In this document: positions 1 to 64,000 of the stretch, piece after piece
Numbering within the stretch: the first letter of the stretch is position 1
Layout of the letters: the number at the start of each line of letters is the position of its first letter
The notes under the pieces: model-generated
What the model was told of the DNA's origin: nothing
Databases searched by the model: none
Seen by the model: only the letters and a program-made list of their open reading frames with translations
From: Eubacterium sp.
Lineage (GTDB): Bacteria > Bacillota > Clostridia > Oscillospirales > Acutalibacteraceae
Length of the DNA: 64,000 nucleotides
Assembly: GCA_029258375.1 (NCBI GenBank)
Contig: JARHZA010000001.1
Span: 62,001-126,000, forward strand
Reading direction: 5' to 3'
Position numbers and translations under genes: made by a program

Positions 1-231
1 TTTTGCAGTTTTGCTAAAGAACTTAAAGAAAAAAATATTCCTTGCTATATTTCTGGTGCAAAAATTGGCACAGTTTATGAAAGTGCAACCGTTTTTGATG
101 AATACAATTTAAAAATACTTCCTTTTGCATCAACAATTTCTCAGTACATTAAAATTTGGTTTGCAATTCAAAACAACATTGATTTTAATGAAATAATGAA
201 CTTGTCACTTGGAGAAGATATTTTATTTTAA
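1..231 (+). CDS. 3' end of an unidentified gene (partial)
   Basis: The window opens inside this gene. Frame 1 is open for 76 codons and stops with TAA at 229-231, followed at once by a strong hairpin terminator. The fragment is soluble and mixed alpha/beta, with no membrane segment. It could be the tail of a sugar isomerase (SIS) or similar Rossmann-type enzyme, but this is only an impression and no diagnostic motif is visible. It converges on the butyrate operon. Confidence 0.6.
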   Translation, partial: FCSFAKELKEKNIPCYISGAKIGTVYESATVFDEYNLKILPFASTISQYIKIWFAIQNNIDFNEIMNLSLGEDILF

Positions 232-240
232 ATTTTATAC

Positions 241-282
241 AAAGAAAAAGACTTGAACTAAATGTTCAAGCCTTTTTCTTTT
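241..282. terminator. Bidirectional terminator between gene 1 and etfA
   Basis: A long hairpin with arms AAAGAAAAAG(A)CTTGAAC and GTTCAAG(C)CTTTTTCTTT. A T-rich run follows on both strands, so it can serve both the plus-strand fragment and the minus-strand etf operon end. Confidence 0.85.
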
Positions 283-313
283 ATGGGAGTAAAAATAGAT
301 TGATGTACTCAAC

Positions 314-1360
314 TTATTTTGTTTGTGCTTTAATTGCTTCTGTAAGCATTGGAACAATTTTATTAAGATCACCAACAATGCCGTAATCTGCAACATCAAA
401 AATTGGAGCAGATGCGTCTTTGTTAATAGCAATAATAATATCTGATTCTTCCATACCGGCAGCGTGCTGAATTGCACCACTAATACCAATTGCAAAATAT
501 ACATTAGGGCGAACAGTTTTACCAGTTTGACCTACTTGTAAATCTTTTGGAAGCCAACCGTTATCAACAACTGCTCTTGAGCAAGAAACTGTGCCACCAA
601 GAGCTTCTGCTAAATCTTCAAGAAGTTTAAAGTTTTCTTTACTTCCAACTCCACGGCCACCAGAAACAAGAATTTTTGCTGCCTGAATATCAACAGTTGT
701 AGCAACTTCTTTAACAATATCAAGAATTTCTACATAGCAGTTGTTTTCTTCAAGTTCAGGATTAAATTCAATAATATTAGCCTTTGCATCTGCAATAGGT
801 TCAATTTTTTGCATAACACCAGGGCGAACTGTTGCCATTTGAGGACGGTTGTCTGGGCAAGCAATAGTTGCAATTGTGTTGCCACCAAATGCAGGGCGAG
901 TCATAAGAAGTTGGTTGTGCTTTTGTTCTCTGTTTGGAAGTGGGTTAAGTGGGAAATCTCCAATTTCAAGAACTGTGCAGTCTGCGGTAAGACCTGTGCC
1001 AACTCTTGCAGAAACACGTGGGCCTAAATCTCTACCAATAGCAGTTGCACCAACAAGCATAATCTCTGGTTTATATTCGTTTATAACTGCTGCAAGTGCT
1101 TGTGTGTAAGGTTCTGTTCTGTAAACTTCAAGAACAGGGCTATCAACAACTATAACTTTATCTGCACCATATTGTGCAAGTGAATCTGCAAGTGGTTTAA
1201 CATTATAGCCAAGAAGAATTGCTGTAACTTCTGTTTTGAGTTCTGCTGCAAGTTCTTTTGCTTTGCCAAGAAGTTCATAAGCAATTGGGCTTATTTCGTT
1301 ATCTACCTGCTGAGCGAAAATGTAAACGCCTTTATATTGTTCTATATTTTCTGTAATCAT
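314..1360 (-). CDS. etfA: Electron transfer flavoprotein subunit alpha
   Basis: EtfA binds FAD and, with EtfB, passes electrons to and from butyryl-CoA dehydrogenase. It has 348 residues, the usual size. The C-terminal FAD domain (about residues 228-345) carries the ETF-alpha signature region, with QVGQTGKTV and GISGAIQH motifs. The N-terminal half is the nucleotide-binding-like domain. The gene is last in the thl-crt-hbd-bcd-etfB-etfA operon and starts 14 bp after etfB behind GGGAGGAG. In butyrate-forming clostridia this Etf is usually the bifurcating type that reduces ferredoxin with NADH while crotonyl-CoA is reduced. That role is inferred from the operon. Confidence 0.97.
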   Translation of the reverse strand: MITENIEQYKGVYIFAQQVDNEISPIAYELLGKAKELAAELKTEVTAILLGYNVKPLADSLAQYGADKVIVVDSPVLEVYRTEPYTQALAAVINEYKPEIMLVGATAIGRDLGPRVSARVGTGLTADCTVLEIGDFPLNPLPNREQKHNQLLMTRPAFGGNTIATIACPDNRPQMATVRPGVMQKIEPIADAKANIIEFNPELEENNCYVEILDIVKEVATTVDIQAAKILVSGGRGVGSKENFKLLEDLAEALGGTVSCSRAVVDNGWLPKDLQVGQTGKTVRPNVYFAIGISGAIQHAAGMEESDIIIAINKDASAPIFDVADYGIVGDLNKIVPMLTEAIKAQTK

Positions 1361-1374
1361 TTTCTTCTCCTCCC

Positions 1375-2160
1375 TTAGATAACGTGTTTTTCTATAAGTT
1401 TATCTAAAATATATTCAGCAGCTTCTTTTGGTGAATCTGGAGTAACAGTTTCGCCTGCACCTTTTCTAACTTTATCAGAAGCTTTTGCAATTTTAGTAGG
1501 TGAGCCACTAAGACCAATGTTTGAATCATCAACATCTTTAAGGTCTGCTCTGCCCCAAACGGTAATTTCTTTTTTATACGCATCAAAAATGCCACCTGGA
1601 GTCATATATCTTGGCTCGTTAAGTTCTGAAAGTGCTGTAATGGCACAAGGCATTTTTGTTCTAAGAATATGGTATCTATCGTCAAACTGACGTTTTACTA
1701 TAACGTTATCGCCTTCAACTTTAATATCCTCAGCATAAGAAATAACAGGAATACCAAGATGTTCAGCAATTTGTGGGCCAACTTGTGCAGTATCGCCGTC
1801 TATTGCCTGACGTCCAGTAATAATAATATCATAATCAATATTGCGAAGTGCACCTGCAATAGTTGATGATGTAGCCCAAGTATCTGCACCACCAAGAACT
1901 CTATCAGTTACAAGAATTCCGTTATCTGCGCCCATTGCCATAGCCTCACGCAATACTTCTTCTGCCTTTGGAAGTCCCATTGTAAGAGCAGTAACTTCTG
2001 CACCAAATTCATCTTTAAGACGAAGTGCAGCCTCAAGACCTGCCTTGTCATCTGGGTTCATAATTGTGAGCATTGCTCCTCTATTTAAAGTACCGTCAGG
2101 GTTAAATTGAACTCCGCCTTTTGTATCTGGTACTTGTTTAATACAAACTACAACTTTCAT
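1375..2160 (-). CDS. etfB: Electron transfer flavoprotein subunit beta
   Basis: EtfB is the smaller partner of EtfA, here 261 residues. It opens with the typical VVVCIKQVPDT segment. The stretch GRQAIDGDTAQVGPQ near residue 118 is the nucleotide-binding loop. In bifurcating ETFs of anaerobes this loop holds a second FAD instead of AMP. The gene starts 13 bp downstream of bcd behind GGAGGGG and is followed by etfA, the classical clostridial order. Cytoplasmic, in complex with Bcd. Electron bifurcation is inferred from family and context and is not shown by the sequence alone. Confidence 0.97.
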   Translation of the reverse strand: MKVVVCIKQVPDTKGGVQFNPDGTLNRGAMLTIMNPDDKAGLEAALRLKDEFGAEVTALTMGLPKAEEVLREAMAMGADNGILVTDRVLGGADTWATSSTIAGALRNIDYDIIITGRQAIDGDTAQVGPQIAEHLGIPVISYAEDIKVEGDNVIVKRQFDDRYHILRTKMPCAITALSELNEPRYMTPGGIFDAYKKEITVWGRADLKDVDDSNIGLSGSPTKIAKASDKVRKGAGETVTPDSPKEAAEYILDKLIEKHVI

Positions 2161-2173
2161 TATTTACCCCTCC

Positions 2174-3328
2174 TTACTTCAACAAGTTGCCACTGATAAC
2201 CATACGTTGTACTTCTGAAGTACCTTCGTAAATTTCAGTAATTTTTGCATCACGCATCATACGTTCTACTTCGTATTCACGAATATATCCATAACCACCA
2301 AGAAGCTGAACTACTTTAGTTGTAACATCCATTGCGGTTTCTGCTGCAAAAAGTTTAGCCTGTGCAGCTTCAACAGAGTAAGATTTCTTTGTTGCCTTTG
2401 CTTCTGCTGCTTTATAAACAATCAACTTAGCAGCCTCAACTTGTGTTGCCATATTAGCAAGTTGGAATTGAGTGTTTTGGAAAGCACCAATGCTTCTGCC
2501 AAATTGTTTTCTTTCTTTTACATATTCAACTGCCCTATCAAGAGCACCTTCTGCAATACCAAGTGCCTGTGAAGCAATACCAATACGTCCACCATCAAGT
2601 GTGTGCATTGCAATACCAAAGCCTTTACCCTGAGGGCCAAGAATATTTTCTTTTGGAATTCTGCAATCTTGGAAAATAAGTTCGTATGTTGAAGAACCAC
2701 GAATACCCATTTTCTTTTCTTTTGTGCCAAATAAGAAGCCTGGTGCAGTTTTTGGAACAATAAATGCAGAGAAAAGTTTTTTCTTTCTGCCACGTTTGTC
2801 TTCAACAACATCTGTAACAGCTATTACAATATAAATATCTGCCTCTTTACCGTTAGTGATAAAACATTTTGAACCATTTAAAACCCATTCGTCACCATCA
2901 AGAACAGCCTTTGTTTGAGCACCTTGAGCATCTGTGCCGGCGCCAGGTTCTGTAAGAGCAAACGCACCAAGCATTTTACCACTTGCAAGAGGAACAAGAT
3001 ATTTTTGTTTTTGTTCTTCTGTTCCATAAGTAAGAATTGGATCACAACAAAGAGATGTGTGGGCAGAAACAATAACACCCGTTGTAGCGCAAACTTTTGA
3101 AAGTTCTTCTACACACATAACATATGTAAGAGGGTCACATCCTTGACCACCATATTCTTTTGGTATTGGAATACCCATAAAACCAATTTTTTGCATTTTT
3201 TCAACAGTTTCACGTGGGAACTGTTCTTTTTCATCTGTTTCAATAGCAAGTGGTTTTACTTCGTTCTCAGCAAAATCACTAAATAGCTTTTTTGCCATTT
3301 CGTGTTCTTTACTTAATGTAAAATCCAT
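2174..3328 (-). CDS. bcd: Butyryl-CoA dehydrogenase (short-chain acyl-CoA dehydrogenase)
   Basis: This FAD enzyme reduces crotonyl-CoA to butyryl-CoA together with EtfAB. It has 384 residues and the full acyl-CoA dehydrogenase fold: N-terminal helical domain, middle beta domain with FALTEPGAGTDA, and C-terminal domain ending in LGGYGYIREYEVER and IYEGTSEVQ. The catalytic base is the glutamate of IYEGTSE. I place the start at the ATG at 3328, seven bases after GGAGG. A TTG two codons earlier lies too close to the Shine-Dalgarno box. It sits between hbd and etfB and is probably cotranscribed. Confidence 0.96.
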   Translation of the reverse strand: MDFTLSKEHEMAKKLFSDFAENEVKPLAIETDEKEQFPRETVEKMQKIGFMGIPIPKEYGGQGCDPLTYVMCVEELSKVCATTGVIVSAHTSLCCDPILTYGTEEQKQKYLVPLASGKMLGAFALTEPGAGTDAQGAQTKAVLDGDEWVLNGSKCFITNGKEADIYIVIAVTDVVEDKRGRKKKLFSAFIVPKTAPGFLFGTKEKKMGIRGSSTYELIFQDCRIPKENILGPQGKGFGIAMHTLDGGRIGIASQALGIAEGALDRAVEYVKERKQFGRSIGAFQNTQFQLANMATQVEAAKLIVYKAAEAKATKKSYSVEAAQAKLFAAETAMDVTTKVVQLLGGYGYIREYEVERMMRDAKITEIYEGTSEVQRMVISGNLLK

Positions 3329-3394
3329 TTTCAATCCTCCGTAAAGTGCATTGGCTTCTGCCTTCTTTAGACAGAAGCCTTATAAATTGTATCA

Positions 3395-4234
3395 TTATTT
3401 GCGATAATCGTAAAATCCTACGCCAGTTTTACGACCAAGTTTTCCTGCACGAACCATCTTTTTAAGAAGTGTTGCTGGACGATATTTAGGATCGCCTGTT
3501 TCTGCATAAATAACTTCCATAATTGCAAGAACAATATCAAGACCAATATAGTCGCCAAGTTCAAGAGGACCCATTGGGTGGTTTGCACCAAGTTTCATTG
3601 CAGTATCAATGTCTTCTGCACTTGCAATACCCATTTCATATACTGTAATTCCTTCATTTACAAGAGGAATAAGAATTCTGTTAACAACAAAGCCAGGTGC
3701 TTCTTTAACTTCAACTGGTGTTTTGCCAATTTCAGTTGCAATAGCCTTAACTTTTTCTACCATATCTGCTGGAGTATTTGCACCAGCAATAACCTCAACA
3801 AGTTTCATAACTGGTGCTGGGTTAAAGAAGTGCATACCAATAAGAGGTCTGTCAAGTCCAGCGCCAATTTCTGTAATTGAAAGAGATGATGTGTTTGTTG
3901 CAAACATACAATCAGGTTTTACAATTTCTTGTAACTCTTTAAAAGTTTGCTTTTTAACATCCATAACTTCAAGAGCAGCCTCAATAACAAGGTCGCAATC
4001 TGTGCAAATATCTTTTACACCTGTTGTAATTTTAGCAAGAATAGCATCAGCCTTTGCTTGATCCATTTTGCCTTTTGCAATTCTTTTTTCAAAACCTTTT
4101 GCAATTTTATTTTTGCCGTTTGCTGCAAATTCTTCGTTAATATCACAAAGAACTACTTCATATCCGTCAACTTGTGCAAATGCCTGTGCAATACCTGAAC
4201 CCATTGTACCTGCACCAATAATACCTACTTTCAT
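3395..4234 (-). CDS. hbd: 3-hydroxybutyryl-CoA dehydrogenase
   Basis: This NAD(P)-dependent enzyme reduces acetoacetyl-CoA to 3-hydroxybutyryl-CoA, the second step of the butyrate pathway. The Rossmann motif [17 protein letters not shown] is at the very N-terminus. The catalytic histidine lies in [14 protein letters not shown], and the C-terminal helical dimerisation domain is complete. At 279 residues it matches the family. The longer open frame begins at a TTG inside the GGAGG box, so the ATG at 4234 is the real start. It lies between crt and bcd. Confidence 0.96.
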
Positions 4235-4252
4235 CTCTTGTACCTCCAATAA

Positions 4253-5038
4253 TTATTTGTTTTGGAAAGGTTCTTTAACCTTATCTTTATTTCTATCAAG
4301 GAAGAATGCCATACCATACTTCTGATCTTCTGTTTCAAAGCAATCGCCAAAAAGTTTTTCTTCTAAAACAATTGCGTTATCAATATCAACTTGTAAACCA
4401 TCATTAATTGCTTTTTTGCAATTTCTAACTGCGATTGGGGCATTGCTTGCAATAATTGATGCCATTTTTTTAGCCGCATCCATAAGTTCGCCAAGTGGAT
4501 AAACTGCGTTTACAAGGCCAATTCTAAGTGCCTCATCAGCCTTAATGTTTCTGCCTGTAAAAATCATTTGCTTAGCCATACCAACGCCAACAGTTCTTGC
4601 AAGACGTTGTGTGCCACCAAAGCCAGGTGTAATACCAAGACCAACTTCTGGCTGACCAAACACTGCGTTTTCAGAACAAATTCTAATATCACAAGCCATT
4701 GAGATTTCGCATCCACCACCAAGTGCAAAGCCATTTATTGCTGCAATTACTGGAATTGGTAAAGTTTCAATTTTTCTAAAAACGTCATTACCTTTTTTAC
4801 CAAAAGCCTCGCCCTCTGCTTTTGTTAATGTGCTCATTTCGCCTATATCTGCACCAGCTACAAATGACTTTTCACCAGCACCTGTAATAATAAGTGCACG
4901 AACTGTATTAACATCAACAGTATCAAGAACTTCATTTATTTCATCAAGAACTGCACTGTTTAAAGCATTAAGTGCTTTTGGTCTGTTTATTGTTAGAACG
5001 GCAACTCTGCCATCAACTTCATAATTAACAAATTCCAT
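4253..5038 (-). CDS. crt: Crotonase (3-hydroxybutyryl-CoA dehydratase)
   Basis: Crt dehydrates 3-hydroxybutyryl-CoA to crotonyl-CoA. The 261-residue protein has the crotonase fold. SFVAGADIGEM and GGGCEISMACDI form the CoA-binding and oxyanion hole regions, and FGQPEVGLGITPGFGGTQRL contains the active-site glutamate. The length is normal. It is the second gene of the operon, 15 bp after thl and 18 bp before hbd, with a GAGGT ribosome binding site. It is cytoplasmic. Confidence 0.96.
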   Translation of the reverse strand: MEFVNYEVDGRVAVLTINRPKALNALNSAVLDEINEVLDTVDVNTVRALIITGAGEKSFVAGADIGEMSTLTKAEGEAFGKKGNDVFRKIETLPIPVIAAINGFALGGGCEISMACDIRICSENAVFGQPEVGLGITPGFGGTQRLARTVGVGMAKQMIFTGRNIKADEALRIGLVNAVYPLGELMDAAKKMASIIASNAPIAVRNCKKAINDGLQVDIDNAIVLEEKLFGDCFETEDQKYGMAFFLDRNKDKVKEPFQNK

Positions 5039-5053
5039 TTAGATCTACCTCAA

Positions 5054-6235
5054 TCAATCTCTTTTAACAATTGTTGAGCAACCCATACCGCCACCGATAC
5101 AAAGAGTTGCAAGACCAGTTTTAGCATCTCTCTTTTCCATTTCGTGAAGAAGAGTTACAAGAATACGGCAACCTGATGCACCAACTGGGTGACCAAGAGC
5201 AATTGCACCACCGTTAACATTGAGTTTTGATAAGTCAAAGTTGAGGTCACGACCTACTGCAATTGACTGAGCAGCGAATGCTTCATTTGCTTCGATAAGA
5301 TCAAAATCATCAATAGTCATATCTGCTTTTGCAAGAACTTTTCTTGTTGAAGCAACTGGGCCAACACCCATAATTGAAGGATCAACACCACCAAGAGCAC
5401 CACAAACCCAAGTAGCCATTGGCTTAACTCCAAGTTCTTTTGCTTTTTCTTCGCTCATAACTACGATTGCTGCTGCACCATCGTTAATACCTGATGAGTT
5501 AGCAGCTGTAACAATACCATCTTTCTTAAATGCTGGACGAAGTTTAGAAATGCTTTCTGCTGTAACACCTTTACGTGGACCTTCGTCTGTATCAAAAATA
5601 ACGGTTTCTTTTTTCTTTTTAATTTCAACTGGAACGATTTCGTCTTTAAACTTGCCTTCTGCCATAGCCTTTTCACATTTCTGCTGGCTGTTTGCAGCAA
5701 ATTCATCAAGTTCTTCACGAGTGATTCCATATTTTTCACAAACGTTTTCTGCTGTGATGCCCATATGGTAATCATTAAACGCATCCCAAAGAGCATCGTT
5801 TACCATTGTGTCAATCATAGGTGCGTTACCCATACGGTAACCATAACGACCTTGCTTGATTGCATAAGGAGCCATACTCATATTTTCCATACCACCTGCA
5901 ACAACTATATCAGCATCGCCACATTGAATCATTTGTGCTGCAAGGTTTACACAGTTAAGACCTGAACCACAAACAACATTGATTGTTACTGCTGGAGTTT
6001 CAATTGGAAGACCGGCTTTAATTGCAGATTGGCGAGCTACGTTTTGACCTTGACCAGCTTGGATTACACAACCCATATAAACATGATCAACTTCGTTTGC
6101 TGGAACACCTGCACGATTAAGAGCCTCTTTGATTACTATTGAACCAAGGTCAACTGCTGGAACTGTGCTAAGAGAACCACCCATTGTACCGATTGCTGTA
6201 CGACATGCACCTGCAAGAACTATTTTTTTAGCCAT
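5054..6235 (-). CDS. thl: Acetyl-CoA C-acetyltransferase (thiolase)
   Basis: Thiolase condenses two acetyl-CoA to acetoacetyl-CoA, the entry step to butyrate. All three active-site segments are present in the 393-residue protein: [11 protein letters not shown] with the nucleophilic cysteine, [14 protein letters not shown] with the catalytic histidine, and [10 protein letters not shown] with the second cysteine. It is the first gene of the six-gene operon and is read from the strong promoter at 6319-6347 through a leader of about 75 nt. The start is fixed by AGGAG upstream of the ATG at 6235. Confidence 0.97.
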
Positions 6236-6318
6236 AATAAATACATCTCCTGTAAAATTATTCTGTGTATGTAAACTTTTAATTGTTTTACAACACTTAT
6301 TATTTATTCCGTGATTCC

Positions 6319-6347
6319 ATAATACATTCTTACTCGGAGATTGTCAA
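6319..6347 (-). promoter_or_regulatory. Sigma-A promoter of the butyrate operon
   Basis: On the minus strand a perfect -35 TTGACA (6342-6347) is followed, after exactly 17 bases, by -10 TATTAT (6319-6324). The predicted start near 6312 leaves a leader of about 75 nt before thl. Confidence 0.85.
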
Positions 6348-6679
6348 TATTTTAACACATAATCAGCATTTGCAACAATATATGATTAGTTTGCTCCTTG
6401 TTTTATGTGAAATTTAATCATATTGTATTGTTTATATGTTCATAACGAAAACTATTTTCGTTATTTTCTTCACAATTTGTGCGTTTTTTTATCATTCTTT
6501 TAAAAAAATAGCAAAAACCACGATTATGTATGACTTAATAGCAGAGTCATTTTGACATTAAATTATCAAAATTTTATGTAAAAAGCATATTTTTTTAAAT
6601 AGATTCCTTTTTTAATAAAAAATGCTTAATTATAGATATTAAACATATTCAAACTATATTCACTAATTTTAGGGTATAA
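6348..6679. other. Non-coding region upstream of thl
   Basis: No gene is visible here. The stretch is very AT-rich. The one notable element is a perfect inverted repeat at 6442-6464, arms ATAACGAAAA and TTTTCGTTAT with a 3-base centre, about 95 bp upstream of the thl -35 box. It may be a regulator site. Confidence 0.5.
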
Positions 6680-6681
6680 AA

Positions 6682-6709
6682 AAAGCGCTTTGAATAATCA
6701 AAGCGCTTT
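6682..6709 (-). terminator. Terminator of the 6734-7663 gene
   Basis: Arms AAAGCGCTTTGA and TCAAAGCGCTTT surround an ATAA loop. Read on the minus strand, the hairpin is followed by a run of T. Confidence 0.88.
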
Positions 6710-6733
6710 AAATACAGTATCTTGTTTTAAATA

Positions 6734-7663
6734 TTACTTTTTAACGATCTTTCTTTCTGCAAAGAATTCATCAGATGCTGGTGCTTGTGTGTTGTAAACA
6801 ATATCAAGAGATGCACTCTTGTCTTTTACAATACCGAAAGCATTAGCGTGAGTAATAGAAATATGAATGTTTTCTAAGTAATCAGCCTTAACAATTTCGC
6901 CAGTTGCTGTATCAATTACGATTGTACCATAACCGCCATCATAATCTACGATAACGTTATCTGTTACGGAACCAGTTGTAAATGTAACAATACCTAATTC
7001 ATCTACAATGCCAGGAACGTCGCCAAGAACGTTAAAGAACTTACCTTGTGAGTCTGCCTTTTCTTTTGCATTTGTAACTTTTTTAGGTTGAATTTGAATT
7101 GTGATTGTTCCATCGTTGTTATCTTTTACATTACAGTTTTGAATATCTTCGCCTGTGAATGCAGAATCTGTGTATACGATTGAACCATCTGGTGACTTAT
7201 CGTTTTCTGGGCTATTACCACCATTTGGAGGGAGACCCTTTGCTTCTGACTTAAACTGGCTACCAGCAAGAGAACCAACAGTTTTATCAAGTGCTGGGTT
7301 TGCTTTGCCTTCAATGAGTAAGTTCTTGATTTCAAGAGTTTCTCCACCAAGGAGTTTATACATTGTTTGAGGTTTTCCATCAACAGTGTATTCTGCTGTT
7401 AATGTCTTTGTGTAGTTATAGCATTTAACATAGTATGCTGCTACATCTTCAGGTGTTTTGAATTCAACACCGCCGTATGTACCCGGTTTAAATTCTTCGA
7501 TAGCTGTTGCTACTGAACTTCCACCTGCATTGCCTTCTTGAGGCTGTGGGTCGTTACCTTTATAGAAGCTAACAACAAGTACAAGTGCAATTAAAGTAAT
7601 AACAAGAATAACTGCAAGTATTTTATTTATTGTGTCGAGTTTAGATTTAACTTTATAATTCAT
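6734..7663 (-). CDS. Membrane-anchored extracytoplasmic protein, unknown function
   Basis: I do not recognise this 309-residue protein. A basic N-terminus is followed by one hydrophobic segment (about residues 15-33), giving a signal anchor with the rest outside the cell. A Gly/Ser/Asn/Pro linker comes next, then a globular beta-rich domain (about residues 60-305). There is no lipobox cysteine and no sorting signal. The gene stands alone, with its own promoter (7690-7718) and terminator, and is divergent from the ClC gene. The start is supported by AAGGGGG upstream. Confidence 0.8.
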   Translation of the reverse strand: MNYKVKSKLDTINKILAVILVITLIALVLVVSFYKGNDPQPQEGNAGGSSVATAIEEFKPGTYGGVEFKTPEDVAAYYVKCYNYTKTLTAEYTVDGKPQTMYKLLGGETLEIKNLLIEGKANPALDKTVGSLAGSQFKSEAKGLPPNGGNSPENDKSPDGSIVYTDSAFTGEDIQNCNVKDNNDGTITIQIQPKKVTNAKEKADSQGKFFNVLGDVPGIVDELGIVTFTTGSVTDNVIVDYDGGYGTIVIDTATGEIVKADYLENIHISITHANAFGIVKDKSASLDIVYNTQAPASDEFFAERKIVKK

Positions 7664-7689
7664 AAGTCTAATTCCCCCTTGTTTTTATA

Positions 7690-7718
7690 ATAATAACCTA
7701 TTTGAAAAAATTTTTCAA
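7690..7718 (-). promoter_or_regulatory. Promoter of the 6734-7663 gene
   Basis: Minus strand: -35 TTGAAA at 7713-7718, 17-base spacer, -10 TATTAT at 7690-7695, about 27 bases upstream of the start codon. Confidence 0.7.
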
Positions 7719-7796
7719 CATTTTTTGTAAAATGATAGAAACATTTTTAATTATTTATTAAATTTCTTTAAATAATATGATACTTTGTTAACGTTT

Positions 7797-7842
7797 TGAC
7801 AAAATCATTTAATTTATAAACAATATCATTATGATTTTGTCA
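7797..7842. repeat. Inverted repeat in the divergent intergenic region
   Basis: Perfect 12-bp arms TGACAAAATCAT (7797-7808) and ATGATTTTGTCA (7831-7842) are separated by 22 bases. The right arm ends two bases before the clc -35 box, a position suited to a repressor or activator site. Confidence 0.6.
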
Positions 7843-7843
7843 G

Positions 7844-7871
7844 TTGACATTCTGTTTTATAATCCTATAAT
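7844..7871 (+). promoter_or_regulatory. Promoter of the ClC gene
   Basis: -35 TTGACA at 7844-7849, 16-base spacer, -10 TATAAT at 7866-7871. The leader is about 38 nt. Confidence 0.82.
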
Positions 7872-7915
7872 ATAAATAGTTACATTATATTATTACATTT
7901 TATAGGGTTTTTGTT

Positions 7916-9490
7916 ATGAAAAATAAAGCTAAAAGTACTTACAGAAAAATCGAAGATAAACGAACTGAACCGCTATATCTTATGCTTTGTGGAATAGGAG
8001 TAGGAATTTCTGCTGGGCTTGTTTGTGTTTTATACAGATTTATGCTCACATTCGCAGAAGAATACTTATTTAAAATTATAGGTATAGTTAAAGGCAATCC
8101 TTTAAAAACAGCACTGTGGCTTATTGCTCTTGCTGTAATGGGTGTAATTGTATCTTTTATAATTAAGTGGGCACCACTTGCAAGTGGTTCTGGTATTCCT
8201 CAAATATCTGCAGAAATTAAAGGCTATGTTTCTCCAAGCTGGTGGAAAGTTTTAATTGCAAAATTAACAGGTAGTTCAATTACTATTTTAGCCGGTCTTT
8301 CTCTTGGCAGAGAAGGCCCAAGCGTTCAACTTGGTGGTATGGCTGCAAAAGGTGTTGCAAGAATCACTAAAGCTGACAGAACTACTGAAATACGAATGAT
8401 AAGTTGTGGTGCAGGCGCAGGTCTTGCTGCAGCATTTAACGCACCACTTGCCGGAATTATGTTCGTGCTTGAAGAAATCCACCATACTTTTGATAAATCA
8501 CTTCTTTGTATGGGCATAGTTTCAGCCGTTGTTGCAGACTTCGTATCAAAAATATTTTTTGGACAAGATACTATTTTTAACTATGAAACATCTCAAATTC
8601 CTTTAAAACAATATTGGATTTTAATTGTTTTAGGCATCGTGCTTGGACTTATGGGCGTAGGCTACAACATTATAATGGCTCACGGACAAGACTTCTTTAA
8701 AAAGTTCAACAAAATACCACAACCAATTAGATTTGCCGTTGTCTTTTTCATAAGTGGTGTGGTTGGTCTTTTTGTGCCAAGAATTCTTGGCGGTGGTCAC
8801 TCAATGGTTGAATTCCTTATAAACGACCACCCTGCCATTTCAGTAATGATATTTTTGCTTTTTGCCAAGTTTATTTTTGGTGCATTTAGTGCCGGTTCAG
8901 GTGCTCCCGGCGGTACACTTTATCCCCTCTTAATTTTAGGAACATATATAGGTGCAATTTTTGGAGACCTTTCAATAAATATTTTAGGTTTGCCTTCTGA
9001 TATTTGGCAAGAATTTGTTGTTCTTTCAATGGCAGGTTTCTTTGCATCAATAGTTCGTGCACCTATTACAGGCGTAGTTCTTGTTTTTGAATTAACTGGA
9101 AATATGGATAGTTTGCTTCCTCTTGTTATTGTTTGCTTAATTTCTTATACTGTTGCCGATATGTGTGGCGTTTCTCCAATTTATTCTACTTTACTTGAAA
9201 AATTCCTTACAAATAATAAAGACACAGAAACCCCAGTAAATACCGGTGAAAAAGTTTTGCAAACATTTGTTATACCAACCGGCAGTCCACTTAGAAACAA
9301 AAAGATTGCTGATATAGATTGGGGTAAACATTGTCTTATAGTTTCAGTTGAACGTGAAGAAAGAGCAATAACTCCAAAAGGCGATACAGTGCTAAAAGAA
9401 GGCGATGAACTAATAATGATGATTAGCCAAAGGTATTTCGCAAAAGATAAACGCAAAATTGAAAAAATAATAAAAGGAGCAAGCGAGTAA
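7916..9490 (+). CDS. ClC-family chloride channel or H+/Cl- antiporter with C-terminal TrkA-C domain
   Basis: This 524-residue membrane protein has the ClC signature segments GSGIPQ (near residue 91), GREGPSVQLGG with the gating glutamate, and a GSGAPGGTLYP loop in place of the usual GxFxP. About ten or more hydrophobic helices span residues 20-430. The last 80 residues form a soluble TrkA-C (RCK-C) ligand-binding domain, as in other bacterial ClC proteins. It probably moves chloride or fluoride-like anions in exchange for protons. It is a single-gene unit: divergent promoter, and a terminator that overlaps the stop codon. The ribosome binding site is weak (AGGG). Confidence 0.9.
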   Translation: MKNKAKSTYRKIEDKRTEPLYLMLCGIGVGISAGLVCVLYRFMLTFAEEYLFKIIGIVKGNPLKTALWLIALAVMGVIVSFIIKWAPLASGSGIPQISAEIKGYVSPSWWKVLIAKLTGSSITILAGLSLGREGPSVQLGGMAAKGVARITKADRTTEIRMISCGAGAGLAAAFNAPLAGIMFVLEEIHHTFDKSLLCMGIVSAVVADFVSKIFFGQDTIFNYETSQIPLKQYWILIVLGIVLGLMGVGYNIIMAHGQDFFKKFNKIPQPIRFAVVFFISGVVGLFVPRILGGGHSMVEFLINDHPAISVMIFLLFAKFIFGAFSAGSGAPGGTLYPLLILGTYIGAIFGDLSINILGLPSDIWQEFVVLSMAGFFASIVRAPITGVVLVFELTGNMDSLLPLVIVCLISYTVADMCGVSPIYSTLLEKFLTNNKDTETPVNTGEKVLQTFVIPTGSPLRNKKIADIDWGKHCLIVSVEREERAITPKGDTVLKEGDELIMMISQRYFAKDKRKIEKIIKGASE

Positions 9491-9503
9491 TCGCTTGCTT
9501 TTT
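9479..9503 (+). terminator. Terminator overlapping the clc stop codon
   Basis: Arms GCAAGCGA and TCGCTTGC flank GTAA. The stop codon TAA at 9488-9490 lies in the loop, and TTTTTG follows. Confidence 0.8.
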
Positions 9504-9545
9504 GTTTGCCATTTTAGGTATAGATAATGCAGTAACTTTAATAAT

Positions 9546-9617
9546 AACAAAAGCAGTACCCAAAAGGATACTGCTTTGATAAGTCGAAATAATAGAAATT
9601 ATCTCTTTGAGAATTGT
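9546..9617. repeat. Direct repeat copy 1: duplicated 3' end of rpsI plus terminator
   Basis: This 72-bp block matches 9706-9777 with a single mismatch and is offset by exactly 160 bp. It carries the last codons of rpsI with the stop codon, plus the rpsI terminator hairpin, but no gene body. Confidence 0.9.
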
Positions 9618-9705
9618 CGCAACGTTAAAAAAATATGCCTGCGGCATATTTTTAGTGTAGACCACAGTGGCTTTGCCACGAGGACCCACAATTCTTTTTA
9701 TAAAA
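9618..9705. repeat. Palindrome-rich spacer between the two rpsI-tail copies
   Basis: The spacer contains a perfect hairpin AAAAATATGCC-TGC-GGCATATTTTT (near 9629-9653), then GTGGCTTTGCCAC, and ends with an inverted copy of part of the repeat (ACAATTC against GAATTGT). It resembles a small palindromic insertion. No ORF is visible. Confidence 0.7.
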
Positions 9706-9777
9706 AACAAAAGCAGTACCCAAAAGGATACTGCTTTGATAAATCGAAATAATAGAAATTATCTCTTTGAGAATTGT
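9706..9777. repeat. Direct repeat copy 2: genuine 3' end of rpsI plus terminator
   Basis: The copy that is joined to the intact rpsI. It differs from copy 1 at one base (A instead of G in the GATAAxTCG stretch). Confidence 0.9.
9710..9740 (-). terminator. Terminator of rplM-rpsI
   Basis: Arms AAAGCAGTA and TACTGCTTT. On the minus strand a T-rich tract follows. It sits inside repeat copy 2, directly after the rpsI stop. Confidence 0.8.
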
Positions 9778-10157
9778 GGAGCACGACGAGCTGCTTTGAG
9801 ACCGTATTTCTTTCTTTCCTTCATACGTGGGTCACGAGTGAGGAAGCCAGCCTTCTTAAGAGCAGGACGAAGAGATTCATCATATTGAAGAAGAGCTCTT
9901 GCGATACCGTGACGGATAGCACCAGCTTGACCTGTAACGCCACCACCGTTTACACGGCAAACGATGTCGAACTTTTCAGTTGTTTCTGTAAGATTAAGTG
10001 GTTGACGAACGATGAGTTTGAGTGTATCAAGACCAAAGTAATCGTCGATATCTCTATCGTTGATAGTGATTTTACCTGTACCTGCGTAAACACGAACACG
10101 TGCTACAGATTCTTTTCTTCTGCCTGTGCCGTAGAAATAAGGATTTGTTTCGTACAT
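9759..10157 (-). CDS. rpsI: 30S ribosomal protein S9
   Basis: S9 is a small-subunit protein whose basic C-terminal tail reaches the P-site tRNA. This 132-residue protein has the family core ([15 protein letters not shown] near the start, [19 protein letters not shown] in the middle) and the invariant basic end [12 protein letters not shown]. It follows rplM by 16 bp behind a GGGAGG box, the conserved L13-S9 operon. The last few codons and the terminator are duplicated 160 bp downstream. Confidence 0.98.
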
Positions 10158-10173
10158 ATTCTATAAACCTCCC

Positions 10174-10602
10174 TTACATTTCCCAAGCTTCAGGCTTTTG
10201 AGCCTCGTGCTTGTGTTCTGCGCCCTTATAGATGTGACATCTTGTAAGTTGCTTTCTTCCAAGAGTTGTATCTGGAATCATGCCCTTAACAGCGAGTTCC
10301 ATAGCGAAATCGCTCTTTTCTTTCATAAGAGTGCCATATTTAACTGTTTTAAGGTTACCAATATAACCTGTGTGGTGTTGATAAAGTTTCTTGTTAAGTT
10401 TGTCGCCTGTAAGAACAGCTTTATCTGTGTTTACAATAATAACGTAATCGCCGCAATCTACATTTGGTGTGAAGATTGGCTTGTTTTTACCACGAAGAAG
10501 AACAGCTGCTTCTGCTGCAACTCTACCAAGAGTTTTGCCTTCTGCGTCAATAACATACCATTTGCGTTCGATGTCGTCAGTCTTTGGCATAAATGTTGAC
10601 AT
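10174..10602 (-). CDS. rplM: 50S ribosomal protein L13
   Basis: L13 is an early-assembly large-subunit protein. The 142-residue product, the same length as the E. coli protein, contains WYVIDAEGKTLGRVAAEAA and GDYVIIVN, both conserved. The first ATG of the frame overlaps the Shine-Dalgarno box (the GGAGG follows directly), so I use the second ATG at 10602, eight bases after GGAGG. It is transcribed with rpsI from the promoter at 10652-10680. Confidence 0.97.
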   Translation of the reverse strand: MSTFMPKTDDIERKWYVIDAEGKTLGRVAAEAAVLLRGKNKPIFTPNVDCGDYVIIVNTDKAVLTGDKLNKKLYQHHTGYIGNLKTVKYGTLMKEKSDFAMELAVKGMIPDTTLGRKQLTRCHIYKGAEHKHEAQKPEAWEM

Positions 10603-10651
10603 AGTCTTTTCCTCCATAAATTATCTGTTACATATTTCAATGTGCTGGAAT

Positions 10652-10680
10652 ATAATATCATAAGAAAATTTAATAGTCAA
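10652..10680 (-). promoter_or_regulatory. Promoter of rplM-rpsI
   Basis: Minus strand: -35 TTGACT (10675-10680), 17-base spacer, -10 TATTAT (10652-10657). The leader is only about 40 nt, too short for a large structured leader. Confidence 0.82.
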
Positions 10681-11088
10681 CACTAATTTTAAAATAATGG
10701 TGTGTTGCTCATTTTTTCTCTTGTTTTCTCTGTTTTTTATATGGTTTTCTAATTTAATATTTACAACTTTTTTCTTTAAAAAGGGGGCAAAAATATCAAT
10801 TCCTGTTAAACCAACTTATCTATAAGTGCACTTGCGTGTGATATTTATAATGAAAAACTTAAAATGAAATCAATTTGCTTGCATCATTTTTTAATCAACT
10901 TGGCGATTCTTTGGCAACAATTAACGCAGTTAATGAATCAAATAAGCAAAAGTGTAGAAAATAATTTTTAAAATTCCTACCACTTTTGTATGATTTGATA
11001 TTGAAATTCTAAAAAGAATTTGTTAAACTATACGAGCAGAAACAAAATAGTAATATTTAATAAATTTGCCAATAACATTTATAATATG
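10681..11088. other. Non-coding region between rplM and smsC
   Basis: No convincing gene. The only structure I see is an imperfect hairpin near 10949-10989 (CAAAAGTG pairing with CACTTTTG). It has no clear T run and its function is unknown. Confidence 0.4.
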
Positions 11089-11117
11089 TTGATTTTGGCA
11101 AAAGTTAATACTATAAT
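11089..11117 (+). promoter_or_regulatory. Promoter of smsCB
   Basis: -35 TTGATT (11089-11094), 17-base spacer, -10 TATAAT (11112-11117), about 55 bp upstream of the start codon. Confidence 0.65.
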
Positions 11118-11170
11118 GTTTTAAAGTATAATAATATTTAACATATTGAGAATTATAAGAGGAATTATAT

Positions 11171-11905
11171 ATGATAGAGTTAAAAGATGTTGAATTTAAA
11201 GTTGAATCTGCAAAAGGTCAGCTTGAAATTATTGACAAGATAAATTTAAAAATTGACAGTGGTAAATTCATAGTCATTACTGGCCCTAACGGCGGTGGTA
11301 AATCTACACTTGCAAAACTTATTATGGGTATAGAAAAGCCAACATCTGGTCAAATTTTATTTGACGGTGTTGATATTACCAATATGTCAATTGACGAACG
11401 TGCAAAACTTGGTATCGGATACGCTTTCCAAACTCCACCAAGATTCAAAGGTTTAACCGTTCGCAAACTTTTAAGCCTTGCACACGGTTCAGAACTTCCA
11501 AAAGACGAATGTTCTGCATACCTTACTAATGTTGGACTTTGTTCTGCAGACTACCTTAATAGAGAAGTTGACTCTTCACTTTCAGGTGGCGAAGTTAAAA
11601 GAATTGAAATTGCATCTTTAATGGCAAGACAACTTAAACTTGCAATTTATGACGAACCAGAAGCTGGTATTGATTTGTGGAGTTTTGCAAAACTTGTTGA
11701 AAGTTTCAAAGTAATTTCAAAAAATTGCCACGAAAGTGTTTTAATAATCAGTCACCAAGAACGCATTATGCAGCTTGCAGATGAAATAGTTATAATTGCA
11801 AATGGTAAAATCGCAAAGCAAGGTCCAAAAGAAGAAATCTTCCCTGAAATCATTCAGGAACTTGGCAAAGAAGGCGGTTGCGGTTTAAGAAAAGAGGTGC
11901 AATAA
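11171..11905 (+). CDS. SufC/SmsC-type ATPase for Fe-S cluster assembly
   Basis: This soluble ABC ATPase powers the Fe-S scaffold encoded next door. The 244-residue protein has Walker A GPNGGGKST (near residue 39), signature LSGGEVKR, Walker B LAIYDEPEAGID and a switch histidine in IISHQERI, with no membrane segment. It is 3 bp from a SufB-like gene. sufD, sufS and sufU are absent, so the pair matches the minimal SUF-like (SMS) system known from anaerobic bacteria and archaea. Read alone it could be called SufC. The pairing decides the finer name. Confidence 0.9.
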   Translation: MIELKDVEFKVESAKGQLEIIDKINLKIDSGKFIVITGPNGGGKSTLAKLIMGIEKPTSGQILFDGVDITNMSIDERAKLGIGYAFQTPPRFKGLTVRKLLSLAHGSELPKDECSAYLTNVGLCSADYLNREVDSSLSGGEVKRIEIASLMARQLKLAIYDEPEAGIDLWSFAKLVESFKVISKNCHESVLIISHQERIMQLADEIVIIANGKIAKQGPKEEIFPEIIQELGKEGGCGLRKEVQ

Positions 11906-11908
11906 TTT

Positions 11909-12826
11909 ATGATTAAACTTGATAGTAATTTATTAAATACCATTGCAGGTATTAAAGATATTCCAAAAGGCGCATTTAACATTCGTAAAAATGGCGCAGC
12001 TATGGACAGACATAGCACAAAAAATATTCAAATCATCCCTAAGGAAGACAAGCCAGGAATTGATATTAGAATCGCTCCTAACACAAAGGGCGAAGATGTT
12101 CACATTCCAGTTATTCTTTCTGAAAGCGGTATGAAAGACGTTGTTTATAACGATTTTTATATTGGCGAAAACAGTGATGTAACAATTATTGCTGGTTGTG
12201 GTATCCATAACTGTGGTTGCGAAGATACTCAGCACGACGGTATCCATACTTTTTATATTGAAAAAGGTGCAAAAGTTAAATATGTAGAAAAGCATTACGG
12301 CGAAGGTGAAGGAACAGGTGCAAGAATTTTAAACCCTGTTACTATTGTAAACCTTGGCGAAAATGCAGTTGCTGAAATGGAAATGGTTCAAATTAAAGGT
12401 GTTGACTCTACTAAGAGAGATACTACTGCTAATCTTGATAAAGGTGCTAAACTTATTATTACAGAAAGACTAATGACTCATGGCAAACAATATGCTGAAT
12501 CAAACGTTGATGTTAATATGAACGGCGAAAATTCAGTATGCCAAATCGTTAGCCGTAGTGTTGGTAAAGACGATTCTATTCAACTTTTCCATCCAAAAGT
12601 TGTTGGTAATAGCGCTTGCCGTGCTCACGTACAGTGTGACTCAATCATTATGGGTGATGCAAAGATTTCATCTATTCCACAAATTGATGCAAACGACGGC
12701 GATGCTCAACTTATTCACGAAGCAGCAATCGGTAAAATTAACTCAGACCAATTATTAAAACTTATGACTTTTGGTATGAGTGAAGAAGAAGCTGAAGAAG
12801 TTATCGTTCAAGGCTTCCTTAAATAA
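11909..12826 (+). CDS. SufB/SmsB-type Fe-S cluster scaffold
   Basis: This beta-helix scaffold protein builds Fe-S clusters together with the preceding ATPase. It has 305 residues, much shorter than SufB of the full SUF system (about 470), as expected for the two-gene minimal form. The C-terminal core contains SACRAHVQCDSIIMGDA, SIPQIDA and the IHEAAIGKI segment. These hold the cysteine and the histidine/glutamate that in SufB/SufD line the assembly site. A GIHNCGCED segment near residue 97 adds further cysteines. The start follows AGAGGTG. A terminator ends the operon. Confidence 0.9.
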   Translation: MIKLDSNLLNTIAGIKDIPKGAFNIRKNGAAMDRHSTKNIQIIPKEDKPGIDIRIAPNTKGEDVHIPVILSESGMKDVVYNDFYIGENSDVTIIAGCGIHNCGCEDTQHDGIHTFYIEKGAKVKYVEKHYGEGEGTGARILNPVTIVNLGENAVAEMEMVQIKGVDSTKRDTTANLDKGAKLIITERLMTHGKQYAESNVDVNMNGENSVCQIVSRSVGKDDSIQLFHPKVVGNSACRAHVQCDSIIMGDAKISSIPQIDANDGDAQLIHEAAIGKINSDQLLKLMTFGMSEEEAEEVIVQGFLK

Positions 12827-12844
12827 GCAACTTAATAAAAAATT

Positions 12845-12877
12845 AAGGACAAGGTAAAAACCTTGTCCTTTTTTTAT
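12845..12877. terminator. Terminator of smsCB
   Basis: Arms AAGGACAAGG and CCTTGTCCTT with a 6-base loop and a following T7 run. The complement also ends in an A-rich tract, so it may serve the convergent GH29 gene as well. Confidence 0.9.
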
Positions 12878-12880
12878 TTC

Positions 12881-13873
12881 TTAAAATTTCGGTGCGTCTT
12901 TGTAAATCCCAAGTCGTTTTGCAGCCTCAAGAATTGGCACCATATCAGCATCTTCTTGTTTACCATAAATATTTGGCGCAACATTTATAATCATATTATT
13001 TTGCTGACCAATTAAGTGTTTGTATGACTTAACAATAAAATCTGCTGAAATAAGTTTATCTTGTAGATATTTAGGATCCCAAAACCAGTTTTTCATATTG
13101 CGTACGCAAAGAGTAGTTTCAAATGGCAAATAATACTGTTCGCCATTATGCTTATAAATTTTAGGATCTTTCTTTTTTGTAATGTGTGGATCAAAAAGTC
13201 TAAAATCGCTTGGAAAATAACGCATTGGCATATTTTTACGATAATGTTCAGGCTGATACCACTTTGAAGGAGAACCTTTTTTATTATACTTGCCAATAGT
13301 TGTATTTACGCCAACGGCACAATTAGGCTGGTTTTTCTTGATAAGAGCATAAAGTTCATCAAGTCCCCAATCCTCAGACTTTTTATCCCACGCACCGTCG
13401 AACCAAACTTCACAAATTTTACCATATCGTCCGTCTGTAAGTTCCTCAAGATGACCAAGCATATATTTAACGTACGCTTTATCATCTTTGTAGCACTTTT
13501 CGTGCCTATCCCAAAGGGAATAATAAAGACCAAGTTCGATGCCATACTTTTCACAAGCATCTGCAACAGCTTTTACAACGTCTGTTTTGTTTTTAGAATT
13601 ATTAACGCAATAATCGGTTGAGTCAGTATCCCAAAGACAAAAGCCATCGTGATGTTTTGTAATTAAAATTACATAATTCATTCCTGCCATATATGCATTA
13701 CGCACCCAATTTTCTGCATCAATCTGCAAAGGGTTGTAACTTGAAACAGGAAGTGTTCCATCTGACCATTCAGTGTCATTAAAAGTATTTATGCCAAAAT
13801 GTATAAACATTCCGTACTGACGTTTTATTAAAAGTTTTTGTGTTTCATTTGCTTCTAAAGATGGTTTTAACAT
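12881..13873 (-). CDS. Alpha-L-fucosidase-like enzyme (GH29 catalytic domain)
   Basis: The 330-residue protein matches the GH29 barrel. It begins with YGMFIHFGINTF, then has ITKHHDGFCLWDT, and has EVWFDGAWDK near residue 160, where the aspartate is the catalytic nucleophile in this family. There is no signal peptide and no accessory beta-sandwich domain, so it should act in the cytoplasm on imported fucosides or related sugars. It lies 24 bp downstream of the DUF975 gene and may be the last gene of a glyS-led transcript. The acid/base residue cannot be named with certainty. Confidence 0.85.
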   Translation of the reverse strand: MLKPSLEANETQKLLIKRQYGMFIHFGINTFNDTEWSDGTLPVSSYNPLQIDAENWVRNAYMAGMNYVILITKHHDGFCLWDTDSTDYCVNNSKNKTDVVKAVADACEKYGIELGLYYSLWDRHEKCYKDDKAYVKYMLGHLEELTDGRYGKICEVWFDGAWDKKSEDWGLDELYALIKKNQPNCAVGVNTTIGKYNKKGSPSKWYQPEHYRKNMPMRYFPSDFRLFDPHITKKKDPKIYKHNGEQYYLPFETTLCVRNMKNWFWDPKYLQDKLISADFIVKSYKHLIGQQNNMIINVAPNIYGKQEDADMVPILEAAKRLGIYKDAPKF

Positions 13874-13897
13874 ATATATTCCTTAAATTTTGTTTTT

Positions 13898-15085
13898 TTA
13901 AATATCTTTTGGTGAGTCTTTAGATTCATTATCTATCGGCACACCATCAATAATAATTGTTGCATTATCATTTTCTTCTTTTTCAACAGTGCTTGTGCAA
14001 TTGCTTTGTTCTTGAGCATTGTTAACTGATTCTTGTTGATAATTGTTTTCATTTTTTGAATTTTGATTAACTTCAACAGAATTTTTATCACAAGATGCTT
14101 GTGTGAATTCTACCGCACCAGCATTGTTTTGATTAGCATTATTATAATTGTTACCAACATTAACATTAGGATTGTAATATTGATTGCCATTATAATTATG
14201 TGCATATCCCTGCTGTGCATATTTTCTCATTTTCTCTTCGTCTGTAAGGAAATCATCTTCTGTTACTCTACCCTGTTGCATAGCACGAATACGGAAGTTT
14301 TCGTAATAAAGAGCATTGGTGGTATTGTAATAAGGAATGATGTAGATAAGTGGGAAAATAAAGATAGAAAGGAGCATCCAAGGAATAAAACTTAAATCAA
14401 GAACGAAAAGTTCTGTTCTATTGCCTTGAACAATCTTTTTACTTAACTTAATTGCTTGCATTGGTCTAATATTTGGGTTATCACACATTATCTGGAACGC
14501 AAAACGTGAACTGTATGAGAACACGATACCAGGAATAAAGAACAACAATGACCAAAGATAAGTAAATAAAGATTTAAGAACAAAAAGTCCTAATTTAGAG
14601 GCATACGTTTTATTAAAAGTATTTTTAAAAACACTTTTAATCCCATCGTCCAATTCTCTGTCTTTACCTCTTATAAATTCAACATAAAAAGCAGCAAGAG
14701 TTATGGTAAGAGGAGCTAAGAGAATTGTTGCTATTGAGCCGAGCATTGTTAAAAATGATGAAATAGATGTTAATACAATATTTTGATTTGTATCTTCGCC
14801 AATAACATAATCAACCGGTTCAATATTCCCTCTAAAATTATTAAAAGCATCTGCAGAATCGAAGGCGTCTTCATCAAAACTATCAAAATAATCATAATCT
14901 TCTGTTAAGTGGTTATTTTGATTAAAAACGTAATATGAACTTGATAAAGCAGAGATTCCAGCACCAACACTTGTAATTAAAGAGATACATATAGATACGA
15001 TAAATGAAACAACAAAAAGTTTCATCACTTTTCCTTTAATTAAAGTTTTGGCTTGTTGTTTTATGAGACCTCTGTCTAAATTCAT
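13898..15085 (-). CDS. DUF975 family integral membrane protein
   Basis: This 395-residue protein has the DUF975 layout: a short basic N-terminus (LIKQQAKTLIKGK), then several transmembrane helices (about residues 20-45, 105-135, 165-190, 225-255) separated by polar loops. The last 120 residues are a hydrophilic tail very rich in Asn, Gln, Tyr and Ser, probably disordered. The function of the family is not known. It starts 43 bp after glyS and precedes the GH29 gene on the same strand. Confidence 0.8.
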   Translation of the reverse strand: MNLDRGLIKQQAKTLIKGKVMKLFVVSFIVSICISLITSVGAGISALSSSYYVFNQNNHLTEDYDYFDSFDEDAFDSADAFNNFRGNIEPVDYVIGEDTNQNIVLTSISSFLTMLGSIATILLAPLTITLAAFYVEFIRGKDRELDDGIKSVFKNTFNKTYASKLGLFVLKSLFTYLWSLLFFIPGIVFSYSSRFAFQIMCDNPNIRPMQAIKLSKKIVQGNRTELFVLDLSFIPWMLLSIFIFPLIYIIPYYNTTNALYYENFRIRAMQQGRVTEDDFLTDEEKMRKYAQQGYAHNYNGNQYYNPNVNVGNNYNNANQNNAGAVEFTQASCDKNSVEVNQNSKNENNYQQESVNNAQEQSNCTSTVEKEENDNATIIIDGVPIDNESKDSPKDI

Positions 15086-15128
15086 AAAATCCCTCTTTTC
15101 TATAATATTAAATCGAGTTTGTGTTTAG

Positions 15129-16511
15129 TTAGAAATCGATTTTTTCTTCAATAAATGAAGCAAGTTCAGAAATTGGAAGTCTAACTTGTTCCATTGTATC
15201 TCTATCTCTAACAGTAACGCAATTATCTTCAACTGAATCAAAGTCATAAGTGATACAGTAAGGAGTACCAATTTCGTCTTGACGGCGATAACGCTTACCA
15301 ATTGAGCCAGCATCATCATAGTCAACGTTAAACTTCTTTGAAAGTGTTTCAAATACTTCAGTTGCTTGATCGTTGAGTTTCTTTGAAAGAGGAAGAATTG
15401 CAGCCTTAAATGGAGCAATTGCTGGGTGGAAGTGCATAACAATTCTCTTGTCATTTTTCTCTTCATCAATAACTTCTTCATCATATGCTTCTGTTAAAAG
15501 AGCAAGGAAAAGTCTTTCAACACCAAGAGATGGTTCAATAACGTAAGGAACGTATTTTTCATTCATTTCTTGGTCAAAGTATTCAAGGTTTTTGCCACTT
15601 GTTTTAATATGTTGTGTTAAATCGTAGTCTGTTCTGTCAGCAACGCCCCAAAGTTCGCCCCAACCAAATGGGAAGAGGTATTCAAAGTCTGTTGTTGCTT
15701 TAGAATAGAAGCAAAGTTCTTCTGGTGAGTGATCTCTTAATCTTAAATTTTCTGGTTTCATATTAAGGGAGTAGAGCCAATCACGGCAGAAACCTCTCCA
15801 GTATTCAAACCATTCAAGGTCTGTTCCTGGTTTACAGAAAAATTCAAGTTCCATTTGTTCAAATTCTCTTACACGGAAAATAAATTTACCTGGTGTGATT
15901 TCGTTTCTGAATGATTTACCAATTTGAGCAACACCAAAAGGAACTTTTTTACGAGTTGTTCTTTGAATATTTGCAAAGTTTACAAAAATACCCTGTGCTG
16001 TTTCTGGGCGAAGATAAATTTCGTCTTTTGAATCTTCAGTAACACCTTGGAATGTTTTAAACATAAGGTTAAATTGACGAATATCTGTAAAGTTGTTTGC
16101 ACCACAGTTTGGGCAAGGAATGTTGTGTTCTTTAATATATGCAGACATTTCTTCATTAGTCCAGCCTGCTACATTTGTGCCATCAAAGCTTTCAATAAGA
16201 TCGTCTGCTCTGTGACGAGTTTTACAATCGCAACAATCCATAAGTGGATCTGCGAAACCGCCAAGGTGACCAGATGCAACCCAAGTTTGTGGGTTCATAA
16301 GAATTGCTGAATCAAGGCCAACATTGTACTTGTTTTCTTGAATGAACTTTCTGCGCCATGCTTTTTTGATATTATCTTTAAGTTCAACACCTAAAGGGCC
16401 GTAGTCCCAAGTATTTGCAAGACCGCCATAGATTTCAGAGCCCGGATAAACAAAACCTCTACCTTTGCAAAGTGCAACAAGAGCGTCAAGTGATTTTTCG
16501 GTGTTTTTCAT
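15129..16511 (-). CDS. glyS: Glycyl-tRNA synthetase (homodimeric class II)
   Basis: Charges tRNA-Gly. The 460-residue protein is the single-chain type, with [18 protein letters not shown] near the N-terminus, a Cys-rich insertion (DCCDCKTRH and CPNCGANNF, a likely zinc site), [16 protein letters not shown] (motif 2) and [14 protein letters not shown] (motif 3). The anticodon-binding domain fills the C-terminal 100 residues. The longer frame starts at a TTG upstream of GGAGG, so the ATG at 16511 is chosen. No T-box is present. A short leader follows the promoter at 16559-16587. Confidence 0.96.
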
Positions 16512-16558
16512 AATGTATTCCTCCGCTTGTAACAAATAAATATTTTAATACATTGTTA

Positions 16559-16587
16559 ATATTATCATAATAAAAATAAAAGGTCAA
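16559..16587 (-). promoter_or_regulatory. Promoter of glyS
   Basis: Minus strand: -35 TTGACC (16582-16587), 17-base spacer, -10 TAATAT (16559-16564). Confidence 0.65.
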
Positions 16588-16591
16588 CATA

Positions 16592-16617
16592 AAAGCACCG
16601 ATATAAACCGGTGCTTT
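16592..16617 (-). terminator. Terminator after the GH25 gene
   Basis: Arms AAAGCACCG and CGGTGCTTT with an 8-base loop. The T run on the minus strand is short (TTTTATG). Confidence 0.65.
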
Positions 16618-16645
16618 ATAAAAATAACCATATTTAATTAGAATA

Positions 16646-17527
16646 TCATTTTGTATACCAGTAATTCATATCTGTATACTTACTGCTTACGCCTTCTACA
16701 CTACCTGTTTTTGTATATTGCCAAATATCATATTCGCCTTGATACTTAACATTTTCATTGTAGTCTGCAACCCAAATATATATGTTTTTATTTAATTTAG
16801 ATGCTTTAATATTATTACTTAAAATATATGAAGATGCATAAAGGCCTGCATAGTGACCACCTTTATTTATTTTTTCACAAAAAGCATTTATTATATCTGT
16901 TGCCTCTGTTGGTGTTAAGTTTGCATTAAACAATCTTCCGTCGTGCATACCATCTTTATTAAACGCATATTCATAATCAATAAATACTGGAAGTGAAACA
17001 TCTTTTCCTTTTATAAGCGACAAAACATAATTTGCCTCTTCTTTTGCTTCTTCAACTGTTGTTGCTTGAGAATAGAAATAAATACCAATAGGAATATCTG
17101 CTTTTTCTGCACCTTTTATATTATTTTTAAAATATGTATCTTCAACTATTTTGCCTTCTGTATAACCTCTGTATCCAGCACGAATAATTGCAAAATCATT
17201 ATTTTTTGAAACTGTTTTCCAATCAATATCGCCATTATGGTATGAAACATCAATTCCACTAACATATTCGTTTTCACTTTTAAAGAACTGAGGTCTATCG
17301 TCAACCTCTGTATTAGATGAAACTGCATATATAATAATTATTGAAATAATTAAAACAAAAACTAAAACAATTGCAGCAATAGTTTTGTTTTTAGCTTCTT
17401 TTTTTATTTTTCCTAATTCAATCTTAAATGCCTTTTTTCTGTTGTTTTTACTTTTGCTGCTTTTATTTTTCTTATCTGCCTTCACATTTTTATTATTTTC
17501 TTTTTTAACATTTTCTTTTTTTGCCAT
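16646..17527 (-). CDS. Membrane-anchored GH25 lysozyme-like muramidase
   Basis: Predicted to cut the glycan strands of peptidoglycan. The N-terminal 45 residues are extremely Lys/Asn-rich and cytoplasmic. One transmembrane helix follows (about 50-70), then a GH25 domain (about 88-293) with SGIDVSYHNGDIDW, IIRAGYRGY, GIYFYSQATT and FIDYEYAF, which supply the family's acidic catalytic residues, and YDIWQYT near the end. The start is the ATG that overlaps the birA stop (TGATG), which gives better spacing to AGGAG than the ATG just before it. Translation is probably coupled to birA. Confidence 0.88.
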   Translation of the reverse strand: MAKKENVKKENNKNVKADKKNKSSKSKNNRKKAFKIELGKIKKEAKNKTIAAIVLVFVLIISIIIIYAVSSNTEVDDRPQFFKSENEYVSGIDVSYHNGDIDWKTVSKNNDFAIIRAGYRGYTEGKIVEDTYFKNNIKGAEKADIPIGIYFYSQATTVEEAKEEANYVLSLIKGKDVSLPVFIDYEYAFNKDGMHDGRLFNANLTPTEATDIINAFCEKINKGGHYAGLYASSYILSNNIKASKLNKNIYIWVADYNENVKYQGEYDIWQYTKTGSVEGVSSKYTDMNYWYTK

Positions 17528-18282
17528 CATTTCTCCTGTTCTCTTACAGTTATTTCGCCACTTCTTAGCGTTTTCAATCCATCATCTGTTTTTACCACAA
17601 GGCCGCCTTTTTCATCTATTGAAATAGCAGTTGCGTAAGTTTTTAAACCATTTTCAATATAAAATATTTCTTTGCCTAAAAGCATACTGTGTTCTCTGTA
17701 ATAATCTATAAAATTAGAATAATCTTTTAAAACAACACTTAAAAGTTCATCAGCTATTGTTGCAATTAGTTTTGCCCTGTCAATATCAACACCAAGTGAA
17801 CCAGCATTTAAAATATCTTCTGGAAAATCTATTGTTTTAATATTAAGACCTACACCAATAACCATACCGGTAGCAACTTCATAATTTATATCTGTAACAG
17901 ATTCTGTTAAAATACCACACACTTTATTTTTGCCTATATAAATATCATTAACCCATTTGATTTTTGGCTTAATATCTGTTAATTTTTCAATCGCTTTACA
18001 AACGGCAACAGACGCTGCAGTTGTTGCCGTTACAACATTTTGCAGTGGCATATCAGGATGAAAAGCAAGGCTCATATATATACCTGTTCCGTTAGGTGAA
18101 TAAAATGACTTTCCTTGCCTGCCTCTTCCTTTTGTTTGTTCATTGGCAACAACAATAAAATCGTTATTTTTTCCGTTTTTAAGGAGTTCTTTTGCCTTTG
18201 TGTTAGTTGAATCTATCGTTTCAAAATAAAGAACTTCCAAATCGCTTTTTAAATTTTCTTTTATACGTTTTTCGTTAAGCAA
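17527..18282 (-). CDS. birA: Biotin-[acetyl-CoA carboxylase] ligase
   Basis: Attaches biotin to carrier proteins. The 251 residues cover the catalytic domain (GRGRQGKSFYSPNGTGIYMS, the biotinyl-AMP loop, and KWVNDIYIGKNKVCGILTE) and the small C-terminal SH3-like domain. The N-terminal winged-helix DNA-binding domain of E. coli-type BirA is absent, so it is a ligase without repressor function. The start is a TTG about nine bases after GGAGG. An ATG closer to the box is out of frame and stops after four codons. The stop overlaps the next gene. Confidence 0.92.
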   Translation of the reverse strand: MLNEKRIKENLKSDLEVLYFETIDSTNTKAKELLKNGKNNDFIVVANEQTKGRGRQGKSFYSPNGTGIYMSLAFHPDMPLQNVVTATTAASVAVCKAIEKLTDIKPKIKWVNDIYIGKNKVCGILTESVTDINYEVATGMVIGVGLNIKTIDFPEDILNAGSLGVDIDRAKLIATIADELLSVVLKDYSNFIDYYREHSMLLGKEIFYIENGLKTYATAISIDEKGGLVVKTDDGLKTLRSGEITVREQEK

Positions 18283-18377
18283 AAGACATTCCTCCTACAA
18301 AATTCTTTTTTTACCGATATATTATAACAGAAAAGTAGGAAACAAAAAACATTTGTTTTTAAAAATATAAATAAAAA

Positions 18378-18407
18378 AAGGTGGTATTAAATACCACCTT
18401 CAACTTA
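18378..18407 (-). terminator. Terminator of degV gene
   Basis: Arms AAGGTGGTAT and ATACCACCTT with a 3-base loop. On the minus strand the hairpin is followed by TTTTTTTATTT. Confidence 0.88.
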
Positions 18408-19250
18408 CTTTCTTAAATAGAATATTGCAAAAGTTTTTGGCCCACAATGTGATGAAATTGTGCATCCTGCATCTGCAAATATAATTTCTTTAAAACCTTT
18501 GCCCTCTGCAATACCTTTTGCAAAAGCAACAACTTCTGGTGAAACTCCGCCAGAATTAGCAATTACAATTCTTGAATTATCAATTTTAGACATTTCAGCA
18601 AGGCAATCGTTAATATATTGCTTATAAACATTATCCATTCTGCCACGATATTTCTTTGAAACATCAAGTTTTCCATCATCATTTACAGCAATAGAAAGTT
18701 TAAGGCCAAGCACGTTTGCACCAAATCTTGCAACACCGCTACATCTGCCGCCCTTATGTAAATATTCAAGACTATCAAGAACAAATGATGTTTGAACTTT
18801 AGAAACAACAGAATTAAGTCTATTTGCAATTTTCTTTGCCTCAAAGCCCTTTTCCTTAAAATCACAAGCTTTAAGAACAAGAAGTCCCATAGCTGTGCAA
18901 AGGCTTTTTGAATCAATACAATAAACATTGTCAAATTCAGATGCAGCTATAACTGCATTTTGATATGAAGAAGAAATTGCAGAAGAAAGGCCAATATGAA
19001 CTACTGCTTTGCCCTCATCTGTGATTGATTTGAAAAAATCAGCATACTGTGCTGGTGTTACAGCAGCAGTTTTTGGCAAAGTGCCTGTTTCTTTAACATA
19101 ATCATAAATATCCTGTGGGTGCACTTCAACACCATCAAGATATGATTGCTCCCCAAGAAGTATAGAAAGCGGAATAATTCTAATGTCCTTTTCCTGCACA
19201 ATATATTCAGGGAGATCGCATGTTGAATCTGCGGTAATAACAACTTCCAT
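18405..19250 (-). CDS. DegV family fatty-acid-binding protein
   Basis: DegV/FakB proteins hold a fatty acid for phosphorylation by FakA. The 281-residue protein has the family hallmarks: ITADSTCDLP at the N-terminus, IGLSSAISSSYQNA with the ligand-carboxylate contacts, and a SLEYLHKGGRCS segment. The C-terminal domain ends in a SSHCGPKTFAIFYL motif, also typical. It is soluble. The gene is alone, with its own terminator and GGAGA box. No fakA-like kinase is in the window, so a partner must lie elsewhere if it takes part in fatty-acid uptake. Confidence 0.92.
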   Translation of the reverse strand: MEVVITADSTCDLPEYIVQEKDIRIIPLSILLGEQSYLDGVEVHPQDIYDYVKETGTLPKTAAVTPAQYADFFKSITDEGKAVVHIGLSSAISSSYQNAVIAASEFDNVYCIDSKSLCTAMGLLVLKACDFKEKGFEAKKIANRLNSVVSKVQTSFVLDSLEYLHKGGRCSGVARFGANVLGLKLSIAVNDDGKLDVSKKYRGRMDNVYKQYINDCLAEMSKIDNSRIVIANSGGVSPEVVAFAKGIAEGKGFKEIIFADAGCTISSHCGPKTFAIFYLRK

Positions 19251-19380
19251 ATGTAAATCTCCTTTAAGCTTAGTGTTATTTAATAAGTTTTTATAGTATT
19301 GCGAATTATATCATACTAATATTTATTATTCAATAAATTAACACTTAACTATTAGTTAAGTTTATAAAAACTTAATAAAA

Positions 19381-20667
19381 CTATACGCCAAATTTTATAT
19401 GAACGTTCTTAAGTTGTTCAAAACTGTAACTTTTGTCAAGTTTGTACACAAGCACATTTTTGTCATTCTCTTTTTCAACATTTGCTGAATAAGCAATATC
19501 ACAATCAAGATCGCCAATTTTTATAATTGCAGAATAGCCACGGCTTGTAATTTTTGTTTTTGCAAAATTATAGCTGTCTTTTGCATACAATTTTATACTA
19601 TTATTATCAATAACAACTTTTTCAACAACAGCTGAATCTTCATTTTTAGAAGAAAATGAAACTTCTTGTTCGCCATTTTTGTTGTTTAACTGACAATTTA
19701 TAGATATTTTATCAATTATAGCATCTTTTTTCGCACTGGCACTTGCAGTGTTATTAAGTGAAGTTTGCCAATTATCTTTTTCTACATCGTTTGGGTTAGT
19801 TGTAATGTATTCGCTATTTGGAATAAATTCAATATTTTTATTATCAATTGAAACTGAGCCATTCTTTATGTTAAGACCAACTTTAACTGTGCCAACTTTT
19901 TGTTTTTTTGCAACGCCTTCATAAACGGCATAAACCGAAACATCAACACCTATTTGTTTTTTGTCATTATCAACAGTAAAAACACCAGGACCTTTTTCCC
20001 AACCTTTATATTTTTGGTATTCGCCAGTGTTATCTAAAAGTGCACGAACAAATGCAACTTTTCCATTTAAAGCAAGGCCTGTTTTTGAATCATATTTAAT
20101 TGCCTCGCCCTTTTCGCTAACAGCAAGTTGAAGCCTATTATTATAGCTTTTTGGCTGATTGATAGATGGTTTAAATGTTTGATTAAACAAATTATACCAA
20201 TCGTCACGTTCTAAATAATCTATACTATATTCTAATTTACCAAATTTATCTTTGTTTATTGAAACAATTCCAAGCACATAAACCTTTTCTTTTGTTGCGT
20301 TATCAACATCTTTAAGAATTCTTATTACAAGTTCTTTTTTTCCATCGTCATCAAAGTCATTGTAATACATAGTTGGCTCTTCTTTTGGAAGATTTTTTCC
20401 AAGGCCTTTAAATTCAACTTCTTGACCATTATGTTCAATAATAATATTTTCCCCTGCTGAATATAATTTGAAATCATCTTCTTTAAGTTCAGCAAGTAAA
20501 ACTTTTTTCCCTTTTAAAGACTCGTCAAAATTTTGAGGAACATAAACATTGTCGAGGTCTGGTTGTTTTTGTATGTTGGGTTTATATTTTGCAAAATATA
20601 AAAATCCGAACATAGCAATTAAAACAGCTAAAACAGAACTCATTATAACTATTGGTGTTTTTTTCAT
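19381..20667 (-). CDS. Signal-anchored extracytoplasmic protein, unknown
   Basis: I do not recognise a family. The 428-residue protein starts with a signal anchor (about residues 5-26). A long hydrophilic, Lys/Asp/Asn-rich exported region follows, probably with beta-sandwich folds. DFDDDGKKELVIRIL near residue 105 resembles FG-GAP/VCBS-type calcium loops, but only once. There is no lipobox cysteine. It is the last gene of the mrp-dCMP deaminase-HAD operon, 6 bp after the HAD gene, but nothing in it suggests a shared biochemical role. Confidence 0.75.
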   Translation of the reverse strand: MKKTPIVIMSSVLAVLIAMFGFLYFAKYKPNIQKQPDLDNVYVPQNFDESLKGKKVLLAELKEDDFKLYSAGENIIIEHNGQEVEFKGLGKNLPKEEPTMYYNDFDDDGKKELVIRILKDVDNATKEKVYVLGIVSINKDKFGKLEYSIDYLERDDWYNLFNQTFKPSINQPKSYNNRLQLAVSEKGEAIKYDSKTGLALNGKVAFVRALLDNTGEYQKYKGWEKGPGVFTVDNDKKQIGVDVSVYAVYEGVAKKQKVGTVKVGLNIKNGSVSIDNKNIEFIPNSEYITTNPNDVEKDNWQTSLNNTASASAKKDAIIDKISINCQLNNKNGEQEVSFSSKNEDSAVVEKVVIDNNSIKLYAKDSYNFAKTKITSRGYSAIIKIGDLDCDIAYSANVEKENDKNVLVYKLDKSYSFEQLKNVHIKFGV

Positions 20668-20673
20668 ACTGTA

Positions 20674-21273
20674 TTATTCTCCATATTTTTCTATATAGTC
20701 AAAAGGGATAAGTTCTTTATCCACAACATTGTAACACTTACCATTTGCAAGAGAAAAAATAGGTTTATCATATTTTAAAGAATCAGAATAAACATCAACA
20801 ACAAAAGTATTGTTTTTGTTTTCAATTTCCTCTTTAAAACGCCTTACCTTTTCTTCGTCACGGCAGTTTTCGCCTATTATTTTAATATTCTTATCGTATC
20901 TTGTGCAAATTAAATAATCAAATTTAAGTCTTTTTGATATTTCTTCCAACAAAAAATCTGGTGATGCACTAATAACAACGCATTTTCTTTTTCTACTAAC
21001 AAACCAATTATTTACTTCGCATTCGTATTTATCCCAAAAACCTTTTACTGCTTTTTGACAAGGAATAAATTTAACAAAATAGAAAAATAAGTGTTTAAAT
21101 GTTTTTAGGCTTATAATATTAAGCACTAAAAATAGGCCTGCTGCTAAAACAACAGGCAAATATAAAATAACCCAAGGATAGTGGCAAGCACAATAAAGCA
21201 AAAATTTAGAGCCACTTTCAAATGGAACTATTGTTTTATCAAAATCATAAATATCAAGTTCAAGTTTTTCCAT
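20674..21273 (-). CDS. HAD-IB family phosphatase-like protein
   Basis: A 199-residue HAD-superfamily protein related to phosphoserine-phosphatase-type hydrolases. Motif I is IYDFDKT with both aspartates, motif II is VISASPDFLLEE, and acidic motifs follow in the C-terminal half (FVVDVYSDSLKYD). A hydrophobic helix-rich insert (about residues 30-70) looks like a cap that may contact the membrane. The start is taken at the ATG at 21273. A GTG two codons earlier lies within the AAGGTG ribosome binding site. The substrate is unknown. It lies 7 bp after the dCMP deaminase gene. Confidence 0.82.
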   Translation of the reverse strand: MEKLELDIYDFDKTIVPFESGSKFLLYCACHYPWVILYLPVVLAAGLFLVLNIISLKTFKHLFFYFVKFIPCQKAVKGFWDKYECEVNNWFVSRKRKCVVISASPDFLLEEISKRLKFDYLICTRYDKNIKIIGENCRDEEKVRRFKEEIENKNNTFVVDVYSDSLKYDKPIFSLANGKCYNVVDKELIPFDYIEKYGE

Positions 21274-21280
21274 TTTCACC

Positions 21281-21778
21281 TTATACGTTATCTATATTAA
21301 AATCAAATTCTATTTTTTTATCACTTTCAAATTGAGTTAACTTAACTCCTGCTGCCTCAAGCATTCTTCTGCTTGCAAGGCAGTTATCTGTATTTTTATA
21401 TTTATTACTTAAATATATAACTTCTGTGATTCCAGCTTGAATAATAGCTTTTGCACATTCATTGCAAGGAAAGAGGGCAACATAGATTCGAGTTCCCCTC
21501 ATTTCTCTGCCACTTGCATTAAGAATTGCATTAAGTTCAGCGTGGCACACGAAAGGATATTTAGTATCATTTTGATTATCTGCATCTCTTTCCCAAGGGA
21601 AATCTTCGTCCGAACAACCACGAGGGAAGCCATTGTAACCAACGCTTACAATTCTGTTGTCTGCATTAACAATACACGCACCCACCTGTGTGCTTGGGTC
21701 TTTACTTCTTTTTGCAGAAAGTAGCGCAACACCCATAAAATATTCATCCCAAGAAATATAATCTTCACGCTTAGCCAT
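21281..21778 (-). CDS. dCMP deaminase (ComEB-like)
   Basis: Predicted zinc-dependent deoxycytidylate deaminase, making dUMP for thymidylate synthesis. The 165-residue protein has the CDA zinc site CHAELNAIL and PCNECAKAII, where His, Glu and the two Cys bind and activate the zinc. The N-terminal SAKRSKDPSTQVGACIV and VGYNGFPRG are typical of the dCMP subgroup. The longer frame begins with TTG upstream of AGGAG, so the ATG at 21778 is used. It is second in the operon after mrp. Confidence 0.93.
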   Translation of the reverse strand: MAKREDYISWDEYFMGVALLSAKRSKDPSTQVGACIVNADNRIVSVGYNGFPRGCSDEDFPWERDADNQNDTKYPFVCHAELNAILNASGREMRGTRIYVALFPCNECAKAIIQAGITEVIYLSNKYKNTDNCLASRRMLEAAGVKLTQFESDKKIEFDFNIDNV

Positions 21779-21811
21779 TTTAATTCTCCTTTGCAAGTTA
21801 TTTTTATTATT

Positions 21812-22633
21812 TTATTCGCCAAGTACACCTACAAAAGCGTCAAGTTCATCACAATCAACTTCATAAACTTTACCAGCATCAACAAGTTTGTTAATTTCTG
21901 GGTCGACTGGAAGTTTTGCAAGAACTGGAAGTGAAAGTTCTTTCGCAGTTTCATCAATTTGAGATTTACCAAAAATCTCTATCTTTTTGCCACAATCAGG
22001 GCAAGTATAATAACTCATATTTTCAACAAGACCAAGAACAGGAACATTCATCATTTTAGCCATATTAACAGCCTTGTTAACAATCATCTTAACCAAATCT
22101 TGAGGAGTTGAAACAATAACAATTCCGTCTATTGGAAGACTTTGGAAAACAGTTAATGCAACATCGCCAGTTCCTGGTGGCATATCAACAAAAAGATAAT
22201 CAAGTTCGCCCCAACGAACATCTGTCCAGAACTGTTCAACAACACCACTAATTACAGGACCTCTCCAAACAACTGGTGCGTTTTCGTCTTCAAGAAGAAG
22301 GTTTATGCTCATAATTTCTACGCCATTTTCAGCAACATTTGGAAGAAGACATTCGCCATCTTGCATTGCTCTTGTTGAAACACCAAATGACTTTGGAACA
22401 GATGGGCCAGTAATATCAGCATCTAAAACACCAACTTTAAGACCTGCTTTTGCACATTTTGATGCAAGAAGGCAAGTAACAAGGCTTTTACCTACGCCAC
22501 CTTTACCACTTACAACACCAATTACCTTTTTAATTTTTGAATACTTATTCATTGGTTTAAGAAAATCTTTTGGATTATTTGCACTGCTGCATTTTTCAGA
22601 GCAGTTTGAACAATCGTGACTACATTCACTCAT
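21812..22633 (-). CDS. Mrp/NBP35-type P-loop ATPase (Fe-S carrier)
   Basis: Predicted Fe-S cluster carrier. The 273-residue protein has the deviant Walker A VVSGKGGVGKS (near residue 40), YLFVDMPPGTGD and a CPDCGKK pair near residue 210 that bridges the cluster in dimers. A second cysteine set (C4, C8, C11, C15) at the N-terminus resembles the extra Fe-S motif of NBP35-type members and is lacking in E. coli Mrp. It is the first gene of a four-gene operon read from the promoter at 22686-22714. The start follows GGAGATG. Confidence 0.92.
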   Translation of the reverse strand: MSECSHDCSNCSEKCSSANNPKDFLKPMNKYSKIKKVIGVVSGKGGVGKSLVTCLLASKCAKAGLKVGVLDADITGPSVPKSFGVSTRAMQDGECLLPNVAENGVEIMSINLLLEDENAPVVWRGPVISGVVEQFWTDVRWGELDYLFVDMPPGTGDVALTVFQSLPIDGIVIVSTPQDLVKMIVNKAVNMAKMMNVPVLGLVENMSYYTCPDCGKKIEIFGKSQIDETAKELSLPVLAKLPVDPEINKLVDAGKVYEVDCDELDAFVGVLGE

Positions 22634-22685
22634 TTTAACATCTCCATAAATTTAATTATTTTTATCCTTAAAATATAATGTAAAA

Positions 22686-22714
22686 ATTATATCACAAAAG
22701 AAATTTATTATCAA
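22686..22714 (-). promoter_or_regulatory. Promoter of the mrp operon
   Basis: Minus strand: -35 TTGATA (22709-22714), 17-base spacer, -10 TATAAT (22686-22691). Confidence 0.75.
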
Positions 22715-22773
22715 TAATTGCATAATTTCTATATATAATGAAAATAATAAAAATAAATACAATTTTTTATAAT

Positions 22774-23361
22774 TTAATAATTTCTTATAACTGTAACAAC
22801 TTTGCCAAGAAGTGCAAGTTCATTTACGATTATTGGCTCATAGTCGTCATTTTCAGGTTGAAGTCTAAAATGACCTTTTTCTTTATAAAAACGTTTAACA
22901 GTTGCCTCATCTTCAATTAAAGCAACAACTATTTCTCCATTTGACGCAACTGGTGTTTGCTCAACAATAACTATATCGCCATCTACAATATGAGCGTTAA
23001 TCATTGAATCGCCCCTAACGTGAAGAGCAAAAAAGTTGCCACTGCGTTTCATTGCAACAGGAATATATTCCTCTATCTGTTCTGTTGCAAGAATAGGAAC
23101 ACCGGCAGTAACAGTACCAACAAGTGGCACCGGCACTGTTTTAAGGCCTGCACCTGCAATTCTAATAGTTCTTTTTAAATTTGGGTCACGTTCTATATAG
23201 CCTGCCTTTTCAAGTGCGTTAAGATTATATTGAACGGTTGAAGTAGAACGCAAACCAACTGCGTTGCCTATTTCACGAACAGAAGGTGCAACACCTCTAT
23301 CGCTAATTACTTCTTTTATATATTCAAATACTGCTCTTTGAGTTTTATTTATATTTTCCAT
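22774..23361 (-). CDS. lexA: LexA repressor
   Basis: SOS repressor that cleaves itself when bound to RecA filaments. The 195-residue protein has the N-terminal winged helix (APSVREIGNAVGLRSTSTVQYN), the cleavage site Ala-Gly in VTAGVP, the catalytic serine in RGDSMINAHI and the lysine in EATVKRF. An in-frame extension upstream would add 26 hydrophobic residues without a ribosome site. The ATG at 23361, preceded by GAAGGAG, is clearly the start. The promoter overlaps a LexA-box-like palindrome, fitting autoregulation. Confidence 0.96.
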   Translation of the reverse strand: MENINKTQRAVFEYIKEVISDRGVAPSVREIGNAVGLRSTSTVQYNLNALEKAGYIERDPNLKRTIRIAGAGLKTVPVPLVGTVTAGVPILATEQIEEYIPVAMKRSGNFFALHVRGDSMINAHIVDGDIVIVEQTPVASNGEIVVALIEDEATVKRFYKEKGHFRLQPENDDYEPIIVNELALLGKVVTVIRNY

Positions 23362-23423
23362 TTTTACTCCTTCATTTAATATATAATGAATATAGTAAAT
23401 TAGTATTATTACATTATATTGTA

Positions 23424-23463
23424 ATATTAACATCTTCAAAACTTGTTGTCAAACATATGTACT
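23424..23463 (-). promoter_or_regulatory. lexA promoter with overlapping LexA-box-like site
   Basis: Minus strand: -35 TTGACA (23447-23452), 17-base spacer, -10 TAATAT (23424-23429). The 14-mer AGTACATATGTTTG at 23450-23463 overlaps the -35 box. It matches 7 of the 10 fixed positions of the Gram-positive LexA consensus CGAACnnnnGTTCG. Confidence 0.7.
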
Positions 23464-23508
23464 AAAATGGCAATGAAAAATATTTTTTAAAAAATATTAA
23501 AAAAAGTG

Positions 23509-23537
23509 TTGACAAAACAGTCTTTATGCTTTATAAT
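23509..23537 (+). promoter_or_regulatory. Promoter of the tRNA-Met/tRNA-Glu unit
   Basis: Consensus -35 TTGACA (23509-23514), 17-base spacer, consensus -10 TATAAT (23532-23537). Confidence 0.92.
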
Positions 23538-23568
23538 CATCCTTGCTTGAGAGACAGCTGGATGAAAC

Positions 23569-23645
23569 GGCTTTATAGCTCAGTTGGCTAGAGCATGCGG
23601 TTCATACCCGCAGTGTCACTGGTTCGAATCCAGTTAAAGCCACCA
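23569..23645 (+). tRNA. tRNA-Met (CAT), elongator type
   Basis: Acceptor stem GGCTTTA/TAAAGCC is fully paired, and CCA is encoded. The anticodon loop TTCATAC is closed by a GC-rich stem, giving anticodon CAT, and the T loop is GGTTCGAATCC. A paired first base and similarity to known elongator tRNA-Met argue against initiator tRNA. A tRNA-Ile2 with modified C34 cannot be excluded from sequence alone. Confidence 0.93.
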
Positions 23646-23647
23646 AC

Positions 23648-23722
23648 GGCCCGGTGGTCAAGCGGTCAAGACACCGCCCTTTCACGGCGGTAACACGAGT
23701 TCGATTCTCGTCCGGGTCACCA
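23648..23722 (+). tRNA. tRNA-Glu (TTC)
   Basis: Acceptor stem GGCCCGG/CCGGGTC with encoded CCA. The anticodon stem CCGCC/GGCGG closes loop CTTTCAC, so the anticodon is TTC. It starts two bases after the tRNA-Met CCA and shares its promoter and terminator. Confidence 0.96.
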
Positions 23723-23725
23723 TAG

Positions 23726-23758
23726 AAAAAGCACTCAGTTTTGAGTGCTTTTTTTATT
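23726..23758 (+). terminator. Terminator of the tRNA unit
   Basis: Arms AAAAAGCACTCA and TGAGTGCTTTTT with a GTTT loop and a following T run. A second, smaller hairpin (CACCTTTT/AAAAGGTG plus T7) follows at 23786-23811 and may act as a back-up. Confidence 0.9.
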
Positions 23759-23819
23759 TTTAATTTAACATTATGAAATTTACTGCACCTTTTCAAAAAA
23801 GGTGTTTTTTTATTTTAAC

Positions 23820-23848
23820 TTGAGCAAATTATTTTTATATGATAAACT
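23820..23848 (+). promoter_or_regulatory. Probable promoter of the pentapeptide-repeat gene
   Basis: -35 TTGAGC (23820-23825), 17-base spacer, -10 TAAACT (23843-23848), about 33 bp upstream of the start. Confidence 0.5.
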
Positions 23849-23881
23849 TTTTACATCAGTAATAAAAAAGGATTAAATAAA

Positions 23882-24466
23882 ATGTTTTTAAGTCAGTACC
23901 AAGATAGTGAAACTTTTAAAGATATAAATATTAAAAATGAAAAATTCATAGATATTGAATTTATTGATTGCACATTTGAAAATTGCATTGTTGAAAACTG
24001 TGTTATTGAAGACTGCAAATTTACAGATTGTTCTTTTATAAATTGCAAAATATCTAATCTATCAAGCGAACACAACAGTATGATGGATAGCAGTTTTATA
24101 AAATGCAGTTTAATTGGCATAAATTGGAACACTTTTTTTGGTGGTGGCTATATTATGCCAATAAACGAACTCAGCGATTGCCAGTTAAAATACAACAACT
24201 TTGTTAAAATGAATTTTGATAAATTCAATTTTTCTAAAAATTGTATAATATCATCTATGTTTGCTGATTGCAGTTTAGTAGAAAGTAGTTTTGTTAACTG
24301 TAAATTAGATAATACAGAGTTTTTTAGGTGTAATTTATCTAAATCAAACTTTAAAGGTGCATTGGGTTATGTAGTAGATATAACTAACAACAAGTTAAAG
24401 GGAGCAAAATTTTCATTCCCTGAAGTTGTAAATCTTTTAAACGGAACTGGTATTATTATAGATTAA
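23882..24466 (+). CDS. Qnr-like pentapeptide repeat protein
   Basis: The 194-residue protein is almost wholly pentapeptide repeats of the form [C/S/N]x[F/L/I]xx, for example CTFEN, CIVEN, CVIED, CKFTD, CSFIN. Such repeats fold into a right-handed beta-helix that mimics DNA. A repeat break at about residues 78-95 (INWNTFFGGGYIMP) and a C-terminal helix ending FSFPEVVNLLNGTGI resemble Qnr-type gyrase-protecting proteins (about 215 residues). Quinolone protection is only a possibility. Many such proteins have unknown roles. A GNAT enzyme follows on the same transcript. AAAGG lies upstream of the ATG. Confidence 0.82.
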   Translation: MFLSQYQDSETFKDINIKNEKFIDIEFIDCTFENCIVENCVIEDCKFTDCSFINCKISNLSSEHNSMMDSSFIKCSLIGINWNTFFGGGYIMPINELSDCQLKYNNFVKMNFDKFNFSKNCIISSMFADCSLVESSFVNCKLDNTEFFRCNLSKSNFKGALGYVVDITNNKLKGAKFSFPEVVNLLNGTGIIID

Positions 24467-24490
24467 AAATAAAAAGTGCGGATTTTAAAT

Positions 24491-24964
24491 ATGAATTATA
24501 AAATTAGACCAATAAAAGAAAGAGAATATATTTTGCTTAATGATTTTTTATACGAAGCAATTTATGTTCCAAATGGTGTTGAACCTCCTCCAAAAGAAGT
24601 GATAGAATTGCCAGAACTTCAAGAATATATCAAAAATTTTGGAAAATCAAAGCACGATATTGCCTTTGTTGCAGAAGTAGATAAAAAAGTTATAGGTGCA
24701 GTTTGGGTTAGAATAATGAACGATTATGGACATATTGATAACAACACACCTTCGCTTGCAATGTCTGTATATAAAAAATTTAGAAAATTAGGCATAGGCT
24801 CTTCGTTACTAAAAGCGTTACTTGCTGATTTAAAATTAAAAGGATATTCTAAAGTTTCGCTCTCTGTTCAAAAAGAAAACTACGCAGTAAAAATGTACAA
24901 AAATGCAGGTTTTAAAACTATTGATGAAAATGATGAAGAATATATAATGATAGCAAATTTATAA
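24491..24964 (+). CDS. GNAT family N-acetyltransferase
   Basis: Predicted acetyl-CoA-dependent transferase of 157 residues. The acetyl-CoA loop is seen as FRKLGIGSSLLKALL (near residue 100), and the C-terminal VQKENYAVKMYKNAGFK is also typical of the family. The open frame can start at a GTG at 24476, but the ATG at 24491 begins the conserved MNYKIRPIKE and is preferred. Neither start has a strong ribosome site, so it may be coupled to the pentapeptide gene 24 bp upstream. The substrate cannot be predicted. Confidence 0.85.
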   Translation: MNYKIRPIKEREYILLNDFLYEAIYVPNGVEPPPKEVIELPELQEYIKNFGKSKHDIAFVAEVDKKVIGAVWVRIMNDYGHIDNNTPSLAMSVYKKFRKLGIGSSLLKALLADLKLKGYSKVSLSVQKENYAVKMYKNAGFKTIDENDEEYIMIANL

Positions 24965-24965
24965 G

Positions 24966-25000
24966 AAAAGACCTTTCACTAAACTGTGAAAGGTCTTTTT
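24966..25000. terminator. Bidirectional terminator between GNAT and GH-like gene
   Basis: A 14-bp perfect stem AAAAGACCTTTCAC/GTGAAAGGTCTTTT with a 6-base loop and T tracts on either strand. Confidence 0.92.
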
Positions 25001-25020
25001 AATTGCATAAATAATCGAAT

Positions 25021-26940
25021 TTACTCTGCTTTAGTTAATTCGTATGTATCTTTATCAAAATCAACTGTAATTTGCCAGCCACCAGAAAAAGTAGTTCTTT
25101 GAACACGATAATTTTTATCCAAAAATTCGTGATTTAAAAGTTCTGCATTATATAATTTTTCATTTATAGATGCAATTTCTTTAACTTCATTTATATGTTC
25201 TGTTAAATCCTCATCATTTTTATAATCAAGGTCATCGCTCTCACGCATCGCCTTGTTTACATAAGGAGTTTGAGCATTTAAAATACAATGCATTTTACCG
25301 CTATCGCCGTCAGGAATACCCCAACCACCTTTGCCCTCGCATTTCCAAGGAACAAAAACACAATCGTGGTATACCAAGTTTGTAAATGGAACAGGAATAC
25401 CAACCTGTTCTCCACCACCTTGAGGTGTAACTGCATAAGGTGCGTGGTGCACAAGGTCTAAATATTTAACCATTTGGCAACCAAGTTCTTCACTACTTAC
25501 TATAAGACCTCTTTTTCTTAACATATCAAAGCATTTACCACGGTATTTTATGCTTTCTTTTCTTGTAACTCTGTGGTCTTTATGGTAACATTCGTCGCCA
25601 GCCATAATGCCAAAAACATCTAAATATGTGCCGTCAATATTTATGTTTTGCTCTGCAAGTTCATCATATGTACGCTTAACGTGTTCCTTTGCAAACTTAC
25701 TGCAAAGCCAGTTGTGTGGACCACCTGCCCAAACGCCACAATATGGTGCTTTGCCGTTTACATCATAAACACATTTTTCTTTATCATAAACTGGGCTATC
25801 TTGATAGTAATCTCTGTACTGATCGTGAAGTCCAAACAAATATCCAAGATCTTGGCAAGTTTCGCTAAGTCTTTTCATACCGTCAAAACCGCCTATTTTA
25901 TCGCTTGGCGGAAGAATATATGGGTGAAGATTATCGTAACCTCTGTTTCCCCATCCATCTGTATGAACATAAACTTTATCAAGTCCACATTTTTTAAGAT
26001 GTTTGAACTCCTCAATAGTTTCATCAAAAGTATGATGAACTTTATCAAGAATTTTTGTTTCTTTATAAATCACTGTTCCTGGTTCATTATGTTCATATAA
26101 ATTCCAGTGTAGTACAGGTGTGCCAATAAGTTTTGCAACGTTAGGGTTAGATTTAATTTTATCATCAATAGTAATTAAGTTGCCTTTTTTCATTTCGTGT
26201 TTTCTAAAATCTTTTGCCATAGAAACATAGTTGCAACCCTTATAAAATCTTGTGTGAAGTGTTCTTTCATAAGATAATTTGCCAAGTGAACCAAGCCAGT
26301 TGCTTGAAGTTATAAGTGCTTTATCGTTGCCGTAGCAAGAACCCAAAGTTAAATCGTAACTTTCATCAGCAAATGCAGAATAACCATATTCACCACAAAC
26401 TCTTCCCCACAAAGGCATATAAGCATCGCCTGTGTTAACTTTTCTCCAATACTTTGTTAAAAGCAAAATTTGCTTGCGATTTTTCTTAAAAGTATCTGGC
26501 AACATAACACCTTGGCGAAAAGCCTCTACTGAATAGGCATTTTCTTTATTATATTCTTTAGCATTAAATGGTGCAGGATAGTAAGCAGCTTTGAAGTCAC
26601 ATTCGCCCTCATAAGATGCTTTAATTGAAAAATCAATTTTACCGTTATCCTTAACCGTTGCAGTTGTAGTAAAAACAGCCGGAATTTTTTTGCCATAAAC
26701 AATAAAACCACTAAATGTACTAACTATACTATTATCAACTGCTTTGTGACTTTTTTTAAGTGCGCTTGAAAACAAAGCAAAAAACCAACAATATTTTCCA
26801 AACATTTTTCTTTGAAAAACAAGGTGTGCTGGTCTGCCCTGAGTTTCCCACTTAAATCCATCTCTTTCAACCTCATACTTTAAGTTATTGCTTAAAAGCG
26901 TAAGAGTTGTGCCACTGTGCTTTACAACAATTTTTTTCAT
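25021..26940 (-). CDS. Putative glycoside hydrolase-like TIM-barrel protein (DUF5696-like)
   Basis: A 639-residue protein without signal peptide, so cytoplasmic. The N-terminal third looks like a beta-sandwich. The centre (about residues 300-530) looks like a TIM barrel: KVYVHTDGWGNRGYD, LFGLHDQYRDYY, DGTYLDVFGIMAGDE and LIVSSEELGC. These are placed like the acidic catalytic residues of GH101-type barrels, and the overall pattern recalls DUF5696 proteins. The family assignment is tentative and the substrate unknown. It is downstream of fucU on the same strand and divergent from an AraC regulator, which suggests fucose-containing or related glycans. Confidence 0.6.
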   Translation of the reverse strand: MKKIVVKHSGTTLTLLSNNLKYEVERDGFKWETQGRPAHLVFQRKMFGKYCWFFALFSSALKKSHKAVDNSIVSTFSGFIVYGKKIPAVFTTTATVKDNGKIDFSIKASYEGECDFKAAYYPAPFNAKEYNKENAYSVEAFRQGVMLPDTFKKNRKQILLLTKYWRKVNTGDAYMPLWGRVCGEYGYSAFADESYDLTLGSCYGNDKALITSSNWLGSLGKLSYERTLHTRFYKGCNYVSMAKDFRKHEMKKGNLITIDDKIKSNPNVAKLIGTPVLHWNLYEHNEPGTVIYKETKILDKVHHTFDETIEEFKHLKKCGLDKVYVHTDGWGNRGYDNLHPYILPPSDKIGGFDGMKRLSETCQDLGYLFGLHDQYRDYYQDSPVYDKEKCVYDVNGKAPYCGVWAGGPHNWLCSKFAKEHVKRTYDELAEQNINIDGTYLDVFGIMAGDECYHKDHRVTRKESIKYRGKCFDMLRKRGLIVSSEELGCQMVKYLDLVHHAPYAVTPQGGGEQVGIPVPFTNLVYHDCVFVPWKCEGKGGWGIPDGDSGKMHCILNAQTPYVNKAMRESDDLDYKNDEDLTEHINEVKEIASINEKLYNAELLNHEFLDKNYRVQRTTFSGGWQITVDFDKDTYELTKAE

Positions 26941-27060
26941 ATTTTTCTCCTAAAATAAAGTCTTTGCCAAAAAAATAATAGACTTTCCCTATTATTTAAA
27001 ATTAAGTATTTAAAGAATTTAATACTTAATTACATATTAAGTTGTGCATTTGCTCTATTA

Positions 27061-27486
27061 TTAAAGAACGCATCCTTTTTTAAGAATAATATTTGCATAT
27101 TGCTTTTCTTCGCCTGTTGCAATTACTGCATAAGCATTTTTTGCTCTTTCATAATAATCAAATCTTTCAACAAAAGTTGGCTCTGCATTTGGTTCATATT
27201 TTTTAACAATTTTTTTATAATCTTCCCAAATGCTTGTGTCTGCTGTATCGCCTTCACATTTTTGCATTAAAACAAAGTTGTTGCTGTCGTATTGGTCAAG
27301 AGGAAACAACTGCATAACTGCATTTAACATATCGCAAGCAGAAATACCATCTGCTCTTACAAGATTTTTTGCTAAATTTGCAGAAGGAAAATTACCATCT
27401 GCAATAACAATTTCATCACCATGACCCATTTCACAAAGAACTTTAAGTAATTCTGGAGATATAATTTTTGGTACATTTTTAAGCAT
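27061..27486 (-). CDS. fucU: L-fucose mutarotase (RbsD/FucU family)
   Basis: FucU interconverts the alpha and beta anomers of L-fucose. The 141-residue protein has the family start LKNVPKIISPELLKVLCEMGHGDEIVIADGNFPS, with the conserved active-site His and Asp, and YERAKNAYAVIATGE near the C-terminus. The FucU rather than RbsD subgroup is suggested by this N-terminal pattern. It is the first gene of a two-gene unit with the GH-like gene and is divergent from the AraC gene, so local induction by a sugar is likely. Confidence 0.88.
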   Translation of the reverse strand: MLKNVPKIISPELLKVLCEMGHGDEIVIADGNFPSANLAKNLVRADGISACDMLNAVMQLFPLDQYDSNNFVLMQKCEGDTADTSIWEDYKKIVKKYEPNAEPTFVERFDYYERAKNAYAVIATGEEKQYANIILKKGCVL

Positions 27487-27653
27487 ATTCTTTTTTTCCT
27501 TTCATTATAAAAAATTTAATAAAATTATAAATATATTAGAATTTATATGATAATTGACATCATTATTCTTTTATTATACAATCAATTTTACCAAGAAACT
27601 TGCGAAATTCAATCAAAAAGTTTAGAAATACTATCACGAAAGGCTTAATATTT

Positions 27654-28502
27654 ATGAAATGCACAGAGAATGGCGTTTTAAATAATTCAGAGGTTTATTT
27701 TTCCTCTCCTTCGCAAACGGCACAAAGACTTCATTATTACCCAATAAGTGCAGGTCATTTTTTCTGTAATAATAATTACCATCTTGTTCGTAAAGATTAC
27801 GATAGCATTTTGATTGCACATATTTTAAATGGTAGTTTTACATTTTTAAAAAACAATAAATATATTACTGCCCATAGTGGAGATACTGTTATAATAGACT
27901 GCCATAAACAACACGAATATTATACAAACGAAAGCGTTGAATTTGTGTGGCTACATATTAGTGGCGGTAATTCTTATGATATTTTTAAAGAAATAGAAAA
28001 TTCTTACGGCAATGTTATAAAGTGTAATGATACTATTCATATTAAAAATTTATTTTTTAATATCATAGATGATATAAACAGCAAAATTCCTCCATCAGAA
28101 GTAAATCTATCTTTAGATATTTATAAAATATTTGCTGAACTTTTAAACCCAAAAACAACAAAAAACGAACAAAAAGACTTGCATGATGAAAATATTGCAA
28201 AATTAAAAATTCACATAAATGAAAATTTAAGCGAAAACTTATCTGTTAAATATCTTGCAGACTTTATGCATATGAGCAGTTCACATTTTTCAAGAGTTTT
28301 TAAACAAAAAACTGGATTTTCACCTTATGACTATGTTTTAATTTCTCGTTTAAACAAAGCAAAAAACCTGCTACAAAAAACTAATAAAACAGTTGCAACA
28401 ATTGCCAGTGAAACTGGATTTAATAGTGAATCTAATTTCATATACTTTTTTACAGAAAATGTTGGTCTTTCTCCAAGAAAATTTAGAAATTTAGAATTTT
28501 AG
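27654..28502 (+). CDS. AraC family transcriptional regulator
   Basis: A 282-residue regulator. The first 150 residues form a cupin-like sensor domain (GHFFCNNNYHLVRKDYDS, HSGDTVIIDCHKQHEYY), and residues 185-280 carry the double helix-turn-helix (SVKYLADFMHMSSSHFSRVF and VATIASETGFNSESNFIYFF). The longest frame begins with TTG and has no ribosome site, so I chose the ATG at 27654 after GAAAGG. It is divergent from fucU and the GH-like gene, which it probably controls in response to a sugar. Confidence 0.9.
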   Translation: MKCTENGVLNNSEVYFSSPSQTAQRLHYYPISAGHFFCNNNYHLVRKDYDSILIAHILNGSFTFLKNNKYITAHSGDTVIIDCHKQHEYYTNESVEFVWLHISGGNSYDIFKEIENSYGNVIKCNDTIHIKNLFFNIIDDINSKIPPSEVNLSLDIYKIFAELLNPKTTKNEQKDLHDENIAKLKIHINENLSENLSVKYLADFMHMSSSHFSRVFKQKTGFSPYDYVLISRLNKAKNLLQKTNKTVATIASETGFNSESNFIYFFTENVGLSPRKFRNLEF

Positions 28503-28566
28503 CATAAATCAACAGAAAATATTAACAACTATTCAATTATGTAGAATAATTTTAATCATTTATTGC

Positions 28567-28595
28567 TTGAAATTTTAAAATCTATAATATATACT
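28567..28595 (+). promoter_or_regulatory. Probable promoter of lemA operon
   Basis: -35 TTGAAA (28567-28572), 17-base spacer, -10 TATACT (28590-28595), about 46 bp upstream of the start. Confidence 0.6.
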
Positions 28596-28641
28596 GAAAC
28601 CAAATTAGAAATAATTTTAATTACTTTAAGGAGTGTTTATT

Positions 28642-29214
28642 ATGAAAAATAAAAAGTTAGTTATCAGCCTTAGCGTTGTTGCAGTTATACTTGTTGCTAT
28701 TATCGCTGGCGTTATTTCAACTTACAATGGTCTTGTTTCAAAATCAGAAACAGTAAGCAATTCTGAAGCACAAATTCAAACTAACCTTCAACGTCGTGCA
28801 GACTTAATTCCTAACCTTGTTGAAACAGTTAAAGGTTACGCTGCTCATGAAGAAGGTGTATATACCGCCCTTGCAGATGCAAGAGCAAAACTTAACTCTG
28901 CATCAAACCCAGAGGAATACACCGCAGCTGACAAAGAATATCAATCTGCAATTTCAAGACTTCTTGTTGTTGTAGAGAATTACCCAGAACTTAAAGCTAA
29001 TCAAAACTTTATAAACCTTCAAGATGAACTTGCAGGAACAGAAAATAGAATTGCAACAGCACGCAAAGACTATAACGATGCTGTTACAAACTACAATAAA
29101 TCTATTAAAAAATTCCCAGCAGTTATTTTTGCAGGTATGTTAGGCTTTGAAAAAGCAGAATATTTCGAGGCAACACCTGAATCTCAACAAGTTCCATCAG
29201 TTTCATTCAAATAA
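28642..29214 (+). CDS. lemA: LemA family protein
   Basis: LemA proteins are small, helical, membrane-anchored proteins of unclear role. This one has 190 residues: one N-terminal transmembrane helix (about 7-27), then a long coiled-coil-like helical domain with the family signature NLQRRADLIPNLVETVKGYA and a LFAGMLGFE-like end. A GTG inside the AAGGAG box would extend the frame, but the ATG at 28642 is correct. It precedes the TPM-domain gene, and the lemA-TPM pairing is widespread in bacteria. Confidence 0.94.
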   Translation: MKNKKLVISLSVVAVILVAIIAGVISTYNGLVSKSETVSNSEAQIQTNLQRRADLIPNLVETVKGYAAHEEGVYTALADARAKLNSASNPEEYTAADKEYQSAISRLLVVVENYPELKANQNFINLQDELAGTENRIATARKDYNDAVTNYNKSIKKFPAVIFAGMLGFEKAEYFEATPESQQVPSVSFK

Positions 29215-29239
29215 ATTTTATTTTTAACGGTAATCATAT

Positions 29240-30019
29240 ATGAAAAGATTTTTAAACATTTTTATTGCGACTTTAATCCTTTTGTTGACTTTACCAATTT
29301 CAGCCTTTGCAGGTGAATTTAGAGAACCAACAAACAATTTCTTTGTTAACGACTTTGCAGACGTTATTGATAGCAAAGATGAAGAAGAAATTATGGCAAT
29401 AGGTTCAAGTCTTTTTAAACAAACAACTGCACAAGTAGTAGTTGTTACTGTTGATTCACTTGACGGCTATAATGAAAAAGAATATGCCCTTAAACTTGGA
29501 CGTGAATGGGGCGTTGGAAGCAAAGATAAAAACAATGGCGTTGTTTTGCTTATGGCAGTTAAAGAAAGAAAAGTAACTATTCAAGTTGGATATGGTCTTG
29601 AAGGTTGCCTTCCAGACGGTAAAACCGGCAGAATTCTTGATGACTACGCTATACCACACCTATCTAAAAATGATTTTTCAACTGGTTTAACAGAGGCATA
29701 CAAAGCAATCACATCAATTGTTTATGAAGAATATGATGTTACTCCCGAAGTTGATTACGATTACAAAGAATATATAAAAGATGATAAAAATGAAAAAATT
29801 TTTACAATTTTGCAAACAATCATCATTTTAGTAATTGTTTTAGTAATTACATTTGCTGGTAGAGGCAAAGGTAAAAAAAATGGTAGCACTGTAATTTTTG
29901 GCCCTTTCTACGGCAGCAGCAGTAACAATTCTGACTTCGGCGGCTTTTCTGGTGGCGGAGGTGGATTCTCCGGCGGTGGAGGCTCATTTGGTGGCGGCGG
30001 TTCATCAAGAGGCTTTTAG
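29240..30019 (+). CDS. TPM domain protein with glycine-rich tail (YgcG-like)
   Basis: The 259-residue protein has a signal peptide (cleavage near SAFA-G), a TPM domain (about residues 30-170, starting FVNDFADVIDSKDEEEI and containing LMAVKERKVTIQVGYGLEG), one transmembrane helix (about 193-212), and a Gly/Ser/Phe-rich tail of GGGGFSGGGG type. Proteins with this layout commonly accompany LemA. Some TPM domains act as phosphatases or in photosystem repair, but no function can be fixed here. It is cotranscribed with lemA and closed by a strong terminator. Confidence 0.92.
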   Translation: MKRFLNIFIATLILLLTLPISAFAGEFREPTNNFFVNDFADVIDSKDEEEIMAIGSSLFKQTTAQVVVVTVDSLDGYNEKEYALKLGREWGVGSKDKNNGVVLLMAVKERKVTIQVGYGLEGCLPDGKTGRILDDYAIPHLSKNDFSTGLTEAYKAITSIVYEEYDVTPEVDYDYKEYIKDDKNEKIFTILQTIIILVIVLVITFAGRGKGKKNGSTVIFGPFYGSSSNNSDFGGFSGGGGGFSGGGGSFGGGGSSRGF

Positions 30020-30047
30020 TTTTCCACAAACAACAGAATAAAATGTT

Positions 30048-30081
30048 AAAGACCACTTGCGTAATCAAGTGGTCTTTTTTT
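30048..30081 (+). terminator. Terminator of lemA-TPM operon
   Basis: Arms AAAGACCACTTG and CAAGTGGTCTTT with a 6-base loop, followed by T7. Confidence 0.92.
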
Positions 30082-30408
30082 GTTTAAAAAATGTGCTAAA
30101 AATTACAAATTAAACAACATAAATATTAAACATAAAAAACGTTTTAGCACTTAAAATATCTTAAACAACTGTATAAACCATTTGCACTTGTGCAACAACA
30201 CCTGTTTTTATATGCACATTGTCTATAAATAGGAAGTTTTAAGCACTCTCAATTTATATAATATACAAATTTATATTTTATTATTAAAATTTATTGTATT
30301 AAACGCTAATAAGTGATAAAATATTGACAATGATTGATATGTTTGTAACACTTTTTCACTTCATTTCAATCGAATACTTAATTTGCATAACATAAGGGGG
30401 TAATTGAT
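30082..30408. other. Long leader/promoter region of the first repeat-protein gene
   Basis: No gene is visible. A possible promoter is TTGTAT-17-TAAAAT in the stretch near 30295-30321. A strong AAGGGGG ribosome site precedes the ATG at 30409. I found no clear match here to the element shared by the other two paralogues. Confidence 0.35.
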
Positions 30409-32988
30409 ATGCAAAAATACACAAAGTCAAGTCGTGTACTTGCGTTCATTCTTTGCTTTGCAATGTTTGTTACAATGTTTCCGCTTCAAGCACTTGCTGC
30501 AAATGATGAAATATATCTAAAAAACGGCACAGCCAAAATCACAGCTGATATGACAACTGAACAAGTTAAAGAAGCTATTTTTGGCGCATTAGTTGAAAAC
30601 CCAGAAGGCAAAGATGCACAATCAATTGAATGGGAATATGGTTGTGATGGTAAAAACGGTCTTTTAGTTAACTGGGCTTACGGTAGTATTGAAGGCTTCC
30701 AAAGCAAAAAAGCACTTACATACTACACTCACCCTGCAATTAAAGATATTGCAGACGGCACATACAACGTTCGTCTTAAAGGCACAGAAAACTTTGTTAG
30801 ACTTACAAAAACAGCAGAAGATGTAACTGCTCCTGAAAAACCAGAAAAACAAATTTCTCTTAAAGACGGTCAATTAGTTGTTAAGCCAGAAATGACAACA
30901 GAACAAATTAAAGCTGAACTTTTCAAAGCTTTAGTTGTTAACCCAGAAGGTTTAGATCCTCAAGCAATCGAATGGGAATATGGTTGCGACGGTAAAAATG
31001 GTCTTTTAGTTAACTGGGCTTATGGTAGCATTGAAGGCTTCCAAAGCAAAAAGGCTCTTACTTACTACACACACCCTGCTCTTAAAGATATTGTAGACGG
31101 CACATACAACATTCGTATTAAAGGCTATGATAACTTTGTTAGACTTACAAAAGTTACAGAAGAACCTGTAGTTCCTGAAGTTCCTGAATCAAACGTTGTT
31201 CTTAAAGATGGCTCAGCTATTTTAAGTGCTGATATGACTTCAGAACAAGTTAAAGATATTCTTTTCAAAACATTAGTTGCTAACCCAGCAGAAGTTGATG
31301 CTAAGGCAATCGAATGGGAATATGGTTGCGACGGTAAAAACGGTCTTTTAGTTAACTGGGCTTACGGTAGCGTAGATGGCTTTACAAGTAAAAAAGCTCT
31401 TACAGAATATGCTCACCCAGCAATTAAAGATATTGCAGATGGCACATACAATGTTCGTATTAAAGGTTCAGAAAACTTTGTAAGATTCACTAAAGAATCA
31501 AAGCAAATCCCAGATGCTCAAATCGTTATCAACGAAAATATTGCACCTGTTGAACTTCATCTTAAAGACAACCTTGCAGTAGACTATGATCGTTTTGCAA
31601 CTGATCTTTTCAAAGCAGTTTACAATGCTGAAAAATCAAGCCCAAGCAATCTTACTGCAAAAGATGTTACATTCCAATATGATGCATCACGTTTAGACAC
31701 TATTCCAATTTGGCAAAATCTTGATTTTGTTGACAAAACAAATGTTCAAAGACCTCTTTCTGAAGGTGGCACTTATAAATTTAAGATGACTGTTGCTGAA
31801 ACAGCTGATCATCACGGTGTAACAGTTGAATTCAAAGCAGACGTTAAAAACGCTACTCGTATTGATTCATCAATTGTTTTCACAAAGAAAACATTCACTT
31901 ACACAAGTGACTACAATGCAATGAGAGAAGCTATCTTCAAGTCAGCAATTGACTGGAAAGCATCTAACCTTCCAAATCCAAGCGAATGTGGTTTAGAAAA
32001 CTATACAATTGAATACTATGCAGAAAACCTTATCGCAGGCCAACCAGCAGGTACAAAGAGATGGGTTCCACTTGAAGGTGGCAGATTCCCTATCCTCTAC
32101 TATCCAGCAATGGGTGCCGGCGAACACCAAATTAGAATTAAGTTTAAAGGTAATTCAACACACTCAGCTGTTGTTGCTGAAAAAACTATCACTGTTAAAA
32201 AAGCAAGAACTTATGTAAATGTTCATAGCACAAGCAAATATGCAGATGAAAAGTTCCCAGCAAACTTCGTAACAACTTCAGCAAAAGATAAGTTAGATAT
32301 TTACACAATCTATGCTGGTATTACAAGTTCAACAACTGCTGCATTCTGCGTAGATCTTCCAGATTCAATCACAGAAAGCTTCTTTATTACTCTTCTTAAC
32401 CCAATTGTTAAACTTGTTATTGGCAAATCAATGACAGAAGTTATTAACAACGGTATCACACTTGCAGAAATTAACGCAGTAGTTAATTCTCAAGCATTAA
32501 AAGACCTTATTGCTAAATTGAATATTGACCTTGGTGTTGCAGGTACTGTTCTTAAAATTTTAGATAAACTTCCATCATCATTACAAAATATTACAATTAG
32601 CTTTAACGAACCAAACAAAGCTGGTTTCTACAACGTTGTAGCTCTTGCTATTAACCCTAACTATGAAGTTGGTGTTGGTTTTGGTGTTGCAACTGTTAAA
32701 ATGCGCTATAGACAAACTGCTCTTCAGTTCAACCAACAGTTTGAATCTCGTCACCTTACTGTAGATCAGGCAAAAGAATTTGACTTCAACGCAACTCTTT
32801 CTTACCAAGGTGTTGCAGTAGATCAAAGTTCTGTTCATTATCTCTACTCAGGATTCAAGAGAAATGGTCGTGTATATTCAAGCACAACTGAAGCTCCAAC
32901 AGAACCAGGTTATTATGTTCAAACAGTTGTAATTTTAGGCGGTAACTATATGGCTGCTCCAATTACAAGAACATTTACAATTAAATAA
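30409..32988 (+). CDS. Large secreted multidomain repeat protein, paralogue 1
   Basis: I recognise no named family. The 859-residue protein has a signal peptide (residues 1-30, ALA-A). Three near-identical 100-residue repeats follow at 35-134, 149-248 and 263-362, joined by 14-residue Pro/Glu/Thr/Val linkers. Each repeat contains TTEQVKEAIF-like helix, IEWEYGCDGKNGLLVNWAYG, HPA[I/L]KDI and DGTYN[V/I]R[L/I]KG. Residues 372-480 and 486-595 look like diverged versions of the same unit. The C-terminal 260 residues seem to include Ig-like folds (GTPV-type ends near 840). There is no LPxTG, membrane anchor or S-layer motif. Confidence 0.88.
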   Translation: MQKYTKSSRVLAFILCFAMFVTMFPLQALAANDEIYLKNGTAKITADMTTEQVKEAIFGALVENPEGKDAQSIEWEYGCDGKNGLLVNWAYGSIEGFQSKKALTYYTHPAIKDIADGTYNVRLKGTENFVRLTKTAEDVTAPEKPEKQISLKDGQLVVKPEMTTEQIKAELFKALVVNPEGLDPQAIEWEYGCDGKNGLLVNWAYGSIEGFQSKKALTYYTHPALKDIVDGTYNIRIKGYDNFVRLTKVTEEPVVPEVPESNVVLKDGSAILSADMTSEQVKDILFKTLVANPAEVDAKAIEWEYGCDGKNGLLVNWAYGSVDGFTSKKALTEYAHPAIKDIADGTYNVRIKGSENFVRFTKESKQIPDAQIVINENIAPVELHLKDNLAVDYDRFATDLFKAVYNAEKSSPSNLTAKDVTFQYDASRLDTIPIWQNLDFVDKTNVQRPLSEGGTYKFKMTVAETADHHGVTVEFKADVKNATRIDSSIVFTKKTFTYTSDYNAMREAIFKSAIDWKASNLPNPSECGLENYTIEYYAENLIAGQPAGTKRWVPLEGGRFPILYYPAMGAGEHQIRIKFKGNSTHSAVVAEKTITVKKARTYVNVHSTSKYADEKFPANFVTTSAKDKLDIYTIYAGITSSTTAAFCVDLPDSITESFFITLLNPIVKLVIGKSMTEVINNGITLAEINAVVNSQALKDLIAKLNIDLGVAGTVLKILDKLPSSLQNITISFNEPNKAGFYNVVALAINPNYEVGVGFGVATVKMRYRQTALQFNQQFESRHLTVDQAKEFDFNATLSYQGVAVDQSSVHYLYSGFKRNGRVYSSTTEAPTEPGYYVQTVVILGGNYMAAPITRTFTIK
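30511..31494 (+). repeat. Three 300-bp coding repeats (342-bp period) in paralogue 1
   Basis: Units at 30511-30810, 30853-31152 and 31195-31494, with 42-bp linkers. DNA identity is high in the central part of each unit, so recent duplication or gene conversion is likely. Confidence 0.9.
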
Positions 32989-33002
32989 TCTTTAAAATTT
33001 TT

Positions 33003-33035
33003 AAAGGCTCAACATTAGTTGGGCCTTTATTTTTT
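33003..33035 (+). terminator. Terminator of paralogue 1
   Basis: Arms AAAGGCTCAAC and GTTGGGCCTTT (one mismatch) with an ATTA loop, followed by a T-rich tract. Confidence 0.85.
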
Positions 33036-33434
33036 TATAATATTCACAATAATTATTATAAAAAATGAATTTATATAAATTTTTTGTTCACTTAACAATT
33101 CGCTAAATATTATACATATTGGAGTATTTTGTAATTATTTTGCTATTTGTTCTATTTTAACAGTTCAAAAATTATGTGCAATTAAACTATTTGTTATAAA
33201 ATTAACTATTTTTTGGTTTATGCAAAATAACCAATTCGTTTGATATTTCTTACAAATAAAATGCAAAAAATGGTATATTTTTATGTAACAATTTTCTATA
33301 CATTTGAATAAACATAGTGCATTTTAAACAAAATTTAACAATATAAAAAATAAATATTGTGCTATATGTTGCTTTATGCTAATATAAGAACAACATTTTA
33401 TGCGCATAATCTGGAATGTTAAGGAGTAGAAAAA
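33036..33434. other. Long leader/promoter region of paralogue 2
   Basis: No gene. It holds CTATTTGTTATAA at 33187-33199 and TTTATGCAAAATAACCAAT at 33217-33235, both also present upstream of paralogue 3 at nearly the same spacing. A possible promoter is TTGTGC-17-TAATAT (33357-33385). AAGGAG precedes the start. Confidence 0.55.
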
Positions 33435-35063
33435 ATGAAAAAATATAATAAAACAAGTAGGTTGATTGCCTTGGCGCTTTCAATTGCAATGCTTATAGGT
33501 GTATGTCCACTTCAAGCATTTGCAGCAGACAATTCTTCAAACCCAGCACAAAGCGTTAGCGCTGAAAAAAGTGCTGTTAAATCTGAAATAGTTCTTAAAG
33601 AAAATTTTGGAAGCGTTAAGCTTTATAAAAACAACAACCTTTCAATAAACTTTGATCGTTTTCGTGAAGATCTTTTCAACGCAGTTTATGATGCTACAAA
33701 ATCAACACCAAACAATCTTACTTTTAAAGATGTTAACTGGCAATATGATGCTTCTCGTTTAAGCACAATTCCAATTTGGCAAGCCCTTGAATTTGTAGAC
33801 TCAACAAATGTTCAAAAATCAATTGCCGAAGGTGGTTCATTCAAATTTAGAATGATTCTTCCAGAAACAGCAGAACATTCAGGAGCAAAGGTTGAATTTA
33901 CTGCAACAGTAGAAAAAGCTCCTCTTGTTGAATCTAAAATCAACTTCACAAACAAAGCAATTACATATTCAAAAGATGCAAACGTTCTTAAACAAGAGTT
34001 ATTCAAATCAGCAATTGATTGGAAAAATTCATCTCTTCCAAATAACGAACAATTCGGAATCGAATACTTCACTATTGAATATTATGCACAAAATATTTTA
34101 TCAAATGGTAAACCAGGCGGAATTAAAAGATGGGTTCCAATTGAAGGTGGAAAATTCGCTCTTCTCAACTACCCAGCAATGAGCGCTGGCGATCACCAAG
34201 TAAGAATTACATTCAAAGGTAATTCAGAATTTACATCAGCAGTTGCTGAAAAAACAGTTTCTGTAAAAAAAGCAAGAACTGCAGTTAACGTTAAAACAAT
34301 GGACAAGTTTGCAGATGAAAAACTTCCAGCAGATTTTGTTACAACATCAGTAAAAGATAATTTTGAAATCTTCACAATCTTTATTGGCACAACAAGCGCA
34401 ACAACTGGAAGCCTTTGTGTTGATCTTCCAGATTCAATCACAGAAAACTTCTTAATTGATCTTCTTAACCCAATCGTTAAACTTGTTATTGGCAAATCAA
34501 TGGATGATATTATTAACAACGGTATTACAGTTGCAGAAATTAACGCAGTAGTTAATTCTCAAGCATTAAAAGACCTTGTTACAAAATTAAATATCGATCT
34601 TGGTATTATAGGAACTCTTCTTAACATTTTAGAAAAGCTACCTCCATCATTACAAAAATTCAACATTAGTTTCAGTGATCCAAAAATTGCTGGTTTATAT
34701 AATGTTGTAGCACTTGCTATCAACCCTAACTATGAAACAGGTTTTGGCGTTGGTATTCTTAACAATAAAATGAGAAACCAAACAACAGAACTTAAATATA
34801 ACCAAGAAATTCAAAATCGCAAATTAACTGTTGACGAAGCTAAAAACTTTGATTTTAAAGCAACCCTTTCATATCAAGGTTCTCCTGTTGCAGATCAAAG
34901 TGTAGTAAGCTATCTTTACTCAGGTGTTCAATCAAATGGACGTCCATATTCAAGCAAAACAACACCTCCAACCGAACCAGGTACATACACACAAACAGTT
35001 TGTATAATTGGTGGTAACTATATGGCATCTCCTGTTACAAGAACATTCACAATAGTTAAATAA
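33435..35063 (+). CDS. Large secreted repeat-family protein, paralogue 2 (short form)
   Basis: The 542-residue protein has a signal peptide (cleavage near AFA-AD). It then aligns with the C-terminal two thirds of paralogues 1 and 3: the DRFREDLFNAVYDATKS domain, the FKSAIDWKNSSLPN domain, the NPIVKLVIGKSMDDIINNG segment and the final Ig-like part. The three N-terminal 100-residue repeats are missing, replaced by a short Ser/Ala/Asn spacer. It has no sorting signal. The function is unknown. It has its own terminator and long upstream region, so the three paralogues are probably separate transcripts. Confidence 0.88.
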   Translation: MKKYNKTSRLIALALSIAMLIGVCPLQAFAADNSSNPAQSVSAEKSAVKSEIVLKENFGSVKLYKNNNLSINFDRFREDLFNAVYDATKSTPNNLTFKDVNWQYDASRLSTIPIWQALEFVDSTNVQKSIAEGGSFKFRMILPETAEHSGAKVEFTATVEKAPLVESKINFTNKAITYSKDANVLKQELFKSAIDWKNSSLPNNEQFGIEYFTIEYYAQNILSNGKPGGIKRWVPIEGGKFALLNYPAMSAGDHQVRITFKGNSEFTSAVAEKTVSVKKARTAVNVKTMDKFADEKLPADFVTTSVKDNFEIFTIFIGTTSATTGSLCVDLPDSITENFLIDLLNPIVKLVIGKSMDDIINNGITVAEINAVVNSQALKDLVTKLNIDLGIIGTLLNILEKLPPSLQKFNISFSDPKIAGLYNVVALAINPNYETGFGVGILNNKMRNQTTELKYNQEIQNRKLTVDEAKNFDFKATLSYQGSPVADQSVVSYLYSGVQSNGRPYSSKTTPPTEPGTYTQTVCIIGGNYMASPVTRTFTIVK

Positions 35064-35067
35064 TTTA

Positions 35068-35101
35068 AAAACCCAGCTGTAAAAAGCTGGGTTTTTACTT
35101 T
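35068..35101 (+). terminator. Terminator of paralogue 2
   Basis: Arms AAAAACCCAGCT and AGCTGGGTTTTT with a GTAAAA loop. Confidence 0.9.
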
Positions 35102-35562
35102 TTATTTTTTACTGTTTCACAAAACTAAAAAATAATTTTAATATTCTCTAAAACTATCACACAATTCGTATATTTCATTAACAATTTATTTCTAATTTAT
35201 TAACGATAAAAACGAGTTGAAAATCCAATGTGATAATAAAATCAAACTACTATTTGTTATAATGTTAATAACTATTATTATAATCACGATTATCAAATCT
35301 ACTATTTGTTATTTTTAAAATGATAATACGTTTATGCAAAATGACCAATAAACTACTTTTATTGCCCTTTTTTAATTAAAAATGCAACTGCTTTTTTGTC
35401 ATTTATTTCTTATTTGTTAACAAGCTGTGGTAATGTTCAATAAATATTAATTATTTGTTTAAAAATTCTTGTATTATATAGTATGTTTGTGATAACATAG
35501 TAACTGTTATTGTGCAGAGGAAAAAAGCACAAATATTATATTATGTTAGGAGTAAAAATATT
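35102..35562. other. Long leader/promoter region of paralogue 3
   Basis: No gene. CTATTTGTTATAA occurs at 35250-35262 and, shorter, at 35302-35312. TTTATGCAAAATGACCAAT is at 35331-35349, 29 bases after the second copy, as upstream of paralogue 2 (30 bases). TTAGGAG precedes the start codon. Confidence 0.55.
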
Positions 35563-38151
35563 ATGGTAAGACATAATAAAATGAGCAAGTTCATTGCTCT
35601 ATTGCTTGCAGTTGTAATGCTTATTGGCGTTTTCCCAATTCAAGCACTTGCAAGTGATGAAATCAACCTAAAAAACGGTTCAGCAAAAATCACTGCTGAC
35701 ATGACTACTGAGCAAGTTAAAGAAGCTCTCTTTAAAGCATTAGTAGCAAATCCAGAGGGCAAAGATGCTCAATCAATCGAATGGGAATACGGTTGTGACG
35801 GTAAATTTGGTCCATTTGTTAACTGGGCTTACGGTAGCATAGAAGGCTTCCAAAGCAAAGTAGCACTTTCATATTATGACCACCCAGCACTTAAAGATAA
35901 TGCAGATGGCACATATAATGTTCGTATTAAAGGCACAGAAAACTTTGTAAGACTTACAAAAACAAATGAAGATGTTACTACTCCAGAAACACCAGACACA
36001 CAAATTTCTCTTAAAGATGGTTCAGCAGTTATCACTTCTGATATGACAACTGAACAAGTTAAAGAAGTTCTCTTTAATACATTAGTTGCTAACCCAGAAG
36101 GCAAAGACGCTCAATCAATTGAATGGGAATATGGCTGCGACGGCAAAAACGGTCTTTTAGTTAACTGGGCTTATGGTAGCATTGAAGGCTTCCAAAGTAA
36201 AAAAGCTCTTACATACTATGATCACCCAGCACTTAAAGATATTGAAAACGGCACTTACAATATTCGTATTAAAGGTGCAGAAAACTATGTAAGATTCACA
36301 AAAATCGCAGAAGAAACAACTGAACCAGAAACTCCAGATGTTCCTGTTGTAAAAGTAGTTCTTAAAGATGGTGTTGCAAAAATTACTTCTGATATGACTA
36401 CTGAACAAGTTAAAACTGCTCTTTATGACGCTTTAGTTGTTAACAAAGATGAAGTAGATGCTCAATCAATTGAATGGGAATATGGTTGTGACGGTAAAAA
36501 TGGCCTTTTAATTAACTGGGCTTATGGTAGCATTGAAGGCTTCCAAAGCAAAAAAGCTCTTACATATTATGACCACCCAGCTCTTAAAGATATCGCTGAT
36601 GGCGGCTACAACGTTCGTGTTAAGGGATCAGAAGAATTTGTAAAACTTACAAAAACAACTAAAGATTTTGTTCAATCAAACATCGTACTTAAAGAAAACT
36701 ATGGCAACATTGCTCTTTACCTCAACGATGACCTTTCAACAAACTTTGCACGTTTCAGCGAAGATCTTTTCAACACAGTATATGATGCTGAAAAATCAAC
36801 ACCAGGCACTCTTACTGCAAAAGATGTTACTTTCCAATATGACGCATCTCGTTTAGATACTATTCCAATTTGGCAAAACCTTGATTATGTTGACCCAACA
36901 AACATTCAAAAGTCACTTGCTGAATGTGGCACATTCAAATTTAAAATGACAGTTCCAGAAACAGAAAGTTATTATGGAACTTCAATCGAATTTACAGCAA
37001 CTGTTGAAAATGCTGTACGTGTTGATTCTAAAATTGAATTCACAAACAAAACAATCAACTATTTAAGCGATGCAGAAGCATTAAGAGACAATATTTTCTC
37101 TTCTGTAATCGACTGGAAAAAATCAGTTCTTCCAAACTCAGAAGAATATGGTAAAGAATATTACACAATCGAATATTTTGCAGAAAACCTTGTTGCTGGC
37201 AAACCAGGCGGCACAAAGAGATGGGTTCCTCTTGAAGGTGGCACATTCTCACTTCTCTATTACCCAGCAATTAGCGCTGGTGAAAACCAAATTAGAATTA
37301 CATTTAAGGGTAATTCAACTCATACTTCTGCTTCATTAGAACAAGCAGTTACAATTAAAAAGGCAAGAACTTTTGTTAATGTTAAAAGCACAGAAAAATT
37401 TGCAGATGAAAAATTCCCAGCAGATTTTGTAACAACATCTTCAAAAGATCCTTTCCAAATCTTCACAATCTTTATCGGTACAACAAGTTCTGTTACTGGT
37501 AACCTCTGCATTGATCTTCCAGATTCAATTACAGAAAGTTTCTTAATTGATCTTCTTAACCCAATCGTTAAACTTGTTATTGGCAAATCAATGGATGACA
37601 TCATCAATAACGGTATAACACTTGGTGAACTTAATGCAGTGCTTAACTCACAATCATTTAAAGATTTTGTTGCTGCATTCCACATTGACCTTGGTGCTAT
37701 TGGAACAGTTCTTGATATTTTAGATAAACTTCCACCATCATTACAAAAATTCAACATTTCATTTAGCGAACCAAACGTAGCTGGTATGTATAATGTTGTT
37801 GCTCTTGCAATTAACCCTAACTACGAAACAGGTGTTGGCGTTGGTATGGCAGTTGTAAAGATGAGAAATGTTGGCACAAAACTTGCTTACAACCAAAAAA
37901 TCAATCGTGGTAAAATCACTGTTGAAGAAGCTAAGAACTTCGACTTTACAGCAACACTTACACACCAAGGCATTGCTGTAAGCCAAAAATCTGTTCATTA
38001 CCTCTACACAGGTATTAAATCAAACGGACGTCCTTATATTAGTACAACAGAAGCTCCAAGAGAAGCTGGTATCTACACAGAAACAGTTGTAATCTTAGGC
38101 GGTAACTATATGGCTGCTCCTCAAACAAGAACATTTAGAATTGTAAAATAA
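35563..38151 (+). CDS. Large secreted multidomain repeat protein, paralogue 3
   Basis: The 862-residue protein has the same layout as paralogue 1: signal peptide (residues 1-30), repeats at 34-133, 148-247 and 265-364, then the two diverged domains and the C-terminal part. Repeat 1 deviates in its core (GKFGPFVNWAYG, KVALSYYDHP), while repeats 2 and 3 are close to those of paralogue 1. The last linker is 17 residues. I start at the ATG at 35563, behind GGAG. The frame is open to a GTG at 35512, but that adds a non-signal peptide. The family and function are unrecognised. Confidence 0.88.
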   Translation: MVRHNKMSKFIALLLAVVMLIGVFPIQALASDEINLKNGSAKITADMTTEQVKEALFKALVANPEGKDAQSIEWEYGCDGKFGPFVNWAYGSIEGFQSKVALSYYDHPALKDNADGTYNVRIKGTENFVRLTKTNEDVTTPETPDTQISLKDGSAVITSDMTTEQVKEVLFNTLVANPEGKDAQSIEWEYGCDGKNGLLVNWAYGSIEGFQSKKALTYYDHPALKDIENGTYNIRIKGAENYVRFTKIAEETTEPETPDVPVVKVVLKDGVAKITSDMTTEQVKTALYDALVVNKDEVDAQSIEWEYGCDGKNGLLINWAYGSIEGFQSKKALTYYDHPALKDIADGGYNVRVKGSEEFVKLTKTTKDFVQSNIVLKENYGNIALYLNDDLSTNFARFSEDLFNTVYDAEKSTPGTLTAKDVTFQYDASRLDTIPIWQNLDYVDPTNIQKSLAECGTFKFKMTVPETESYYGTSIEFTATVENAVRVDSKIEFTNKTINYLSDAEALRDNIFSSVIDWKKSVLPNSEEYGKEYYTIEYFAENLVAGKPGGTKRWVPLEGGTFSLLYYPAISAGENQIRITFKGNSTHTSASLEQAVTIKKARTFVNVKSTEKFADEKFPADFVTTSSKDPFQIFTIFIGTTSSVTGNLCIDLPDSITESFLIDLLNPIVKLVIGKSMDDIINNGITLGELNAVLNSQSFKDFVAAFHIDLGAIGTVLDILDKLPPSLQKFNISFSEPNVAGMYNVVALAINPNYETGVGVGMAVVKMRNVGTKLAYNQKINRGKITVEEAKNFDFTATLTHQGIAVSQKSVHYLYTGIKSNGRPYISTTEAPREAGIYTETVVILGGNYMAAPQTRTFRIVK
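35662..36654 (+). repeat. Three 300-bp coding repeats in paralogue 3
   Basis: Units at 35662-35961, 36004-36303 and 36355-36654. The first two are one 342-bp period apart, and the third is shifted by 9 bp because of a longer linker. Confidence 0.9.
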
Positions 38152-38163
38152 CTAAATAACATT

Positions 38164-38200
38164 AAAGCCCAACTGTAAAAAGTTGGGCTTTTGTTTTAGT
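38164..38200 (+). terminator. Terminator of paralogue 3
   Basis: Arms AAAGCCCAACT and AGTTGGGCTTT with a GTAAAA loop, the same loop as the terminator of paralogue 2. Confidence 0.9.
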
Positions 38201-38276
38201 AAAAAAGTATATGGAATTTTAAAATTCATAGTAGTATAATCAATTTAAAATTAAGTTTTAATTGTGGAGTGTTCTT

Positions 38277-38792
38277 ATGGATAAAAAAGATAAAACAATT
38301 ATAGTAAAGCATCAAAAAATAATAGAAATTATAGGTTTTATAACACTGGCTGTTTCTTTAGCTTTATCAATCATTTTCCTCGTTTTAAAAACTACGTTCT
38401 CTCTTCAGTTTTTCCCTTTTATTTTCGCACTTCTTGGTGTGTTTATAATTATCACTTATCATAAAGAATATTTAACAATAAACGAAAACGATATTATTTA
38501 TAATAAAGTTATTAAAGAAGAAAATTACAAAGTAAGTGATATTGATATGATTGTTTTATCGCAAAACGAATCACCAACAATTAACATTACTTTTATAAAT
38601 AAAGAAAACGAAAAAATGTTTTTGCTTTTATCAACTTTAAGTGGAATTGAAGAAGCTTTAGATTATTGCGACAGCAAAGATGTGTTAATTATAACTGCCG
38701 AAGATTTAATTGCAGAGGGCAACTATAATTTCTTATCTTGCCTGCCTTATACAGATAGATGTTTTTATAAAAAAATAATAAAAAAACTTTAA
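38277..38792 (+). CDS. Small membrane protein with two N-terminal helices, unknown
   Basis: A 171-residue protein. Two closely spaced hydrophobic helices (about residues 14-34 and 38-57) are followed by a soluble domain of beta character (YLTINENDIIYNKVIKEENYKVSDIDMIVL), similar in style to bacterial PH-like domains, though I cannot assign the family. The start is the ATG at 38277 after GGAGTG. A TTG five codons upstream lies before the ribosome site. It lies just upstream of the yjdF riboswitch but is probably a separate unit. Confidence 0.75.
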   Translation: MDKKDKTIIVKHQKIIEIIGFITLAVSLALSIIFLVLKTTFSLQFFPFIFALLGVFIIITYHKEYLTINENDIIYNKVIKEENYKVSDIDMIVLSQNESPTINITFINKENEKMFLLLSTLSGIEEALDYCDSKDVLIITAEDLIAEGNYNFLSCLPYTDRCFYKKIIKKL

Positions 38793-38828
38793 TTACATAA
38801 GTATATAATGCGTTAACCGCTTTATATA

Positions 38829-38970
38829 AAACAAAGAAAAAAACGCAAAGCACATACATATTATATGTGCAAGAGTCGGTAGGTAGCCCGACCGTCTTAT
38901 CATAGATAAGGTAAGTAACCTTCCCTCCTGGGTTGTCCGTTCTTTGTTCATAATATTTGTTTTGGGAGGG
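38829..38970 (+). promoter_or_regulatory. yjdF-type (azaaromatic-sensing) riboswitch
   Basis: A structured leader sits directly upstream of a yjdF gene. The outer stem is AACAAAGAA (38830-38838) with TTCTTTGTT (38940-38948). Inside are the conserved-looking ACGCAAAGC, the hairpin GCACATA/TATGTGC, the GGTAGGTAGCCCGACC hairpin and the CTTATC/GATAAG hairpin. CCCTCC at 38923-38928 can pair with the Shine-Dalgarno sequence GGAGGG (38965-38970), so the likely output is translational. The class is assigned from gene context plus motif recall, without a covariance-model search. Confidence 0.8.
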
Positions 38971-38977
38971 ATTTATT

Positions 38978-39394
38978 ATGGACGAAGTAATATGCAATTT
39001 AACGGTGTTTTTTGAGAATCCATTTTGGGTAGGATTGTTTGAACGTGTAGAAAACAATCGTCTTTCTGTTTCAAAAGTAACTTTTGGTGCTGAACCTAAA
39101 GATTACGAAGTTTACAGTTTTATCTTAAAAAACTATTGTAATTTGCAATTCAGTCCCGCTGTGCCAACTGTTGTAAAAGAAACAAAAACTAATCCAAAAA
39201 GAATGCAACGTCAAATAAAAAAGCAAATGCGTCAAAATGGAATGGGAACAAAATCGCAACAAGCATTAAAACTACAACACGAGCAATCAAAACTTTTGCA
39301 TAAACAAAAGAGTAAAGCACAAAAAGATGCTGAACTAAAACGCAAGTTTGAACTAAAACAGCAAAAGAAAAAGAATAAGCACAAAGGAAAATGA
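38978..39394 (+). CDS. yjdF: YjdF family protein (DUF2992)
   Basis: A 138-residue cytoplasmic protein of unknown biochemical function. The family pattern is complete: VFFENPFWVGLFERVENNRL at the start, VTFGAEPKDYEVYSFILKN next, and a very basic C-terminal half with NPKRMQRQIKKQ, GTKSQQALKLQ and a Lys-rich coiled tail. In other Firmicutes the gene is controlled by a riboswitch for azaaromatic compounds, and such a leader is present here. The start at 38978 is fixed by GGGAGGG. A role in coping with toxic aromatic molecules is a hypothesis. Confidence 0.9.
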   Translation: MDEVICNLTVFFENPFWVGLFERVENNRLSVSKVTFGAEPKDYEVYSFILKNYCNLQFSPAVPTVVKETKTNPKRMQRQIKKQMRQNGMGTKSQQALKLQHEQSKLLHKQKSKAQKDAELKRKFELKQQKKKNKHKGK

Positions 39395-39414
39395 TTTTTG
39401 CCTATTCATCAAAC

Positions 39415-39445
39415 AAAAAGGACACCAAATGGTGTCCTTTTTTCA
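39415..39445. terminator. Bidirectional terminator after yjdF
   Basis: A 12-bp perfect stem AAAAAGGACACC/GGTGTCCTTTTT with an AAAT loop. It also ends the convergent membrane-protein gene. Confidence 0.92.
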
Positions 39446-39461
39446 TAGTATTAAACAATAA

Positions 39462-39920
39462 TCAAATATCGTATTTTTCATCTTTTTGTTGTTTGATTTT
39501 TTTATCTTTCTTCTCCATAAAATAAACGATTGGATCACTAAGAATTAAGTTTGCAAAAACTGATACAAAATTCAAAACAAACAACACAAATCCTGATTTT
39601 CTTAAAAACTCATCAAGTTCAGGAACAAACAAATTAACAACAGAAAGAATCGCTCCTACGATTGGTAAAGAAGTAAAAACATAAAACATTATATAAATGA
39701 TTTTTGTTGTTAAAGGTCGATTAGAAATCCTGCCAAGCCAGTCAATTTCCCTTTCATAAGGAATAATTTTTCTTTTAACTTTATCATGATGTTTTTCTGC
39801 AGTTCTAATTGTAACACCCGCAGAAGCATAACTAAGTCCTATTAACCAAGAAAAGCAAAAGCGACTCATAACCCAAACCATAACGAAAATAAAAATACTT
39901 ATAAATCCTTCATTGTTCAT
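39462..39920 (-). CDS. Small integral membrane protein, unknown
   Basis: A 152-residue protein with hydrophobic helices at about residues 8-32, 68-92 and 100-125, and a Lys-rich cytoplasmic tail. No family was recognised. It follows the next gene (39932-41065) by 11 bp on the same strand, and both share a YxSAGV or YMAAGV segment after the first helix followed by a charged stretch. They may therefore be distant homologues or partners. The two genes form one operon that converges on yjdF. Confidence 0.75.
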   Translation of the reverse strand: MNNEGFISIFIFVMVWVMSRFCFSWLIGLSYASAGVTIRTAEKHHDKVKRKIIPYEREIDWLGRISNRPLTTKIIYIMFYVFTSLPIVGAILSVVNLFVPELDEFLRKSGFVLFVLNFVSVFANLILSDPIVYFMEKKDKKIKQQKDEKYDI

Positions 39921-39931
39921 AAAATCACACC

Positions 39932-41065
39932 TTAAAATGTTTTTAAATATCCTAATTCATACATAAAACTTTTTAGCCAAGTTGTTTGCACTTCGTCACA
40001 ATGGGCATAAATAACACTGTCACCATCTCTTATTAAAATTGCATAACCTTTGTGATTTTCTATTGCGTGAAGATTTAAACCTGTTCTATTCTCCTCTGTA
40101 ACAATATCATCATCTGCACCAAATTCCTCTATAAATTCATCTTGAAGGTCGTAATATAGATTTATAGAGTCTTTGCTATTAACCATTTTAATATACTCAA
40201 TATACATTTCATTTTCGTCAACGCAAAAAGCATCTTCAAAAAGGTAGTTTGGATATTGTTTTTCTCGTTCTTCAAGTGACAAACCAATCGTGTAACCTAC
40301 TTCTTCAACTTTATTTCTTACTAAAGTTATATTTACATCTGTTGGAAGTTCTTCAGCGCTCTCTTCAATATATTCATTTTGACCATAACTATTTTCATTA
40401 TAATTGTTATTGATAAAATTAAATCTAACATTCTTAAAAATTATAGGAGAAAACAGAAACATTAGTGCAATTATAACTACAATCAACTTAATAGCATACC
40501 TTAAAATTTTTACTTTTTGTTCTTTTTTTGCTCTTTCATCAGTATCCACTTCTATATGCGTTTCATCTTCTTTTAAGTCATCGTATAATTCGTCTAAATC
40601 ATCAATATAATCAGGAACACATTCGCCCTCATATGGCTTATATTCAGAACTTTGAAAATAAATTTCTCGTTCCTCCTCTATTCTTTTTCCCTTTAAAAGT
40701 CCAAAAACTGCTAAGATAACCGTAGCTACTGCTTCTGCAATCATTATAATTTTTACAACATTAAAATCTAACCTAAGTACAATTATCATAAAAATAATAG
40801 TAGGATTGATAAACAAAGTTGCCGATATTGCATTACAAAAGAAAAACATTGTATTAAATTCTTTTGAATTATCTGCCTTCTCTCTTAGCCACCGAACTAA
40901 TCGTCTTTGCTTATCTACCACATTTTCGCTTAAAAATTTCTGTACATCTTTCCTCTTTACACCAGCCGCCATATACATATAATTACAAAGTTTTGCATAA
41001 ATTACATAGCTAATTATCATAAGAACTATAAAATAAGCAATTACTAAAATTGTTTTATTTGGCAT
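39932..41065 (-). CDS. Membrane protein with extracytoplasmic C-terminal domain, unknown
   Basis: A 377-residue protein. Three hydrophobic helices lie near residues 6-26, 70-90 and 100-125. An acidic cytoplasmic loop (DYIDDLDELYDDLKEDE) follows, then a fourth helix (about 192-212) and a soluble C-terminal domain of about 160 residues that should lie outside. The family is unknown. The ATG at 41065, behind GGAGGTG, is preferred to a TTG upstream of it. It is the first gene of a two-gene operon. Confidence 0.75.
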   Translation of the reverse strand: MPNKTILVIAYFIVLMIISYVIYAKLCNYMYMAAGVKRKDVQKFLSENVVDKQRRLVRWLREKADNSKEFNTMFFFCNAISATLFINPTIIFMIIVLRLDFNVVKIIMIAEAVATVILAVFGLLKGKRIEEEREIYFQSSEYKPYEGECVPDYIDDLDELYDDLKEDETHIEVDTDERAKKEQKVKILRYAIKLIVVIIALMFLFSPIIFKNVRFNFINNNYNENSYGQNEYIEESAEELPTDVNITLVRNKVEEVGYTIGLSLEEREKQYPNYLFEDAFCVDENEMYIEYIKMVNSKDSINLYYDLQDEFIEEFGADDDIVTEENRTGLNLHAIENHKGYAILIRDGDSVIYAHCDEVQTTWLKSFMYELGYLKTF

Positions 41066-41191
41066 ATAAACACCTCCATTAAACAATGTATAATCATTAT
41101 ACCATTAAAATAACACTTTTATAATAGTTGAATTAACTAAAATCATAATTCTTTATTTATCAAATATGCTATTACTTTAATATAACCATAT

Positions 41192-41230
41192 TAAAAAGCC
41201 GACAATCTTAAACAAGAATTGTCGGCTTTT
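41192..41230 (-). terminator. Terminator of tRNA-Arg (minus strand)
   Basis: A stem AAAAAGCCGACAAT/ATTGTCGGCTTTTT with a 10-base loop directly follows the encoded CCA on the minus strand. Confidence 0.88.
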
Positions 41231-41305
41231 TGGCACCCCCACCGAGAATCGAACTCAGAACTCACCCTTAGGAGGGGCGTGTTATATCCGTTTAACTATG
41301 GAGGC
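41231..41305 (-). tRNA. tRNA-Arg (CCT)
   Basis: The minus-strand product starts GCCTCCATAG and ends GGGGTGCCA. Acceptor arm GCCTCCA pairs with TGGGGGT (one G-U at the end), the anticodon stem CGCCC/GGGTG encloses CTCCTAA, and the anticodon is CCT. The T loop is GAGTTCGATTC and CCA is encoded. Its first 20 bases are repeated twice upstream (see the repeat entry), so the promoter lies about 250 bp away. Confidence 0.93.
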
Positions 41306-41535
41306 TTATGTTTGATTTACTTACTTGCCTTTATAATCATTTTTATTAACCAAAATGACTGAGGATACAAGGTTCTAATGCGTGAGCGTTAGGTTCTTTT
41401 ATCCGTTTAACTATGGAGACTTATATTTGATTTACTTACTTGCCTTTATAATCATTTTTATTAACCAAAATGACCAAGGATACAAGGTTCTAATGCGTGA
41501 GCGTTAGGTTCTTTTATCCGTTTAACTATGGAGGC
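41286..41535. repeat. 115-bp tandem repeat carrying copies of the tRNA-Arg 5' end
   Basis: Two 115-bp units (41286-41400 and 41401-41515) are followed by a 20-bp partial unit (41516-41535). Each unit begins with the first 20 nucleotides of tRNA-Arg (the middle copy has one change, GTCTCC). It continues with about 95 bp that hold two small hairpins, CTAATGC-GTGA-GCGTTAG and TCATTTT/AAAATGA. The units differ at only a few positions. Confidence 0.92.
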
Positions 41536-41554
41536 AAATTTAGTTTGTTATCAT

Positions 41555-41583
41555 ATTATATATTACTACAAATTCAATGTCAA
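41555..41583 (-). promoter_or_regulatory. Promoter of tRNA-Arg
   Basis: Minus strand: consensus -35 TTGACA (41578-41583), 17-base spacer, consensus -10 TATAAT (41555-41560). It lies right before the outermost tRNA 5' fragment. Confidence 0.88.
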
Positions 41584-42047
41584 TCTACTAAAAAGTTATT
41601 GTTCTTTTTAGATTATATTCGACTTTATTGTTATAAAAATTTAGCCTGTTTTTTACACATATAATATGTATATAATATATATAATTTATATATTATAATA
41701 TACGCACTTTAAAAATGGCATATTTTTAATCATTTTAGAGCAACTTTTATATCTATTTTTTTTACTAATTTAACATAATTATCTCTTCCTAAATCAAAAA
41801 TTATAAATAGAAATCAGTAAAATATTATACGTCTGTATATAGTTTTACAGTACCATTTATTACAATTCAAACACAACATATAGGGGGTTTAAGGCAAAAG
41901 GTTTCAAAAAGGTTACAATTCTTAATAAATTATGTATGCATTTTCTAAAAATCACACAAAAAAACGCTTTCGCAATTTATCACAATAAAGTAATCAAACA
42001 CAAGATATTGATTGTATTTGTTATTAGTCACATTCACAAACTTGTAC
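41584..42047. other. AT-rich non-coding region
   Basis: No gene is supported. A 63-codon open frame at 41936-42127 has no ribosome site and no recognisable product. The region includes a run of alternating AT near 41670-41700 and a G5 run near 41882, with no further structure that I can name. Confidence 0.5.
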
Positions 42048-42068
42048 AATTGTGCAATGTGCACAATT
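42048..42068. promoter_or_regulatory. Palindrome upstream of the 3D-domain gene promoter
   Basis: A perfect palindrome with 9-bp arms AATTGTGCA and TGCACAATT around ATG, centred about 30 bp upstream of the -35 box. It is a candidate operator. Confidence 0.5.
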
Positions 42069-42085
42069 TAACTATTTTGAAGAGG

Positions 42086-42114
42086 TTGACATATTATGCA
42101 AAAATTCCTATAAT
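42086..42114 (+). promoter_or_regulatory. Promoter of the 3D-domain protein gene
   Basis: Consensus -35 TTGACA (42086-42091), 17-base spacer, consensus -10 TATAAT (42109-42114). The leader of about 105 nt contains a hairpin (AAAATC/GATTTT enclosing GGC/GCC) followed by a short T run. Confidence 0.88.
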
Positions 42115-42225
42115 TCCAGTTGTTTGAGCGAATACTAAAATCACGGCTTATGCCAAGTGGATTTTTATAGTAGAAAGTTCACTAAGAAAATGGCAAGGTC
42201 AAGATAATTATAAAAGGAGATTAAG

Positions 42226-43431
42226 ATGATTAATGAATCAAAAGTTGCATCTATGAAACACATTTCTCGTGCCATTCTTGCAACGGTAATTGCTTTTGTA
42301 ATCATTACTTGTATTTTTGCAACAACTGCTTTTGCAGGCTTAGCAAACGAATACAACGTTATCATTGATGATAATGGAAATGAATACACAATTACAACAG
42401 ACGAAAAAGAACCTATCGAAATCTTAAATGACGCAAACATTGTCCTCGGCGCAAATGACAAGCTTGACATCTCTTCATTTGAAGAAAGTGTAGGCGGTAA
42501 AATTATCATCGACAGATTAAACACAATCAATATTAAATCTGGCGACGCAATTACACCTTATGAAGTTTATGCAAACACAGTTAGCGAAGCATTCGAAGAA
42601 ATTGGAATCAATGTAACTGATTGCACAATAAACTTTGATATTAACGAACAAGTCGTTAACGGTATGGTTATTGAAGTTGAACTTCCAAATGCAGTAACAA
42701 TTAACGCAGATGGAAAATCACTCAACATTACAACATTAAACATAACAGTTGCAGAAGCATTAGCTAATTCTGGTATTACACTTGGTGAAGATGATTACAC
42801 AGAGCCTGCTTCTGATGCTATTGTTAAAAATGGCACTATAATAAACGTGTTTAGAGTTGAAACAAAAACAGTAGATATTAACGAAACTATTGATTATAAA
42901 ACAGTTAAAAAAGAAGATTCATCTCTTGCAAAAGGAAAAGTAAAAGTTGACGTTGCTGGTAAAGATGGTGAAAAGTTAACAACTTATAAAATCACATATA
43001 TAAACGGCAAAGAATCTTCAAGAACAGCTATTTCTAATAAAGTTATTAAAGAAGCTGTTGATAGAGTAGAAATAGTTGGCACAAAAGAAACAGCCGGCTC
43101 AAAAGGTGGTTACCACACCGGTCAAACAATTCGTGGTAGATACACTCATTACTGCTCTTGCTCAATTTGTTGTGGTAAAAATGACGGCATAACAGCATCT
43201 GGCATTAAAATTTATAACGGTATGGCTAACCCATATTATGTTGCTTGTAACTGGCTTCCTCTTGGCTCAATCATAGAAGTAGACGGAGTTAGATACACAG
43301 TTGTTGACCGTGGTGGTAAAGGTCTTTCAAAACCAGGCAGAATTGATATATTCACACCAGAAGGTCACGCAGCTTGTTACCAAAAAGGCACAGGTCCTTG
43401 CTCAATCGAAATTATTCGCCTTGGTTGGTAA
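42226..43431 (+). CDS. Cell-wall protein with ubiquitin-like DUF348 repeats, G5 domain and 3D domain (YabE/RpfB-like)
   Basis: A 401-residue exported protein. A signal sequence or anchor (about 15-38) is followed by DUF348-type repeats (for example NTVSEAFEEIGINVTDC and ITVAEALANSGITLGEDD). A G5 domain comes next (about 215-285), then a C-terminal 3D domain (about 300-400) with three conserved aspartates, seen in NDGITASG, VDRGGKG and GRIDIFTPE. 3D domains resemble lytic transglycosylases of the MltA type, so peptidoglycan cleavage or remodelling is likely. The start follows AAGGAG. Confidence 0.92.
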   Translation: MINESKVASMKHISRAILATVIAFVIITCIFATTAFAGLANEYNVIIDDNGNEYTITTDEKEPIEILNDANIVLGANDKLDISSFEESVGGKIIIDRLNTINIKSGDAITPYEVYANTVSEAFEEIGINVTDCTINFDINEQVVNGMVIEVELPNAVTINADGKSLNITTLNITVAEALANSGITLGEDDYTEPASDAIVKNGTIINVFRVETKTVDINETIDYKTVKKEDSSLAKGKVKVDVAGKDGEKLTTYKITYINGKESSRTAISNKVIKEAVDRVEIVGTKETAGSKGGYHTGQTIRGRYTHYCSCSICCGKNDGITASGIKIYNGMANPYYVACNWLPLGSIIEVDGVRYTVVDRGGKGLSKPGRIDIFTPEGHAACYQKGTGPCSIEIIRLGW

Positions 43432-43443
43432 TAAAAATTACTA

Positions 43444-43472
43444 TTGACAAAATTATTATTCTTTGGTACTAT
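43444..43472 (+). promoter_or_regulatory. Promoter of the trpB-trpA T-box operon
   Basis: -35 TTGACA (43444-43449), 17-base spacer, -10 TACTAT (43467-43472). Confidence 0.82.
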
Positions 43473-43484
43473 GAACCTAATATA

Positions 43485-43756
43485 AACCGTTGATGCGGAG
43501 ATAAAAGTAAGATACGAACTCACAGAGAGCCACGTTGCTGGGAAGTGGCAGTAAACGACTTGCTAAATGGACCGCTGAGGGTGCAATGAAAGGCTTTTGC
43601 CGAGTATCTTGCAACGTAAAGACTTACGTTAGTAGTCAGAGATATGTTGGTATCTCACAAAGGGTACGGAATTTAATTGTTCCGTAAAGCAGGGTGGCAC
43701 CGCGATATGATTATTCGTCCCTGACAGCAGATTATTTCTGTTGTCAGGGATTTTTG
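43485..43756 (+). promoter_or_regulatory. T-box riboswitch, specifier TGG (tRNA-Trp)
   Basis: A classical T-box leader. The specifier loop has TGG at 43568-43570 followed by ACCGCTGAGGGTGC. The T-box proper AGGGTGGCACCGCG is at 43691-43704. The terminator arms TCCCTGACAGCAGA and TCTGTTGTCAGGGA (43718-43750) end in T5. Uncharged tRNA-Trp should favour the antiterminator and switch on trpB and the TrpA homologue. Confidence 0.95.
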
Positions 43757-43803
43757 TTTTTATTGGCAAAAATCCTTGGCAACAAATTAAGGAGTGTTTT
43801 ATT

Positions 43804-44988
43804 ATGAACAACAGCAGATACGGAATTCACGGTGGGCAATATGTTCCTGAAGGGTTAATGAATGAAATCAAAAAACTTGAAGAGGCGTATGAGCATTACA
43901 AAAATGATCCTGAATTTTTAGCAGAACTTGATTTTTTATTGAAGGAATATGCAAATAGACCTTCCCTTCTCTATTATGCTGAAAATATGACAAAAGATTT
44001 AGGCGGTGCAAAGATTTACTTTAAACGTGAAGATTTAAACCACACCGGTGCTCACAAAATCAATAACTGCATTGGCCAATGCCTTCTTGCTAAAAAAATG
44101 GGCAAAAAAAGAGTTATAGCAGAAACCGGAGCTGGTCAGCACGGTGTTGCAACTGCAACCGTAGCAGCATTACTTGGACTTCAATGTGAAATTTTTATGG
44201 GTGAAACAGATATTGAACGTCAAGCACTAAACTGTTATAGAATGGAACTTTTAGGAGCAAAGGTGCATTCAGTAACAAGCGGAACAAAAACACTTAAAGA
44301 TGCTGTTAACGAGGCTATGGGCGAATGGGTTGCCCACACAGACGATACTTTATACGTTTTAGGCTCTGCAGTAGGCCCTCACCCTTTCCCTATGATTGTT
44401 CGTGATCTTCAAAGCGTAATTAGCAAAGAAGCAAGAGAACAGATTTTAGAAAAAGAGGGCAAACTTCCTAACGCAGTTGTTGCTTGTGTTGGTGGCGGTT
44501 CAAATGCAATAGGAATGTTTAGCAATTTTATAGATGATAAAGATGTAAAACTTATTGGATGTGAGGCTGCCGGTGAGGGTGCAGAATCAGAACGCACTGC
44601 AGCAACAATTACAACTGGTTCTGTTGGTGTTTTTCACGGAATGAAGTCTTACTTCTGCCAAAATGAATATGGTCAAATTGCACCTGTTTATAGTATTTCA
44701 GCAGGCCTTGATTATCCAGGTGTTGGTCCTGAGCACTCATATTTAAACGATATAGGCAGAGCAGAATATGTTCCTGTAACAGACGAAGAAGCAGTTTGTG
44801 CATTTGAATATATTGCAAAAAAAGAAGGCATTATATGTGCAATAGAAAGTGCTCACGCAGTTGCACACGTTATGAAACTTGCTCCAACAATGAAAAAAGA
44901 CGAAATTATTATATGTTGCCTTTCTGGTAGAGGTGATAAAGACGTTGCAGCAATAGCAAGATATAGAGGGAGAGAGATTTATGAGTAA
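43804..44988 (+). CDS. trpB: Tryptophan synthase beta chain
   Basis: TrpB joins indole and serine to make tryptophan. The 394-residue PLP enzyme is of the TrpB1 type, with the PLP lysine in [21 protein letters not shown] with the catalytic glutamate region, the phosphate loop [10 protein letters not shown], and [14 protein letters not shown]. All expected active-site segments are intact. The ATG at 43804 behind AAGGAG is chosen over an upstream frame that runs into the T-box terminator. Downstream, trpA overlaps by 8 bp. No other trp gene (EGDCF) is present here. Confidence 0.97.
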
Positions 44989-45751
44989 TATTTCAAAAGC
45001 ATTTCAAAATAAAAAGGCTGTTGCTGGATTTATAACCGCTGGAGATGGTGGAATTAAATTCTCAGAAAATATTTTAATAAAAATGGCAGAAGCTGGATGT
45101 GACTTTATTGTTCTTGGTATTCCATTTTCTGACCCAATTGCAGAAGATCCTATTGTGCAATCTGCAAATATTCGTTCTCTTGAAAACGGAACTTACACAG
45201 ACGAGGTCTTTAAAATAGTTAAAAATGTTACAGAAAAAATTAACATTCCTATTGTATTAAAAAGTTATTTAAACGTTTTCTTTAAATACGGCTATGAAAG
45301 ATTTTTGCAAAACGCAAAAGAAAGCGGTGTATCTTCAATTCTTGTTCCGGATATGCCTTTTGAAGAACAACAAGAGTTAGAATCTGTTGCTAAAAATTAT
45401 AATATTGAAATCATTTCAACTTTAACTTCTATTAGTGGACAACGCATTGAAATGATTGCTGAAAATGCGAAAGGATTTATTTGTGAATTTGTTTCTCCAA
45501 AAGACAAAGAAGACAATGACGGAATCATCAACACTTTAAATACTGCAAAAAGAAAAACAAACGTTCCGGTTGTTTTTAGTTTAGATGCAACTAATAAAGA
45601 AGAAGTTTTAAAATATATACAGTTTGCAGATGGAATAATTATTGATACCGAGTTTGTTAGAATTATTGAAAAAAGCAAAGAAAATGCACCGAATGAGATT
45701 TTTAATTTTATAAAATCTATAAAAGAATCACTTCAATTCGTAATTCGCTAA
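44981..45751 (+). CDS. TrpA-like protein with degenerate active site
   Basis: The 256-residue protein is clearly related to tryptophan synthase alpha ([28 protein letters not shown]). The catalytic glutamate that precedes LGxPFSDP is a valine here (V44), the catalytic aspartate in the ADGP motif is E55 within AEDP, and the glycine-rich phosphate loops of the C-terminal half are replaced (SPKDKEDND and IDTEFVRI). It should not cleave indole-glycerol phosphate. It may still dock on TrpB and activate it. It overlaps trpB by 8 bp, so the two are translationally coupled under the Trp T-box. Confidence 0.85.
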
Positions 45752-45861
45752 AAATAATTGTCAAATTCAGTCATTTTTACTCGATATATGCGTAATTTTG
45801 ATTAAATTAGTGTGCTTTGCTGGTTAAATAAATATTTTTTAAAATATTTTTCAAATATGCC

Positions 45862-45890
45862 TTGACAAATTCAATAATTTATATTAGAAT
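45862..45890 (+). promoter_or_regulatory. Promoter of tRNA-Pro
   Basis: -35 TTGACA (45862-45867), 17-base spacer, -10 TAGAAT (45885-45890). Confidence 0.82.
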
Positions 45891-45964
45891 ATCATAGCGT
45901 TGAGAAATCAGCAAAGTAACACCCATTAGGGTTTTACATAAAGAGCCTTAGGGCTCACATATAA

Positions 45965-46042
45965 CGAGGTGTAACTCAGTTTGGCTAGAGTGCCTGCTTT
46001 GGGAGCAGGATGCCGCAGGTTCGAGTCCTGTCACCTCGACCA
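45965..46042 (+). tRNA. tRNA-Pro (TGG)
   Basis: Acceptor stem CGAGGTG/CACCTCG, discriminator A and encoded CCA. The anticodon stem CCTGC/GCAGG closes TTTGGGA, giving anticodon TGG. The T loop is GGTTCGAGTCC. A leader of nearly 70 nt with small hairpins (GAGCC-TTA-GGGCTC) lies between promoter and tRNA. Confidence 0.95.
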
Positions 46043-46043
46043 T

Positions 46044-46085
46044 ATAAGCGTTGAACAATTGTTCAACGCTTATTTTGTTTTTATT
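46044..46085 (+). terminator. Terminator of tRNA-Pro
   Basis: A perfect palindrome with 15-base arms (ATAAGCGTTGAACAA and its complement, 46044-46073), followed by TTTTGTTTTTATTTT. Confidence 0.9.
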
Positions 46086-46199
46086 TTAGTTATTATAAAA
46101 TACTTTAACACAACGATTACAAATCATAAAAAGTGTACATTGAATAAGTTCTGCGATTATAATATAATAGGTTATACTATATAAATAGAGGCTTAAGGT

Positions 46200-46769
46200 A
46201 TGAATGAACTTGATATTAAATTTTTAGAAATTTACAAAAGATTTGAAAAAGTATTATCTGATATGTTCTTTTGTGAACACGGTGTTAGTGAATATATATC
46301 TCTTATGGAGGCAAAAGAGCAAGATTACCCAGTATACTGTTCTAAAATTAGCTGTTGGAAAGAAGACTACAAAAATTTAAAGCATTTAAGATGGCTTCGC
46401 AATCAAATTGTTCACAACGTTGAGACTAAAGACGGTTTTTGCAACAGTGATGATTTAATTATGCTAAATAATTTTTACAACAAAATTATGCACCAAGAAG
46501 ACGCACTTGCCGTTTTGTTAAAACTTCAAAATGACGCAAAAGAAAAACATAATTCAAATAACAACGAGAACTATCTTAACACTAATAATGATTTAAAAAA
46601 GACAAAGACGCAAACAATAATCGCTGTAATTGTTGCTGCTATTCTTGTTTTATTCTCTGTATTTTTTATTATTTTTGAAATATTAAAAATATCCACAAGC
46701 AATATAGTTTCAATTAACACTTTAAGCCAAACAATTATTCATCTTATAAATAACATTCCTATTTTGTAA
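46200..46769 (+). CDS. HEPN-like protein with C-terminal membrane helix, unknown
   Basis: A 189-residue protein that I cannot assign to a family. Residues 1-115 are alpha-helical and contain LRWLRNQIVHNV, an RxxxxH pattern like that of HEPN RNases and related helical domains. A Lys/Asn-rich linker follows, then one transmembrane helix (about 140-162) and a short hydrophobic end. The RxxxxH match alone does not prove nuclease activity. The gene stands alone between tRNA-Pro and the TPP riboswitch operon. Only a weak ribosome site (GAGGC) is seen. Confidence 0.7.
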   Translation: MNELDIKFLEIYKRFEKVLSDMFFCEHGVSEYISLMEAKEQDYPVYCSKISCWKEDYKNLKHLRWLRNQIVHNVETKDGFCNSDDLIMLNNFYNKIMHQEDALAVLLKLQNDAKEKHNSNNNENYLNTNNDLKKTKTQTIIAVIVAAILVLFSVFFIIFEILKISTSNIVSINTLSQTIIHLINNIPIL

Positions 46770-46820
46770 ACAAACATCTTAGAAAAAATTTATACAATGA
46801 ACTTTATAAATGCTCTTTTC

Positions 46821-46849
46821 TTGACTTTTAAAAAAATTGAGCGTACAAT
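46821..46849 (+). promoter_or_regulatory. Promoter of the thi operon
   Basis: -35 TTGACT (46821-46826), 17-base spacer, -10 TACAAT (46844-46849). Confidence 0.8.
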
Positions 46850-46879
46850 AATCGTAAACAAATTTGATACTTAATAAAA

Positions 46880-47008
46880 ATGGGAGCTTGTGTTACAGGC
46901 TGAGAGTAAGGTATAACCTTAGACCACTTACCTGATTTGGATAATGCCAACGTAGGGATATATGAAAAATATATGCGGAAGTTACCTATCGGGCAACTTC
47001 CTTTTTTA
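46880..47008 (+). promoter_or_regulatory. TPP riboswitch with terminator
   Basis: The THI element is unmistakable: GGGAGCTTG, CAGGCTGAGAG, then ACCTGATTTGGATAATGCC and AACGTAGGGA (about 46880-46962). An intrinsic terminator with arms GGAAGTT (46977-46983) and AACTTCC (46995-47001) plus T6 follows. Thiamine pyrophosphate binding should stop transcription before the HAD, thiD and thiC genes. Confidence 0.96.
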
Positions 47009-47044
47009 TTTTAAAACTATACTTATCTTAGAAATGGAAAATAT

Positions 47045-47698
47045 ATGATTAAAGGTGCAATTTTTGATGTAGATGGAACACTTTTAAATTCTATGTGCAT
47101 TTGGGAAAATGTTGGCGAAAAATTCCTTCGCTCAATAGGTATTGAAGCCGAAAAAAATTTAAGAGATAAAGTTAAGGAATTTAGTTTATACCAAACTGCC
47201 TGCTACTTTAAAAGTGAGTACGGTGTCGAATTATCAACAGACGAAATAATGAACGGTATAAACAAACTTATTGAAGATTTTTATTTGAACACGGCAGAAC
47301 TAAAAGACGGCGTTGCCGATTTTTTAAAAGAATTAAAAGAAAACAACGTTAAAATGTGTGTTGCAACTGCAACTGAAAAATATTTAGTTGAGAGCGCACT
47401 TAAAAGATGTGGCGTGCTTGATTATTTTTCAGAAATTTTTACTTGCAACATAGTAGGTCACGGCAAAGACGAGCCTATTATTTATAGAGAAGCTACAAAA
47501 CATCTTAATGTAGACAAAAAAGATATTATTATATTTGAAGATGCATTTTACGCTATTAAAACTGCAAAGGCAGACGGTTTTACTGTTGCTGCAGTTTATG
47601 ATAGTGCCGAATCAAACAAAAACGAAGTAAAAGCAATTAGTGATTTTTATTTTACTGACTTTTCAGACACAAAATCATTTTTTGAATTTGCTTTATAA
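47045..47698 (+). CDS. HAD family phosphatase in the thiamine operon
   Basis: A 217-residue HAD hydrolase of the beta-phosphoglucomutase-like group: motif I FDVDGTLLNS, a helical cap (about 15-90), motif II VATATEKY, then KDEPIIYREA and motif IV FEDAFYAIKTA. It is the first gene after the TPP riboswitch and precedes thiD and thiC. It is thus a candidate for a phosphatase acting on thiamine monophosphate or a pyrimidine intermediate. The sequence alone does not reveal the substrate. Its start is close to the terminator hairpin, with a weak GGA ribosome site. Confidence 0.88.
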   Translation: MIKGAIFDVDGTLLNSMCIWENVGEKFLRSIGIEAEKNLRDKVKEFSLYQTACYFKSEYGVELSTDEIMNGINKLIEDFYLNTAELKDGVADFLKELKENNVKMCVATATEKYLVESALKRCGVLDYFSEIFTCNIVGHGKDEPIIYREATKHLNVDKKDIIIFEDAFYAIKTAKADGFTVAAVYDSAESNKNEVKAISDFYFTDFSDTKSFFEFAL

Positions 47699-47780
47699 AT
47701 ATTAAATTAAAGCGGTAAGCTGGGAGCACCACTTTTTATCGCTATACAAAAATAATGCAAATATTAAAAGGAGCAAAATA

Positions 47781-48578
47781 ATGAAAAAAGCATTATCAAT
47801 CGCTGGCAGTGACTGCAGCGGAGGCGCTGGTATTCAAGCAGATTTAAAAACAATGACTATGAATGGTGTTTATGCAATGTGTGCAATTACTGCACTTACT
47901 GCACAAAACACAACCGGCGTTACAGGTATTATGGAGACTACTCCAGATTTTTTAGAAAAACAAATCAACGCAGTGTTTGACGATATTCGCCCTGACGCAG
48001 TAAAAATAGGAATGGTTTCATCTTCAGATTTAATTAAGGTGATTGCAAAACAACTCCGTTTTTATGATGCTCAAAACATTGTTGTTGACCCAGTTATGGT
48101 TGCCACAAGTGGTTCTGAACTTATAAAAAGTGATTCTGTTGAAACACTTATAAACGAACTTCTTCCACTTGCAACTGTTGTAACACCAAATATTCCAGAG
48201 GCAGAAATTTTATCATCAATTAAAATTAACAGTGAAGATGATATGCTAAAAGCAGCAAAAATCATTCACGATACCTATGGAAGTGCCGTTCTTGTTAAAG
48301 GTGGTCATAGCATAAATGATGCTAACGATATGCTTTATAAAGACGGAAAAGCACACTGGTTTTATGGCAAAAGAATTGATAATCCGAATACGCACGGAAC
48401 AGGATGTACACTTTCAAGTGCAATTGCTGCAAACCTTGCTAAAGGTTATAGCTTAGAGATGGCAGTTGAAAAGGCAAAAGAATATATTTCTGGTGCTCTT
48501 TCTGCAATGCTTGATCTTGGCAAAGGAAGTGGACCTATGAACCACGCATTCGATTTGAATAGTCATTTTTCTAAATAA
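47781..48578 (+). CDS. thiD: Hydroxymethylpyrimidine/phosphomethylpyrimidine kinase
   Basis: ThiD phosphorylates HMP and HMP-P to HMP-PP for thiamine synthesis. The 265-residue ribokinase-fold enzyme contains GSDCSGGAGIQADLKT at the N-terminus, AITALTAQNTTGV, VVDPVMVATSG and THGTGCTLSSAIAANLA with the catalytic base region. The length is normal. It follows the HAD gene by about 80 bp, which include a small hairpin (GCGGTAA/TTATCGC), and precedes thiC by 22 bp. It is controlled by the TPP riboswitch. No ThiE domain is fused. Confidence 0.95.
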   Translation: MKKALSIAGSDCSGGAGIQADLKTMTMNGVYAMCAITALTAQNTTGVTGIMETTPDFLEKQINAVFDDIRPDAVKIGMVSSSDLIKVIAKQLRFYDAQNIVVDPVMVATSGSELIKSDSVETLINELLPLATVVTPNIPEAEILSSIKINSEDDMLKAAKIIHDTYGSAVLVKGGHSINDANDMLYKDGKAHWFYGKRIDNPNTHGTGCTLSSAIAANLAKGYSLEMAVEKAKEYISGALSAMLDLGKGSGPMNHAFDLNSHFSK

Positions 48579-48600
48579 TGTTTGAAAGGATTTTAAAATT

Positions 48601-49905
48601 ATGAGAAACTACACAACTCAAATGGATGCTGCCAAAAAAGGCATCATCACAGAAGAAATGAAAGCCGTTGCTAAAAAGGAATACAGAACTGAAGAAGAAA
48701 TTCGTGACCTTGTTGCGAGAGGTCAGGTTGCTATTTGTGCAAACAAACTTCACAAATGTATTGACCCTAACGGTGTTGGTTCTATGCTCCGCACAAAAAT
48801 TAACGTTAACCTTGGTGTATCAAGAGACTGCAAAGATTATGATATTGAAATGAAAAAAGTTATGGCAGCAGTTGAAATGGGTGCTGAGGCTATTATGGAC
48901 TTATCATCTCACGGTAACACTCAGCCATTCCGCAGAAAATTAACAAGCGAATGCCCTGCTATGATTGGTACTGTTCCAGTTTATGATAGTGTTATTCACT
49001 ACCAAAGAGACCTTGCAACACTTACTGCACAAGATTTTATTGACGTTATTCGCCTTCACGCAGAAGATGGTGTAGACTTTGTTACACTTCACTGCGGTAT
49101 CACAAGAAAAACTATTGAACAAATCAAAAAGCACAAAAGAAAAATGAACATTGTTTCTCGTGGTGGTTCTCTTGTTTTTGCTTGGATGTGTATGACTGGC
49201 GAAGAAAACCCATTTTATGAACACTATGATGAAATTCTTGATATTTGCCGTGAATATGACGTAACTATTTCACTTGGCGATGCTTGCCGTCCTGGTTGCC
49301 TTGCTGATGCAAGTGACGTTTGCCAAATTGAAGAACTTGTTAGACTTGGCGAATTAACAAAACGTGCTTGGGAAAAAGATGTTCAAGTTATGGTTGAAGG
49401 CCCTGGCCATATGCCACTTGACCAAATTGAAGCAAATATGAAAATTCAGCAAACAATTTGTATGGGTGCTCCTTTCTATGTACTTGGACCTCTTGTAACA
49501 GATATTGCACCTGGTTATGACCACATTACATCTGCAATCGGTGGAGCAGTTGCTGCATCTGCTGGTGCTGCATTTCTTTGCTATGTTACACCTGCTGAAC
49601 ACCTTGCTCTTCCAAATGTTGATGATGTTAAGCAAGGAATTATTGCATCAAAAATTGCTGCACACGCTGCTGACATTGCAAAACATATTCCACACGCAAG
49701 AGATATTGATGATAAAATGAGTGATGCAAGAAGAACTTTTGACTGGGATACTCAGTGGGAATGTTCAATAGATCCTGAAACTGCAAAACAAATTCGTGAC
49801 AGCAGAAAACCTGAACACGATGACAGCTGCTCAATGTGTGGTAAATTCTGTGCAGTTAGAAGTATGAACAAAGCTTTAAACAACGAATATATTGATATTT
49901 TATAA
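48601..49905 (+). CDS. thiC: Phosphomethylpyrimidine synthase
   Basis: A radical SAM enzyme that turns aminoimidazole ribotide into HMP-P. The 434-residue protein has the ThiC core ([59 protein letters not shown]). The C-terminal cluster motif CSMCGKFC binds 4Fe-4S. It is the shorter clostridial form without the long N-terminal domain found in E. coli. It is the last gene of the TPP-controlled operon, with a strong terminator 30 bp downstream. Confidence 0.97.
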
Positions 49906-49934
49906 TTGTTTTAATACATATAAGCAATAAAAAT

Positions 49935-49974
49935 AGAGCATAAAACATTATTTGTTTTATGCTCTTTCTTTTTT
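49935..49974. terminator. Terminator after thiC (also LysR)
   Basis: A 13-bp stem AGAGCATAAAACA/TGTTTTATGCTCT with a 5-base loop, followed by TTCTTTTTTA. It is between convergent genes. Confidence 0.9.
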
Positions 49975-50863
49975 ATTTATTTTGATAACTTTGAAGTTCT
50001 TCAAAAATTTGTTCATATTCTTTTGAAAAAATACTATCTTTATTCCAAATAAAAGTAAAATCGTGTGTAATTTTAAAATCTGCAAGAGGTATTTGCTTTA
50101 GTTTACCATTCTTAATTTCTTCTTCTACTGCAGATTTATATAAAAATGAAATTCCGCAATCTGCACACAACATACTAACAATAGTATGAATATTTTCAAC
50201 TTCAATTAAATTGCTAAAATCTGATGTAGACATATTATTAAGTGTTAAAGTTTTAGTAAGAATTGCTCTTGTTCCTGAACCCTGTTCTCGAATTATAAGT
50301 TTTTCTGATTCTAAATCTTTTAAAAATTTTATTGGCCTTTTAAATTTATGCTCACTTGAACAAACAGCAATATATTCTTCCTTTTTAAAAACTCGTGTAT
50401 TATAATTATCCTTTTTAAAATAACCCTCAACAACTGCAAAATCTATACTGCCATCATATAAATAAGATAAAAGCGTTTGTGTGTTGCCATATTTAATATG
50501 AAAATCTGTGTCATTATGATTTTTTATATATTTTGTAATTGACGGCACAATAGCATATTCGCCAATAGTCATTGTAACACCAAAGTTAAGCACTTTTTTA
50601 CCAAGCAAACTTTCTTGCATACGCTTTTTTATCGTGTTTTCATCGTTTCGCATTGTTTCAAGTGCTGAACGAAGAATTTCGCCCGCCGGAGTTAAAATAA
50701 GTTTCTTTTTATCTCTTATAAATAATTCTGAACCATATTTATTTTCTAAATATTTAATATGTTGCGATACTGCTGGCTGAGTTAAATTGAGTGCATCGGC
50801 GGCGTGTGTAAAATTCATATATTTGCAAACAGTTAAAAATGTTTCCATTCTAAAATCAAGCAT
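49973..50863 (-). CDS. LysR family transcriptional regulator
   Basis: A 296-residue regulator with the N-terminal winged helix (METFLTVCKYMNFTHAADALNLTQPAVSQHIKYLE) and a C-terminal periplasmic-binding-like effector domain (about 90-295). It is divergent from the flavoprotein/YeiH operon. The shared intergenic region holds a long palindrome (50931-50964). LysR regulators next to yeiH-type transporters respond to sulfur compounds in some bacteria. The ligand here is not known. Confidence 0.92.
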   Translation of the reverse strand: MLDFRMETFLTVCKYMNFTHAADALNLTQPAVSQHIKYLENKYGSELFIRDKKKLILTPAGEILRSALETMRNDENTIKKRMQESLLGKKVLNFGVTMTIGEYAIVPSITKYIKNHNDTDFHIKYGNTQTLLSYLYDGSIDFAVVEGYFKKDNYNTRVFKKEEYIAVCSSEHKFKRPIKFLKDLESEKLIIREQGSGTRAILTKTLTLNNMSTSDFSNLIEVENIHTIVSMLCADCGISFLYKSAVEEEIKNGKLKQIPLADFKITHDFTFIWNKDSIFSKEYEQIFEELQSYQNK

Positions 50864-50930
50864 ACCAAATTCCCCTTTTTTAATATGTTTTATTTTATAA
50901 ATTTATCATAACATATATTTATGATATTAT

Positions 50931-50964
50931 CAATAATTATAATTTTACAAAATGATAATTATTG
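50931..50964. promoter_or_regulatory. Probable LysR operator (34-bp palindrome)
   Basis: Outer arms CAATAATTAT and ATAATTATTG, inner arms ATTTT and AAAAT around AC, with a single mismatched pair. It lies between the divergent lysR and flavoprotein genes, the typical place for a LysR box. Confidence 0.65.
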
Positions 50965-51039
50965 TGTATAGTAATAGCTGTAAGAAACAATAAAACAAAT
51001 TAGATATACAAAAACAAAATAAAAAAAGGAGAAATAGTT

Positions 51040-51936
51040 ATGTACGATGTTATTATAATTGGTGCAGGCCCAGCAGGAATAAGCGCAGGAATTTATGCAG
51101 TAAGTCGTGGCAAAAAAACTTTAATTCTTGAAAAGAATGAAGTTGGTGGCTTAATTGGCAAAGTTTCAACCGTAACACACTATGCAGGCATAATTGATAA
51201 CGAAACCGGCGTAACATTTGCTGAAAGATTAAAAAACCAAGCATTAAACGCAGGCGTGGAAATAATTAACCAAAACGTTATTGGCGTTAATCTTAATGGA
51301 AAAGTTAAAGCAGTAGAAACTGATATTGCAACATATTGTTCAGAAAAAGTTATTATTGCAAACGGAACTTCTCCAAGACGACTTGGTATTGAAGGCGAAG
51401 ATAAATTATTTGGCAAAGGCATTGGAATGAATGCCGCAAGAGATGCCGAAAAATACCAAGGTAAAAATATTTACGTTGTTGGTGGTGCAGACGGTGCAAT
51501 CAAAGAAGCTCTTTATTTATCAAAATTTGCAAAGCAAGTTACTATAATTCATTTTGAAGATCAACTTGGTTGCATAGCAGAATTTAAAGAAAAAGTTAAA
51601 CGCACACCAAATATTAACTTAAAACTTCAATCAAGACTTCACGCAGTTTATGGAGTTGAAAAAGTTGAATCTTTAGAAATTTCAAATGAAATAACTGGCG
51701 CAATAGAAACTATTGAAGATTCTGGTTGTGGAATATTTGTTTATGCCGGAACAGTTCCAAACACAGAAATTTACAAAGATTTTGAGTTAGAAAATGGATT
51801 TATTCCGGTTGATGAAAATATGGAAACAGAAATTCCTAACGTTTTTGCAATCGGCGATATAAGAGTTAAAAATGTTCGTCAAGTTGCAACTGCCGTTGCA
51901 GATGGAACAATAGCGGCAATTAAAGCGTCAATTTAA
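51040..51936 (+). CDS. Thioredoxin-reductase-like flavoprotein lacking the CxxC
   Basis: A 298-residue two-domain FAD/NAD(P) oxidoreductase: FAD motif VIIIGAGPAGISAGIYA at residue 3, NAD(P) motif IYVVGGADGAIKEAL near residue 146, and the FAD-binding end NVFAIGDIRVKNVRQVATAVADG. At the site where thioredoxin reductases have CATCDG it reads GIGMNAARDAEKY, so it cannot reduce thioredoxin in the usual way. It could be a ferredoxin-NAD(P) reductase-like or novel reductase. It lies 11 bp upstream of the yeiH-like gene with GGAG before its ATG and is divergent from a LysR gene. Confidence 0.88.
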   Translation: MYDVIIIGAGPAGISAGIYAVSRGKKTLILEKNEVGGLIGKVSTVTHYAGIIDNETGVTFAERLKNQALNAGVEIINQNVIGVNLNGKVKAVETDIATYCSEKVIIANGTSPRRLGIEGEDKLFGKGIGMNAARDAEKYQGKNIYVVGGADGAIKEALYLSKFAKQVTIIHFEDQLGCIAEFKEKVKRTPNINLKLQSRLHAVYGVEKVESLEISNEITGAIETIEDSGCGIFVYAGTVPNTEIYKDFELENGFIPVDENMETEIPNVFAIGDIRVKNVRQVATAVADGTIAAIKASI

Positions 51937-51947
51937 GGAGGTAATGT

Positions 51948-52982
51948 ATGAAAAGCTTTGTTGTAAACAATTGGAAAGGTCTTTTATTGTGTATTGCAAT
52001 AGCAATCCCATCAACTATACTTGGTAGTTTATTACCAGTTATTGGTGGCCCTGTTTTTGCAATTGTTATTGGTATGGTGCTTGCCCACTTAATCAAAAAC
52101 CATACTCCTTTTGAAAGTGGTATTAAATTCACATCAAAGAAAATTTTGCAGTACGCAGTAGTTTTATTAGGTTTTGGAATGAACCTTGAAGTTGTTATGG
52201 AAACTGGTAAACAATCACTTCCAATCATTCTTTGCACAATAACAACTTCATTAGTAATTGCTTATATTCTTCATAAGGTATTACACATTCCAACAAAAAT
52301 TTCTACTTTAGTAGGTGTAGGTTCTTCTATCTGTGGTGGATCTGCAATTGCAGCAACTGCACCAGTTATTGATGCAGATGAAGAAGAGGTTGCACAATCA
52401 ATATCTGTAATTTTCTTATTTAATATTTTAGCAGCACTTCTCTTTCCAGCTTTTGGTGCAGCACTTGGCTTTTCAACTACTTCTGGTGAAGCTTTTGGTG
52501 TGTTTGCAGGAACTGCAGTTAACGACACTTCTTCTGTTACTGCTGCTGCATCTACTTGGGACACACTTTATAATTTAGGTAGCCAAACTCTTGATAAAGC
52601 AGTTACAGTTAAATTAACAAGAACTTTGGCAATAATTCCAATTACTCTCGTTTTAGCATTTATTAGAGCAAGAAAAGCAGAAAACGAAAGTGGCGATAAA
52701 GTATCATTAAAACAAGTTTTTCCGTTTTTCATTCTTTATTTTGTAGGTGCAAGTATAATCACAACTGTGGCAACTTCATTGGGTGTGCCTTCTGAAATAT
52801 TCGTACCTTTAAAAGATTTATCAAAGTTTTTCATAGTAATGGCAATGGCAGCAATTGGATTTAACACAAATGTTGTTAAACTTGTAAAAACTGGTGGAAA
52901 ACCAATTTTACTTGGTCTCAGTTGCTGGATTGGCATAACAGCAGTATCTCTCATCATGCAACATATTATGCACATTTGGTAA
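51948..52982 (+). CDS. YeiH family putative sulfate/anion exporter
   Basis: A 344-residue polytopic membrane protein of the YeiH/PSE family (UPF0324). About ten hydrophobic helices span the whole length. Family segments include [45 protein letters not shown] and [19 protein letters not shown]. The transported substrate is unproven in most members. Sulfate, sulfite or sulfonates have been proposed. It is coupled to the flavoprotein gene (GGAGGT box in the 11-bp gap) and closed by a terminator. Confidence 0.92.
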
Positions 52983-53048
52983 CATTCAATAAAGTAAAAC
53001 AAATAATAAATATTACTAATACCTATAAAATTCAGAGTGAAAACTTAC

Positions 53049-53081
53049 CCACCTCTCTCACCAGAGGTGGGTTGTTTTTTT
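53049..53081 (+). terminator. Terminator of the YeiH operon
   Basis: Arms CCCACCTCT and AGAGGTGGG with a 6-base loop and TTGTTTTTTTG. Confidence 0.92.
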
Positions 53082-53106
53082 GTACAAATAATAAGGCAAT
53101 AACAAA

Positions 53107-53144
53107 AAAAAGAGTTAACAAAATTTTGTTAACTCTTTTTTTAT
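53107..53144. terminator. Terminator of the GIY-YIG gene
   Basis: A perfect palindrome with 17-base arms centred on AAAATTTT (53107-53140), with T tracts on the minus strand. Confidence 0.85.
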
Positions 53145-53153
53145 TTTGATGTA

Positions 53154-53993
53154 TTATGTTTCTTCTATGCTTTTTAAAGTTTTACCACTTTTTGTTTTCC
53201 ACTCAATTCTTCCATTTGCGTTTCTGCCTAAAACAGTTGACGCTGCTAACGAGGGACTTGTAAATATATAGTCTTTAACAAACTCATTATCAATAACTAC
53301 TTCTTTTTGGATCAATAACTTTCTTAAATCATATAAAGACTTGGAAATACTTGAAACTGTTGAATCTGCAATTTTTGAGCCCTTAAGAACAGCAAAACCA
53401 TCAGAAACTATTATGCCTTTTGCTTCAGCTCCTCTTGTCGCTTTAATATAAAAATATAATTGACTTTTTTGATTTTTAGGAGAAACATCTTCTATTGAAT
53501 CGAAAAATTTATATCCTAATGTATTTACAAGTAATTTAGCATTACTTATAAATTCTGCAAGCATAGCCTCGTCATATTCTGAAATAGAAGAGCAAGTAGG
53601 AATAGAATTATTTATTATTTTTGCACGTTCCGCATTTTTCGCTAAAAGATAAAACTTATTTTCAAGATATTTTACATGTGCTTTGTTAAGCAGATTATCC
53701 TTGCTAATAACAACTACACATTCATTCCAATATTCATCATCCGATAAATGTTGTTTTAATCTTTGTAAAATTTGTTCAGCCTCTCCAACATATAACGTAT
53801 CTATATTATTTTCATCTTTTCCAATCAAAAAATAAACACCAGTATTATTTGAATCGTCTCTTTTTGAAAATTCCAACAAATCATTTCGTGATATTTTGTA
53901 AACTCTACCGTTCCAATTTGACAACTCACACATAATACGACCATTTGGGTTACCATCAAAAATAAACATTTGAATAGTTTTGCTAAAAGACAT
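53154..53993 (-). CDS. GIY-YIG domain protein with DUF4357-like C-terminus
   Basis: The 279-residue protein has a GIY-YIG nuclease-type fold at about residues 40-130: TGVYFLIGKDE in place of the GIY motif, LYVGEAEQILQRLKQH with the YVG motif and the arginine, and a later glutamate in KYLENKFY. The C-terminal part (about 225-275) with SPSLAASTVLGRNANGRIEWK resembles DUF4357. Such proteins are common orphans, sometimes near defence or restriction genes, but none are seen here. The start is the ATG at 53993. The in-frame extension lacks a ribosome site. Confidence 0.85.
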   Translation of the reverse strand: MSFSKTIQMFIFDGNPNGRIMCELSNWNGRVYKISRNDLLEFSKRDDSNNTGVYFLIGKDENNIDTLYVGEAEQILQRLKQHLSDDEYWNECVVVISKDNLLNKAHVKYLENKFYLLAKNAERAKIINNSIPTCSSISEYDEAMLAEFISNAKLLVNTLGYKFFDSIEDVSPKNQKSQLYFYIKATRGAEAKGIIVSDGFAVLKGSKIADSTVSSISKSLYDLRKLLIQKEVVIDNEFVKDYIFTSPSLAASTVLGRNANGRIEWKTKSGKTLKSIEET

Positions 53994-54097
53994 CCTCTTT
54001 ACCTCATATATGTAAAATGCTATATTGTTTAGTATAACATACCACAATTAAATCATCAACGAAAAGGGTTGTTAAGGTAATATTTTATCCCTAAACA

Positions 54098-54138
54098 AAA
54101 AAGCTCCTTAAACCAATGAGTTTTAGGAGCTTTTCCCT
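54098..54138 (-). terminator. Terminator of brnQ
   Basis: Arms AAAAGCTCCT and AGGAGCTTTT around a loop that pairs in part. On the minus strand it ends in a T run. Confidence 0.82.
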
Positions 54139-54151
54139 TTTTCAACTTTTA

Positions 54152-55522
54152 TCACTCTGCAACGGGGTGGTCTTCAACTGTAAGAGAAGATGGTTGTTGA
54201 TTTCGGTTTGAAACTGCAACTTTAATTTTATAGCCTGCTACACTTAAAACTACTGTAACAAGGGCAACAACAGTCCAACCCATACCAACAGAATAGAATG
54301 GCAAATAACTAAACACTTTTCCAACAATTCCAAGAGGAACTTTAAGAGTATCTAAAGCATAAACAATGCTTACTAACCCAACTAAACCAACAGTTAAAGG
54401 ATAAACAACACGGTTTCCTTGTAACCATTTATCGCAAAGACCTAAAACAATAAGGATAATTGCAACTGGATAAATAGCATTAAGAATTGGAACAGAAATA
54501 CCAAGAATTGCATTAAGTCCTCTGTTACAAACGGCAAATGAGAAAATTGTGATAACTAAAACCCATTTTTCATAACTTAGTTTTTTAAATAATGTTGAAA
54601 AATATTGAGAAATAGAAGTGATAAGACCAACACAAGTTGTAAGACAAGCAAGGGTAAAGATAACTGCTAAAAGAATTGCACCTGGTTCACCAAAAAGTTG
54701 ATGCACAATGCAACGAAGTGTCCAAGCACCATTATCTTGCAAAGGATAAACTGCTGATGTTTTCATACCCATAAATGAAAGCATACCATAAATAACTGCT
54801 AAAATTGTGCCGGCAACTGCGCCTGCACGAACAGTATAATGCATAACATCTTTTTTGTCCTTAACCTCAAAAGACTTTAAAGTTGTTGCTATAACCAAAC
54901 CAAAATTAAGGGCAGCGATAGCGTCCATTGTATTATAGCCTTCTAAAAATCCTTTAACTACTGCACCATTTTGATAAGCAACTTGAGGGGCAGCAACATC
55001 TGATTTACCGCCAACTAAAAAACTAATGAATAATGCAGTTATAAGGAATAACAGAGTAGGAGTTAAAAACTTGCCTATACGCTCAACAAGTTTTTTTGGT
55101 GACATTGCAAGCCAGCCTGCAACAAGGAAAAACACAAGGGAGTAAAGCAACATAAACCAAACTGAATTTTGTGCCATACTTTCTGGAAGATATGGTGCTA
55201 TTGCCATTTCAAAAGGAACAGATGCCGCTCTTGGTATGCCAAGTCCAGGCCCAATTGAAAGATAAATTAGCACTGTAAAGAAAATTGCGAACCTTGAATC
55301 AACTTTTCTTGCAAGTGATTCAAGACCATTAAATTTTGCAACAACCACAACACCAAGAACTGGCAAAATAACAGCTGTAAACAAAAAGCCTAAAAGCGCA
55401 AGTGGTGTTTGACTGCCAGCATTTTGACCTAAAAATGGTGGAAAAATCAAGTTTCCTGCGCCAAAAAAAAGCGAAAACAGCATAAAGCTAACAAGAGTCA
55501 TATTTTTTTTACTAAGTTTCAT
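54152..55522 (-). CDS. brnQ: Branched-chain amino acid transporter (LIVCS family)
   Basis: A sodium- or proton-coupled importer of Ile, Leu and Val. The 456-residue protein has about twelve hydrophobic helices. It starts with the family pattern FFGAGNLIFPPFLGQNAG and has GPGLGIPRAASVPFE near residue 80. The ATG at 55522 comes after GGAGG. A TTG upstream overlaps that box. The leader carries an Ile T-box, so expression should rise when isoleucyl-tRNA is uncharged, which fits the transport role. Confidence 0.95.
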   Translation of the reverse strand: MKLSKKNMTLVSFMLFSLFFGAGNLIFPPFLGQNAGSQTPLALLGFLFTAVILPVLGVVVVAKFNGLESLARKVDSRFAIFFTVLIYLSIGPGLGIPRAASVPFEMAIAPYLPESMAQNSVWFMLLYSLVFFLVAGWLAMSPKKLVERIGKFLTPTLLFLITALFISFLVGGKSDVAAPQVAYQNGAVVKGFLEGYNTMDAIAALNFGLVIATTLKSFEVKDKKDVMHYTVRAGAVAGTILAVIYGMLSFMGMKTSAVYPLQDNGAWTLRCIVHQLFGEPGAILLAVIFTLACLTTCVGLITSISQYFSTLFKKLSYEKWVLVITIFSFAVCNRGLNAILGISVPILNAIYPVAIILIVLGLCDKWLQGNRVVYPLTVGLVGLVSIVYALDTLKVPLGIVGKVFSYLPFYSVGMGWTVVALVTVVLSVAGYKIKVAVSNRNQQPSSLTVEDHPVAE

Positions 55523-55629
55523 AAAGTATACCTCCAACTTTAAACCTGCCTATTTAAGACCGTGTGTTGGCGCGATACATAGGTGATTTTTAATTTATTT
55601 TATATTTTTATTTCAAAATGGCAACAAAA

Positions 55630-55870
55630 AAATCGCCCTTCGATATGAAGGACGATTGATATAACCGTGGTACCACCTTGATTCCGAGCATAACTCGGCA
55701 CTTAACTTGTATCCAACAATACAACATTTCCTATAACGTGGAATGACGCCGGCGCACTTACTTAAATTTCAGTTTGCTTCTCCGAGATGATTTCATCGTT
55801 TGATTCTTTTTGACAATTCACACCAACCATTGCCTCTCTGATAAAAAGTTACCAAGACTACTTATTCTCG
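55630..55870 (-). promoter_or_regulatory. T-box riboswitch, specifier ATC (tRNA-Ile)
   Basis: On the minus strand the T-box sequence AAGGTGGTACCACGG lies at 55665-55679. The terminator AATCGTCCTTC/GAAGGGCGATT plus T7 lies at 55630-55657. The specifier loop has ATC at 55789-55791, followed by ATCTCGGAGAAGC. A second ATC directly follows, but the first is in the usual place relative to the conserved GGAG-type segment. Both would mean isoleucine. Confidence 0.92.
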
Positions 55871-55905
55871 TTCATAGAATTTAATCAATTTTTAATTCGT
55901 TTAAA

Positions 55906-55934
55906 ATTATAGCACCACAAAAAACAAAATTCAA
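55906..55934 (-). promoter_or_regulatory. Promoter of the brnQ T-box leader
   Basis: Minus strand: -35 TTGAAT (55929-55934), 17-base spacer, -10 TATAAT (55906-55911). Confidence 0.7.
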
Positions 55935-56226
55935 TAGGTAAAAACAAAAAAATATTTTTGCTTTTTTCTATTTTAAAACACAAATCTTAATTGAATACTA
56001 TCTTTAATTTGTTAATTTAAAATTTATAAAATACATAATTTGTTTAATTTATTTGTTATTGATTATTTGTATTTAAAGTGTTAGAATACCATTTGTGAAG
56101 ATATGTAAACTTTAAAATCTTTATTTTTAAATCAATATTTTTTATATAAGATATTGATGTGGTGTTTAATTAAAATTTATAAAAATAAGAAAATTAGGTA
56201 AATTAAAAAGGAGAATAAACAAAACA
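55935..56226. other. Non-coding region upstream of the glycosyltransferase gene
   Basis: No gene or clear promoter was recognised. The stretch is strongly AT-rich. An AAAGGAG ribosome site near 56208-56214 serves the next gene. Confidence 0.4.
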
Positions 56227-57174
56227 ATGTTATCATTAGTAGTTCCTTGTTACAATGAGGAAGGCAACGTTAAAAAGTTTTTTGATGAAGTTAACAAAGT
56301 TTTTAGTCAAAACAACATTAACGATTATGAATTTGTTTTCGTTAACGATGGCAGTAGCGATAACACTTACCAAAATTTAAAAAAGATTTATAACGAAAAT
56401 CACACAGAATACAATATTAAGGTTTTAACATTCAGCAGAAACTTTGGTAAAGAATCTGCTATGTATGCTGGGTTATCAAAAGCAAGCGGTGATCTTGTTT
56501 GCATTATTGACTCTGATTTACAGCAAAGACCAGAAGTTGTTGTTGAAATGCTTGACCACTTAAATCAAGATGAAGATTTAGATTGCGTTACTGCTTACCA
56601 AGACGAGAGAAAAGAAAGCAAAGCACTTTCATTTTTCAAATCTTCTTTCTACAAACTTATTAACAAAATTTCTGATGTTGAGTTTGTAAACGGTGCATCT
56701 GACTTTAGACTTATGAAGAGAAATATGGTTGATGCAATTTTAGATATGACAGAATACCACAGATTCTCAAAAGGATTATTTAGTTACGTTGGTTTTAACA
56801 CAAAATATATTCCTTATGAAGTTGCAGAGAGAGAAAGTGGAGAATCTAAATGGAGCTTTACAAAATTATTTAAGTATGCTTTAGAAGGTATATTTGCATT
56901 TTCAACCGTTCCACTTAAAATAGCAACTTTTGCTGGTTTCTTTTCTTCAATTTGCTCACTAATTTACTTAGTAGTTGTTGTTTTACAAAAGTTAATTAGC
57001 GGAATAAACGTTCCTGGATATGCAACAATAGTTGTTTTACTTTTATTTATTGGTGGATTACAACTATTTTGTTTAGGCCTTCTTGGCGAATACATTTCAA
57101 AAATGTATGTTCAAGTTAAAGACAGACCAATTTATATATTGAAAGAGTATTTGAATGATGAAAATGATAAGTAA
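56227..57174 (+). CDS. GT2 family glycosyltransferase (GtrB/DPM1-like)
   Basis: Predicted to transfer a sugar from a nucleotide sugar to a lipid (undecaprenyl phosphate) at the membrane. The 315-residue protein has a GT-A domain (about 1-225) with LVVPCYNEEGNVKKFF, FVNDGSSDNT, ALS-type FSRNFGKESAMYAGL and the metal-binding CIIDSDLQQRPE. Two transmembrane helices follow (about 232-255 and 265-295). The length and layout match GtrB and dolichyl-phosphate mannose synthase-like enzymes. It overlaps the GtrA gene by 20 bp. Confidence 0.92.
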   Translation: MLSLVVPCYNEEGNVKKFFDEVNKVFSQNNINDYEFVFVNDGSSDNTYQNLKKIYNENHTEYNIKVLTFSRNFGKESAMYAGLSKASGDLVCIIDSDLQQRPEVVVEMLDHLNQDEDLDCVTAYQDERKESKALSFFKSSFYKLINKISDVEFVNGASDFRLMKRNMVDAILDMTEYHRFSKGLFSYVGFNTKYIPYEVAERESGESKWSFTKLFKYALEGIFAFSTVPLKIATFAGFFSSICSLIYLVVVVLQKLISGINVPGYATIVVLLLFIGGLQLFCLGLLGEYISKMYVQVKDRPIYILKEYLNDENDK

Positions 57175-57631
57175 ATTATATAACAAATATAAAGAAGTTA
57201 TTTTATATGTTGTTTTTGGTGTATTAACAACACTTGTTAACTTTGCAACATTTTGGCTTTTCACTAAAATTCTTGGCGAAGACTTATATTTATTAAACAA
57301 TGCAATTGCTTGGATTGTTTCTGTAATTTTTGCATACATAACTAATAAAATTTGGGTTTTTGATTCTAAAAGTTTTAATTTTAAAATTTTAGTTAAAGAA
57401 ATAACATCTTTTGTTGTTGCAAGACTATTTAGCTTTGGCGTTGAAGAATTAGGAATTTGGCTCTTTGTTGACGTTTTAAGTTTTGGCGAACGAGCATTTA
57501 CTATTTTCGGATTCACAATTACAGGCCAAATGGTAGCAAAAGTATTCTTAGCAGTTATAGTTGTTATAATGAATTACTTCTTTAGCAAATTTATAATTTT
57601 TGCAAAGAAAAAAGATAGTAAAAACGCTTAA
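57155..57631 (+). CDS. GtrA-like membrane protein
   Basis: GtrA proteins are small four-helix membrane proteins thought to help flip lipid-linked sugars. This 158-residue protein has hydrophobic helices at about 12-32, 42-62, 82-105 and 128-148. It also has the typical NFATFWLFTKIL and NAIAWIVSVIFAYITNKIWVF segments. It overlaps the GT2 gene by 20 bp, so coupled translation is likely. Several in-frame ATGs (57155, 57158, 57164) make the exact start uncertain. Together the pair probably modifies a cell-surface glycan such as teichoic acid. Confidence 0.88.
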   Translation: MMKMISKLYNKYKEVILYVVFGVLTTLVNFATFWLFTKILGEDLYLLNNAIAWIVSVIFAYITNKIWVFDSKSFNFKILVKEITSFVVARLFSFGVEELGIWLFVDVLSFGERAFTIFGFTITGQMVAKVFLAVIVVIMNYFFSKFIIFAKKKDSKNA

Positions 57632-57639
57632 TAGAAATA

Positions 57640-57677
57640 AACCTGTTCCATAACAAGGAACAGGTTGTTTTTTATTT
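57640..57677 (+). terminator. Terminator of the GT2-GtrA operon
   Basis: Arms AACCTGTTCC and GGAACAGGTT with a 7-base loop, followed by GTTTTTTA. Confidence 0.9.
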
Positions 57678-57841
57678 TTACAAAAAAAGTTATGCGTTTA
57701 AAATAACGTAAAAATAAGAAAAGACACATTGTTTTAAATCAAAAAAACATCCCCCATAGGGGCTTACGTTTTATCAGTTACAGTGGTAAAATTTATTAAG
57801 ATTGTTTTAAATTTATCATTCTTTAGGAGCATTATATTTTA

Positions 57842-58909
57842 ATGAATTCAAACATATCTAATCCCCGTCGCTATCGTAAAGAAAAACGAATGATTTTTTG
57901 GTCGGTAGTGGCTGTTTTTGTTTTCTTTTTTATCTGTTTATTTGTTGGTTCGTCACATATGACAGTAAAAGATTGTATAAACGTTCTTTTAGGCAACGGC
58001 ACACCAGCGCAAATGCGCATTATTTGGAATATTCGTATTCCTCGTGTTCTTGCCGCTTGTATTGCAGGTGCCGGACTTTCTGTTTCTGGCTTAATAATGC
58101 AAACTGTTTTAAACAACAGTATGGCTTCTCCCTCCACCTTAGGTGTTTCAAACGCCGCAGTTTTTGGCGCAAACCTATCAATTATTGTATTTGCTGGAGG
58201 TTTTCTTTCAACTGGCAATAATTTACAAAATATAACTGCAGAGGCAAACCCTTACGCATCAAGCATTATGGCATTTGCATTTTCTGCACTTTCTGTCCTT
58301 TTAATTTTAGGACTTTGCAAAGTGCGTTCGTTTTCACCAAACACAGTTGTGCTTTCTGGTGTTGCAATAGGTGCAGTTTGGACTGCTGCAACAACTATTT
58401 TGCAGTTTTATGCAACCGATGTTGGGATTTCTGCAGCAGTAATTTGGAGTTTTGGCGATTTAGGCCGTGCAACTTATAAAACAGATGCAATTATGTTTGT
58501 AGTTGTTTTAGTTGCATTTATTGTTTTTATGTTGCTATCTTCTCGCTACAATGCAATTTTGAGTGGCGACGTTACTGCACAGGCAATGGGTGTTCGTGTT
58601 GGAGCGCTTAGATTTGTTTCTTTACTTTTAGCATCAATTATCACTGCTGTTTGTGTTTCTTTTTTAGGCATAATCGGCTTTGTTGGCATCATTTGCCCAC
58701 ACGTTATAAAAAAATTTATTGGGCAAAATCATCGTTTTACACTTCCCCTTTCTGCTCTTAGTGGCAGCTTGCTTTTGCTTATTGCAGATACAATTTCAAG
58801 AAGTATGGGTAACGGTTCAGCACTACCAGTTGGTGCAATAACTTCTCTTCTTGGTGCTCCTTTCTTTATTGCTATTATTTTGGGCAAAAAGGAGGGCGAC
58901 AAATGTTAG
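57842..58909 (+). CDS. FecCD-type ABC transporter permease (iron chelate/cobalamin class)
   Basis: Membrane subunit of a metal-chelate importer. The 355-residue protein has about ten helices and the FecCD family segments RIPRVLAACIAGAGLSVSGLIMQTVLNN, ASPSTLGVSNAAVFGA and GIIGFVGIICPHVIKKFIG, the last containing the loop that contacts the ATPase. It overlaps the ATPase gene by 7 bp. The substrate may be a siderophore, haem, cobalamin or nickel/cobalt chelate, since the family covers all of these. The ribosome site AGGAG is 14 bases from the ATG, which is long. Confidence 0.92.
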   Translation: MNSNISNPRRYRKEKRMIFWSVVAVFVFFFICLFVGSSHMTVKDCINVLLGNGTPAQMRIIWNIRIPRVLAACIAGAGLSVSGLIMQTVLNNSMASPSTLGVSNAAVFGANLSIIVFAGGFLSTGNNLQNITAEANPYASSIMAFAFSALSVLLILGLCKVRSFSPNTVVLSGVAIGAVWTAATTILQFYATDVGISAAVIWSFGDLGRATYKTDAIMFVVVLVAFIVFMLLSSRYNAILSGDVTAQAMGVRVGALRFVSLLLASIITAVCVSFLGIIGFVGIICPHVIKKFIGQNHRFTLPLSALSGSLLLLIADTISRSMGNGSALPVGAITSLLGAPFFIAIILGKKEGDKC

Positions 58910-59673
58910 AAGTAAAAGGCGTTTCATTTCAATACAGTCGAAAACGTATGCCTGTTTTAAAAGACGTTAACTTAAAACTCGATGACGGCGAAATCGGAAT
59001 ATTACTTGGTAAAAATGGTTCTGGCAAAACAACACTTTTAAAAACTGTTTTAGGTGTTTTATCTCCACAAAATGGTTCTGTTTTTTATGACGGCAAGCCA
59101 CTTTCTTCACTTTCTAAAAAAGAACGTGCCGCTTGTGTTGCATACGTTCCACAAGAAATTAGATTTGGTGATTTAACTGTTTTTGAATCTGTTTTGCTTG
59201 GCAGAATAGCATATTTTGGTCTTAACGCATCTAAAAATGACTATATTGCCGTAGAAGAAATATTAGAAACTATGGGTGTTTCAAACCTTGCAAATAGAAA
59301 TATAAATGAACTTTCAGGTGGCGAAAAGCAAAAAATTGCCATTGCTCGTGCTATGGTTCAAAAACCTAAACTTTTAGTTTTAGATGAACCAACCGGAAAT
59401 TTAGACGTTGCAAACGAACATTTGATTTTAGAGGAATCTAAAAAAATCGTTAAAAAAACTGGTGTTAGCATTTTAAGTTCTCTTCACGATTTAAATAGTG
59501 CACTTTTATTTGGCGATAAATTCTTTCTTATGAAAGAAGGCAGAATCCTTTATACTGTTACTAAAGAGGAAATTACAGAAAAAATGTTGTTTGACATCTA
59601 TGGTGTTGAACTTAAAATCATTGAAACAAACAATCAAAAAATAATTTTAGGAGGTCTTTTCAATGAAGTTTAA
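58903..59673 (+). CDS. FecE/FhuC-type ABC transporter ATPase
   Basis: Energy subunit of the metal-chelate importer. The 256-residue protein has Walker A GKNGSGKTT (near residue 36), Q-loop VPQEI, signature LSGGEKQK, Walker B LLVLDEPTGNLD and the switch histidine in SSLHDLN. It overlaps the permease by 7 bp and the binding-protein gene by 11 bp, so the three are tightly coupled. Confidence 0.95.
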   Translation: MLEVKGVSFQYSRKRMPVLKDVNLKLDDGEIGILLGKNGSGKTTLLKTVLGVLSPQNGSVFYDGKPLSSLSKKERAACVAYVPQEIRFGDLTVFESVLLGRIAYFGLNASKNDYIAVEEILETMGVSNLANRNINELSGGEKQKIAIARAMVQKPKLLVLDEPTGNLDVANEHLILEESKKIVKKTGVSILSSLHDLNSALLFGDKFFLMKEGRILYTVTKEEITEKMLFDIYGVELKIIETNNQKIILGGLFNEV

Positions 59674-60823
59674 AAAAATTATTGCCCTCTTGCTCGCTAC
59701 AATTTTATTGTTCTCTTTTGGTGCTTGTAGCAACAATTCGGACAAAAAAGACAAATCAGAAACACTAACTGTTACTGATATGGTAGGCAGAGAAGTAGAA
59801 GTAACAACTGGCAGTTACAAAAAAGTTGTTTGCATTGGTGCAGGCGCTTTAAGAATGTATAGCTATGTTGGCGACATATCTTTACTTGCTGGTGTAGAAG
59901 ATATTGATAACACAAGCCTTGAAAATCGTCCAAAAATGTTTGACGGTGTTGCAAGACCTTATCTCCTTGCATATGGCGAAGAATTCAAATCTCTTCCTTC
60001 TTGTGGTGTTGGTGGTCCTGCTGCACAAACTGCTGAAGCAGAAAAAATTCTTGCTTGCGAACCAGATATTGTAATTTCTGAATACGAAGACGCAGATAAA
60101 TCAAACGCTCTTTCTGAACAACTTGGGGTGCCTGTAATCACTTTAAAAACAGGCTACAACGGTGTATTTGATGAATCTTTCCGTAATTCTCTTTTACTTT
60201 TAGGTCAAGTATTTAACAAAACAGAAAAAGCAGACGCTCTTATTTCATTTATTGATAAAGAAGTTAAAGCAATTAAAGACAAAACTGCTAATGTTAAAGA
60301 AGAAGATAAACCAACAGTTTATATTTGTGGCCTTGGTAACTGGGGCACAACAAACCATTTAATGACTGCTCAAAACTACCCAGCTTTTGAAATTGCCAAC
60401 GTTAAAAATGCAGTAAACGATCTTGCAAATGACGGTATTCAGCCAATTGAAAAAGAAAAATTTGAAGCAATCGGCAAAGATGTTGATTTAATGATTATTG
60501 ACGCTGCTGCTATTAAGAACATTAAGCCTTTATACAGCGAAGACAAAAATTTATTTAGCAGTTGCAAAGCATTTAACGAAGGCAATGTTTATTTACAACT
60601 TCCTTACAATGCTTATTACACAAACTTTGAAACTGCACTTATGAACACTTGGTTTATTGCAAAAACTGCTTATCCTGATTTATTTGCAGATGTTGATATG
60701 ACTGCAAAAGCAAATGAAATTACAAAAGCATTTTTAGGCAAAGAACTTGCAGAAGAAATGTTTAATGCTCCAACAAGTTTTGGTGGCTATCCAAAAGTTG
60801 ATACAAAAACTTTTTTTGAATAA
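59663..60823 (+). CDS. Substrate-binding lipoprotein of the metal-chelate importer
   Basis: A 386-residue lipoprotein. Signal peptide with lipobox SFGAC, acylated at C22, then a Ser/Asn/Asp/Lys linker and a class III periplasmic-binding fold (two lobes joined by a long helix). Segments such as TVTDMVGREVEVTTGSYKKVVCIG and EKILACEPDIVISEYED are typical of FepB/BtuF/FecB relatives. The lack of an obvious Fur site in the operon leaves the metal open. It overlaps the ATPase gene by 11 bp and is followed by a methyltransferase gene. Confidence 0.92.
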   Translation: MKFKKIIALLLATILLFSFGACSNNSDKKDKSETLTVTDMVGREVEVTTGSYKKVVCIGAGALRMYSYVGDISLLAGVEDIDNTSLENRPKMFDGVARPYLLAYGEEFKSLPSCGVGGPAAQTAEAEKILACEPDIVISEYEDADKSNALSEQLGVPVITLKTGYNGVFDESFRNSLLLLGQVFNKTEKADALISFIDKEVKAIKDKTANVKEEDKPTVYICGLGNWGTTNHLMTAQNYPAFEIANVKNAVNDLANDGIQPIEKEKFEAIGKDVDLMIIDAAAIKNIKPLYSEDKNLFSSCKAFNEGNVYLQLPYNAYYTNFETALMNTWFIAKTAYPDLFADVDMTAKANEITKAFLGKELAEEMFNAPTSFGGYPKVDTKTFFE

Positions 60824-60840
60824 CCTATAAGGAGAAAAGT

Positions 60841-61428
60841 ATGAATCAAACCGACATTATAGATTTTTTTGATAAAATGGCTGAACACTGGGACGAACAA
60901 ACAATTCGCCGTGAATCTGCTATATGTGATATATTAGATAAAGGCGGTGTAGTTAGCGGCAAAAAAGTTTTAGATATAGGTTGTGGCACAGGTGTGCTAT
61001 TTTCAGATTATATAAAACGAGATGTTGATTCTGTTTTAGGCGTTGACATATCTAAAGATATGTTAAAATTTGCAAAATTAAATTATAATGATAGCAGAAT
61101 TAAACTTCTTTGCGAAAATGCCGAAACTATGGTGCTTGATGAAAAATTTGATTGTATTATGGTGCACAACGCATTTCCTCATTTTATGCACCCTGAAATG
61201 CTTTTAAAAAATCTTTCTTCTTACTTAGCACCAAACGGTCGTTTAACTGTTGCCCACAGTATGAGCCGTGCAGAAATTGATAAATGTCACGAAGGCAAGG
61301 CGCACTCAATTTCGCTAAAACTTCCAGATGCAAAAGAACTTGCCCTATTGTTTGAAAAGTTTGTAACTGTTGATACAATTGTTTCAGATGACGAAAAATA
61401 CATCGTTTCTGGCTACAAAACATCATAA
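60841..61428 (+). CDS. Class I SAM-dependent methyltransferase
   Basis: A 195-residue methyltransferase. Motif I VLDIGCGTGVLFSDYI (near residue 41), the acidic end of strand 2 in VLGVDISKDML, and LLCENAETMVLDEKFD followed by motif IV FDCIMVHNAFPHF. It begins 17 bp after the binding-protein gene, behind AAGGAG, and is most likely part of the transporter operon. Methyltransferases in such operons can act on a metal chelator, but the substrate cannot be deduced from the sequence. Confidence 0.9.
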   Translation: MNQTDIIDFFDKMAEHWDEQTIRRESAICDILDKGGVVSGKKVLDIGCGTGVLFSDYIKRDVDSVLGVDISKDMLKFAKLNYNDSRIKLLCENAETMVLDEKFDCIMVHNAFPHFMHPEMLLKNLSSYLAPNGRLTVAHSMSRAEIDKCHEGKAHSISLKLPDAKELALLFEKFVTVDTIVSDDEKYIVSGYKTS

Positions 61429-61465
61429 AATCATACTATTTTACCTTAAAATCATACTATTTTAC
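61426..61465. repeat. 19-bp direct repeat at the end of the methyltransferase gene
   Basis: TAAAATCATACTATTTTAC occurs at 61426-61444 and again at 61447-61465. The first copy overlaps the stop codon of the methyltransferase. The period is 21 bp, two helical turns, which suits a protein-binding site. Confidence 0.7.
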
Positions 61466-61475
61466 AAATTTACTT

Positions 61476-61528
61476 CCCTCCGCCTACTTTTTGTGTTATT
61501 ATATTTAGTACAAAAAGGAAACGGAGGG
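61476..61528. promoter_or_regulatory. 53-bp symmetric inverted repeat around the csoR-like promoter/RBS
   Basis: Outer arms CCCTCCG (61476-61482) and CGGAGGG (61522-61528), inner arms CTTTTTGT (61487-61494) and ACAAAAAG (61510-61517), with 4-base gaps placed symmetrically. The right outer arm is the ribosome binding site of the following gene. It could be an operator or an RNA hairpin that hides the RBS. Confidence 0.65.
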
Positions 61529-61534
61529 ATTGTC

Positions 61535-61828
61535 TTGTCACAAGGTACAAGTGAACATTCGCACCACCATGATCCGAATGTAAAGAAAAAACAACTAAAC
61601 CGTTTATCTCGTGCAATAGGTCATTTACAATATGTTAAAAAGATGATAGATTCTGACGAAGACTGCTCTGACGTTTTAATTCAACTTTCTGCGGTAGAAT
61701 CTGCTCTGCACAGTTTGGGTAAAGAAATAATAAACGAACACATAACACATTGCATTGCGCACGCCATTGAAAATAACGACGAAGATGCAATTGAAGATTT
61801 TAAAAAATCAATTAACCGATATTTATAA
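61535..61828 (+). CDS. CsoR/RcnR family metal-sensing repressor
   Basis: A 97-residue all-helical repressor. The family core QLNRLSRAIGHLQYVKKMI is present. The metal ligands of the CsoR type are visible as Cys in DEDCSDVL and His/Cys in EHITHC, with a further His in CIAHAI and a His-rich N-terminus (HSHHHDP). I start at a TTG six bases after GGAGGG, because no in-frame ATG fits. It follows the metal-chelate transporter and methyltransferase genes and may regulate them. The metal could be copper, nickel, cobalt or another. Confidence 0.88.
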   Translation: MSQGTSEHSHHHDPNVKKKQLNRLSRAIGHLQYVKKMIDSDEDCSDVLIQLSAVESALHSLGKEIINEHITHCIAHAIENNDEDAIEDFKKSINRYL

Positions 61829-61961
61829 CAATCAAAATCAAGTTCAGTGCCAAATTCGGTATTGGGCTTTTGTGCTTTGCAAAACTTTAATTGATAGAAA
61901 TTAAAATTATTTCGTTTAACCCTAACTTTTTATTATAAATAATCTTAAAGGAGGGATAAAT

Positions 61962-63455
61962 ATGAGTGAATATATACTACAAATGAAAAACATAGAAAAA
62001 AGTTTTCCTGGTGTTAAAGCTCTTAACAATGCAAGTTTTAACCTAAAAGCAGGCGAAGTTCACGCTTTAGTTGGCGAAAACGGTGCTGGTAAATCAACAC
62101 TTATGAAAATTCTTTGTGGAATACATAGACGAGATGAGGGCGAAATACTTCTTTTTGACAAACCTGTTGACTTTCAAAATATTGCCCAGTCTCAAAAAAT
62201 GGGCATTTCTATAATACACCAAGAGTTAAATATGATTGGCGATTTAACAGTTGCTCAAAATATATTTATTGGCAGAGAACCAATGATTAAAGGAATCTGC
62301 ATAAACGATGCAAAAATGGAAAAAGATTCTCGTGATTTACTGCAAAATCTTGGAATAGACATTGATCCGTCTACAAAACTGCGAGATCTTACAGTAGGTC
62401 ATCAGCAAATGGTTGAAATTGCAAAAGCAGTTTCGCACAACATTAAAATTTTAATTCTTGACGAACCAACAACTGCGCTTACTCAACCAGAAACAGAAGA
62501 ATTATTTAGAATTATGAATGACCTTCGTAAAAAAGGCATTGGTATGATTTACATATCGCACAGAATGGACGAAATTACACGAATTTCAGACCGTGTAACT
62601 ATTATGCGAGATGGCGAATTTGTTTTAACAAAAGAAACAAAATATTTAACCGAAGATGAAATTGTTAAAGCGATGGTTGGCCGTGTTGTTTATGGCGACA
62701 AAAAAGAAAAAAGCAACGTAAAAAATGACGCAGAAGTTGTTTTGGAAGTTAAAGGTCTTACTAATTATCCTTTTGTAAAGGACGTTTCGTTTAATTTAAG
62801 AAAAGGCGAAATTCTTGGTTTTGCTGGTCTTATGGGTGCTGGTAGAACTGAAGTTGCAAGAGCTATTTATGGTGCAGATCCAAAAGATGCAGGTGAAATA
62901 TTTATAAATGGCAAAAAAGTAAACATAAATTCACCTAAAAAAGCTGTTAAAAATGGCATTTGCTATCTTTCTGAAGACAGAAAACGTTATGGACTTCTTC
63001 TTATTAAATCTGTGGCAGAAAATTCTGCTTTAGCTTATCTTGATAACTACACAACAGCTGGGTTTATAAACGATATTAAAATAAAAGAAGATACTAAAAT
63101 TACAAACAAGAAACTCAACATTAAAACGCCTTCAATTGAACAAGCTGTAAAAAATCTTTCTGGCGGAAATCAGCAAAAGGTTATTGTAGCACGTTGGCTA
63201 CTAAAAAATTCAGATATATTTATTTTTGACGAACCTACAAAGGGCATTGATGTGGGTGCAAAAAGCGAAATTTATGAAATTATTGAAGAACTTGCTGAAC
63301 AAGGCAAATCAATTATAATGATTTCTTCTGAACTTTCTGAGATTCAAAGACTTAGCGACAGAGTTCTTGTTATGTGTGAAGGACGTGTTACTGCTAATCT
63401 TGATATTAGCGAGGCAACTCAAGAAACAATTATGAAATACGCTACGATGAGGTAA
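61962..63455 (+). CDS. Sugar ABC transporter ATPase (RbsA/MglA-like, two NBDs)
   Basis: A 497-residue protein with two fused ATPase domains of the CUT2 type. The first has GENGAGKST, VGHQQMVEIAK and ILILDEPTTAL. The second has a degenerate Walker A GLMGAGRTEVARAI, typical for the family, then LSGGNQQKVIVARWLL and IFIFDEPTKGIDVGA. It powers uptake of a monosaccharide such as ribose, galactose or xylose. The sugar cannot be told here, because the binding protein lies outside the window. It is followed 13 bp later by the permease gene. The start follows GGAGGG. Confidence 0.94.
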   Translation: MSEYILQMKNIEKSFPGVKALNNASFNLKAGEVHALVGENGAGKSTLMKILCGIHRRDEGEILLFDKPVDFQNIAQSQKMGISIIHQELNMIGDLTVAQNIFIGREPMIKGICINDAKMEKDSRDLLQNLGIDIDPSTKLRDLTVGHQQMVEIAKAVSHNIKILILDEPTTALTQPETEELFRIMNDLRKKGIGMIYISHRMDEITRISDRVTIMRDGEFVLTKETKYLTEDEIVKAMVGRVVYGDKKEKSNVKNDAEVVLEVKGLTNYPFVKDVSFNLRKGEILGFAGLMGAGRTEVARAIYGADPKDAGEIFINGKKVNINSPKKAVKNGICYLSEDRKRYGLLLIKSVAENSALAYLDNYTTAGFINDIKIKEDTKITNKKLNIKTPSIEQAVKNLSGGNQQKVIVARWLLKNSDIFIFDEPTKGIDVGAKSEIYEIIEELAEQGKSIIMISSELSEIQRLSDRVLVMCEGRVTANLDISEATQETIMKYATMR

Positions 63456-63468
63456 GGAGAACTACTGA

Positions 63469-64000
63469 ATGAATAATTTCTTAAAAAAAAGTAAGCAAAA
63501 TGCCATTATTTTAGCATCGCTATCTGTGCTTGTTGTTATTTTTACACTACTTAATAGAAACTTTCTTGACAAGTATAACGTAGTTAATATGGCTCAATCA
63601 CTTGCACCTTATGCAATAATGTCGCTTGGTGTTACTTTTGTAATAGCAACAGGTGGAATAGACCTTTCAATAGGAACTGTTTGTATTGCAGCATCAACTG
63701 TTGCCGGAAAACTATATATGTCTGGTTGCGATATTTGGGTAACTATTCCGGTTATGATTTTAATTGGTCTTTTATTTGGCGTTATTAACGGTTTATTAGT
63801 TGCAAAACTTAACCTCCCTGCTTTTATTGCTACACTTGGCACAATGATGTTTGCAAGAGGAATAAGTGCAATTATTGTTTCTGACCCTAATATTTTTTAT
63901 CCAACAGGAACTTGGTTTAACTCTGTTTTTTCTAACTCAAATGGATTTCCAGTAGGTTTTTTCTGGGTTATTGGCTTTGCGCTTATTTGTGGTTACATAA
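63469..64000 (+). CDS. Sugar ABC transporter permease, RbsC-like (partial, runs off the window)
   Basis: The frame opens at ATG 63469 behind AAGGAG and is still open at the window end (177 codons). The visible part has at least four hydrophobic helices. It also has the family motif FVIATGGIDLSIGT near residue 65 and LNLPAFIATLGTMMFARGISAIIVS further on. It pairs with the preceding CUT2 ATPase. Confidence 0.92.
   Translation, partial: MNNFLKKSKQNAIILASLSVLVVIFTLLNRNFLDKYNVVNMAQSLAPYAIMSLGVTFVIATGGIDLSIGTVCIAASTVAGKLYMSGCDIWVTIPVMILIGLLFGVINGLLVAKLNLPAFIATLGTMMFARGISAIIVSDPNIFYPTGTWFNSVFSNSNGFPVGFFWVIGFALICGYI

Follow-up and report, generated by a model that had tools for sequence, protein, structure and literature searches.

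Periscope-type surface proteins project an N-terminal functional domain, Rib surface adhesins are attached to the cell wall, and sortase-anchored adhesins carry a C-terminal sorting signal. A variable repeat number is described for periscope-type proteins (PMC9704523). Here we compare with these systems three genes in a stretch of 64,000 nucleotides from Eubacterium sp. (the window). As an earlier note on this DNA had claimed, three tandem ORFs on the plus strand encode secreted paralogues, each with a clear Sec-type signal peptide at its N-terminus, and paralogue 2 is without the repeat cassette of the other two, no A unit being detected in it (Table 1). The likeness to periscope-type proteins lies in a conserved N-terminal domain combined with a variable number of putative Ig-like spacer units; the difference is that the window species repeats the N-terminal domain itself and that the sorting signal is absent. 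The building block of these proteins appears to be of an undescribed Ig-like kind, and the proteins probably bind something outside the cell. In what follows, domain order, homology of A and B, conservation pattern, patchy spread and triplication rest on computed results, signal peptides were read by eye, and binding by A, spacing by B and attachment by D-E are inferred.

The ORF of paralogue 3 opens with a GTG at 35512, but its start is most likely the ATG at 35563, because AGGAG precedes this ATG and the signal peptide begins there. Since a terminator-like hairpin follows every gene and another lies before the first, the three genes may be transcribed separately. Terminator-like sites on both strands of the region numbered 15, whereas shuffled sequence gave 4.3 on average.

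Table 1. Features of the three-gene cluster in window coordinates
Feature	Position	Strand	Remark
Terminator-like hairpin (intrinsic type), upstream of paralogue 1	30048..30077	+	
Paralogue 1	30409..32988	+	859 aa; signal peptide-A1-A2-A3-B-C-D-E
Sec-type signal peptide, paralogue 1	30409..30498	+	read by eye
A unit 1, paralogue 1	30499..30825	+	
A unit 2, paralogue 1	30838..31161	+	
A unit 3, paralogue 1	31177..31506	+	modelled unit
B domain, paralogue 1	31525..31845	+	diverged unit, Big_3_5-related
C domain, paralogue 1	31855..32196	+	second B-type unit; order of elements as in A
D domain, paralogue 1	32197..32715	+	Ig-like sandwich; helical insert ~32362-32589
E domain, paralogue 1	32716..32985	+	C-terminal Ig-like domain, most conserved part of family
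Terminator-like hairpin (intrinsic type), 3' of paralogue 1	33002..33029	+	
Paralogue 2	33435..35063	+	542 aa; signal peptide-B-C-D-E, no A unit
B and C domains, paralogue 2	33591..34265	+	
D and E domains, paralogue 2	34266..35060	+	
Terminator-like hairpin (intrinsic type), 3' of paralogue 2	35066..35097	+	
Paralogue 3	35563..38151	+	862 aa from likely ATG; signal peptide-A1-A2-A3-B-C-D-E
A unit 1, paralogue 3	35650..35973	+	
A unit 2, paralogue 3	35989..36315	+	
A unit 3, paralogue 3	36328..36657	+	
B and C domains, paralogue 3	36685..37356	+	
D and E domains, paralogue 3	37354..38148	+	
Terminator-like hairpin (intrinsic type), 3' of paralogue 3	38164..38191	+	

The repeated A unit is about 107 residues long. 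The description of paralogues 1 and 3 as each holding three near-identical units stands for the number of units and for the core IEWEYGCDGKNGLLVNWAYG, to which near-identity is confined, but it overstates the likeness of whole units, as amino-acid identity among the six is 68-85% (15 pairs, 99 codons). At the DNA level the six units are in register (repeat family D1), with 77-84% identity to the reference copy. An AlphaFold2 model of the third A unit of paralogue 1 reached a pLDDT of 92.8 and displays a strand, a helix and six further strands (E12-15, H22-33, E47-55, E58-65, E69-73, E76-80, E89-95, E101-107).

We then consider the two later domains, B and C, in which the earlier note saw diverged forms of the repeated unit. 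A profile made only from B-type units (74 of them, with pieces of 86 residues or fewer dropped), whose bounds were taken from an iterated profile that had absorbed both A and B kinds, recovered 17 of the 23 A units at E<0.01 for a size of 1000, the lowest value being 9.5e-7. These matches mostly extend over the greater part of the unit, and the six misses lie at E 0.033 to 1.6. None of 920 shuffled units passed in the controls (best 0.07), nor did any reversed unit (best 0.53). The reverse test was weaker: at the same threshold the A profile picked up 6 of the 74 B units. An hhalign comparison of A with B gave a probability of 96% (E 4e-9 to 6e-9, over 81-98 columns) and a score of 49-51, versus at most 9.5 in 30 column shuffles. 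Structure prediction, suggested at the outset as a check on the shared fold, agrees with these comparisons: the order of elements in the C domain model matches that of the A model, and a helix follows the first strand in the models of both A and B. Judged by their sequences, A and B-type units are homologous; profile comparisons and the predicted order of elements together indicate that B and C are diverged copies of an A-type unit, as had been proposed. The A unit would thus be a specialised, undescribed member of a family of helix-bearing Ig-like units, with the B-type units as its plainer members. The last two domains, D and E, look Ig-like, as the C-terminus had been described, and D contains a helical insert of about 75 residues. 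D and E are not recognisable as copies of the A unit, no sequence link between them and A being detectable.

Searching Pfam with the 23 A units returned no convincing family; five families appeared at E<=1, the best row being DUF5104 (E 0.024, in two units), and the modelled window unit gave nothing at E<=1. PDB sequences likewise gave nothing convincing for A (best E 0.036), and a close structural precedent in the PDB was not found (0 matches at E<=0.001). In NCBIfam, nothing exceeded the cut-off for the window proteins (best E 0.0085). The earlier remark that no named family is known for the unit is accordingly upheld for A in Pfam, but the A-type unit does have relatives, since its sister units B and C match Big_3_5 (PF16640, bacterial Ig-like domain group 3). 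Sixteen of 17 BCDE stretches match this model at E<=1 (best 2.1e-6). Its cut-off of 35.5 bits is exceeded in one of four relatives scanned whole (38.1 bits), and the window proteins remain under it: scanned whole they score 21.5, 19.4 and 17.5 bits, and the BCDE stretch of paralogue 1 scores 26.9 bits. These scores would link B and C weakly to Big_3_5. That family is absent from the five matched by the A units at E<=1, so that its link to A runs only via the B units, through the match of the B profile to A. While B-type units match the Big_3_5 model, the A unit does not, and both kinds differ from it in bearing the helix behind the first strand. MBG_3 (PF18887) is a weak match to the C-terminal stretches, 11 of 17 of which reach E<=1, with 0.0022 as the lowest value; they differ from it in the insert within D, and the five whole proteins with listed scores stay below its 25-bit cut-off (at most 19.6). 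A relation to Rib or atypical Rib (PF08428, PF18938) was considered as well, but no usable sequence link was seen: the Rib model (PF08428) matched nothing in the window genome, an hhalign run of A with 7 Rib stretches gave a probability of 0.35% and a score of 8.4, although this exceeds 30 column shuffles (at most 6.2), and unrelated rows tied in Z. Unlike the wall-attached Rib adhesins, the window proteins show no wall signal. Ig-like surface proteins thereby gain a domain not described before, whose fold is predicted with confidence and whose invariant residues stand out clearly, and an entire A-B-D-E family that goes unnamed by any Pfam or NCBIfam model above cut-off in the window proteins.

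When 23 A units of every source are compared, 16 positions never vary among the rows having a residue there (22 or 23 of 23): G12, L33, N36, W47, E48, Y49, C51, G53, N60, G64, G68, F69, H80, P81, A82 and R94, numbered on the unit at window 31177-31506. Two of them are common to A and B, the Tyr being found in 71 and the Arg in 60 of 74 B units, and this sharing points to Y and R as scaffold residues. By contrast, the Trp, Cys, Asn, Phe and His fixed in A are mostly other residues in B, with Ala in 48 of 74 units at the Cys column and Tyr in 50 of 74 at the His column. A reactive or catalytic A unit, in which the lone invariant Cys together with the His and Arg would act on a partner or thiol-bond it, could draw on these B replacements and on the presence of C51, H80 and R94 in 23 of 23 rows. 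However, the Arg is not peculiar to A, and scans of the window proteins and A units against Pfam and NCBIfam found no enzyme family above cut-off. Ig-like folds are seldom enzymes, and conserved A residues can be structural. We regard a reactive A unit as highly improbable.

Conservation is uneven along the protein. Among 14 relatives, mean pairwise identity is 0.65 for A, 0.68 for the D sandwich and 0.72 for E; the last two B units have 0.52 and 0.54, and the helical insert of D has 0.58. The number of B units varies from 2 to 5 in 15 relatives encoded in one frame, and A, D and E are constant. Conserved ends joined by less conserved, number-variable B units form the pattern of a tip, a rod and a base; the BCDE model has a pTM of 0.55, and the rod shape stays a proposal.

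In contrast to sortase-anchored adhesins, the three paralogues have no LPXTG-type sorting signal or hydrophobic tail at their C-termini, and Pfam and NCBIfam scans detected no anchor domain above cut-off in them, in line with the absence of a wall anchor noted earlier. A lone internal LPETA lies inside the B domain of paralogue 2, and the sole anchor-named row, NCBIfam choice_anch_X in the same paralogue, covers 17 residues at E 0.12 and 12.1 of 25 bits. Without an anchor, although the genome has one sortase, the protein may simply be released, as a soluble matrix component or decoy unattached to its cell; it ends immediately after the final Ig-like strand. Yet conservation is highest in D and E, as would suit a constant role in, for instance, attachment or assembly, and an undescribed domain could attach non-covalently, so that we consider release possible but unlikely. 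It is decidedly doubtful that the proteins build the envelope itself, as a self-assembling surface layer or fibre in which Ig-like domains would serve as bricks and A units as inter-subunit contacts.

We favour, with a probability of about 0.45, a secreted extracellular binding protein in which A is the tip, B the rod and D-E a base attached non-covalently. The proteins would constitute one family of secreted multi-domain Ig-like-fold proteins, composed of a signal, A, B-type units, D and E. Ligands would be bound at the tip by the conserved N-terminal A domain or domains, the B units would serve as a spacer that can be lengthened, and the likewise conserved D-E end would hold the protein, without a covalent bond, on the cell envelope or on further copies of itself. 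Both the presumed tips (three A units in two proteins) and the genes (three) have been multiplied in the window species. The existence of paralogue 2 implies that A is dispensable for some of the family's function. Extracellular binding in the gut is the most likely role, with host mucus, a glycan or another microbe as candidate ligands.

Next, we examined relatives. In the window genome (1.7 Mb, 98.5% complete) the three paralogues are the only matches. Of 398 genomes in the window's taxonomic family, 6 are matched by the A profile and 8 by the D-E profile, the latter being the same six, G215 and a marginal G251 (9.2e-6); neither was found in six other genomes of the window's genus. At class level 2 of 291 genomes match, both members of the window's family, and at phylum level the window's own genome alone matches among 249. 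A scan of GTDB contigs yielded 18 loci from other Clostridia, at least 5 of them in genomes already in the other searches, with carriers in Gemmiger, Pseudoflavonifractor, Heritagella, Dysosmobacter, Mediterraneibacter, Tyzzerella and others. In 15 of these loci a single frame runs through the signal, a lone A unit, 2-5 B units, D and E; three A units, seen in two of the window's proteins, occur in none of the 18. PMC8269260 reports two carriers isolated from chicken caecum. Gemmiger gallinarum DSM 109015 and Pseudoflavonifractor gallinarum DSM 107456 are among the carriers in culture. Chicken is also named in the title of one carrier's record. Further carriers (An strains, ChiGjej) are presumably of chicken origin. 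As the carriers include cultured chicken isolates, the binding partner is directly testable.

In the remaining three loci, A lies in another frame than the rest (two in one MAG, one in a Roseburia MAG). In the two copies of the former, the signal peptide and A form one ORF (L016 7283-7753 and L017 710-1180), the frame changes directly after the A unit, and the downstream remainder is open in a different frame. In the Roseburia MAG (L047, about 8002-8012), the A unit shifts frame at a run of seven G, which may reflect slipped-strand variation or faulty assembly. The first feature on the L017 contig (G123 C14), at 8-166, is the final part of a further E domain, and G123 therefore also seems to carry these genes in tandem.

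The window's three paralogues group together (100/99 support), with 2 and 3 closer to each other (94/90), in a gene tree most of whose inner branches are open (10 of 14). On this tree the window copies are one lineage-specific expansion, and because paralogues 2 and 3 are closer within that one group, the A cassette was most likely lost in paralogue 2. The family is spread patchily over several genera of Oscillospiraceae and Lachnospiraceae. Two Mediterraneibacter loci (Lachnospiraceae) share 73 and 76% D-E identity with Gemmiger sp. An120 (Oscillospiraceae), as much as two Pseudoflavonifractor species share with each other (75%); other Lachnospiraceae loci have 48% (Tyzzerella) and 67% (L046) to Gemmiger. 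No neighbour gene is common to more than 4 of 20 compared stretches, which fits a gene working alone; the comparison is weak at GC-rich loci, where the ORF caller often picked antisense frames. The cross-family D-E identities and the differing neighbours at most loci would suggest horizontal transfer. A bolder and rather unlikely extension would make A a new ligand-binding family, with a helix replacing part of the sheet and a conserved Trp-Cys-Asn-Phe-His set, which would tip a secreted rod lacking an anchor, have passed between gut Clostridia orders and be frame-switched in some lineages.

Several other features surround the cluster. Immediately upstream, a LemA gene is followed by a TPM-domain gene (window 28633-30019), and farther upstream the genes for a DUF5696/GH101-like protein, for FucU and for an AraC-type regulator are grouped (25021-28502); a FucU gene homologue is also close to the relative in L017. 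On the other side, an azaaromatic (yjdF) riboswitch (RF01764, 72 bits) lies directly 5' of a DUF2992 (YjdF-type) gene (38827-39394), and a T-box leader (RF00230, 99.3 bits) at 43481-43725 precedes an ORF at 43741.
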